This document shows, piece after piece, positions 1 to 44,405 of a stretch of DNA of 44,405 nucleotides. Under the pieces are notes generated by a model, which was not told where the DNA came from, did not search any database, and saw only the letters and a list, made by a program, of their open reading frames with translations. The stretch is from contig CALYRM010000006.1 of the NCBI GenBank assembly GCA_945482995.1, forward strand, positions 1-44,405. The letters are read 5' to 3'. This DNA comes from an uncultured Clostridia bacterium (GTDB lineage: Bacteria > Bacillota > Clostridia > Christensenellales > CAG-1252). The stretch's first letter is position 1. Each line of letters begins with the position of its first letter. The translations under genes were made by a program, and so were the position numbers.

Positions 1-1
1 G

Positions 2-360
2 TATCAAGCCGTATTTACACCGAGTGAAGCATATTCGAGATATAAGAGCGCTTATGTTTATATCGTAGTTAACACAGTTGCTGCAAATATCGACGCTAAT
101 AATTCGGTTTTACCTATGGTAAGCAAAAAGATTGAAACGGGCGAAACTCTTAAAGATTCGGATATCGACGCAACTCTTGCTCGTATGCTTATCGCAGGTT
201 ACATTGACGAAGAGGGTAATCATATTGCTATTGACGGTAGATTCACTTGGACTTATGCAGGCGTCGTAACTCCAACTAAAATGAATTACGAAGTTGCATT
301 TATTCCGAATAACCAAAACTTGGTTAACGTGTTCAATTTTGAGTTGACCGTTTCTATCGT
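2..360 (+). other. Bacterial Ig-like domain(s) preceding the LRR solenoid
   Basis: Two beta-sandwich-like units: 'YQAVFTPSEAYSRYKSAYVYIVVNT' and 'GRFTWTYAGVVTPTKMNYEVAFIPNNQNLVNVFNFELTVSIV'. Confidence 0.55.
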
Positions 361-3300
361 TTCGGAATCTTCTTGCTTTGTATTTGAATTTGACGACGAA
401 GCGCTAACCGCGAAAATAATCGGTATGAGCGCACACACCGACTGTATCGGCGGACATAGCAACTTGGTTATCAACGATACGGTTAAGCACAACGATAAAC
501 TTTACACTATCACGGCGATAGATTATAACATCACCGAGGGAAAGGGCGCTTTTGAGGGCTTGCAAGTAATCAGATCGATTGAACTTCCTTCAACCTTGAC
601 TTACATTGGCGCAAATTCATTTTTGGGTTGTTCATCGCTTAGCGAAATAACAATTCCAACCGAAGTTACATATATCGGCAACTACGCTTTCGACGGTTGT
701 ACCAATTTATCGGTGGTAAACAATCTTAGCGACAAAATCACAACGATAGGCGAGTTTGCTTTCCGCAACTGCGTATCTTTGACAAAACTTGCTTTGCCTA
801 ACTCATTGACTGAATTGGGTCGCGGCGTATTTGTAAACTGCGGTTCTTTGACCGATTTAACAATGGCAGGCAACGTCAACTACTCTTTAAGAGACGGCGT
901 AATTTATCAAGCAAGCGAGGGCGCAAGCGGACAACAATATATTCTTCATACGTATCTAGCTGTAAACGGCGTTGCAAGCTTCAAGATTCCGTCCAACGTT
1001 TGGGCTATCGGCGACTATGCGTTTGCATATAACGACAATATCTTGCAACAAGTAATTTGTAATTCTGTATATAGAATAGGTGAAAACGCTTTCGAGGGCT
1101 GTACCTATTTGAAGTATCTCTACGTTTTGAATGAAAATAGCTTTGACGGCTCGACTTGGCTTTCCGCATTGAGAGATATCAACGCACAAGGAATTACGGT
1201 ATTTGCAGAATCCCAAGACGGCAAATTGAGTTTGGCTTGTCAAGAGTTAGGACACAACTTTAAACTTTGGACAGCCGATAACTATTTGAACTTTACTTAT
1301 GACGATTCTACAATGAGAGCTGAAGTCAACGGCTTTAAGTCGGATTTGGCCGAGGAATCATTAGTGGCTATCACGTCGTTGGTTGTTCCCGCTACCGTAA
1401 AGGTTGGCGAAAAGACATACACGGTAACTGCAATCGGCGGTTTCGGTAGCAACAACACAATCACACAGTTGGTTGTACCCGAAACAGTTGAAACCGTTAG
1501 GACAAACGCATTCTTGAGTTGTAACAATTTGGAAGAATTGGTATTATTTGAAGGCTTGATGAATATCGAAGCATACGCTTTTGGTAATACGGCAATCAAG
1601 TCGTTGTTCATTCCGTCAACCGTTACTAATATCGGAAATTATGCTTTTTATAGAAATGCTAAACTTATAGGCGTAACCTTCGCCGGCGACTGCGTTCTTG
1701 GCAACGAAGTGTTTAGCGATTGTAACGAAAATCTCTTGGTTTACGGTCCCGAAGTTGTAGGTTCGGGCTATTCAATGCTTTACTACTACTTCAATGACGA
1801 AAACGTAAATATTCCATTCTGTCTATATACTCCGTCAAGCTGCTTATTATATAGCGTATCAACAGGATCGAATCCGTACGTTATCATCGAGGGTTTGCGC
1901 AATCATACTTGTACAGGTCATGCTAACGTTAAGCTCCCCGAAATGATTGACGGCTACACCGTAAAGGCAATAGCGGACGGTGCTTTCCAAAATAAGGATA
2001 TCCAATCTTTGACAATTCCTGCAACGGTTGTAAGCATCGGCTCTAACGTATTTGCAGGTTGTAACGAGTTAAAGACCATAAAAATTGACGAAAAGAATAC
2101 AAGATATTCTTTCGTTTCTGAAACTGCGACAAACGGCGATATGTTGTCGGGTGCATTGCTCAATAGTGACGGCACCGTTTTGATTGCATACTTACCAATA
2201 TCTACGGCAAAGGCTTATACCGTACCTAGTACCGTAAAGGAAATTAAGAACAATGCCTTTGAGGGTGCAACCGCACTTGAAAGCATTGCATTCGGTAATA
2301 GTGTAGAAAACATCGGAATAAATCTATTTAAGGGTTGTGATTCACTAAAAACAATCTCCTTTGACGGTAATCGCTATTTCAAATTTGAAAACGGCGCAAT
2401 CTTTAATGCAGACGGCACAAGGCTCATTGCATATCTTGGATCTAACAACGCTAAACGTTTGGTAATCCCTGCAACCGTTACCGAAATCAGCGAAAGCGCA
2501 TTTGAAAACGTCTTAACTTTAGAATCGGTAATATTTGAAGGCAAGGTTGACGAAATCGGAGTTAGAGCGTTTGCAAACTGTTATGATTTGTATTCGGTAT
2601 CTTTTGCCGATAGAGTTGAATATATTTTAGACTATGCATTCGCAGGCTGTTCGAACTTAGCGTCCGTCTACGTTGAAAAGGACGTAACGTTTATGTCTAG
2701 CACCGCCTTTAACGCTGCGGAAAGTGTAGTTTTGTATAGCCCCGACGGTTCAACGTTAGAACTGTACGCAGAAAACATCGTCAAGTTTGCAAATTGTGAA
2801 TCTACTTCAAAATTCCACTACACTGTTAGCGGTGGCGCTTGCACGATTACGGGACTTGATAGAGTTGCATTTTCCGGCGATAGTATCAAGATTATAATTC
2901 CGTCATACATCAATGGCTATAAGGTAATTGCTATTGGTGACAACGCTTTCAACGAGTCGGGCTTATCCAATAATTTCGCAAGACTAACATCTGTTTATAT
3001 TCCGTCAACTGTACAGTATATCGGCAGACAAGCATTTTATTATTGTACGTCATTAAAGGATATCTTCTTTGGCGGTGATATGAATTTAGCGGTAACCGAT
3101 GGATCATCTACCGACGATTTAGATAGATTTAAGAATGTAAATTCCGAAGTAAATATCACGGTAGCCGAAAACAGTAAGTTACAAGCGTTCTTCCAAAACT
3201 ACTATCCGACGTTTGCAAACCTTTCTTCGGATACCGATTCATGTTTGAGTTATACTCCGGACGGCGACGGCTTAAAGATTACAGGCTTGAAAAATCACGT

Positions 3301-6300
3301 TTGCAAGAATAGTCATTCGCACGTAATTATCCCCGAAGAAATCAACGGAAAACAGGTAATTGCAATTGATTCATATGCTTTTGCCAATGGCAAGGTTATC
3401 TCTATCGAACTTCCAAGAACGGTAAAAACAATTGGAAACAACGCTTTTGACGGCTGTTCGAGATTGACTTCAATCTATATGCCATCTGTAACCAAGATAG
3501 GAAGTTACGCATTTAGAGATTGTTCGAGACTATCTTCAATAAGTATCGCTGCAAAACTTGAAGAGTTAGGCGCATACGTATTTAGCGGTTGCGACAATTT
3601 GTCGTCAGTATACTTCCAAGGCGATTTTGCTAAATCGGCAGGATCTATTCCGGACGATATTTTGAGCGAATCTGCAAGCTCAACAATTAGATACACCGCA
3701 TTCTTAAATCAAGGCGATAACACTCCGATAAATGCAAAGATTTATTTGCCGGAAAGTTATTTATTTATCAACTTAGGCGGATTTGAAAGCATAAATAATA
3801 CCTTCGTTTATAACTACTTTGTCGATAACCTAGTTCGTACGGGTTACAACTTTGACTATAAGTGTTGGTATACAAACGTAAGAGAACAAAACGGCTTTAC
3901 CATTGCTCTTGACGCCGACAGCAAAATGGCAGGTATCATTGGTTACAATGGCGACAGCAAGGAATTGGTTATTCCTTCGGTATATTATGATATAGTTGAT
4001 AATATTGTAATCGAATATCCTATATATTATATCGGCGAAAACGCATTTAGTTCGCTAGTTGAAACCAACGCTACCGACACCATTCAATCGATAGTAATGG
4101 GTGAAAACATAATGGGTATTTTCTCAAATGCTTTCGCTTATATGAAGAATTTGAGATCAATTACAATTCCGCAAAGCGTCAATATAATGGGTGACTACGT
4201 ATTTTACGGCTGTAACTTGTTGACGGAAATCTATTTCCAAGGCGACGTTGAAGATATGGGCACAACCTTGGTAAGAGATAATGCGCTTGAACTTAAAGTT
4301 TACGGACCTCAAGTTGGCAACGTAAGCGGTGAGTTCTCAAAATTAATGTACGGTAAATTTGTAAACTACAACACAATTACCGATCCCGAATGTTTTGAGT
4401 TTATTTATAACGAAGCTGACAATTATTACACCATAACGGGTGTTAAAGATCACTTCTGCTCGGCCGGTCATATCAATATTGTTATACCGTCCTATTATAG
4501 AGGCGTTCCGATTAAAGTGATTTCTCAAACTGCTTTCAACGGTCAACACGAAACCTATTCGTTGACTATTTCCAAGAGTATTGAGAAGATTTACCCGGGA
4601 GCATTCACAGGATGTACAAATCTTACGAGCATAGCGGTAGACGGTAAGAACACGTCTTATAAGTTTGTTGACGGAATTTTGACCGACTATCAAACAAGCT
4701 CCGTTCTTTATATTTGCTTATCAAATATGGTTACCTACACCGTTCCCGATAGCATAAAGGTTATCAAAAAGGGTGCATTTGAGGGTAGCACAGTTCATAA
4801 CTTGATTTTGAATGCGTATATTACCGATATCGAATCGGGCGCATTTGACGGTGCTCAAAACTTAACTACGATAAGTGGCTTGACTCATAACCAATATTTC
4901 ACCTACGAGCAAGGCGGTTTATATAGAACCGAGGGCGACAAAAAGGTTGAATTGATAATGTATATGTACACGTTATCGAATAGATCTTTTGTTGTTCCAA
5001 GCACGGTTAAGTATGTTTTAGACGGTGCGTTCAAGGGTGCAAATAACTTAGAGCAAATCACTTTCACTACAGATTGTAGTTTTGGTAAGAACGTCTATGC
5101 AAATACAAACGAAAACTTGATTGTCGTAGGCGCTTCCGACTATTACGGCGTTCAATATAATTGCTTAAAGGAAAATGTTAAATTCTTAAAGAGCGTACCA
5201 GAAGAAAACTTCAATTTGTCCGAGAAAGAGGACGGCACTTTGATGGTAAACGGATTTGCAAATATCGAAACTATTACCGAAGAAATTGTCTACGTTCCTG
5301 CATTTATTGGAAATGTTGAGGTAACCTCGATAGGCGCAAACGCATTTGCAGTAGACCAAGGTGTAGTCAAGGGAATAATCTTGTCGGAATCGATTGTCAA
5401 AATTGGTGAAAACGCATTCTTGAATTCGACTATTACAAGTCTATACGTAGGTTCAAACGTTGAAGTTGTAGGCGCTGACGCCTTTGAATCTTCTAGTTTA
5501 ACAGAGATATTCTTTGGTGGCGACGTCGAACTATACGATACCGCATTCATTAAGTATCAAAATCAAGAGAATACCGCTCTTGAGATTTATTACACAAGCG
5601 ATGCGGCAAATTTGAACGATTATTTGACAAGCGAATCGTTTAAGGTTGCGGTAGGTAATAGGGTTAATACCTATGATTACTCCGACTTTGACGATGAAAT
5701 GATGAATTCCATTTGTTTCGAGTATGAACTCGTAGACGGCGTTTACGTTGTATCCGGATTGAAAAAGCACGCTTGTTTGTCATCACACGCAGATATAACC
5801 ATTCCTTCATATTATTACGTTAAGAATGAAGACGGAAGTTATGCAGTAGAATCGGACGGCACTTACAAGAAACAAGTCGTAACCACACTTGGTGCAAATG
5901 CATTCGCTTTCAATAACGATATTCTTCGCTTGAACATTCCCGAAACAATCCAAACCATTGGTACGGGCGCTATTTCCGGCTGTATGTTCTTGACCGAGAT
6001 TATTCCTCACAAGAATTCACCGTATACCTTTGAAAAGTTATATGCGATGATTTTTAGCGAGGCACTTCAAGAGATTGAACAACCCATTGAAAAGGTTGAG
6101 ATTAAGGGCGACTTAGACTACACAAGAGTTGAAATTCCGTCCGAAACCGAAGAAAAGAAGTTCGCAATGAGATTAAATAAATCTTTGCTTGATTCTCTAG
6201 TTAAGGGCGAACACACAATTAAGGCATTAGACTTCTCTAACTCGGTAATTCTTTCACTCACACTAAATACCGAACTTGGAACAGTTGAATACAACGGCTA

Positions 6301-9300
6301 TACCGAGAGTTATAGAGTTATTGATAACTACTTGGTTATTTCTCATTCCTTCTTTACACTCGACGACTTCACCAAGATTGTTTACGTTGTATTAGAGGGC
6401 GAACTTTCATTTACCGAAGTCGAGGACGAATTGAGAATTAACAAGGGTATTTTTGAAGCACTAAGAAATAACGGTAACAGCACGCTACTAGTTACAAGAT
6501 CCACCTTTAACGAGGACGTCTTATCGTTTACCGTCGACAAGAGAGAGGACGAATATAGTCTTGTTGGCGAGGACGAAGTAAACGAAATCACGTTTAGCGA
6601 GGGCGTATTGTATAAGACCGAAGAGGTTGATTCCGAATATAACGCAGAGCCTATCACTGTTTTGGATTCGTTGGTTGTCTATGTATCGGTAAATAAAGAT
6701 GCCGAGTTTATTGTACCCGACACCGTAACGACAATTGAGGACGGTGCTTTCTACGGCATTGACGCATTGACTTCAATCACAATCGGAAAGAATGTTGAAA
6801 ATATCGGCAAAAACGTATTTGTAGGCTGCACCAACTTGACAAAGTTCGTTGTAAAGGAGGGCAACCAATACTTCTTCACCGATAAATACAATGCTTTGTA
6901 TAGATATAATTCAGATGAAAAGACGTCTGCAACGTTCTATGCATATCCTGCCGCAAGAACAGGACAAAATCACTGGTTAGGTACGGATATCGAAGTAACC
7001 GACATTGTAAGCGGAGCATATTCTTATGCAAAATCACTTGCAAATATCTATATTGAAACGCTAGTTGATTATCCCGAACTAACCGATAACAACGGAATAT
7101 TTGACAATCTTGCGATTTACTCAACTGAAAATAAACTCAACGTTTATATGCCGTCTTACGGCACTAACTATCCCGACCACTTTGAAGTAGGCGCGTCAGG
7201 ACTAGAAAGATATTTGAGAGAAATCGTGGCAAGAGAGGAAAATCCCGCTCATATCAATATTTATACACATACAAATAAATTCTGTTTCGAATATAACGAA
7301 GCAGGAAATGAAGTGATTGGATTAGTCGACCATGACTGCAATTCCGACCACAAGAATATTGTATTACCTATTTACGCATTCGGAAAAGAGCTTACCGCTG
7401 TTGGCGAATATGCTTTCATGGGAGAAACAATGGAAAGCTTTACCCTTCTAAATAAGAATACCGGTTTTGAGATTAAAGCAGGCGCATTTGCCGATTGCGA
7501 CACGTTGACAAACATTGTTTTGCCTGATAACTCTAAATATGTATTTAATTCGGGCGTATTGCTAAACGGTAACATTCTTGTAGCAGTTTTGGCTTCAAGC
7601 GAATACAAGGATATAAGATTAGAATCCGTTCAATTAGACGCTGACGCCGACACCGAGGTTGAACCGGGCTTAGAAGAAGATGAGCCGATTATCGACGAGC
7701 CGTCTGAGCCAATTACTGCAACCGTTTCAGTTAAGGTTGAAACCATAGTAAGAGACGGTAAGACTGTAAAGGTTGCAACGGTAAGCGGTATCGTTGATAT
7801 AATGCAAGCAGCATTCTATGGAAACGACAACGTTGAATTAATCTACCTATCAAAGGAAATTAACGATATCGGCATTGGCGCATTCAGTTATTGTACGAAG
7901 TTAAAGACGATTGAGGTAAGCAACCAAAACGAAAAGTATTCATTTGACTTCGTAAACGGTATACTCTACAACAAGACCTTATCCATTCTCCACACCGTTT
8001 TATATTCGTACACCGAGAATATGCAAGACACCTTATTCGAGGTTGATAACGGTTCGGGCAACATAATGGAAAACGTAGTAGAAATTAAGGGAAGAGCATT
8101 TGAGGGTACTAACATCTCAAGATTAAAGCTTCCGTATTCTTTGGCGATAATTGGCGATAGAGCCTTTGCGGATATGGATTATCTATCCTATATCTATCTA
8201 GAATCCGAAGTTCAAGATATTAATTTTGACGTTGATATTTTGGGATTAAAGACCGATGACGGCTTGGTTGACGATTGGGGAGACAGACGAGTTGTTGTAT
8301 ACGGACCTTGTGGCGAAGATCCAAACAACACCGAGAGTATGGATATTAAATATAGTATAATACATAGATATTTCATATATAATTATTTCGGCGTACTCCC
8401 CGAGGAAAGCGTAATGCTTGAAAGTTTCGATTGGTACACCGGCAATACTTCATTGATTGCAGTATACAAGCCTTGGTCGGATTATAACAACTTTAGCTAC
8501 GAATACATAGAGGGAACGAACGAAAATGAAGCAAACGTTGCTTATATCACGGGGCTAAATACCGAGCGTGGCGCAGAGGATTTGGATTCGGGTACCGAAG
8601 AAATCGTTGTTCCACTCTATACCTACAAGACCTACACCGACGAAAACGGAGAAGAACAAAAGTTACCATATAGAATAACTACAATTAAGGAAGGCGCATT
8701 TGCTAACCATACCGAAATTAGAAGTATAACCTTGCTATACAATATCGAAATGATTGAGGACGCATTCATGAAGGGCGCTTTCAACGTCGAAGAAATGATT
8801 GTAATGGATAACGAGGGCTATACGGTAGTAACTTCCGAAAAATTAAAGGGCGCTTTGTTCACTAAGGATATGACAAAGTTATTGGTATATTTGGCAACGT
8901 CCACTTTGAACAACTACGAAGTTCCTGCTACGGTAAAAGAAATTGCAGCGGCAACTTTCGCATACTCAAAGAACTTGACAAGCGTATTAATTCCGAAATC
9001 GGTTGAATATATTGGAGCAGGCGCATTCTCATCTTGTAAGAGACTTACAAAGATTAATGAGAATACTCCATATTATTCGTTCAGCAACTTCACCTTGTAC
9101 GGAAATAACGAAACCTTGTTACATACCTATTTGGCAACAGGTAGCGGTGCGTCGGGCGAATACGTTGTTCCTGAATGGGTAAGAGAAATCAATGACTACG
9201 CATTTGAAGGAAACTTCAACGTTGTAAACATAAGAATACCCGAATACGTAAACGATAAAGGCACAGTAAGCACAGTATCATTTATTGGTAGTTACGCATT

Positions 9301-12300
9301 TGCAAGTATGAACTCCTTGCAAGAAATCTACTTTGAGGGCTATACAAATATCAATAGAGCCGAAGAGTACAACCCCGAAACAGTACAAGTATTCGAACAA
9401 GACGGATTGAGATTTGAAGTAAGCGGCTTGCGTACCTCTTTCGCTTACGCTCAAGAATTTGAGGTCGGAAACATAAGCGTATTAGTTTTGGACGGCGAAG
9501 AGGGTAGCTATCTATTTGACGAGGATATTACCGTTTTGTCAAGTTACGAAACTAAGGTAATTAATTCCGAGGGAAAGGAAGAAACCAAACTTGTTGAATA
9601 CAATAAGTGGGTTGCAGGTATCTACACAATTAAGATCAATATTAATTATAACGATAAGACCTACGAATTTACTTATAACGTAACAAACGAGGATATTGTC
9701 AATAGCTTCGGCAAGACCAAAGGAAACGCTATCACTGTTTACGCGCCTGCCGACTCATACGTTAAGCATCAAGTAAGCGAATATTCCTTCATTGAGTATG
9801 TTGCTTATACACCAAAGACCGCGCTTGACTACGTTCATATAAACGATACCGATGCAATGGAAAGCTACATTGCTATAAACGGCTATTCACAATCTGCCGC
9901 AAGCGTATATGGTAAAGAAGATTACGATAGAGAAGAGGGCGTTGTCGTAATTGGTGATATCTTCCAATTGGTAATTCCGTCATATATTGAGAATACCAAG
10001 GTTAAGGTAATAACCAAAGACGCATTCCATTCTACCGATAGGGCAATTTCCGACTCCAAGACAATTATTGATTATGAAGAGTTCAATATAAACAATGCGA
10101 ATGCTTATATCGAGGCAATCAATAACTCCTTGTATTCAGTTGATACGAGAAGGGCAATACTGAATTCAAGAATCAAGAGCCTAGTAACCTTGGAAAATCT
10201 TGAAAGAATAGAAGAGAGCGCTTTTGAAAATAGCGAAAACTTAGAAAGTATCATAATCAGCAAGACCGTTTTGGAAATTGGCGCAGGTGCCTTTACATAC
10301 TCCGAAAAGGTTGAAAAAGTAAATGTTGACGCTCAAAATATTTCCTTCGTAATGGATAACGGCACGTTGTACGAGGGCAATGGTAAAGTGCTTCACACAG
10401 TATTTAATTCAATGCTTGTGGACTTCTTCTTTGAAACCGAGCAACCTGTTGTGGAAATCAAAGCAAGAGCTTTCGAGGGCGTAAACAAGATTAAGTATCT
10501 AACCGTACCTATCACAACGTCAGTAATCGGAGAGAGAGCGTTCAAGAACATGAAGAATCTTGAAGAAATCTACGTTACCACAAACTTTGCTCCGCCCGAC
10601 AATGCTTTTGACGGTTGTATGGTAGGATTTACAATCTTTGCTCCCGGTGGCAACGCATTGGAAGCATACTGCAACAACCATAAATATAACTTTGTTGCTT
10701 GGAACCCGAAAGAATGCTTTACCTACGAATTTAATAACGGTACTGCAACCATAACAGGTTTGACCGGACACTCCAACTGCACAGCCTCTCATAACGATTA
10801 CGTTGTACCGATGTTTATCGACGGCGTAAAGGTAACCGTAATTGGATCAGGAGCATTTTCCAAGGCTTCAACTTCAATCACATCTGTAACCTTGCCGACA
10901 AGCATTAAGACAATCGAAAGTCGCGCTTACGAGGGCTGTACCGATTTAACCTATATATACATTCCATATAGTGTAACCGCAATTGGCGACGAGGCATTCG
11001 CAGGCTGTACCACGTTAAGAGAAGTCGTATTTGTCAGTGATTGCAAACTTGGCGCAAGAGTATTTGAAGGTGCGTCCGCAAACTTAGTACTTTACTATGC
11101 GACCATACTTGGCAATTCTGCGGGCAACATTTACGATTACGCGTCAAAACAAAAGATTGCTTTCAACAAGGGTACTCCTTCGACGTGCTTCGTTGTAAGT
11201 GAAATAATAAAGGACAACGAGGAATGTTTGAGAATAGATCATTTGAAAGAACATTCATGCGGATATTCTCACGTTAACGTTGAAATACCTTCTTTGATAA
11301 GAGGTAAAAAGGTTGTTGAAATCGGCGAATCGGCATTCGTCACTGCTAGAAATTTAGCAACGCTAGTTATTCCCGAATATGTATCGGCAATTGGAATAAA
11401 GGCATTTAACGGTTGTCCTTTGACGAATATTGAAGTTGCCGCAAACAACCAATATATCAAATTCAGTCAAGGCGCTTTCTATACCAAAGACGGCAAAAAG
11501 CTTATTTTGGCTGTAAGCAGTATCGCAGGCGATACGTTGACGATTGAAAATGGCACTGAAATCATTTTATCGGGCGCATTTGAAGATTCAACGGTAAAAG
11601 AGATTGTAATCAACCCCGAATTGACAACCATTTCAGAGGGTGCGTTCGCAAGTTGTTCTAACCTAGTCAAATTCTCTATGTCGGCAGGCGATGGTAAAAC
11701 CAACTTCAAAGTTAGCGAAAACGGCGTGTTGTACAATAGCAGTATGACCCTTCTCTATGCATATCCTGCAGGAAAGAGCGAAGTAAGCTTTACCGTTCCC
11801 GACAGTGTAATTTCAATTTGGCCGTCAGCATTCCAAGGCGCAAAGAATTTGGAAAGCGTCACGGTAGGCACGGGAATTAAGACAATTAGCGATAAAGCAT
11901 TCTACGCTGCCGAAAATCTATATGACATACAAATTTTAGGCGACGTTGTATCGGTTGGTAAGGATCTATTTGTAGGAACCAACGAGGATTTGCAAGTAAG
12001 CAGTTTGTACGTTGCAAATGCTTTGGACTTCTACTGCATTGAAAACAACGTAAACTTCCGCAAGTCGACTCCTCTAAATTACTTTATCACAGGTACCGAC
12101 AATATGGAAGCAGGCACTGTATCAATCATCAAGTGGAACGATATAGCAAGTCTATCCGGCACTAAGGACGTTGTAATCCCAATGTTTATTGATGACTTAA
12201 AGGTAACTGTAATTGCCGAAAGAGCATTCCAATTCAACCAAGATATGGAAACTTTGTACATTCCAAAGACAGTAACCACCATAGGCGTTGCGGCATTCTC

Positions 12301-15300
12301 GGGCGCAGATAATTTGCACAGCGTAGTTGTTGGTAAGAATGTTACGAGAATATTCAAAAACGCTTTCTATCAATGTACAGACCTACAAAGTATTTACTTC
12401 TTGTCGGACGACATAAGAATTTACACCGACGTATTTACGGGCGTTGATTTTGCTCATGCAGAAGTATACGTAGACGCTCTATCAAAGGGTAAGGAGCTTG
12501 AGGAACTTGCAATTTATAGCGAGCTTGACAGCATCGGCTTTATCGTTGAAGATATCAAGTACGCTTCTTGCTTCGAAACGAGTGCAATAAACGGTAACGA
12601 GCTTATAATCACAGGCTTAAAGGATCATATCTGTCCTGTAAGCCATAACAACATTGTAATTCCGTCAACAATCACTTCGGCAAACGGAAAGGTTAATTAT
12701 GTTACAGGAATAGCGCAAGACGCTTTCAAGGATAATCAAGACGTTGTCCGTATTGTAATTCCAAAGGAAGTTACGGTAATCGGTGAGGGCGCATTCTCGA
12801 ATTGTAGCAACCTAACCGAAATAGTTCTTGTTGACAACAACCACTACACCTTTGAAAACGGTGCGTTATACAACGTTAATCAAACCGTTCTTCACACATA
12901 TTTATCAAGCAATTCCGCTTTGACGTTTACAGTACCCAAAACTGTATTGAAGATTAATGATGGCGCTTTCAAGTCTGCAAGCAACTTGACTTCGATAACC
13001 TTTAATAAGGATTTGGAAATAGGTAAGCACGTATTTGACGATACAAGCGTAAACCTCATAATCTTTGGACCGAAGAAAAACGGCGAATTTTTGAGCAACC
13101 TATACGTATCCTTTATTGAGGAATACTTGAAGAATGCAGTATTTGAAGAGGTTGACGGCAATTATACCGAGCTATTATCAAGCGAGGCAGGCACACTATT
13201 TAGCGCAGATTCCTTCAAAGAAAACAATATCATATCTTCTCAATATACAATTGAGTACTTGGATGACGATACAGTTAAGATTGTTGAGTATAATCAATCG
13301 TTAGAGGATGCGGACGAAAGCAAGAACGTTGTAATAATCATACCTCAATATATCAACGATCGTAAGGTAACCATTATCGGACAGGAAGCTTTTGCAAACG
13401 TAAACGCAACAAGCATCATTATTCCTGACGGAATAGTTGAAATTGAGAAAATGGCGTTTATCAACGTCAAGAAACTTGAAAGAATAGTATTCCCACAAAC
13501 GGTGAAGAAGATTGGCGACAATGCGTTCAACGGTTGTACTTCTCTGTATGAAGCATACTTCGTTGGCGAACTTTCATTGCTTGGTTCTAACGTATTTGCA
13601 AATACGTACACTCAAGACGGTTTCTCGATTGCAATTTTCGGACCAAAGGGTGGATATCTTGAAGATAACTTTGACGAGAGCATTTACAACAACGGAACAA
13701 GCTTCAACTGCTTCGAATACGAATATGTAAAGCAAGAGGTTGGCGGAAACGTAATTATTGACTCCGAAAGCATTATGATAACCAAGTTAAAGGATCACGT
13801 ATGCAACGGTAACCACCAAAAGATTTTGTTGCCAAGCTCAATAGACGGCAAGCCCGTAACAAGATTGGCAGACGATTTATTAAAAGGTAACAATACCATA
13901 AGAAGCGTAAGATTGCCGTCACATTTAGAGGCTATCGGCGATAGATTCTTTGAAAACTGCACCAATTTGGTAGAGGTTAGCATACCGTCATCAGTGAGAA
14001 AAATTGGCGACTACGCTTTCTATAACTGTATCTCGTTAAACAACGTAATATTACCGAATATTACAAGAATAGGTAAATATGCGTTTGCTTCTTGTCATTC
14101 GTTGACGAGCTTTATCTTGCCTGATACTGTAATTAATCTTGAACATTCCGAGGGCTTGTTTAAGAACTGTACAAGTCTAGAATCCATAAGATTATCGAGT
14201 AAGATTCGTAGCTTGCCAAATTCATTCTTTGAAAATACTACAAAATTATCCGAGATTAAATACTTTGACACGATAACTATTGTCGGTATGCCTACCGAAA
14301 TAAACAGTATAGGCGAGAGATGTTTCTACAACTCTCTATATCCGTCGGTAAGCAACGAACGCATTACAGACTTGCCGTTATCCGTGATTGGCGAAAAGGC
14401 TTTTGCGTCAACAGGTATACAAAATTTCGACATTAGCAAAATAGAAGAAATGGGCTTCGGCGCATTTGCCGACTGTCCGTCTTTGAGCTTAAAGGGCAAG
14501 AACGAAAACTATGTCGTAGGACCTAACGGCATCCTATACGAAATCGAACAATTACCACCTGTAAAAGACGCTAACTCTGATTCGGAAACGTCGTTCAAGT
14601 TTGAAGGTCACGAAAACGGACACATACTAAATCCCGAAACAGAAGTGATTGAGGGTGAAGAATATATCTTAGTAGGTATCATATCCTTCCCCGAAAAGAG
14701 CGAGGTTGGAGATAAGTCGGAATGGAGAAATAATCGTGTAATGGATGAAACCACGGTAAGTGTTGTTCTAACCGATCCAATTCAAGGATATAACTCCAAT
14801 CCTATCACCGTAAACCGCGTAAAGAGAAGTGGAGATAACTACAGTTTATATGTCAAGGAAACGTCGTTGAGAACTCTACCGCAAGGTAATTATACAAGCG
14901 TTGACGTTACGTTTGATTACACTGCAAATCCATATTTCGAGGTATTGGGTGTCGGCGGATATTCTCCGATATCAAAGGAATATTCTTTCAATGGTTCAAT
15001 CGAATATAATTTCACAAGAGCTAGCTTTGCAAGAGCAAGTTTGACGTTTACCCCAAAAGGTGAAGGTGCCGAAGAACAGGAGATTGAGCTTAACAACGGT
15101 AGTGAAGACGATCCGAATAGCTTCTATAGATACTTCAAATATGATGATAACACAGGCGTTATCTCGTTAAGAAAACCGCTAAGAGAGCTTTCACAAGAAA
15201 TTGAGGGCATTGTAACTTTGACTTATGTCACAACGGTCAACGGAACTTCTACTCAGTACACCGCAAAATTTAATTATAAAGAGGACTTTAGAATAGTAAC

Positions 15301-18300
15301 TGTCAAGACAGCTATTCATACCGTTCCTGCAAATACCCAAAGTGACCCGTTCAGCGAAGATTCTTTGGATATTACTATTAAATATAATTCTTCGGGTGAA
15401 AAGGAATACGCTTATAACGGTAACAACGTAACGCTATCCGACGGCGTGATAATAAACACCGACCTATTCAATAAGTTAGGTGAGGCAAGCGTCACACTTG
15501 ACGACACAGGAACGTTGGATGCAATCACCACGTTTAGAGCGTTCTCCTTGGAAGGCTGTTCGGGAATCACTCAACTAAGATTCCAATCAATGATACACGC
15601 TATCGAGGAAGGTTCGTTTATCAACATATCCAATCTAATGGAAGTAGGTTCATATTCGGATAAGTTCTATATCTACACAATCGACCACAACGACCCAGAA
15701 TACGCGTATGTAGGCGGTGCGATTTTGGAGGTTAACTTAGACGAAAACAACAATGTTATTTATGACGAAAAGGGACTTCCGACGTATACCTTGATAAGCT
15801 ACTTATCAACAAATACTCAGAAATCATTCAAGCTTCCCGATGAAATCTTGAATTACTCAACCTACGAAAAGATGCCGATACACATTACACATATCGGTAA
15901 CTATGCGTTTGCTTATAACGATATACTTGAAGAAGTTGACCTCAATCAAGTAACGTCAATCGGCGAATACGCATTTGCTAATTGTGAAAAGTTGACGTAT
16001 GTAAATATCCCGGACGGCTGTAACTACATTGGTTCCAACGCTTTCGAGGGTTGCCCGTTGAAGTCAATCTACTTTGAAAACGGCATTGCAAGCGGTTTAA
16101 CCGATCAAAGCATGATGCAACAAGTTACGTTGGAATTGTTGCCGAACGATAGAACGCATTATGTACAATCCTTCTATCCAAACGAATTAGAATATATGAT
16201 TAACGGTAGCGTAACCTACACGATACTTGAAGAGGTTAAGTTAATCAGAACACATTCAAACGGCAGCGATATTTATCTAAAAGACGAACTAGGTTCAGAT
16301 ATTTTACAAACAACAACAAGATTAGCGCCCGTAGCAACCTTGATTTTAGACTATTCGACAAACAGCTGTAAATATACAAGGTTTGAGCATAGCTACTTAT
16401 CAGGATTAGAGTCATACCAAGTTGTCGGACACGCAATAGAAACCGATGACGACGCTGCAACCGTCGAGATTGCAAAGATTACTCTTGGTGACAGCAATAT
16501 CGAAGTTTACGACGCATCGGCAGATAGTTATTCGACAAGCGGTTTAGTCGGAGTAGAGTACAACACAGGACGTAAGGAAACACATATAGAGGACGGCTCT
16601 TATTACTATTCATTAATACTATACAGGGGCGCTTCAATGGAAGAAGCCGAAGAAATCAGATATCTATCCAAGATTAAACCGTCAAATTCCGACATCACCG
16701 TAAGTGGCGGTATGGGCGCATCGGTATTCGGCAACAACATTGGTATTTATATCTATGCTCCACTTGAAAAGGGCGAAAACAACATAGTAAGTCAATATGC
16801 CGATAACTACGTCTATAACGATGCAGTTACCCCTTTGACTTATAGAACGTTCTCGGCTGTAAGCAAGTTTAACTATGAGATAATCAACGGCAACGAGATT
16901 AGAATTAAGTCTTTGAAGAATCCGTCGGTTGATAAAGAAATCAATATTCCCGAATCAATAAACGGAATGCAAGTAACTGCAATTCTCGACCTTGCTTTCA
17001 GTGGGGATACAGCACTAAATATCGTTACAATTCCGTCGACAGTTGTAAGTATCGGCGATCAAGCGTTCTACGGCTGTACAAATCTATCGCAGGTATACGT
17101 TGAAAGCATAATTACAAGCCTAGGCAAGGATGTTTTCCTAGATTGCAACTACGATAGCCTTAACGTTTACGGCATTGTTGCAACCGAACTTGAAACATAC
17201 TGCAACAATGTAGGTATTGCATTCAACGTAGGCACGTATTGGGGTTGTTTGAAACTAAAAGCACTTTCAAGTAATACCTTGTCTGTTGTAGGATTACTAA
17301 ATCATCACTGCAACACTTCTCACAAATACGTATCTATTCCTTCCGAAATCAACGGAATGAAAGTGGTAGAAATAGCAGAAGGCGCATTTGAAAATAGCGA
17401 TATAATCAGTATTACAATAGACAGCAACGTAAACGGCTTAGTTATCAAGGAAAGAGCATTCGCTAATTGCTCGAAACTCAAGTCGGTATACTTGTTAGGC
17501 ACAAATACCACCATTGAGAACGGCGCATTTGACGACAACGGCTCAGGCGTAACGGTATACACCTCAGAATACGAGTCTCTAAAAGATGAAGTCGCTATCT
17601 CAAACGCATACGTAACTTCAATTACTATCGGTAAGGTATTCATCACGGCGAACGTTGTAGGTGGCGTTGAAATTTTGGGTATGCACTCCGAGGGCGACGA
17701 CTACACCAAGATTAGAATCCCTGATAGAATTAACGGAAAGAACGTTGTAAGTATCGGCAATCTTGCCTTTATGGGCAACACCAAACTTAACACCGTAGTT
17801 TTAGGTAACTACGTAGAGTCCATTGGCGAACACGCATTCGAGGATTGTAGCAACTTGACCTATATCTTCCTACCTGAATCCTTGAAGAGTATCGGACAAA
17901 GCGCCTTTGCAGATTGCTCGTCGTTAGTATCCATTATGCTTTCTGAAAACGTTGAGGAAATCGGCGACTACGCTTTCCAAGGTTGTCAAAACTTGAACGA
18001 ATTGCGTATCGGCAATTCCGACGCTACCTTAGGAAAGGGAATACTTGATGATATTAGAGGAACAATCGACTTTGTCGAAATCCATAAAGATGCAGCCGAG
18101 TTGTTTACATACTTCCGTAACAACTACTCAACAAAGGCAACCTATATTGAGGACTTGTCCTTAGCCGATAAGTATAAGGAGTGCTTCGATTATGAAGTAA
18201 TATTAGGTTCTCAATACGGCGATTACATCAAGATTACAGGCTTGAAGTCGCACGTTGGCTGTTCTTCAATAAATCACAAGGACGTTGTTATTCCGTCAAG

Positions 18301-21300
18301 AATAGGCGGACTGCCGGTATTGGAAATTGAAGAAAGAGCATTTGCCGGTAACAAGACAATGCAATCGATAACCATTGACAACGTCCAGGACTACCAAAGC
18401 GGTTATGGTATCTTTATCGGTAACGGCGCATTCCAAGGCTGTACGTCGTTAAGCATTGCAAATCTCGGCAAGGTACAACAATTATCACCTTACGCATTCC
18501 GTAAGTGCTCGTCGCTTGCAACCGTGGTAATGCACTTAATGTGCAACGCCGTAATAGGTGAGGTTACTTTCGACGAAAACGGCGAAATGTACGAGCTATA
18601 CACGGTATTTGAAGCTTGCACAAACTTGAATAACGTTGTAATCGATAATTCCTATAATAGCGGTAAGGTTCAATATACTTCGGAGAACGGCGCTATTTAT
18701 AGCGGTGAGGGCGTATTGTTATTGTGCTACAATATCAACAGCGAAACCTTTGCACCCGATAAAGCAACCGATATTGCAATAGGTGCGTTTACAGGTTGCG
18801 ACAACGTTAAGACGCTTGTATTACCGCAAACAATAACCGAATTAGACGTAATGAAGCTTTGCGACAGCGAGGGCTATTTGTTATTGTCCAGTCTTGAAAA
18901 GCTATACATTAACTCGGAAAGAATCACAATAAAGAATGCGGATAAACTTGCAAACGTCGAGGTTTACTATCCAATAGACTGTGAACTCAACAAAGATGAG
19001 TTGACAAACAAATATATGTACGTTCCTATCGATAAGTTTGATTTCAACCTAAGAGTTGACGAATTAAAGGACGGACAAATTTATCAACTAAACGGCATTT
19101 ATTATACCTATTCCGAAAAGAATTCCGCTTGGGTACAAACCAACGGTTACTTCGGCATTGTAAATGAAGACGTTTACGAAAAGGTTGATTATCGTGTATA
19201 TCACAAGATAGGAGATAGCACGTATTATCAATATGCAAACGGCGACTTTGAGGAGATAACCTTAAAGGACGATATGTTAAACGCTAATGACGAATACTTC
19301 GTAATCTATCCTGTTGCAAACAAGAACACCTTGATTGAGGTTTCAGTAGTTAAGGGCTCGGTATATTACAAGAACGACTACCTAAGCGCAGTGCAACCGT
19401 CCGACTTATACAAGCGTTATCTTGCAATCAATAGAAACGGAGAGAAACAATTGGTAGAGTATATCTACGTTAAGGATAATCTACCTTATCGTTTCAACAA
19501 AGACACCGTCAAATTTGAACAAATAGTTGGCGAAAGCGAGCAAGCGGTTAAGGATAACATTTACTTAAGCACAAAGGTAACCTTGTTAAACGCAAACGGA
19601 CATACATATTATATCCGCAAGACCGATAACGCTTTGGTAACTCTACCAAACGACGTATTGGCATATGATAAATACGTAAACGACGAATACTACTATCTAA
19701 ACGAAAACGACGAGTTTATTCCTGTTGACGTATTGGACGGCGTTGTCTACGCTGACGGCCAAGTTGCGACAGTTAGCGATTCTCAATCGATAACGGGAGT
19801 ACGTCAAGTATTGCCTATCGACTTATACGTAGGTAAATTCGCAAATATCGTATCGGGAACAAGACGTGTTGTTTACGCATATCAAAAGCTATCCGATGAC
19901 AGCGTATATTATTCGCTCATCAAAGGTGAGGTAACTCAAATTACCGAAAACGATAGCGTTGACCTATACGATATTGCAAACGTTTATTTGGGCAACACAA
20001 GAGGCGCAATAATCAGTATCAAGGACGTAACAGACGCTATTTGGAACGAAAACGATTATAAGAATAACGTCAAACTTCCTGATTTCGCATATATCAACGG
20101 AACAAGCTATCCTGTAATCGAAATCGGATATAGAGGATTTGCTCAAAGCAAGATTGAATCTATCACGGTAAGCGGCAATATTACCGACATTGCAGATGAA
20201 GCGTTCGTAGACAGTGAAAAATTAAGAAGCGTAACCTTTGATAATAGCGTAATCGAAATTGGTTCAAGTATATTGGGTGGTTGCGACAGTTTACTCACAG
20301 TTTCCATTGGCGACAACGTAGCGACGATTGCAGGCAATATGTTCAGTGAACGTAAATACACTCTGTCGGGTGGAGTAATCACAAATGGAATCGAGGTTTT
20401 GGTATCTGTAAACAACCAAAGCTTTGACGACAACGCTTCCGACTATATGCTAACAAGCAAGGATGGCGCAATATTGTATGCTTATTACGGCTTAGGTGGT
20501 GAAGGTGGTGAAATCGGTACAGTCGTACTCCCCGAGGGTATCAGCAAGATATCAAAGGGCGCGTTCAGATCCGCCACTGCAAACACGACAACTATCACCA
20601 AGGTTATTTTACCAACAACCTTGCGTGAAGTTGAAGCAGGCGCATTCGACGATATGAAAGGTTTGCAACAAGTAATCTTCCGCAGCGAAATGAACGTATT
20701 AGGTTATGATGAAGAAACCGACTTAACCATTTTCGCAAGCCACAGTGATACGTTTACCGTATACGGCATTGAAGATAGCTTAGTTCAAGAGTATGCAAAT
20801 AAACACGGCTTCGCATTCAGAGCATACGTAGCCGAAGATACCTTTATCTTCTCGGTTGATACCAAGGTTGTTGGTGGTAATACTTATCACGAAGCAACGA
20901 TTATTGCTCTCAACAAAGAAAAGGTTAAGGCCACAATGATAATTCCTGAGTATCTAACTACAAAGGATAGTTTGGGTAACGTCATAAAGGCAAAAGTCGT
21001 AAAGATTGATTCCGCTGTATTCTACGGAATAGATTCAATCGAAAAACTTATCATTCCTGAAACGGTAGCTTATATCGGCAACAATGCGTTTGCAGAACTA
21101 CGCAATTTGGAAACGGTAATCTTCTTGGGTTCAGGTACAATAACTTTGGGTAATACGGTATTTGCATATGACGCTTCGTTACTTGGAATCTATATCGAAA
21201 ACGATAGAACGTTTATCTTAGGAAACAGCACGTTCAAGGGTAGCAATTCCAACGTTGTAGTTTACGGAAACCAAGGCAATCTTGAAGCATTTATCAATCA

Positions 21301-24300
21301 GACAAACGCTCCTTTGGTTGACACCGACTATGCAAAGAATATGCAAATTACCAAGATTAACGATAATCAAGCAGTTTTGACAGGCTTCGTCGGTAACGCG
21401 CTCTTGTCCGATACAAACTTGTTTATCCCAAGATTCGTTGACGGCGCGGAAATTGTTGGAATAGATACATCGGCAGTTTCTACAAGCTTAAAGGGTAGAA
21501 TCCAAAAACTATCAATTCCTTCGAGCGTCAAGTATATTGCTGCTGACAGTTTCAAGGGCGCTAAGATAACCGAAATCGTTATCTCGGGTAACGTAACCGA
21601 AATCGGTGCAAATGCCTTTGCAGTTGCAAGCGATAATTTGAGCGTATACCTAGAAAAGGATGTCAAACTTGGCGAAAACGCATTTACAGCCGCTAATTCG
21701 GGCGAAAAGATAACTTTCTACGCTCCAAACGGTGTAAGCAACGTAGAAAAATATATCGAAAGCAGTAAATCGGCTATCGTATATTATTCACCTGTATACT
21801 ACTTCAATTATGAGGTTGTAAACGGTAACGAAATTGCAATCACATCACTCTCGGACAGTGGCTTAAAGGCTCAAAAGATAGTTGTACCGAGATATATTGA
21901 AGGTAAGAAAGTTACGACGGTAGGTAACGGTGCATTTGCGCATAGCGCTAATCTATTGGCTGTAAGCATGCCCGAAGACTTGACCACGTTTGGCGATTAC
22001 GTATTCGTAGGCACGTTCGAGAATATCGAACAAGAAGAAATACAGAAAGCAGTTCAAAACGGTGTATTATCAGGTGGCGATTATCAAACCGTAGACGGTA
22101 AACTCGTATTGAATGAGGTAACGTTCAGAGGCTCGGCTAACAAATTCCAATTGAACCACTCGAATGGTTTGAATTACGTTTCGAGTCGCTACATTGATGG
22201 CGTAACTTCGGAAATCAGCATTTATGCAGTATTGGCAACCACAACTGCAAAGACCTTTGAATTAACCAATATTATCAAATATATCGCTCCGGGTGCTTTC
22301 GCAGGCGCTAAGTCGATAGAAGCCTTTACGGGCGAGGTAAACAACTTGTTCGGTTATTCGTTGGTAAGTTTCAGCACTTACAACGGCAAATCGGTTTACA
22401 CGACCCTAGTACATTCAGGCACTGAATTGCATACCGTACTATCGGCTGCAGTCAATCCGAATACTCCAAACGAGTTGATTATTCCTAGCGGTGTTACCAC
22501 AATTCTTCCATATGCAATGTATGGATACGATAACGTTGACGTAACCACGTTAAGGTTTGGCAATCAACTTGTTGAAATCGGAGAGGGTGCATTTGAAAAT
22601 GCAGTAAATATCAAAAACTTTAATATCGATCCTTCGAGCGCAATTTATAGAATAGAGGAAAGAACCTTCTACGGCTGTACAAGCTTGGAAGAAATGCCAC
22701 TCCTGAATGCGCTCAAGTTTATCGGACGTAACGCTTTCGGTAACAGCGGATTGAGAACTATAACCAACTTGCCTGAATTGTTATTCACAATTTCGGACGG
22801 CGCATTTATTGGTTGCGATAGACTTGAAGAAATCACAATACCTGAGAACGTACACACAATCGGCGAATATGCGTTTGCTTCATGTAGTTCACTCTCCAAG
22901 ATAGTAATCCCAGGGAGCGTAACCTCAATCGGCAAGGGCGCATTCCGCGGTACGTCAATCTCTTCAATCACCTTACCTTCAAGCATTGACGAGATTGCAG
23001 AGGGCTTATTCGAAGATGCCGACAAACTAAGCGAGATTATCATCAAGGGTAACATCGTTAAGATTGGCGCACGTGCTTTCAAGGGTACGACAGTATTAAG
23101 CGTTTTACCAAGCGCCTTGACCGACAACCTAACCGAACTTGGCGAATATGCGTTTGCAGATAGCGGTTTGAACTCCATAAGCCTAGGAATCGGCGTTAAG
23201 GAAATTCCTGCTCACTGTTTCGAAAATTGTAAGTACTTGACCGAAATCAAGCTTTCAAGCGCGATAACTAAGGTACATGACTATGCGTTCAACGGCTGTA
23301 ACGGCTTGATTGAAATTGGGGGCGACGAGGTTATTTCCATAAAGGACGGCGCAAGCGAAGTTACGATAGTCGACGGCGAAAACAATATAACTAAATATCC
23401 GATTACAACTCAAAGAAATAAGAATACCTATTTGGTTGTAGGCGGATTGCAAATAAGAGTAGTTGCAGGTAAGATTACAGTCAACGATAGAACTATTCCG
23501 TCGGTTGTAACCGAGATTGAAAATGAAACCGTAACAACCGCTATATATGATAATTTATATATCGTATATAGAGCAGGCGTTTTGAGCGTAACGGGTGCAA
23601 AGAATTTGAACCTATCATTCGGTGTAACTTACGTTCAATTCGGTATCAACGTAACCGAACTTGGCGACTATGCTTTTGCAGACTGCGCTTTGACAACAGC
23701 GCTTATCTCAGACGGTATCGTTAAGGTTGGCGACTACTGCTTCAAGGGCAACGAACATTTGGAAAGCGTTGAAATCGGCGGCAACCTTGCATTCTTAGGA
23801 CAAGGCGCATTCTCGGGCGCTACGAGCTTGACCTTAATCAACGTAAGCAGTAGAAATACCACGTTTACCAATATGGGCGACGGCGTTTTATTCGAGCGTG
23901 AATTGAGCATGGGCGTATATACCGGCAACGTAATTTTGAAGGTATATCCTGCAGGTCTCGTTCCGTCGGGCGACGACAGATTATACAAGATTCCTAACAA
24001 TACCGTAGGCATTGATTCCAATGCGTTCGAGTACAGCACCTTGATAACCGTATACGTACCAAGCAGCGTAAAAACAATAGGTAAAAACGCATTCCAAGGC
24101 GCAAGCGACTTAGTAAATATCTTCTTCGAAGGTGATATCGATATCAACGGCGAGGATATCTTCAACGGAATCTTGCCAAATGTTTACGAAACCGAAAAGG
24201 GCGACTTCGTATGTATTGACGGTGAATACGTTAAATTCTTCGAAGGCTTCCTTGAAGCAACAGAGGGCGGATATGCGTATGTTGACGGTAAGTTCGTTGC

Positions 24301-27300
24301 ATACACCTCTGAATTAGGCGAGGTTATAAGATATAACAAGGCTAGATTTATTGTCGACAATAACGGCGAATACGTAAGCGGAGATGAAGAAACCTTTGTA
24401 TTAGATTTAGCTCATAGTTCAAGCTTGAGAAGATATAGCATAATAAGCGACGATTTAACGACCTATGCTTTGACAAATCTAGTAATCGACTGTCCGGAGG
24501 GTAGCAACGTATATGACTATTGTCAATCCAAGGGCTACACCTGCCTACCGTTTGGAGCGGATATCACGTCGATTTCGACTAACGGCGTAATTTGTGTACA
24601 ACATACTCAAACCGAATGTTTCACCTACACCGAAAGCGAATACGTAACGATAACGGGTCTATCGGGTACTTGCGGACACGCTTCACATGAAACGTTGGTA
24701 ATTCCTACCTATATCAATGCAAAAGAGGTTCGCAGAATTGGCGAAAAGGCATTTGTGGGTGCCGGAATTAGAACGTTTGCATTGGGTAGATACGTTGACA
24801 CGTTAGGCGAAGGCTTTTTGTACGATAATGAGATTGAAGAAATCTATATCGCAAGCATACCTAACGTTAATTACGATCCAAACGACGAGGAAAGTTCTAT
24901 GTACTCTAAAAACTCGGTATTTAGCATAATAAGCGAAAATATCGACGGCTACTTCTACAAAGCACTAGTCGGAAATGTTGACGGCTACAACACGTTAGTG
25001 TTATATACCGCTTCATCGACAATGAAAGAGTATCGCTTGCCTGAAAATATCACAGCAATCGGATATGGCGCATTCGCAAATAACAAGAATTTAGAAAACG
25101 TAATATTCAACGATAATATTACCAATATCCCCGATTACGCATTCGCTAATGCAACTGCTTTAAGAGGAAGCGACAAGATATCTACAGAGGACGCAGGCAT
25201 TGAAACGGTTTATGCAAAACAAGGATTGTATTTAGGTAATAACGTTTCTCAAATAGGCGAAGGCGCATTTGAAAACGCTTCTGCTTTGACTGCTCTTTAC
25301 GCTAAGAACAGCGAGATATCTATCGCAAATAAGGCATTTGCAGGATGCTCGAACTTAGTTGATATCGCAATTGCAACCGAAAACGAATCGGGAATAAATG
25401 AATACAGCCATAACTTTAACGACTACTACTTTGACGAAACTAATTCGATCTTGTACGTAACAAAGGACGAAAAGCTATTGCTTCATACCTTCCTATCGTC
25501 GTCGGCTCTCAATAATAACACAGTGGTAGTACTCCCTGATAGCTACAACGGAATAACTGTTGAGGGTGTAGATAGCTACGCATTCTACGCTTCAACTTCG
25601 GACGTTATGACGGTAGTAATTCCGTACAACCCAAGCAATAGAGCGGTATCGATAGGCGAATACGCTTTTGCAAATAGCGCAATCAAGACAATTCACTTTG
25701 AGGGCGACGTATACGCAATAGACGTCAACAAGCCGATTATCGATAACGGCGCTTTCGTATACTTGCCATTTGGTTCTGCGTTAATCGAAACCTTGAGAAG
25801 ATTCTCTATTGCATATAAAGAAGTTTCTTCAAGAAACGATTTACGTTATGCGTCTCTCTCTGACGGCAGAATCGAGATTACGGGACTTGCCGATAGAGTA
25901 AGCTCGAATAAGCTTGTAATTCCGTATTATGTGGAAGGTAAACAGGTAACGTCGATTAGAGAGGGTGCATTCAACGGCAATTCAATTATTGAATACGTTG
26001 AACTCTTTGACATGATAAAGAGCCTATCAAACGGTGCGTTCAAGGGCTGTTATAACCTCAAAGAGGTAGTTTTAACCGAAACCGAAATTGTAACAATTCC
26101 CGAAGAGTGTTTCGCAAATTGTTCATCGCTCGTAACGGTTAAATTGCCAAGAACGTTAAAGACCATTGCAAACGGTGCGTTCAAACAAACCGCTCTAACC
26201 AAACTACCATATTCCGACAGCCTAGAAACAATTGGCGACGAAGCATATAGAGACAGCAAACTCGAAAGCATTAGTCTTTACACCTCAATTAAGAGCGTCG
26301 GAGCATTTGCGTTTGCGGATAATGACGGAATAAGAGAGTTAAGCATACCTACAAGCGTTCAAACCATTGGTGCGGGTGCGTTCTCTAATTGTAAATCGCT
26401 TCTATACGTTCACTTCCAAGGTAACGTAGCTAACTTGCCCGACTATAACGACGGCAGTTTAACGCCTTTGTTCGATTGCCTTGATGGTATTATGGTAAAA
26501 GTACCTTCAAACGCTACCAACGTTATTCAATACTTAAAGGGCTTAGGCTATAAGGATTCGGAATATATTGTCGAGCATCCCGAAGAAACTCAAAATCTAT
26601 TCTTATACACTCCAAGCACTTGTTTCGAATATGAAGAGAAGGAAGATTCAATCGTTATCACGGGAATGAAGAAAGACGCTTCTCACGACTATGCGACTTG
26701 CGAATACTGTAAGGATAGAATTTACTTCCCTGACGAGATTAACGGCAAGCCGATTGTAAAAGTTGCCACAAGTTTCAAGGCGTCTGTTTCAAGTACGGTA
26801 AGAAGCATAGAGTTTAACTCTGCTCTTGTTGAAATCGAGGACAGCGCATTAAGAGGATTATCGAGCTTAGAAAGCGTTGTATTCGGAGTTAGAAATAGAT
26901 CAAACTTAACAAGAATCGGTAAATATGCGTTTGTTGGCACATCGCTTACAAGCCTTGTAATTCCGTCAAGCAACATTGCCGAAATTGACGACTATGCGTT
27001 TGCAGGTGTTGCGTTAAACAGCATAAGCCTACTATCCGTTGAAAGAATAGGCAATTACGCTTTCGCAAATACCGAGTTAGGTGGCGAAAAGGGTGAGGAA
27101 GTTATAAGAGTAAATGAAGGTAGCCTTGCAAATATCGATATTATGTTTAATAATAATGGTAGTATCGGCGATTACGCATTTGCTAATAACACTGCGCTTG
27201 GCGCAACTGAATCAAACACGTTTGCAATCAACGGTAACTTAATTAATATGGGTGTTGGCTCATTCTACAATACCAACCTTAGTGCAATCAATCAAAACAA

Positions 27301-28678
27301 CTTTAACCTATACTCGGTTGAAACTGTCGGCGATTATGCATTTGCAAACACTCAAATTAAGTTTGTTGCGTCTAACGCAAGAGTGATAGGCAATTACGCA
27401 TACGCTCGCGGTTTAGTCGTTAGATTAGGCTCAGACGTTATGAGTATTCCGTACGCAGATGGCTTGACAACGGAAACAACCTACGACGGCAATGTAACTT
27501 TAAGTAACGTAATTCTTGGAAGTGTAGAAGAAATAGGCTACGGTGCATTCTCGGGCACTTCAATTGTCAAATTGACAGTAGGCGAGTATTTAGTTGACTT
27601 AAAGGCTCCGAGCGTTGACGTAAACGGAAATAACGTACTTGGTGCAATCGAAAATACACCCAAACTACAAAGCATAACGGTGAACGGCGCAAATAAACAC
27701 TACTTCACTCAAAACGGCGCTTTGGTAGAAAAAACAACCGAGAGCAATAACAAGATTATCGCTTATCCACAAGATATTCGTTCGCTCTTACCAAGCCTGA
27801 CAAATAGAGAATTACAACTCTTAGGCGTAGAAAAGGACGGCGACAACTACTACATAACGATATCTAATATCAAGGGTTGGGTGACCGTTGGTAGAAGAGC
27901 CTTTGTCGGTAGTTCGATTAACGCAGTGCTTATGGATAACTTCAACTGTATTGCAATCGAGCCATACGCATTCTACAACGTAATAACGTTGGAATATGTA
28001 ACAATGGGCGCATACGTAGAAACAATTGGCGATTATGCGTTTGCAAATTGTACGGGCTTAGTTGATTGCTTAGGCGGTGCTAGTTGCTTAAATAGACACG
28101 AATGTAATATACGCAAACAAGTTTATGGAGTATGCTCGGGTTATAACGCAGTCAACTATGGCGCTAGATTGTCAAATATCGGCAATTACGCATTTGCAAA
28201 TTGTAGCGGAATAACTCACGCTCCCGATAAAGGCTTGAATATGACTATCGGTGCAAACGCTTATGCAGGAACTTCAATCAAGTTTATGACGGTATCTGCA
28301 ATGTATAAGTCAATTCTCGCCGGAGCTTTCAACGGAGTAGATGTCGTTCAAATCATTTCTAAAAACAAAGACTTGACTATCGCAAATAATGCGTTCAAGA
28401 CGACTACAAAAATCTATTATCCGATGGCTTTGAGCGAAGACGAAGCGGACATTGCAAGCGTATTGGCAAAGGTTGAATCGACCAAACTAGCGCATTGGAA
28501 TTGGTCGCACTTTGTGATTGAGGGTAACCAAATCAAGAAACTATCCAGCATATGCGAAAATCACAACAATTCACACCAAGGCGAATCAATAGTTCTACCT
28601 CGCTATTCAACCTTAGGTGAAGAGTTGAGTTATGACGCTGCGGGATTTAGTGGATACACAGTATCGCAAATAGCATAG
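2..28678 (+). CDS. Giant secreted BspA-like leucine-rich-repeat surface protein, 5'-truncated by the window edge (at least ~9,558 aa in window)
   Basis: The ORF track starts at ATG 116, but the frame is open back to position 2 (YQAVFTPSEAYSRYKSAYVYIVVNTVAANID...), so 116 is not the true start. Dozens of repeats of the form 'AFxGCxxLxxIxIPxxVxxIGxxAFxxC', typical of BspA/LRR_5 proteins. Ends at TAG 28676-28678. Confidence 0.93.
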   Translation, partial: YQAVFTPSEAYSRYKSAYVYIVVNTVAANIDANNSVLPMVSKKIETGETLKDSDIDATLARMLIAGYIDEEGNHIAIDGRFTWTYAGVVTPTKMNYEVAFIPNNQNLVNVFNFELTVSIVSESSCFVFEFDDEALTAKIIGMSAHTDCIGGHSNLVINDTVKHNDKLYTITAIDYNITEGKGAFEGLQVIRSIELPSTLTYIGANSFLGCSSLSEITIPTEVTYIGNYAFDGCTNLSVVNNLSDKITTIGEFAFRNCVSLTKLALPNSLTELGRGVFVNCGSLTDLTMAGNVNYSLRDGVIYQASEGASGQQYILHTYLAVNGVASFKIPSNVWAIGDYAFAYNDNILQQVICNSVYRIGENAFEGCTYLKYLYVLNENSFDGSTWLSALRDINAQGITVFAESQDGKLSLACQELGHNFKLWTADNYLNFTYDDSTMRAEVNGFKSDLAEESLVAITSLVVPATVKVGEKTYTVTAIGGFGSNNTITQLVVPETVETVRTNAFLSCNNLEELVLFEGLMNIEAYAFGNTAIKSLFIPSTVTNIGNYAFYRNAKLIGVTFAGDCVLGNEVFSDCNENLLVYGPEVVGSGYSMLYYYFNDENVNIPFCLYTPSSCLLYSVSTGSNPYVIIEGLRNHTCTGHANVKLPEMIDGYTVKAIADGAFQNKDIQSLTIPATVVSIGSNVFAGCNELKTIKIDEKNTRYSFVSETATNGDMLSGALLNSDGTVLIAYLPISTAKAYTVPSTVKEIKNNAFEGATALESIAFGNSVENIGINLFKGCDSLKTISFDGNRYFKFENGAIFNADGTRLIAYLGSNNAKRLVIPATVTEISESAFENVLTLESVIFEGKVDEIGVRAFANCYDLYSVSFADRVEYILDYAFAGCSNLASVYVEKDVTFMSSTAFNAAESVVLYSPDGSTLELYAENIVKFANCESTSKFHYTVSGGACTITGLDRVAFSGDSIKIIIPSYINGYKVIAIGDNAFNESGLSNNFARLTSVYIPSTVQYIGRQAFYYCTSLKDIFFGGDMNLAVTDGSSTDDLDRFKNVNSEVNITVAENSKLQAFFQNYYPTFANLSSDTDSCLSYTPDGDGLKITGLKNHVCKNSHSHVIIPEEINGKQVIAIDSYAFANGKVISIELPRTVKTIGNNAFDGCSRLTSIYMPSVTKIGSYAFRDCSRLSSISIAAKLEELGAYVFSGCDNLSSVYFQGDFAKSAGSIPDDILSESASSTIRYTAFLNQGDNTPINAKIYLPESYLFINLGGFESINNTFVYNYFVDNLVRTGYNFDYKCWYTNVREQNGFTIALDADSKMAGIIGYNGDSKELVIPSVYYDIVDNIVIEYPIYYIGENAFSSLVETNATDTIQSIVMGENIMGIFSNAFAYMKNLRSITIPQSVNIMGDYVFYGCNLLTEIYFQGDVEDMGTTLVRDNALELKVYGPQVGNVSGEFSKLMYGKFVNYNTITDPECFEFIYNEADNYYTITGVKDHFCSAGHINIVIPSYYRGVPIKVISQTAFNGQHETYSLTISKSIEKIYPGAFTGCTNLTSIAVDGKNTSYKFVDGILTDYQTSSVLYICLSNMVTYTVPDSIKVIKKGAFEGSTVHNLILNAYITDIESGAFDGAQNLTTISGLTHNQYFTYEQGGLYRTEGDKKVELIMYMYTLSNRSFVVPSTVKYVLDGAFKGANNLEQITFTTDCSFGKNVYANTNENLIVVGASDYYGVQYNCLKENVKFLKSVPEENFNLSEKEDGTLMVNGFANIETITEEIVYVPAFIGNVEVTSIGANAFAVDQGVVKGIILSESIVKIGENAFLNSTITSLYVGSNVEVVGADAFESSSLTEIFFGGDVELYDTAFIKYQNQENTALEIYYTSDAANLNDYLTSESFKVAVGNRVNTYDYSDFDDEMMNSICFEYELVDGVYVVSGLKKHACLSSHADITIPSYYYVKNEDGSYAVESDGTYKKQVVTTLGANAFAFNNDILRLNIPETIQTIGTGAISGCMFLTEIIPHKNSPYTFEKLYAMIFSEALQEIEQPIEKVEIKGDLDYTRVEIPSETEEKKFAMRLNKSLLDSLVKGEHTIKALDFSNSVILSLTLNTELGTVEYNGYTESYRVIDNYLVISHSFFTLDDFTKIVYVVLEGELSFTEVEDELRINKGIFEALRNNGNSTLLVTRSTFNEDVLSFTVDKREDEYSLVGEDEVNEITFSEGVLYKTEEVDSEYNAEPITVLDSLVVYVSVNKDAEFIVPDTVTTIEDGAFYGIDALTSITIGKNVENIGKNVFVGCTNLTKFVVKEGNQYFFTDKYNALYRYNSDEKTSATFYAYPAARTGQNHWLGTDIEVTDIVSGAYSYAKSLANIYIETLVDYPELTDNNGIFDNLAIYSTENKLNVYMPSYGTNYPDHFEVGASGLERYLREIVAREENPAHINIYTHTNKFCFEYNEAGNEVIGLVDHDCNSDHKNIVLPIYAFGKELTAVGEYAFMGETMESFTLLNKNTGFEIKAGAFADCDTLTNIVLPDNSKYVFNSGVLLNGNILVAVLASSEYKDIRLESVQLDADADTEVEPGLEEDEPIIDEPSEPITATVSVKVETIVRDGKTVKVATVSGIVDIMQAAFYGNDNVELIYLSKEINDIGIGAFSYCTKLKTIEVSNQNEKYSFDFVNGILYNKTLSILHTVLYSYTENMQDTLFEVDNGSGNIMENVVEIKGRAFEGTNISRLKLPYSLAIIGDRAFADMDYLSYIYLESEVQDINFDVDILGLKTDDGLVDDWGDRRVVVYGPCGEDPNNTESMDIKYSIIHRYFIYNYFGVLPEESVMLESFDWYTGNTSLIAVYKPWSDYNNFSYEYIEGTNENEANVAYITGLNTERGAEDLDSGTEEIVVPLYTYKTYTDENGEEQKLPYRITTIKEGAFANHTEIRSITLLYNIEMIEDAFMKGAFNVEEMIVMDNEGYTVVTSEKLKGALFTKDMTKLLVYLATSTLNNYEVPATVKEIAAATFAYSKNLTSVLIPKSVEYIGAGAFSSCKRLTKINENTPYYSFSNFTLYGNNETLLHTYLATGSGASGEYVVPEWVREINDYAFEGNFNVVNIRIPEYVNDKGTVSTVSFIGSYAFASMNSLQEIYFEGYTNINRAEEYNPETVQVFEQDGLRFEVSGLRTSFAYAQEFEVGNISVLVLDGEEGSYLFDEDITVLSSYETKVINSEGKEETKLVEYNKWVAGIYTIKININYNDKTYEFTYNVTNEDIVNSFGKTKGNAITVYAPADSYVKHQVSEYSFIEYVAYTPKTALDYVHINDTDAMESYIAINGYSQSAASVYGKEDYDREEGVVVIGDIFQLVIPSYIENTKVKVITKDAFHSTDRAISDSKTIIDYEEFNINNANAYIEAINNSLYSVDTRRAILNSRIKSLVTLENLERIEESAFENSENLESIIISKTVLEIGAGAFTYSEKVEKVNVDAQNISFVMDNGTLYEGNGKVLHTVFNSMLVDFFFETEQPVVEIKARAFEGVNKIKYLTVPITTSVIGERAFKNMKNLEEIYVTTNFAPPDNAFDGCMVGFTIFAPGGNALEAYCNNHKYNFVAWNPKECFTYEFNNGTATITGLTGHSNCTASHNDYVVPMFIDGVKVTVIGSGAFSKASTSITSVTLPTSIKTIESRAYEGCTDLTYIYIPYSVTAIGDEAFAGCTTLREVVFVSDCKLGARVFEGASANLVLYYATILGNSAGNIYDYASKQKIAFNKGTPSTCFVVSEIIKDNEECLRIDHLKEHSCGYSHVNVEIPSLIRGKKVVEIGESAFVTARNLATLVIPEYVSAIGIKAFNGCPLTNIEVAANNQYIKFSQGAFYTKDGKKLILAVSSIAGDTLTIENGTEIILSGAFEDSTVKEIVINPELTTISEGAFASCSNLVKFSMSAGDGKTNFKVSENGVLYNSSMTLLYAYPAGKSEVSFTVPDSVISIWPSAFQGAKNLESVTVGTGIKTISDKAFYAAENLYDIQILGDVVSVGKDLFVGTNEDLQVSSLYVANALDFYCIENNVNFRKSTPLNYFITGTDNMEAGTVSIIKWNDIASLSGTKDVVIPMFIDDLKVTVIAERAFQFNQDMETLYIPKTVTTIGVAAFSGADNLHSVVVGKNVTRIFKNAFYQCTDLQSIYFLSDDIRIYTDVFTGVDFAHAEVYVDALSKGKELEELAIYSELDSIGFIVEDIKYASCFETSAINGNELIITGLKDHICPVSHNNIVIPSTITSANGKVNYVTGIAQDAFKDNQDVVRIVIPKEVTVIGEGAFSNCSNLTEIVLVDNNHYTFENGALYNVNQTVLHTYLSSNSALTFTVPKTVLKINDGAFKSASNLTSITFNKDLEIGKHVFDDTSVNLIIFGPKKNGEFLSNLYVSFIEEYLKNAVFEEVDGNYTELLSSEAGTLFSADSFKENNIISSQYTIEYLDDDTVKIVEYNQSLEDADESKNVVIIIPQYINDRKVTIIGQEAFANVNATSIIIPDGIVEIEKMAFINVKKLERIVFPQTVKKIGDNAFNGCTSLYEAYFVGELSLLGSNVFANTYTQDGFSIAIFGPKGGYLEDNFDESIYNNGTSFNCFEYEYVKQEVGGNVIIDSESIMITKLKDHVCNGNHQKILLPSSIDGKPVTRLADDLLKGNNTIRSVRLPSHLEAIGDRFFENCTNLVEVSIPSSVRKIGDYAFYNCISLNNVILPNITRIGKYAFASCHSLTSFILPDTVINLEHSEGLFKNCTSLESIRLSSKIRSLPNSFFENTTKLSEIKYFDTITIVGMPTEINSIGERCFYNSLYPSVSNERITDLPLSVIGEKAFASTGIQNFDISKIEEMGFGAFADCPSLSLKGKNENYVVGPNGILYEIEQLPPVKDANSDSETSFKFEGHENGHILNPETEVIEGEEYILVGIISFPEKSEVGDKSEWRNNRVMDETTVSVVLTDPIQGYNSNPITVNRVKRSGDNYSLYVKETSLRTLPQGNYTSVDVTFDYTANPYFEVLGVGGYSPISKEYSFNGSIEYNFTRASFARASLTFTPKGEGAEEQEIELNNGSEDDPNSFYRYFKYDDNTGVISLRKPLRELSQEIEGIVTLTYVTTVNGTSTQYTAKFNYKEDFRIVTVKTAIHTVPANTQSDPFSEDSLDITIKYNSSGEKEYAYNGNNVTLSDGVIINTDLFNKLGEASVTLDDTGTLDAITTFRAFSLEGCSGITQLRFQSMIHAIEEGSFINISNLMEVGSYSDKFYIYTIDHNDPEYAYVGGAILEVNLDENNNVIYDEKGLPTYTLISYLSTNTQKSFKLPDEILNYSTYEKMPIHITHIGNYAFAYNDILEEVDLNQVTSIGEYAFANCEKLTYVNIPDGCNYIGSNAFEGCPLKSIYFENGIASGLTDQSMMQQVTLELLPNDRTHYVQSFYPNELEYMINGSVTYTILEEVKLIRTHSNGSDIYLKDELGSDILQTTTRLAPVATLILDYSTNSCKYTRFEHSYLSGLESYQVVGHAIETDDDAATVEIAKITLGDSNIEVYDASADSYSTSGLVGVEYNTGRKETHIEDGSYYYSLILYRGASMEEAEEIRYLSKIKPSNSDITVSGGMGASVFGNNIGIYIYAPLEKGENNIVSQYADNYVYNDAVTPLTYRTFSAVSKFNYEIINGNEIRIKSLKNPSVDKEINIPESINGMQVTAILDLAFSGDTALNIVTIPSTVVSIGDQAFYGCTNLSQVYVESIITSLGKDVFLDCNYDSLNVYGIVATELETYCNNVGIAFNVGTYWGCLKLKALSSNTLSVVGLLNHHCNTSHKYVSIPSEINGMKVVEIAEGAFENSDIISITIDSNVNGLVIKERAFANCSKLKSVYLLGTNTTIENGAFDDNGSGVTVYTSEYESLKDEVAISNAYVTSITIGKVFITANVVGGVEILGMHSEGDDYTKIRIPDRINGKNVVSIGNLAFMGNTKLNTVVLGNYVESIGEHAFEDCSNLTYIFLPESLKSIGQSAFADCSSLVSIMLSENVEEIGDYAFQGCQNLNELRIGNSDATLGKGILDDIRGTIDFVEIHKDAAELFTYFRNNYSTKATYIEDLSLADKYKECFDYEVILGSQYGDYIKITGLKSHVGCSSINHKDVVIPSRIGGLPVLEIEERAFAGNKTMQSITIDNVQDYQSGYGIFIGNGAFQGCTSLSIANLGKVQQLSPYAFRKCSSLATVVMHLMCNAVIGEVTFDENGEMYELYTVFEACTNLNNVVIDNSYNSGKVQYTSENGAIYSGEGVLLLCYNINSETFAPDKATDIAIGAFTGCDNVKTLVLPQTITELDVMKLCDSEGYLLLSSLEKLYINSERITIKNADKLANVEVYYPIDCELNKDELTNKYMYVPIDKFDFNLRVDELKDGQIYQLNGIYYTYSEKNSAWVQTNGYFGIVNEDVYEKVDYRVYHKIGDSTYYQYANGDFEEITLKDDMLNANDEYFVIYPVANKNTLIEVSVVKGSVYYKNDYLSAVQPSDLYKRYLAINRNGEKQLVEYIYVKDNLPYRFNKDTVKFEQIVGESEQAVKDNIYLSTKVTLLNANGHTYYIRKTDNALVTLPNDVLAYDKYVNDEYYYLNENDEFIPVDVLDGVVYADGQVATVSDSQSITGVRQVLPIDLYVGKFANIVSGTRRVVYAYQKLSDDSVYYSLIKGEVTQITENDSVDLYDIANVYLGNTRGAIISIKDVTDAIWNENDYKNNVKLPDFAYINGTSYPVIEIGYRGFAQSKIESITVSGNITDIADEAFVDSEKLRSVTFDNSVIEIGSSILGGCDSLLTVSIGDNVATIAGNMFSERKYTLSGGVITNGIEVLVSVNNQSFDDNASDYMLTSKDGAILYAYYGLGGEGGEIGTVVLPEGISKISKGAFRSATANTTTITKVILPTTLREVEAGAFDDMKGLQQVIFRSEMNVLGYDEETDLTIFASHSDTFTVYGIEDSLVQEYANKHGFAFRAYVAEDTFIFSVDTKVVGGNTYHEATIIALNKEKVKATMIIPEYLTTKDSLGNVIKAKVVKIDSAVFYGIDSIEKLIIPETVAYIGNNAFAELRNLETVIFLGSGTITLGNTVFAYDASLLGIYIENDRTFILGNSTFKGSNSNVVVYGNQGNLEAFINQTNAPLVDTDYAKNMQITKINDNQAVLTGFVGNALLSDTNLFIPRFVDGAEIVGIDTSAVSTSLKGRIQKLSIPSSVKYIAADSFKGAKITEIVISGNVTEIGANAFAVASDNLSVYLEKDVKLGENAFTAANSGEKITFYAPNGVSNVEKYIESSKSAIVYYSPVYYFNYEVVNGNEIAITSLSDSGLKAQKIVVPRYIEGKKVTTVGNGAFAHSANLLAVSMPEDLTTFGDYVFVGTFENIEQEEIQKAVQNGVLSGGDYQTVDGKLVLNEVTFRGSANKFQLNHSNGLNYVSSRYIDGVTSEISIYAVLATTTAKTFELTNIIKYIAPGAFAGAKSIEAFTGEVNNLFGYSLVSFSTYNGKSVYTTLVHSGTELHTVLSAAVNPNTPNELIIPSGVTTILPYAMYGYDNVDVTTLRFGNQLVEIGEGAFENAVNIKNFNIDPSSAIYRIEERTFYGCTSLEEMPLLNALKFIGRNAFGNSGLRTITNLPELLFTISDGAFIGCDRLEEITIPENVHTIGEYAFASCSSLSKIVIPGSVTSIGKGAFRGTSISSITLPSSIDEIAEGLFEDADKLSEIIIKGNIVKIGARAFKGTTVLSVLPSALTDNLTELGEYAFADSGLNSISLGIGVKEIPAHCFENCKYLTEIKLSSAITKVHDYAFNGCNGLIEIGGDEVISIKDGASEVTIVDGENNITKYPITTQRNKNTYLVVGGLQIRVVAGKITVNDRTIPSVVTEIENETVTTAIYDNLYIVYRAGVLSVTGAKNLNLSFGVTYVQFGINVTELGDYAFADCALTTALISDGIVKVGDYCFKGNEHLESVEIGGNLAFLGQGAFSGATSLTLINVSSRNTTFTNMGDGVLFERELSMGVYTGNVILKVYPAGLVPSGDDRLYKIPNNTVGIDSNAFEYSTLITVYVPSSVKTIGKNAFQGASDLVNIFFEGDIDINGEDIFNGILPNVYETEKGDFVCIDGEYVKFFEGFLEATEGGYAYVDGKFVAYTSELGEVIRYNKARFIVDNNGEYVSGDEETFVLDLAHSSSLRRYSIISDDLTTYALTNLVIDCPEGSNVYDYCQSKGYTCLPFGADITSISTNGVICVQHTQTECFTYTESEYVTITGLSGTCGHASHETLVIPTYINAKEVRRIGEKAFVGAGIRTFALGRYVDTLGEGFLYDNEIEEIYIASIPNVNYDPNDEESSMYSKNSVFSIISENIDGYFYKALVGNVDGYNTLVLYTASSTMKEYRLPENITAIGYGAFANNKNLENVIFNDNITNIPDYAFANATALRGSDKISTEDAGIETVYAKQGLYLGNNVSQIGEGAFENASALTALYAKNSEISIANKAFAGCSNLVDIAIATENESGINEYSHNFNDYYFDETNSILYVTKDEKLLLHTFLSSSALNNNTVVVLPDSYNGITVEGVDSYAFYASTSDVMTVVIPYNPSNRAVSIGEYAFANSAIKTIHFEGDVYAIDVNKPIIDNGAFVYLPFGSALIETLRRFSIAYKEVSSRNDLRYASLSDGRIEITGLADRVSSNKLVIPYYVEGKQVTSIREGAFNGNSIIEYVELFDMIKSLSNGAFKGCYNLKEVVLTETEIVTIPEECFANCSSLVTVKLPRTLKTIANGAFKQTALTKLPYSDSLETIGDEAYRDSKLESISLYTSIKSVGAFAFADNDGIRELSIPTSVQTIGAGAFSNCKSLLYVHFQGNVANLPDYNDGSLTPLFDCLDGIMVKVPSNATNVIQYLKGLGYKDSEYIVEHPEETQNLFLYTPSTCFEYEEKEDSIVITGMKKDASHDYATCEYCKDRIYFPDEINGKPIVKVATSFKASVSSTVRSIEFNSALVEIEDSALRGLSSLESVVFGVRNRSNLTRIGKYAFVGTSLTSLVIPSSNIAEIDDYAFAGVALNSISLLSVERIGNYAFANTELGGEKGEEVIRVNEGSLANIDIMFNNNGSIGDYAFANNTALGATESNTFAINGNLINMGVGSFYNTNLSAINQNNFNLYSVETVGDYAFANTQIKFVASNARVIGNYAYARGLVVRLGSDVMSIPYADGLTTETTYDGNVTLSNVILGSVEEIGYGAFSGTSIVKLTVGEYLVDLKAPSVDVNGNNVLGAIENTPKLQSITVNGANKHYFTQNGALVEKTTESNNKIIAYPQDIRSLLPSLTNRELQLLGVEKDGDNYYITISNIKGWVTVGRRAFVGSSINAVLMDNFNCIAIEPYAFYNVITLEYVTMGAYVETIGDYAFANCTGLVDCLGGASCLNRHECNIRKQVYGVCSGYNAVNYGARLSNIGNYAFANCSGITHAPDKGLNMTIGANAYAGTSIKFMTVSAMYKSILAGAFNGVDVVQIISKNKDLTIANNAFKTTTKIYYPMALSEDEADIASVLAKVESTKLAHWNWSHFVIEGNQIKKLSSICENHNNSHQGESIVLPRYSTLGEELSYDAAGFSGYTVSQIA
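18961..20110 (+). other. Non-LRR, Tyr-rich insert region within the giant LRR protein
   Basis: LRR motif stops; sequence becomes 'YQLNGIYYTYSEKNSAWVQTNG...YYQYANGDFEEITL...YYLNENDEFIPVDVLDGVVYADGQ', then LRRs resume at 'YPVIEIGYRGFAQSKIESITV'. Confidence 0.6.
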
Positions 28679-28705
28679 GCGATTTTCGCTTTTGCTATTT
28701 GTGCG
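28665..28705 (+). other. Long inverted repeat / hairpin straddling the stop codon of the giant LRR gene
   Basis: CGCAAATAGCA-TAG-GCGATTTTCGC-ttt-TGCTATTTGtGCG: an outer stem of about 11 bp (one bulge) and a nested GCGA/TCGC stem. No U-tract follows, so it is not a canonical intrinsic terminator. Confidence 0.7.
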
Positions 28706-28726
28706 ATATGGAATTTAATCCTTATT

Positions 28727-29285
28727 GTCATTCCGAGCGGAGTCGAGGAATCTCATCCACACCGTACTGTCATTCCGAGCGTAGTGCAACGTAGTCGAGG
28801 AATCTAATCCTTATTGTCATCCTGAGCGAAGTGCAACGGAGTCGTGAGGATCTAATCAATATAATGTCATACTGAGCGTTGCGTAGCGTAGTCGTGAGGA
28901 TCTAATTGACAGCACCGCTGTCATCCCGAGCAACGTCGAGGGATCTATCCGCATCGTCATTCTGACCAATACTGTCATCCTGAGCGGAACGCAGTGGAGT
29001 CGTGAGGATCTCATCCATAATGTCATCCTGAGCGGAGTGCAACGGAGTCGTGAGGATCTCATCCTTGTTAGCATCCTCGAACTGCCTAAATATCCTTATA
29101 AATGTCATCCTCAAGCGTTGTGCAACGGAGTCGAAGAATCTCATCCACATTGTCATCCCGAGCAACGTCGAGGGACCTCACTACAAGCACCGACTCTTTG
29201 CAAAGCATACGGATAGACATTCATGCCTTAATGTCATCCTGAGCGGAGTGCAACGGAGTCGTGAGGATCTCATCCTTGTTAGCAT
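28727..29285 (+). repeat. Cluster of about 11 interspersed palindromic repeats (GTCATYCYGAGCG...GAGGATCTCATCC family)
   Basis: Copies start at 28727, 28769, 28816, 28866, 28920, 28974, 29022, 29104, 29152 and 29233, plus a truncated copy at 28956. Confidence 0.9.
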
Positions 29286-29392
29286 CCTCTATGACCATTA
29301 AACATTGCTATCACACATAGTTAAAACCTCGCGTATTAACGTTAATCATTGTTAATTTTTACACAAGAAACGTCAATGGAGCAAAAGCAATA

Positions 29393-29439
29393 TTGACAAA
29401 AACCTATAAATATTATAAAATAAAGTATTAAGGAAGGAG
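29393..29439 (+). promoter_or_regulatory. Putative sigma-A-type promoter and ribosome binding site upstream of pilC
   Basis: TTGACA (29393-29398), 17-nt spacer, TAAAAT (29416-29421), then AGGAAGGAG (29431-29439) 6 nt before ATG 29446. Confidence 0.55.
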
Positions 29440-29445
29440 CAAACT

Positions 29446-30618
29446 ATGCAAAAATATTCATATGTTGCCCTTACCCCTGAGGGTAAGACAATAAAAGGAA
29501 CTATGATTGCTCAAAGTGATGAGGAGATCAAGCAGTTGGTTACCAAAAATGGTAACTATTGTTTGTCCTATACTCGTTTAAAAGACCAATCAAAGGAAAG
29601 CAAGCCCCTACCCCTAAAAGAACTAATAAATTTTTGTAGTCAGTTGGCTTCAATTATCCACGCAGGCGTTGCACTAGCAAACGCTCTTGATATGCTTTAC
29701 AGCAAAATGGAAAAAGGCAATTTGAAGACTATTACAGGAAATTTACTAGAATTAGTTCAAAAGGGTAATTCTTTGTCTGACGCAATCGCAAAGCAAGGGA
29801 AAGCCTTTCCGTCGATTATGCTCAATATGATTAAAGCAGGCGAGCAAACGGGCGATTTAGACAAAGCCCTAAACAAACTCTCAGAACAATTTGACAAGCA
29901 AATGAAACTCAAAAACCAAATTAAGAGCGCAATGAACTATCCTAAAATATTGGGATTGATTACTGCGGTCGTTTTTGTCATTTTGGCAATGTTTGTTTTG
30001 CCGAAAATGGTTTCGGGAATGAATGAAGTACCTGTTATGACTCAAATACTATTGAACATTGCAAACTTCCTTTTGGATTATTGGTACATTGTAGTTTTGT
30101 TAATTGTTATTTTGTATTTCACCTTGCCGATTATCAAAAACATTCCCAAGGTTAGGTTTGCTCTTGATAAAATGAAATTGAAAATTCCCAAGGTTGGCAA
30201 ACTTATTCGCAAGACGTACACGGCAACTTTTGCAAGAACGTTGGCAACCCTTTATGAGGGCGGTATATCAATAGTAGACGCAATCACAATGGCAACAGGC
30301 ACAGTTGGCAACAAGTACGTAACCAAGCAAATGGACGAAGCGATATTCAGAATAAAAAAGGGCGAGCCTATGAGTAAAGCGATAGCTGCCGCCGACTGCT
30401 TTGATCCGTTGTTGACGAGCATGTTGTTTGTCGGTGAAGAGTCGGGCGTATTGGGCGACGTCTTAAACAGAGTCGCAAATTATTTTGACGAAGAAGCCGA
30501 CACGGCGGTTAAGGGTTTGACGGCGCTTATCAACCCTGCAATGATGGTGGTAATGGCTGGAGTAATCGGCGTATTGCTATTGGCAGTCGTTCAACCTATG
30601 TTTAACTTCGATGTATAA
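29446..30618 (+). CDS. pilC: Type IV pilus / type II secretion inner-membrane platform protein (PilC/GspF family)
   Basis: 390 aa; 'FCSQLASIIHAGVALANALDML...GEQTGDLDKALNKLSEQFDKQ...FARTLATLYEGGISIVDAI...GEESGVLGDVLNRVANYFDEE' are hallmark GspF/PilC repeats with three TM segments. Confidence 0.95.
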   Translation: MQKYSYVALTPEGKTIKGTMIAQSDEEIKQLVTKNGNYCLSYTRLKDQSKESKPLPLKELINFCSQLASIIHAGVALANALDMLYSKMEKGNLKTITGNLLELVQKGNSLSDAIAKQGKAFPSIMLNMIKAGEQTGDLDKALNKLSEQFDKQMKLKNQIKSAMNYPKILGLITAVVFVILAMFVLPKMVSGMNEVPVMTQILLNIANFLLDYWYIVVLLIVILYFTLPIIKNIPKVRFALDKMKLKIPKVGKLIRKTYTATFARTLATLYEGGISIVDAITMATGTVGNKYVTKQMDEAIFRIKKGEPMSKAIAAADCFDPLLTSMLFVGEESGVLGDVLNRVANYFDEEADTAVKGLTALINPAMMVVMAGVIGVLLLAVVQPMFNFDV

Positions 30619-30631
30619 TAAGGAGTAAAAT

Positions 30632-31552
30632 ATGATTTGTATTTACATTAGTGATGAAAAAATCAAACTAATTGAGGGCGATGCAAGAGGAAACAGAATC
30701 ATAGTTCAAAGATTTTATGATATCAGCACCAAAGCAGGCTCATTAGAAAGTGGCGCAATCAAAGATACCGTAGTTTTCACGCAAGCGCTTCAAGACTGTA
30801 TGCAAGCAACCAATATGAAAGCCGGCAAGGCTTGTTACGTGTTGGATAACAGCAGAATTGTTTTCCGTGAAATGATTGTTCCGGACGTACCCGACGCGAA
30901 GCTAAAAAAGGTTATCCAATCCGAACTGTTTTCGGAGTCAAAGAGCCAAAACACCACGCTTGACTATATCGTGTTAGAAAAGTTCAAGGACGAGAAAAAG
31001 ATTAACAAGCTTCGTATAATGGTTACATATATCAATAACGAGATTATTGACAATTTATCGGTATCAGCCGTTGAGTTGGGCTTAACTCCCGTTGCTCTTG
31101 ATATTGCTCCAAACACAATGAGCAAGTTAATTTCGCTATATAATTCAAACGGCGCAGACAGAAAACTTTTGAGTAAAACCTTTGTGCTTTTGGACTTTAA
31201 AGATACCTTTATTTCGATTTACGTATTTGACGGCTACAAAACACAATTCACCAAAAGCTCGGTTCTCTATGTTTCCGACCCCGAACATCCGGATTTAGAT
31301 TATTTGGCAAGTGAAATGTCCACTCAGTTAAATAGCACTATAAGATACTATCAATCCAGAAATCCCGACAAAACGGTTGAAGCGGTTTATGTTACAGGCA
31401 ACGCTCTTGTATTAGATCAAATTATGCAAGCGTTAGCCGATTCGGTAAATCTTATGATTTCCCACTTGCCACTGCCGTCATTTGTCAAGGGAATGGAGCT
31501 AATCGATTATAACGCCTTTACTTGCGCTTTAGGCACCTTTATAAGGAGATAA
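30632..31552 (+). CDS. pilM: PilM-like actin-fold pilus assembly protein
   Basis: 306 aa; N-terminal 'MICIYISDEKIKLIEGD', 'FREMIVPDVPDAKLKKVIQSEL', 'LGLTPVALDIAPNTMSKL', with syntenic position after pilC and before PilN/PilO-like genes. Confidence 0.8.
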   Translation: MICIYISDEKIKLIEGDARGNRIIVQRFYDISTKAGSLESGAIKDTVVFTQALQDCMQATNMKAGKACYVLDNSRIVFREMIVPDVPDAKLKKVIQSELFSESKSQNTTLDYIVLEKFKDEKKINKLRIMVTYINNEIIDNLSVSAVELGLTPVALDIAPNTMSKLISLYNSNGADRKLLSKTFVLLDFKDTFISIYVFDGYKTQFTKSSVLYVSDPEHPDLDYLASEMSTQLNSTIRYYQSRNPDKTVEAVYVTGNALVLDQIMQALADSVNLMISHLPLPSFVKGMELIDYNAFTCALGTFIRR

Positions 31553-31556
31553 GACT

Positions 31557-32720
31557 ATGGGATACAAAAGTGATATAAACTTATTTAAAGCGGCAGGTGG
31601 TTCGGTTGCCAAGGGCAAAAAAATGCCCATTACAAAAAAGTTATTAATATGCTTAGTAGCCGTTATCTTTATTTGCGGTGCAGTAATCGGGTTGCTAACG
31701 TATATGAATTCCGCTCAAACAAAGGAGTTGAAAAAGTTAGTAGATCAAAAGAATTCATATGAATTTACCAAGAGATTAACTCAATCCCTGATAAAGGATT
31801 ATAACAACGTTACCGCTTCCAAGGATTCGTTGTCGTTCATAGAATATTATAATGAATTAAGTTCGGGACTATTTTCACCACTAACCGAAGAAGAGCTTAC
31901 CGCAATCAAGGGCTATATGTTGAATAACGGTTATACAACCGAGTTTAGCTTTACAGACGTTGCCGAAGAGCTCAAAAAGCAAATAGCGCTAGCGCCCTAT
32001 AAAATCGATTCTAATGACGATAATGCTGCCCTTCTCCAAGAAAGCTACAAGTTACTTTATAGCGCAATATCGAGTATGATTGAGTATCCTGAGCTATTTG
32101 CAGATTTACCCACACAAAACGAAAACGATATTTGGTATTCATATTTTAGAGGTCAATTCGTAGCAGTTGTACAGGGTGCAGGCGATTATAGATTATTACT
32201 TCAAGGCTTAACCGATAGCGCTCAAACGGGAGTAAATCCATTCCTAGGTTTGGATATGGAAACCGATACAGGGGCTGAAAAGCTAACCGAAGCCTATGGA
32301 ATAACCGTTAATATCGAGGGTGTTGATTATACCGTAATAAGTATCACGAGAAGAACAATAGTTGAAAGACTATTTGACGCTATCGAAGATAGAATAAAAA
32401 TTGCTCTTGAAAATGAATACGACCAAACGGGCGTTGAATATAAGTACTCAATAGGCAAGCTGGAAGTAAACACAAGAGAAAATACCATTTCCTTCCAAAT
32501 CAGAGCCACTCAAAGCGAAGTATTCGGTTTAGAAGATATCGTGTACGCTATTGATGGCAGTCCGTTCTTCAAAGCGGAAAAAGATTTAGTGTTTGATTTT
32601 GAGGACGGAGCAAGCTTGCAAGAGGCCGAATTAGTCTTTACAATAGAGAATTACGCAAAGGACGCTATGCAAGAAATTGTCAAAACAATTTTTGCAAACA
32701 GTGAAACCGAAGGAGAATAA
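31557..32720 (+). CDS. PilN-like bitopic membrane protein
   Basis: 387 aa; short cytoplasmic N-terminus 'MGYKSDINLFKAAGG' (PilN-like INL motif), one TM helix 'LLICLVAVIFICGAVIGLLTYM', coiled start; 4 nt after pilM. Confidence 0.65.
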   Translation: MGYKSDINLFKAAGGSVAKGKKMPITKKLLICLVAVIFICGAVIGLLTYMNSAQTKELKKLVDQKNSYEFTKRLTQSLIKDYNNVTASKDSLSFIEYYNELSSGLFSPLTEEELTAIKGYMLNNGYTTEFSFTDVAEELKKQIALAPYKIDSNDDNAALLQESYKLLYSAISSMIEYPELFADLPTQNENDIWYSYFRGQFVAVVQGAGDYRLLLQGLTDSAQTGVNPFLGLDMETDTGAEKLTEAYGITVNIEGVDYTVISITRRTIVERLFDAIEDRIKIALENEYDQTGVEYKYSIGKLEVNTRENTISFQIRATQSEVFGLEDIVYAIDGSPFFKAEKDLVFDFEDGASLQEAELVFTIENYAKDAMQEIVKTIFANSETEGE

Positions 32721-32722
32721 TT

Positions 32723-33589
32723 ATGGAAACTTCATTAACTCAAAGAGATAAAGCCTTATTGTTGATATTGGGAATTATATTGATAGTTTTCGCTGCGGTT
32801 ATGATACCAAAATTTGGTATCTATGCGCTTATTTCTTCGCGAAGCGAAACTCAAGCGGCAATCAATAAACAAAAATCTGAGAATGAAACTTTATATATGG
32901 AGCTTGTATCAAGCGGTATTAGCGGTGCATATGCCGAAAGTGCAGCTATGGCTAAAAACTATTTGGAAAAAAGATTGCTTGCCGAAAAACACAATTTAGC
33001 TCTTTTGTCAAATTCAATTTGTCGTCAAGAATCCTTTGATACGGCTAAAAACTGGGTTTCTACAATGAAGTACAAGGGATACGTAGTAGGAGAGGATAGT
33101 TATTTTTCTAGCTTAAATCTTGCAAATCAAGTGGTAGTTCCCAATGACACATTGAGTTTAGACGATGTTAGTTATAACGTAAACAAATATGAATCGCCTG
33201 TTGAAGTTGTCCTATCTACCGAAATAGTATTTAGTTTTTCGTTAGATAATTGCTTGAACGTTGCAACGCTAAATGACTTAGCTGCAATGTTAGTTATGTC
33301 GTCTCAAGCCATTCGTCGTGGATCTTGTACTGTAACCGAATTTAATTATCAAAAAACATATGAAGACGCAGCAAAAGATAAGGTAACTGTTACAATAGCT
33401 GTCTATACCACAGTTAATGAAGAGTTGTCGGGCTATGCAAGTGAAATCTGCGAATGTCACTCTTGCGGATATGCGTATACCTTAGCTTGGTACAACACAC
33501 AGCTCGAAAACGGCGAGATTGATGGCGGAGTAAACGTAGTAACCTGTCCCGACTGTCAAAGCGAGTTGGACGGAACGACAATTGGATAG
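32723..33589 (+). CDS. PilO-like bitopic membrane protein with C-terminal Cys4+ zinc-ribbon-like motif
   Basis: 288 aa; TM 'ALLLILGIILIVFAAVMIPKFGIY' then coiled coil; C-terminus 'CECHSCGYAYTLAWYNTQLENGEIDGGVNVVTCPDCQSELDG'; 2 nt after the preceding gene. Confidence 0.65.
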   Translation: METSLTQRDKALLLILGIILIVFAAVMIPKFGIYALISSRSETQAAINKQKSENETLYMELVSSGISGAYAESAAMAKNYLEKRLLAEKHNLALLSNSICRQESFDTAKNWVSTMKYKGYVVGEDSYFSSLNLANQVVVPNDTLSLDDVSYNVNKYESPVEVVLSTEIVFSFSLDNCLNVATLNDLAAMLVMSSQAIRRGSCTVTEFNYQKTYEDAAKDKVTVTIAVYTTVNEELSGYASEICECHSCGYAYTLAWYNTQLENGEIDGGVNVVTCPDCQSELDGTTIG

Positions 33590-33604
33590 CAGTTGCTATC
33601 CAAT
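33581..33604 (+). other. Perfect 11-bp inverted repeat straddling the PilO-like gene stop codon
   Basis: ATTGGATAGCA-gt-TGCTATCCAAT; TAG stop at 33587-33589 lies in the left arm; followed directly by AATGAAATCC. Confidence 0.85.
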
Positions 33605-33753
33605 AATGAAATCCACCCATAATGTCATCCTGACTAGTATTGTCATCCTGAGCGGAACGAAGTGAAGTCGTAAGGATCTCATCCGCTTTCGCCATCCTTG
33701 ACCTGCCCGCGTCATCCTGAGCGTAGTGCAACGGAGTCGTAAGGATCTCATCC

Positions 33754-33884
33754 ACTCTTTGTTGGAACAAAGAATGAAATCTGCCTTGATTGGCAGATGA
33801 AATCCCTACAGGATGAAATCACTTCGTGATGAAATCCGCCTTTCATGCGGGTTTTGGACTTCGTGATTGTATAGTGTTGTGCAT
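33754..33884 (+). repeat. Hairpin-bead element copy 1
   Basis: TCTTTGTT-gg-AACAAAGA ATGAAATCTGCC-ttgatt-GGCAGAT GAAATCC-ctaca-GGAT GAAATCAC-ttc-GTGAT GAAATCCGC-ctttcat-GCGGG..., then ACTTCGTGATTGTATAGTGTTGTGCAT. Confidence 0.9.
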
Positions 33885-33945
33885 GTCATCCTTCGCCATA
33901 ATGTCATCCTGAGCGTAGTGCAACGGAGTCGTGAGGATCTCATCC

Positions 33946-34079
33946 ACTCTTTGTTAGTCCAACAAAGAATGAAATCTGCCTTGATTGGCAGATGAAATCC
34001 CTACAGGATGAAATCACTTCGTGATGAAATCCGCCTTTCATGCGGGTTTTGGACTTCGTGATTGTATAGTGTTGTGCAT
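33946..34079 (+). repeat. Hairpin-bead element copy 2
   Basis: 124 nt identical to copy 1 from AACAAAGAATG onward (33961-34084 vs 33766-33889); first-hairpin loop differs (agtcc vs gg). About 192 bp tandem offset. Confidence 0.9.
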
Positions 34080-34166
34080 GTCATTCTTACCCATATAACG
34101 TCATCCTGAGCGGAGTGTAACGAAGTCGTGAGGATCTCATCCACTTCGGTCGACATGACGGAACAA

Positions 34167-34199
34167 GGATTAAATTCCTCGACTACGCTTAAGAATGAC
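34167..34199 (-). repeat. Inverted-orientation copy of the GTCATTC-type palindromic repeat
   Basis: Minus strand reads GTCATTCTTAAGCGTAGTCGAGGAATTTAATCC. Confidence 0.75.
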
Positions 34200-34248
34200 T
34201 GACGATTTCGAAAAATGAGTAATACTAAAATAGTTTTGAGGTAAAAAG

Positions 34249-37200
34249 ATGGAACTCAAAAGACTAAAAATATTAAAGAATAATAAAGGTGCTGCTCTGA
34301 TGTACACCATGATGTTCTTATTACTATTATCTGTAATAGTAGTATCTTTTAGTTTGATTTCTATCAATATGTATAAAACTACGGCTTATTCCGCCAATAA
34401 AACACAAAACTTTACGTTGGCAAAGGCGATAGGTCAAGCTTTCGCTCTTGAGCTTAGCGAAGACGTGGACGCAACCTCAATCGTTGCATATTTAGAGAAT
34501 AATACACAATATGCAAAAACGGTAAAGGGCTCTGCAAGCGTCGTTTTCGATCCTAAAGACGACAGCAAAAAATCTCAGATTAATCAAGCCTTAAAGGGAA
34601 CCGGATTGACTATAGACGATCTTGCCGAAATTAATTTGATAGCAGGATTGAAATTTTATTTTAAAATCACTTGTGCAAACTGCGGCGCTGTATTAGAGGA
34701 TATAAAAGATAGCTCGAATCGAGATAGCACGTTTTGCCAATCTTCGGTTTGTAGAGGCTTGCATAACGAAAAGAATATTAATAAAAAATATTTATATCTC
34801 GACGTCACCGTAAGCTATCATGGTGTGACAGAGGTTGTAACTACGGTATTTACATATTTGGATAAAGAAGACTTTACCCAAACAATGTACGATTTATTTA
34901 GTGTATATAACATTTATTCCACTAGCCCAAAAGATATGCAATTTGATTTTGCAGCTCCTGACGATATCGGCGGTGTTCAACCGAACGTATACTTGTATAA
35001 CGGCGTAGACAGCGAGGAAGAGGGTTACGGCACAACCACAAGAGAAACCTATAAGCTTGAAGAAAGTATTAAAGCCAATTTGACAAGCACGGGTGACGTT
35101 ACGATAACGAGCTCGAGTGGAGATATAAGAAGTATACTTGGAACTGTTACTTCTTATGGCGCAATGACTCTTGAAAGAGTAAATATCGGTAATGGAAGTA
35201 GCAGTAGCAATATTTATATAAGGAATTCACTCACCGTAAATTCCACTGCTAGGGTACATGGAAGTATATACGCAAGAAACACGGTTAAAATTACAGGTCC
35301 CAATTCCACTACTACTATGGTGGACGGCACTATCTATGCGCTCGGTAACGTAACCATCCAAAATTGTACAGTAGGTAGAATAATAGGCGGAGCTGGCTGT
35401 AATATTACACTTATTAATGCCAACTGTAATAGCATATCTACAGACGGAAGCGTTACTATTGACAAATCCACAGTTACAGGCAATGTGTATTGTGGCGACC
35501 TAACGATGAAATCAAGCGGAAGAGAGTCGAAGATTACAGGTAAAGCCGAGGTTAAAGGAAATCTTGTAATTGAATCGACGGATTCGGGCAAAAATACAAT
35601 AGGTAGCACGTCTAATCAAAATGTTATTAACGTAGGCGGTAACGCAACTTTTAAGGGTAATAGCTCCAAGGTCTCCGAAATACTCGGTAACGTCATTATA
35701 GCAGGTTCAATAAATTATAATAACAGCAAGTCTGTTACCAAAATAAACGGTAGCTTGCACGTAAAAGGAGATATACCGGTTACTATTGGCGAAGAAAGAA
35801 TTAACGCATGTTATCTATCTGCACTCGAGGTTACAGGCGACGTTCTTTTGTCGTCGGGCAAGGGTTGCATTCCGCTTTTTGGTAAAGAAAACGGCTCGAC
35901 CTCTGAGGCTAAAACCGTGATTGGCGGTTTGTTGACAGTCTATACCGATATGCTTATTGGCGATGAGCTAGGCGGTATTATCGATGGCGAGGAGAAATCA
36001 ACAGGCGTTTCTTACACCTTTGTAGATGGCACTCCCAAATACGTCAATTTGAATGGGGCAACCATTAACAAGCTTTATATCAAAAAGAAAGGTTCAACGA
36101 GCGACATAACTCAGGCGCTATTACAAAATGGTACGATAGTATCAGGAATTGAAGCCGAACAAATAATTGTATCGGGTATTACAATCGAAGAAAACTGCGT
36201 TGTAATGGCAGAGGGAATAAACGGCGCATTTGTTGCCGTAGATAACTCCAAATTAAAGGGGAAAATCGTAGCAAATAGAATGTTTTCCTTGCACGAGGGA
36301 AGTATTTTATATGCTACCCAAAACGGTTTCGTTCACGTTTCAGGAACGGAAACGGAAAAAGCTTTGGCTTATATCGACGGCGAAATTGAAGGAGAACTTG
36401 TTGTCGGTCAAAAGATTACGGTTTCTCAAGCGAACGGTGAATTAAAGATTAAGTCAAAAGCAGTTTTGCATGGAAATTCTTTAGATAAAGATATTTATAT
36501 AAACGGCGACCTAACTGTTGAAGCCCATTCTATGGCGGATATAACAAACAATCCCGAACAATTTGCGCCGAGATTAACAACCGAAAACAACAATGGAAGT
36601 AGAATCTACCTTTCCACAGGCACTGCGCATTTAAACGGGTGGGTTTACGATTTTTATGTAAATAACGCTGAAGTCATAATGCAGGACGAAATCGAAGGTA
36701 TGGCAGGCAAGCCGTATATCAAGGGTACTACGTTTGATTCGTCAGACTTCGTAACAATAGGTGAAAACGGTCTTATAAATTCCGAGGGCGCTACCTATAC
36801 AAACGATAACGTAATAGTATACGTCTATAAAACTCCTATGGAGCCATTGGGCGACTTGACTATTTCGGGTACTCTTGTAATAAAGAAAGGCGAACGTCTA
36901 GAATGTAATTCTCTAAAAGTTAAACGAATAATTACAGATGATATCAACGAAGAATTGACGCCGTCTAATTTTGATTCTGCTAAAACAAGAATTGTTAATC
37001 GCGTCAACAGCTTCAATTTTAATAGCGATAGTAGAGTTGTAGGTATAACCGTAAATGGTGATACCCAAATCAATCAAACTGTTTCGGACAAGATAATGAT
37101 TACAGGCTGCACCTTTAACGGTTGGCTAAAACTGAAAAACGTATCTGGAACGGTCATTATTGACAGGAGTGAAGTAACAGGTGCAAGATATACGACATAT

Positions 37201-40200
37201 GCAAGCAACGACACCAAATCCAACAATGCTTATAAGGGTTGTTTGGATGTCGGAAGCGCCAATTTGCATCTAGAAAACAGTTTCGTAGGCGGAACAGCGA
37301 GCAAAAACAACGTGACTCAAGATTCTTCGATACCATATCAAGGTAACGTTTACACCAATGGCGTTTTTACAATGAACGGCGGTCAAGTATATGGCACCGT
37401 TTACTGCTCGTATGCAACTGATCTAATAGACAACAAAATAAGCGGCGGATTAGTTATGTCGACCACTTCTTCGGTATCGGTTAATTGGTCTCCAACGTTT
37501 ATCAACAAGTTTATTTACGGACCAAAGGTAAAGGCAACCGTAACAAGTGGCACGTTGTGCGGTACGTCACCATCTTCAACAGCAACAGCGAATAATCTCA
37601 ATACAAATTCTTATTTTATCCGCTTGCAGGACTTAACTATGAGCGATAGCGCGGTTATTGCCGAATACGTTTCGGTATTCGTAGACGATGGCGCTGACAC
37701 CAAGCTTGCAGGCAAAAATATAGGGAACGTTTATGCAAAGACTGCTAAGTTGACAATCTACGTTGCCGATTCACTATCTACGACTAAGATTGCAGGGTAC
37801 ATGTACTGCGTAGGACAACTACAATATGCGGACGGTTTAACTCCAACTGCCGCAAAGGGCTTATATGCTAAAAATACCACTATTCCGATAAGTGAAAACA
37901 ATATACCTTTTGAAAATATAAACGGAAACGTTGATATAGTAGGATCCTTAACCTTTGACGTTTCGTTTAATAACGTTACAGGTTACGTTTACGCACCCAA
38001 AGCTAATGTTACGCTTAATTCGACGGTAGAAGGCAATATAGAGGCGAACACGTTATATGTAACGCCTAAGTCCCAAACCGAGATAAAGGGCAATGTGCTT
38101 GTAAACAGTCTATACGTTTATACAGATAGCTACAAGGTACATTTCCTTGAAAATGTTAAAACCTCTTTGTTAGCGGTAAATTTGAAACTAAAATCTACCG
38201 GTGGCGACATAACGCTTACAACAAAAATCGATAATCCCGACGGACAATTTGCACCCACCGTATCGGGTGGAAGCTACGTATCGTTTTATGAAAACGTTTA
38301 TGTTTCCAAGGGAACATCGGGTAGCGGCAGAGCATTCTTGAGATGCTGTACTTTTGAAAAACGCAACGTCAAAAATAGTAATAACGGCGCAACGCTCTAT
38401 GCAGATAGAGGAGTTTACGCAAGCACCGTTAATTTTTACGGAGCAGGCTACGTAAGTACTCAACAGCACTGCTTCACCACAGGACTTGGCGTATACAACA
38501 TTTCGTCGTCAAATTATTCAACCAACTATGGTTCTATTGTGGCGGGTATTGCAAAGAGCGAAACAACGAGCTACGGTTTGTATCTTTCTGACACGAATTG
38601 CTATTCGAATGTAGTATTGTTATCTAGTCAATCGGCGTACTTGACCAAAACAACTCTTGGTGAAAGGGCAAATGCAGATTCGATGTCTGCCGATAGAAAA
38701 AAGAGCTATCAAAAATACTATAGCTTTGGCGGCGACGTAACAATGAATGAAACTCATATCGAGAGCATTACTTCGACCAATTCCGCCGACCCCGGTGCAT
38801 ACACATATGTCAACGTAGTTGGCAATCTAACGCTACAAAACAATAGCTACATAGGTTCTTCTTATTCAACCGAACGTGTACACGCACACACGGGCTTTAA
38901 GGGCGTTTACGTCGCAAAAAAATTGACAATCGATAGTGGCTGTACAATTCGTCTTAATATTTATTGTAAGGGCGCCTTAAACAACAATGGTTCTATTCAA
39001 TTAAACATTGAAAAGAAAATAGAATGGAGAGATACCAAGGGTTGGGGCTGGACTGACGATTGGGAATATATGGAATCAATATATACTTGCGGTGGCGTGG
39101 TTTATTCAAATGGTTATAGTGGCTCGGGATATTTGTCTTTAGACTCATATACAAAAAGCTACCATATGGAGAAAAATGGTAAATGGCAGAAATTTTATCT
39201 AAAAGAGAATGAAGGTCATAATACTATTGCAGGTGTTATCGATAAGCCTGAAAGAAAAAAGGATTACTCTTTCTGCACCCATAATAGTGCAAATCGTAAT
39301 ACCAATTCCTCAAGCGCAGAGAGTTGTCCTTTTGCACCCAATAAGATAACTTCAACAACTCTTGCAGGGAATCTAGTAAATTGCGGTGTGTCGAGAGACA
39401 ACTCTACTCCTACCGCTCCAACGAAAGACAAATTGCAGGGGTTTGTCGGTGTAGAATGGAATACAACTGAAGCTACCGAGGGAAAATATAAAACTCCTTT
39501 AAGCATTATCGCTTTCTCACACGCAACGACTATTAAAATAGAAGAGGTGACGCTTGTATCTAAAACATCACTGCCATCCACACAACTAGACACAAGCAAC
39601 CGAACGTATTGGAAACCGCAGGCAATTCCTTTAAGGTGGTATTTGCCAACTCAAACAACGGCAGGCGAACCTGTTAGCCTCAATCCTAACGCTAACAATA
39701 TGATGACCGTTGCACAAAAGAAACTTGGACAATCCATAGACGCACTTGAAGCTTGTCAACAAAATTTCAAAGAATTTCGCGAATTAAATGTTTGGGAATG
39801 GATTAAGGGTGACGCGATTAAAATAGCAAAGGAATTGAAAAACAACGCAAAAAGTTTCTTTAAGAATCTGCCAACTTTATTTACGCCGTCATCTTCATAT
39901 TTGGGCTTAAAGTTTAAAAATGATGCCGACGCAAAATTCTATAGAGTTACGGCAACCAAAGCTTCAAGCGTTATGAGTGACGCTAATGGTAAGGATTTGC
40001 TTGTAATTACAAGACGTTGTATGGTTGTCAATGGCACATTCCCGTCGGGGAAGTTGTTGAACGACCTTATCGAGCATGTAAATTGGAATCCTGATTGGGT
40101 TATTCCGATAAACGTTAAATTTAACCAAAGACCCGTAGGACTTGTATTTTTCAATAGCGGTGTAGTGCCATATAGCGTCTTTGACGGCAAGAATACCGAA

Positions 40201-41127
40201 TATCGTAAATATACCAAGGAAAGTACCGAAAAAGACAGCGCGGGTAGGTGGTATTGGGGCGACGACGGCTCCGAGGGCTGGTACGGCACGGCAACCCCCT
40301 CAAACGACGTAACTTGGACGTTCTTTACTTGTGAAGATCCAACAAGACCATACACGAGCAAAGCAAAGGATTTGCATATCATTTTACCGAAAAATGCAAA
40401 AATGGTATGGGAAAAAGATAAGGATAGCTGTCTAAATATTATTGGTAATGGCAGAGTCTTCTTGTATCTACAAGAAGGTACCGATATCAAGATTATAGGT
40501 AACGGCTTTTCGAATTGGATTCACGACGAATATATGAGCGGAATAGACAGTTGGCTAGATCAATGGAGAGGCGAAGACGCTACCTACAACGTATTTGGCG
40601 GAGTTAGATACGTTCAAACTGAAGGATCTGGAATTGACGAAACCACGTATTATAAGAATGGTCAAGTTGTTATGGACGAAGCTGCATATAATAGCGGACA
40701 CTTCCAATTACAGCCTCGTATCTACATTATAGGTACCGGTGGAAACATTAATTTTGAAGTACAAGACTTCCAAACCGCAGCCTATGTTTATATGCCATCA
40801 GGCTATACGTATGATGATGGTGCAGGTAAAAATACATTCAAAATAAGTTCCAACCACAACGCAGCAGGTTCGGGAAATTGGGATGTATACGGAATTTACG
40901 TATGTGATGACTTTGAATATGGCAACGGCACGGGTGCAAAGGTTAGATACTATAAAACAGCGCCCGATTTGTCCAATACCGTATTTAAGTATACGAAGAA
41001 CGGATATACAACCACTTCGATAGGAGACAATCGATCATCTTATCAGCTTGCTGAGTTTTGGGATTATCCGACCGACCTACCCGTTTCGAGTATGGATTGG
41101 TACTATAGAGGTATCGCAATCAGCTAA
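34249..41127 (+). CDS. Giant PilX/GspK-like minor pilin with beta-helix / polymer-forming (bactofilin-like) body, 2,292 aa
   Basis: N-terminus 'MELKRLKILKNNKGAALMYTMMFLLLLSVIVVSFSLISINMYKTTAYSANKTQNFTLAKAIG' resembles a class III/prepilin-like signal lacking Glu5 (PilX/GspK style). The body is a long run of short beta-strand units such as 'GNVTIQNCTVGRIIGGAGCNITLINANCNSISTDGSVTIDKSTVTGNVYCGDLTMKSSG'. It sits within the pilus operon. Confidence 0.8.
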   Translation: MELKRLKILKNNKGAALMYTMMFLLLLSVIVVSFSLISINMYKTTAYSANKTQNFTLAKAIGQAFALELSEDVDATSIVAYLENNTQYAKTVKGSASVVFDPKDDSKKSQINQALKGTGLTIDDLAEINLIAGLKFYFKITCANCGAVLEDIKDSSNRDSTFCQSSVCRGLHNEKNINKKYLYLDVTVSYHGVTEVVTTVFTYLDKEDFTQTMYDLFSVYNIYSTSPKDMQFDFAAPDDIGGVQPNVYLYNGVDSEEEGYGTTTRETYKLEESIKANLTSTGDVTITSSSGDIRSILGTVTSYGAMTLERVNIGNGSSSSNIYIRNSLTVNSTARVHGSIYARNTVKITGPNSTTTMVDGTIYALGNVTIQNCTVGRIIGGAGCNITLINANCNSISTDGSVTIDKSTVTGNVYCGDLTMKSSGRESKITGKAEVKGNLVIESTDSGKNTIGSTSNQNVINVGGNATFKGNSSKVSEILGNVIIAGSINYNNSKSVTKINGSLHVKGDIPVTIGEERINACYLSALEVTGDVLLSSGKGCIPLFGKENGSTSEAKTVIGGLLTVYTDMLIGDELGGIIDGEEKSTGVSYTFVDGTPKYVNLNGATINKLYIKKKGSTSDITQALLQNGTIVSGIEAEQIIVSGITIEENCVVMAEGINGAFVAVDNSKLKGKIVANRMFSLHEGSILYATQNGFVHVSGTETEKALAYIDGEIEGELVVGQKITVSQANGELKIKSKAVLHGNSLDKDIYINGDLTVEAHSMADITNNPEQFAPRLTTENNNGSRIYLSTGTAHLNGWVYDFYVNNAEVIMQDEIEGMAGKPYIKGTTFDSSDFVTIGENGLINSEGATYTNDNVIVYVYKTPMEPLGDLTISGTLVIKKGERLECNSLKVKRIITDDINEELTPSNFDSAKTRIVNRVNSFNFNSDSRVVGITVNGDTQINQTVSDKIMITGCTFNGWLKLKNVSGTVIIDRSEVTGARYTTYASNDTKSNNAYKGCLDVGSANLHLENSFVGGTASKNNVTQDSSIPYQGNVYTNGVFTMNGGQVYGTVYCSYATDLIDNKISGGLVMSTTSSVSVNWSPTFINKFIYGPKVKATVTSGTLCGTSPSSTATANNLNTNSYFIRLQDLTMSDSAVIAEYVSVFVDDGADTKLAGKNIGNVYAKTAKLTIYVADSLSTTKIAGYMYCVGQLQYADGLTPTAAKGLYAKNTTIPISENNIPFENINGNVDIVGSLTFDVSFNNVTGYVYAPKANVTLNSTVEGNIEANTLYVTPKSQTEIKGNVLVNSLYVYTDSYKVHFLENVKTSLLAVNLKLKSTGGDITLTTKIDNPDGQFAPTVSGGSYVSFYENVYVSKGTSGSGRAFLRCCTFEKRNVKNSNNGATLYADRGVYASTVNFYGAGYVSTQQHCFTTGLGVYNISSSNYSTNYGSIVAGIAKSETTSYGLYLSDTNCYSNVVLLSSQSAYLTKTTLGERANADSMSADRKKSYQKYYSFGGDVTMNETHIESITSTNSADPGAYTYVNVVGNLTLQNNSYIGSSYSTERVHAHTGFKGVYVAKKLTIDSGCTIRLNIYCKGALNNNGSIQLNIEKKIEWRDTKGWGWTDDWEYMESIYTCGGVVYSNGYSGSGYLSLDSYTKSYHMEKNGKWQKFYLKENEGHNTIAGVIDKPERKKDYSFCTHNSANRNTNSSSAESCPFAPNKITSTTLAGNLVNCGVSRDNSTPTAPTKDKLQGFVGVEWNTTEATEGKYKTPLSIIAFSHATTIKIEEVTLVSKTSLPSTQLDTSNRTYWKPQAIPLRWYLPTQTTAGEPVSLNPNANNMMTVAQKKLGQSIDALEACQQNFKEFRELNVWEWIKGDAIKIAKELKNNAKSFFKNLPTLFTPSSSYLGLKFKNDADAKFYRVTATKASSVMSDANGKDLLVITRRCMVVNGTFPSGKLLNDLIEHVNWNPDWVIPINVKFNQRPVGLVFFNSGVVPYSVFDGKNTEYRKYTKESTEKDSAGRWYWGDDGSEGWYGTATPSNDVTWTFFTCEDPTRPYTSKAKDLHIILPKNAKMVWEKDKDSCLNIIGNGRVFLYLQEGTDIKIIGNGFSNWIHDEYMSGIDSWLDQWRGEDATYNVFGGVRYVQTEGSGIDETTYYKNGQVVMDEAAYNSGHFQLQPRIYIIGTGGNINFEVQDFQTAAYVYMPSGYTYDDGAGKNTFKISSNHNAAGSGNWDVYGIYVCDDFEYGNGTGAKVRYYKTAPDLSNTVFKYTKNGYTTTSIGDNRSSYQLAEFWDYPTDLPVSSMDWYYRGIAIS

Positions 41128-41129
41128 AC

Positions 41130-41600
41130 GTCATTATCAATGTCATTATCAATGTCATTCCGACCGAAGTGGAGGAATCTCATCCTTGTAAATGTCATTC
41201 TGAGCGAAGCGTAGCGTAGTCGTAAGGATCTATTCCTTGTTCGTCATCCTGAGCGAAGCGTAGCGTAGTCGAAGGATCTCATCCACTCTTTGTTAGAACA
41301 AAGAATGAAATCTGCCTTGATTGGCAGATGAAATCCCTACAGGATGAAATCACTTCGTGATGAAATCCGCCTTTCATGCGGGTTTTGGACTTCGTGATTG
41401 TATAGTGTTGTGCATGTCATTCTTACCCATATAACGTCATCCTGAAAGCGTTGCGAGTGGAGTCGTGAGGATCTAATCCTTGTTAGCATCCTCGAACTGC
41501 CAAAATGTCATTATCAATGTCATTCCGAGCGTAGTCGAGGAATCTAATCCTTGTTACGTCATGTCGAGCGTAGGCGAGACATCTCCCTACAAGCACAAAC
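41130..41600 (+). repeat. Cluster of palindromic repeats (GTCATTCC/GTCATCCT/GTCATGTC alleles)
   Basis: Units near 41151, 41194, 41241, 41435, 41518 and 41558; preceded by a tandem 12-mer TCATTATCAATG x2. Confidence 0.88.
41285..41415 (+). repeat. Hairpin-bead element copy 3
   Basis: 41297-41445 is identical over 149 nt to 33961-34109 (copy 2 and downstream flank). Confidence 0.92.
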
Positions 41601-41629
41601 TTCTTTCAACGCAAACAAACACTTCATCT

Positions 41630-41684
41630 CAATTAATTGCACATTAAAGCAGTCATTTAACGTACTACAAACAAAGAAAAAGAT
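41630..41684 (+). promoter_or_regulatory. Leader shared with the second prepilin gene
   Basis: CAATTAATTGCACATTAAA (41630-41648), then 36 nt to ATG 41685; the same 19-mer at the same distance precedes ATG 42589. Confidence 0.6.
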
Positions 41685-42107
41685 ATGATTAAACGAAGAC
41701 TTAAAAAATTAATTAAAAATAAGAGGGGATTCACCCTTTTGGAATGTATTACCGCAATAACCATTATCGGCATAATGAGTGGGGCTATGATGGCGCTTTT
41801 TTCGCAGGGTATCAAATTTATATCTAAGGCGCAAAAGTTAGATGAAATTTCGCAAGAAGCGTCTAGTATAGTTATTATGGGCAATGAAAATTCCACTTCG
41901 GGCGTAATAGGTGATGACGGAGATAAGTTCTACGTTAAGGGGCTCCCCGTATTGATAGAGTTTAATATCAGCGTAGGAAGTGCAGGCTTAATTCAGTTAG
42001 CGCCAAAGGAATTTAATTTCCAAGCAGGCGTTGTAATCAATAATGGAACTCAAACAAAGGTGGTATATTACGATATTACACCCGAGGAGCTGAACGACAT
42101 TAAATAA
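41685..42107 (+). CDS. Type IV prepilin (pseudopilin)-like protein
   Basis: 140 aa; 'MIKRRLKKLIKNKRG^FTLLECITAITIIGIMSGAMMALF' is a prepilin peptidase site with Glu5 and a hydrophobic helix. Confidence 0.92.
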   Translation: MIKRRLKKLIKNKRGFTLLECITAITIIGIMSGAMMALFSQGIKFISKAQKLDEISQEASSIVIMGNENSTSGVIGDDGDKFYVKGLPVLIEFNISVGSAGLIQLAPKEFNFQAGVVINNGTQTKVVYYDITPEELNDIK

Positions 42108-42120
42108 AAGTGCAATCCAA

Positions 42121-42515
42121 ATGTCATTCTGAAAGCGTTAATGTCATTCCGAGCGTAGTCGAGGAATCTCATCCACTTTCGTCATTCTGAGCGTAGTCGA
42201 GGGACCTCATCCTTATAAATGTCATCCTCAAGCGAGAGCAACGGAGTCGTGAGGATCTCCTCCACTCTTTGTTGGAACAAAGAATGAAATCTGCCTTGAT
42301 TGGCAGATGAAATCCCTACAGGATGAAATCACTTCGTGATGAAATCCGCACATCAGCGGGTTTTGGACTTCGTGATTGTATAGTATTGTGCATGTCATTC
42401 TTACCCTATAACGTCATCCTCAAGCGAGAGCAACGGAGTCGTGAGAATCTAATTGACAGCACCGCTGTCATCCCGAGCGTAGTCGAGGGACCTCACTACA
42501 AGCACCGACTCTTTC
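42121..42515 (+). repeat. Cluster of palindromic repeats around hairpin-bead copy 4
   Basis: Units near 42140, 42180, 42221, 42413 and 42469. Confidence 0.88.
42264..42393 (+). repeat. Hairpin-bead element copy 4 (last hairpin loop variant)
   Basis: Same series of hairpins; the final bead is CCGC-acatca-GCGG instead of CCGC-ctttcat-GCGG, so the stem is kept and the loop changed. Confidence 0.9.
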
Positions 42516-42533
42516 AAAGCTAACAGCTCGTCA

Positions 42534-42588
42534 CAATTAATTGCACATTAAAAAACTAATTTACAGTACTGTAAAAAAGCTTATAGAT
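42534..42588 (+). promoter_or_regulatory. Second copy of the prepilin leader
   Basis: CAATTAATTGCACATTAAA (42534-42552), then 36 nt to ATG 42589. Confidence 0.6.
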
Positions 42589-43278
42589 ATGAAAAGACGT
42601 AGATTTACTAAAATTTTGAAGAATAAGAGGGGTTTTTCCCTTGTAGAATTGATTGTTGCCGTTTTGCTAATGGCAATGATTTCTACTTCTCTATCTTCGA
42701 TTTTAGGTTCTACTCTTAGTCTTTATAATAGGGCTGAAATGAACTCTCTATTATACAATGTGAGTCAAAAACTTCATATAGCGTTAGATAACGAGCTGTT
42801 GACCGCACGTGATTTAACTCTTTATGAACGCGCTCAAAATAAGCCTGAAACACTTGTTAAAAAAGAATATCAATACTTTATTCAAAAAGATTCCGACGGA
42901 TATATCTACGTATATTCTTTTAACACTGTAACCAATAAAACAGTTAAAGAACATATTTTGCTGTCCGACAAATCTTACAGGGGAGCCACGGTAAAAGAAT
43001 TATATTTTACTTATAGCTCGGTAAGTGATAAGCTCAATTATTCGGATACTGTACTAAAAGATGAATGTATGCGTATTGTGAATATCACCACAACGATAGT
43101 GAAAAACGGAGTAGAATATACACATACCTCAACTATAAGATTATATAATATGGCTGTGTATGGCACTGAACTTAAAATCAAACTTTCGTCAAGCTCGACC
43201 GCCGTTGTGCCTAATTATGTAAGAAGCGTTAAATTTTTATCGGTTATGTACTACGCAACGCAGTTTTTTGAGGTATAA
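42589..43278 (+). CDS. Type IV prepilin-like protein (start revised from TTG 42541 to ATG 42589)
   Basis: 'MKRRRFTKILKNKRG^FSLVELIVAVLLMAMISTSLSSILGS'; prepilin signal with Glu5. Leader alignment with the first prepilin supports ATG 42589. Confidence 0.9.
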   Translation: MKRRRFTKILKNKRGFSLVELIVAVLLMAMISTSLSSILGSTLSLYNRAEMNSLLYNVSQKLHIALDNELLTARDLTLYERAQNKPETLVKKEYQYFIQKDSDGYIYVYSFNTVTNKTVKEHILLSDKSYRGATVKELYFTYSSVSDKLNYSDTVLKDECMRIVNITTTIVKNGVEYTHTSTIRLYNMAVYGTELKIKLSSSSTAVVPNYVRSVKFLSVMYYATQFFEV

Positions 43279-43284
43279 TGACCT

Positions 43285-44037
43285 ATGATTGATTACTTTA
43301 TAGGTGCAATTATATTTATTTACGGTTTGATTTTCGGTAGCTTTCTCAACGTATTGATATATAGAATCCCGAGAAAGAATTTCTTTTCAAGTGTTAGCTC
43401 ATACTGCCCCGAATGTAAACATAAATTGGCTTGGTATGACCTTATTCCTGTGTTTAGTTATATATTTTTAAGGGGTAGATGTCGCTATTGTAAAGAAAAA
43501 ATTAGCGTCAGATATCCGATTGTTGAACTTTCGAATGCAGTATTATGGGTGCTTTCGTTCGTTTTTTTTAGAAACTCTATTTCAGATATTATTTTATCGG
43601 CAGTATTATTTAGCTTGCTTATTGTTATTGCCGGAATTGATTTAGATACCCAAGAAATACCAAACGGATTGGTTATAGCCGTTTTGGTTCTTGGCGTTAT
43701 TCGATTCATTCTATCATTTTTCTTTGGTGATATGCTATGGTTCGAGCATTTAATCGGCGCTGCTTGTATCAGTATTCCTTTTTTAATTATAGCCTTAATA
43801 ACGGGTGGCGGTATTGGTGGCGGAGATATCAAGCTTTGCTTTGCGGTAGGATTGTTTTTGGGCTGGAAACTAACCCTAATGGGTACCTTCCTCGGAATAA
43901 TCTTAGCAGGAATAATCGCCTTGGTAATCATGATAAAGCACAAAAAATCGGGCACTATTCCATTAGCGCCATCGCTATGTTTCGGCTTTGCAACGGCGCT
44001 GTTGTTCGGAAATATGATATTAGAATTGATATTCTAA
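43285..44037 (+). CDS. pilD: Prepilin peptidase, A24 family (PilD/GspO)
   Basis: 250 aa; 'GLIFGSFLNVLIYRIPR', zinc motif CPEC...CRYC, catalytic Asp motifs 'GIDLDTQEIPNG' and 'GGGDIKL'. Confidence 0.96.
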   Translation: MIDYFIGAIIFIYGLIFGSFLNVLIYRIPRKNFFSSVSSYCPECKHKLAWYDLIPVFSYIFLRGRCRYCKEKISVRYPIVELSNAVLWVLSFVFFRNSISDIILSAVLFSLLIVIAGIDLDTQEIPNGLVIAVLVLGVIRFILSFFFGDMLWFEHLIGAACISIPFLIIALITGGGIGGGDIKLCFAVGLFLGWKLTLMGTFLGIILAGIIALVIMIKHKKSGTIPLAPSLCFGFATALLFGNMILELIF

Positions 44038-44070
44038 CCACGTTTCTAATGTGCAATGTGCAACATACAA

Positions 44071-44390
44071 TGTCATCCTGAGCGAAGCGTAGCGTAGTCG
44101 TAAGGATCTAATCCTTGTTACGTCATTTCGAGCGTAGTCGAGAAATCTCATCCATACAATGTCATCCTCAAGCAAGCGTAGCGTAGTCGTGTAGCGTAGT
44201 CGTAAGGATCTAAATCCTTATAAATGTCATTTCGAGCGTAGTCGAAGGTGAATTGACAGCTCCGCTGTCATCCCGAGCAACGTCGAGGGACCTCATTTCG
44301 CTTTCGTCATCCTGAGCGGAGTGCAACGGAGTCGTGAGGATCTTATCCTCGTTACGTCATTTCGAGCGTAGTCGAGAAATCTCTATCAAA
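44071..44390 (+). repeat. Cluster of about 7 palindromic repeats (including GTCATTTC/GAAAT alleles)
   Basis: GTCATCCTGAGCG, GTCATTTCGAGCGTAGTCGAGAAATCTC and GTCATCCCGAGCAACGTCGAGGGACCTC units running to the window end. Confidence 0.88.
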
Positions 44391-44405
44391 TCACTGACTT
44401 ATTTC

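Follow-up and report, generated by a model that had tools for sequence, protein, structure and literature searches.

The window (the whole stretch of DNA analysed, 44,405 nucleotides) carries a type IV pilus operon in the order pilC-M-N-O-giant-prepilin-prepilin-pilD, in which "giant" stands for a pilin-like open reading frame of 2,292 aa. Its genes, all on the forward strand, are:

29446..30618, + strand: pilC, platform protein (T2SSF 6.5e-56)
30632..31552, + strand: pilM (PilM_2 4.4e-8)
31557..32720, + strand: PilN-like gene, named by position (order kept in relatives; no Pfam match above cut-off)
32723..33589, + strand: PilO-like gene, named by position (order kept in relatives; no Pfam match above cut-off)
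34249..41127, + strand: giant pilin-like ORF (2,292 aa; ATG start; GAGG stretch just 5')
41685..42107, + strand: minor prepilin 1, GFTLLE (N_methyl 3.2e-7)
42541..43278, + strand: minor prepilin 2, GFSLVE (N_methyl 1.3e-6; true start perhaps 3' of the listed TTG)
43285..44037, + strand: pilD prepilin peptidase (A24_N_bact 5.3e-35; Peptidase_A24 2.4e-16)

The placement reported in the first-pass annotation, between a PilO-like gene and prepilin genes, is thus seen in the window, and the relatives are alike: in genera g1 and g3 the gene order is kept, with minor prepilins, PilD and PilB. A PilB-size ATPase is encoded in 7/7 family genomes checked and a PilT-size ATPase in 6/7, while no secretin is found in the seven. 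The operon's neighbour, just upstream, is a conserved gene for an LRR lipoprotein of ~10,000 aa, which immediately precedes pilC in about ten relatives (length of complete copies 9,581-10,283 aa; N-termini lipobox-like).

The giant ORF is a real gene. Because full-length orthologs occur in independent genomes, and because one ortholog pair, compared over about 2,830 codons, has a dN/dS of 0.21 (indicating purifying selection), it is neither a chance frame nor a fusion or assembly artefact. Within one family, 18 of 20 genomes encode giant orthologs of ~1,800-3,053 aa, the ortholog G003 being compact at ~1,803 aa. Selection and divergence differ along the protein: for one ortholog pair, ω is lower at the ends (0.11-0.16) than in the body (0.19-0.25), and comparison with the G004 ortholog shows two conserved ends and a divergent body. 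The giant divides into the following parts:

34249..34290, + strand: class III prepilin-type leader (14 aa, basic, ending in Gly; sequence and G14 invariant in 14 homologs)
34282..34461, + strand: predicted long N-terminal helix, residues 12-71, PilX_N-like (AF2 DSSP; hhalign over residues 1-71)
34462..35043, + strand: conserved N-terminal head region, residues 72-265 (conserved alignment columns; AF2 confidence low)
35044..35928, + strand: predicted β-solenoid, first stretch, residues 266-560 (AF2 block pLDDT 69-96; weak Bactofilin match at 309-372)
36046..36528, + strand: predicted β-rich solenoid-like stretch, residues 600-760 (AF2 block pLDDT 63-89)
36799..37188, + strand: predicted β-rich solenoid-like stretch, residues 851-980 (AF2 block pLDDT 77-88)
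37696..40044, + strand: divergent second body half, residues ~1150-1932 (AF2 pLDDT 45; 31-38% identity to the G004 ortholog)
40045..41124, + strand: conserved C-terminal domain, residues ~1933-2292 (32 invariant columns in 16 homologs)

The N-terminus reads MELKRLKILKNNKG up to the predicted cleavage point and AALMYTMMFLLLLSVIVVSF beyond it, with Gly at -1 and Tyr instead of Glu at +5 (KNNKG before the cut, AALMY after it). Both G14 and Y19, the Tyr at +5, are invariant in an alignment of 14 homologs, and the Gly-ended class III leader is followed by a hydrophobic segment that AF2 models as a helix at residues 12-71; the prepilin-type helix lacking Glu5 that was first proposed for this protein is well supported. 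Neither the window protein nor any of the 14 N-termini matches Pfam PilX_N (PF14341) at E <= 1, and the giants likewise show no match to the N-terminal methylation motif. A direct PF14341 match is a marker of sensitivity, and profile comparison is the stronger test. The giant N-terminal profile aligns to ordinary PilX-type proteins of sister families with an hhalign probability of 96.1 over residues 1-71, and a second comparison to PilX-type proteins gives 97.2, where the controls give 0.7% (PilO) and 74% (a PilV-like prepilin). This relation to pilins argues for a PilX/GspK-class N-terminus, as the first-pass annotation had it, and against a plain signal anchor unrelated to pilins. In the head region that follows, AF2 places strands near residues 92-97, 131-138 and 181-202, at pLDDT about 35-55.

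The body had been described as a giant β-helix, and this description holds for part of its length. For residues 1-1150, AF2 (mean pLDDT 69) models successive short strands at 266-560, ~600-760 and ~851-980, supporting a predicted β-solenoid in much of the giant's first half; the second half is unproven, as the model of residues 1143-2292, built with 15 alignment rows, is unusable at pLDDT 45. In the portion that could be modelled a solenoid is predicted, contrary to the outcome that the first-pass annotation named as refuting. Bactofilin matches point the same way but are weak: 17.3 bits in the window protein (under the Pfam gathering cut-off of 27.9) and 29.9 bits in one ortholog. Foldseek returns nothing at E <= 0.001 for the giant models (a Caldicellulosiruptor tapirin tops the second-half list at E 1.2 and carries no weight as evidence), and no homology of one body half to the other is detected. 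Searches of Pfam, NCBIfam and PDB sequences give no catalytic match, so that an enzymatic body is rejected and the earlier suggestion of a substrate-degrading tip is left without support.

The final ~350 aa of the giant form a separate conserved domain that the first-pass annotation overlooked. It matches no known family in Pfam or PDB. Its pattern suggested DUF7305, an identity not supported by comparison with 28 proteins from DUF7305 hits (hhalign probability 16%, E 0.0016, over 44 columns), and no relation is detected between it and the C-terminal parts of ordinary PilX-type proteins. Outside the family, 277 genomes of the same order searched with a C-terminal profile give no match. Among named genomes, the C-terminal alignment used as query retrieves 15 loci; a single giant protein used as query retrieves no match.

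Ordinary relatives put the size of the giant in perspective. Sister families encode PilX-type proteins adjoining pilM that combine PilX_N with Bactofilin/FapA or DUF7305, and order-level relatives have short versions in the same operon slot. Such proteins from the same order and phylum resemble the giants in their Glu5-free helix, their pilM-adjoining slot and their solenoid-like or DUF7305 body, but in the rest of the phylum the recognisable PilX_N proteins are <=911 aa among the matches listed, against ~1,800-3,053 aa for the giants, and the exceptional size first noted for the window protein is well supported. Longer DUF7305 frames elsewhere were considered as possible counter-examples on size: the three with a visible start (1,133-1,547 aa) open with Sec-type signal peptides in place of pilin helices. 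The start of a fourth such frame lies outside the stretch fetched. The giant probably replaces ordinary PilX in its family, because no ordinary-size PilX is found in five family genomes, where matches are giants or canonical prepilins only (the PilX profile overlooked some known giants, and might overlook ordinary PilX too).

As a rule capping pilins are small proteins; their task is to prime assembly while in the membrane and then to head the filament on its way out. We favor, at a probability of roughly 0.57, the reading that the giant is a PilX/GspK-class capping minor pilin of a type IVa-like pilus, with an oversized β-solenoid set between a conserved N-terminal pilin module and a C-terminal domain of ~350 aa, the rod holding ligand-binding surfaces at the tip. 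The prepilin would reach the membrane via Sec and be cut after Gly14 by the operon's PilD; without Glu5 it would cap the filament instead of fitting inside it, and it would make up a priming tip complex together with the two minor prepilins encoded next to it. Growth driven by PilB would push the giant out first, through the wall, its body then serving as a long rod that presents ligand-binding surfaces for adhesion or capture, and the PilT-size ATPase would be available for retraction. We infer the tip position from the absent Glu5, the operon position and the bulk of the protein; we likewise propose its processing, the length of the rod and a role in adhesion or presentation, an adhesin function being plausible only by analogy. 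A more ambitious version, which we hold to be unlikely, is a family-specific pilus tipped by a β-solenoid rod of 30-65 nm, enough to cross or outreach a Gram-positive wall, that co-evolved with the ~10,000-aa LRR lipoprotein, the two giants forming one capture system in which reach comes from the tip protein itself and not from filament growth alone.

Against a pilin cap stand the missing direct PilX_N match, the low-confidence model of the head, the unusable model of the second half, the lack of any Foldseek match at E <= 0.001 and a PilX profile that overlooks some known giants. The first two would also suit a surface protein whose N-terminal helix is a mere membrane anchor and whose long body spans the wall without joining a filament, and huge rod-like surface proteins are common among bacteria. 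The invariant prepilin-type cleavage context, the profile relation to PilX-type proteins and the gene's conserved setting of minor prepilins and pilD all make such a protein quite unlikely here. It is very improbable that the giant sits at intervals in the filament shaft as a modular pilin, given that it lacks Glu5 and that its bulky body is joined close to the helix, even if the authors of PMC8179133 allow modular pilins a place in the filament body, provided the linker is flexible.

Other explanations differ on what the rod does. The giant could be the tip pilin with its rod an adaptor instead of an adhesin, mainly carrying a partner, most likely the LRR lipoprotein, in the manner of CofB-CofJ or of minor pilins and PilY1. 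That the LRR gene immediately precedes pilC in about ten relatives, with complete copies of 9,581-10,283 aa, fits such a partnership, and CofB has been called the adapter of the secreted CofJ (PMC8179133); the lipobox, however, predicts an LRR protein tethered to the membrane, not borne on a pilus, and we regard the adaptor as unlikely. Capture of DNA for transformation by a ComZ-like solenoid would draw on an architecture shared in idea with the DNA-binding ComZ (PMC6561018) and on the short versions at the same operon position in order-level relatives. No sequence similarity to solved structures is detected, and a body far exceeding the ~380-residue solenoid of ComZ is difficult to account for by DNA binding alone, which leaves a DNA receptor improbable.

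If the capping reading is true, the type IV machinery is able to begin with, and to export, a cap as large as 1,800-3,050 aa, apparently the family's sole PilX-type subunit. The tip protein, several times larger than usual, may allow the pilus to reach out to distant objects or hold them, and offers a handle on the attachment of uncultured rumen and gut Clostridia. No earlier report of a giant PilX-type pilin was found in the literature searched; a published survey of modular pilins demanded the N-terminal methylation motif, which the giants do not match (PMC8179133).

The giant is best read, by analogy, as working like ComZ of Thermus thermophilus, a GspK-like pilin that bears a large β-solenoid and for which a tip position has been argued (PMC6561018). 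Insertion of the solenoid within the pilin sheet, as in ComZ, with the C-terminus coming back to the head, would agree with the conserved N and C ends of the giant, though no model spans both. The two differ in that ComZ has a solenoid of only ~380 residues, binds DNA, and belongs to the competence pilus of a diderm with a secretin (PMC6561018), whereas the giant's host is a bacterium without one, and the giant shows no PDB sequence similarity to ComZ. Among tip complexes, a cap without Glu5 is known in GspK and PilK/PilX, which are likewise encoded with other minor prepilins (PMC10191384), but the GspK insert is α-helical (PMC8179133), unlike the giant's predicted solenoid, and GspK is small. 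Among the modular adhesive pilins described, PilB and PilC of Streptococcus sanguinis likewise carry a functional module grafted on a monoderm pilin and modelled at the tip, although their modules are vWA or lectin domains, unlike the giant (PMC8179133). The modular-pilin idea embodied in ComZ, PilB and PilC would here be stretched well past the sizes in the present survey.

The giant's open reading frame begins with an ATG, with GAGG just before it, and forms part of a type IV pilus operon with the gene order pilC, pilM, PilN-like gene, PilO-like gene, giant, two N_methyl prepilins and pilD, shortly 3' of which the contig ends. The first-pass annotation's placement of the giant between PilO-like and prepilin genes agrees with the features of the window:

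2-28678, + strand, LRR_5 gene, 5' end open, BspA/LRR_5 product at least 9,558 aa long
29446-30618, pilC
30632-31552, pilM
31557-32720, PilN-like gene
32723-33589, PilO-like gene
about 33450-33580, CxxC zinc-ribbon-like insert in the PilO-like C-terminus
34249-41127, giant, 2,292 aa
34669-34755, CxxC zinc-ribbon-like insert in the giant (residues ~141-169)
41685-42107, first prepilin (N_methyl)
42541-43278, second prepilin (N_methyl)
43285-44037, pilD

Several pilus proteins of genus g1 carry such CxxC inserts, which most homologs lack; another lies in the C-terminal domain of locus L025. Intergenic gaps of the operon (33642-34159, 41139-41648, 42128-42552) hold dispersed GTCATCCTGAGCG..GGATCTCATCC-type repeats and, accompanying them, units of 113-135 nt whose copies are 92-98% identical to each other. 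The BspA/LRR_5 gene, which fills about 64% of the window, sits immediately 5' of pilC, as it does in about ten relatives. Complete relatives of its product (genomes G008, G003, G004 and G012; loci L114-L119, L122 and L123, with L098, L023, L021 and L031) span 9,581-10,283 aa and have lipobox-like N-termini; this gene merits separate study.

Homologs of the giant were found in 17 of 61 genomes searched, every one in a single family. A profile of the C-terminal domain matches 17 of the family's 20 genomes, an eighteenth (G018) is matched through the N-terminus, and no match came from the remaining two, whose completeness is 77-81%; the same profile finds nothing in 277 genomes from the order's other families or in 391 further genomes (a class-level draw overlapping the order). 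The named records that carry the giant are MAGs under the titles Clostridia or Christensenella sp.; goat, yak or buffalo rumen or roe deer cecum is the source of several. Complete orthologs range from about 1,800 to 3,053 aa. Identity to the G004 ortholog is 49-62% at the ends and 23-38% in the body, and one close ortholog pair has a dN/dS of 0.21 for the gene as a whole, with 0.19-0.25 in the body and 0.11-0.16 at the ends. The gene is real and under constraint over its full length.

In 14 of 14 aligned homologs position -1 is Gly, and position +5, where canonical pilins have Glu5, is Tyr. Pfam PilX_N matches neither the window giant nor the aligned giant N-termini directly. In the slot beside pilM, the order's other families encode proteins about 280-860 aa long, of which several carry PilX_N (best 1.2e-6) plus Bactofilin, FapA or DUF7305. 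Profile comparison joins these PilX-type proteins to residues 1-71 of the giants at 96.1%. For a second set, 28 mostly PilX-like proteins taken from DUF7305 hits, the figure is 97.2%; the controls gave 0.7% for PilO and 74% for a PilV-like prepilin, the latter aligned over the helix alone. On these comparisons the giants fall with the PilX/GspK class and not with Glu5 pilins. The N-terminal type suggested at first reading finds good support, an assignment that draws on leader, missing Glu5, profile match and operon position. A PilX profile search of five family genomes found no ordinary-size PilX, its matches being canonical prepilins or, in three genomes, the giant; this lack is suggestive, not final, because the profile overlooked two known giants.

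The exceptional size first remarked on also stands: 2,292 aa compares with open frames no longer than 911 aa for the PilX_N matches listed from 399 genomes of the phylum, a figure covering recognisable PilX_N proteins, since divergent giants, like those here, would escape such a search. Outside the window's family, the longest recognisable PilX_N proteins among matches listed are those of ~900 aa in one genus (L168 2417-5113 in G598; also G501, G574 and G641). A second, distinct instance of a very large pilin is the 1,621-aa prepilin at L093 6466-11331 (G072, a different family of the order), whose N-terminus is the canonical GFTLVE (N_methyl 1.1e-8).

The proposed β-helix body was recovered in part. 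An AF2 model of residues 1-1150 (13-row alignment, mean pLDDT 69) has a helix at 12-71, a head of low clarity to about 260, and solenoid-style short strands in three stretches, 266-560 (block means 69-96), ~600-760 (63-89) and ~851-980 (77-88); the model of residues 1143-2292, at pLDDT 45, was too poor to use. Foldseek gave no match at E 0.001 or better, the best being β-helix proteins (Hbp, HK620 tailspike, Ag43, PL6 lyases), all at E > 0.001. A Bactofilin identity fell below the Pfam cut-off. The suggested substrate-degrading tip was not borne out, searches against domain families and PDB sequences revealing no enzyme domain. The C-terminal domain, about 350 conserved residues in which 32 columns are invariant across 16 homologs, matches nothing in Pfam or among PDB sequences; its comparison with DUF7305 was not significant. 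A putative rod length of 30-65 nm is an arithmetic estimate for the stretch between the conserved ends; it assumes coils of ~20 aa that each add 0.48 nm, and takes residues outside the modelled part as solenoid as well.

Among seven family genomes checked, all have a PilB-size ATPase (~560 aa), six a PilT-size ATPase (~356 aa) and none a secretin, which fits a monoderm, possibly retractile pilus. Most likely, PilD would cut the giant prepilin after Gly14; giant and two minor prepilins would form a priming tip complex, filament growth would drive the giant outward ahead of the rest, and its long rod would present binding surfaces. Priming tip complexes have been reviewed as capped by a subunit without Glu5 (PMC10191384). 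It would appear, with a probability we put at a little under 60%, that the giant is a much enlarged, new form of solenoid-bearing tip pilin, its tip position, adhesive role and full-length solenoid being putative. The plan, a pilin module plus a solenoid, is that of ComZ of Thermus thermophilus, a GspK-like pilin that bears a β-solenoid and for which, it has been argued, the tip is the one place that fits (PMC6561018).
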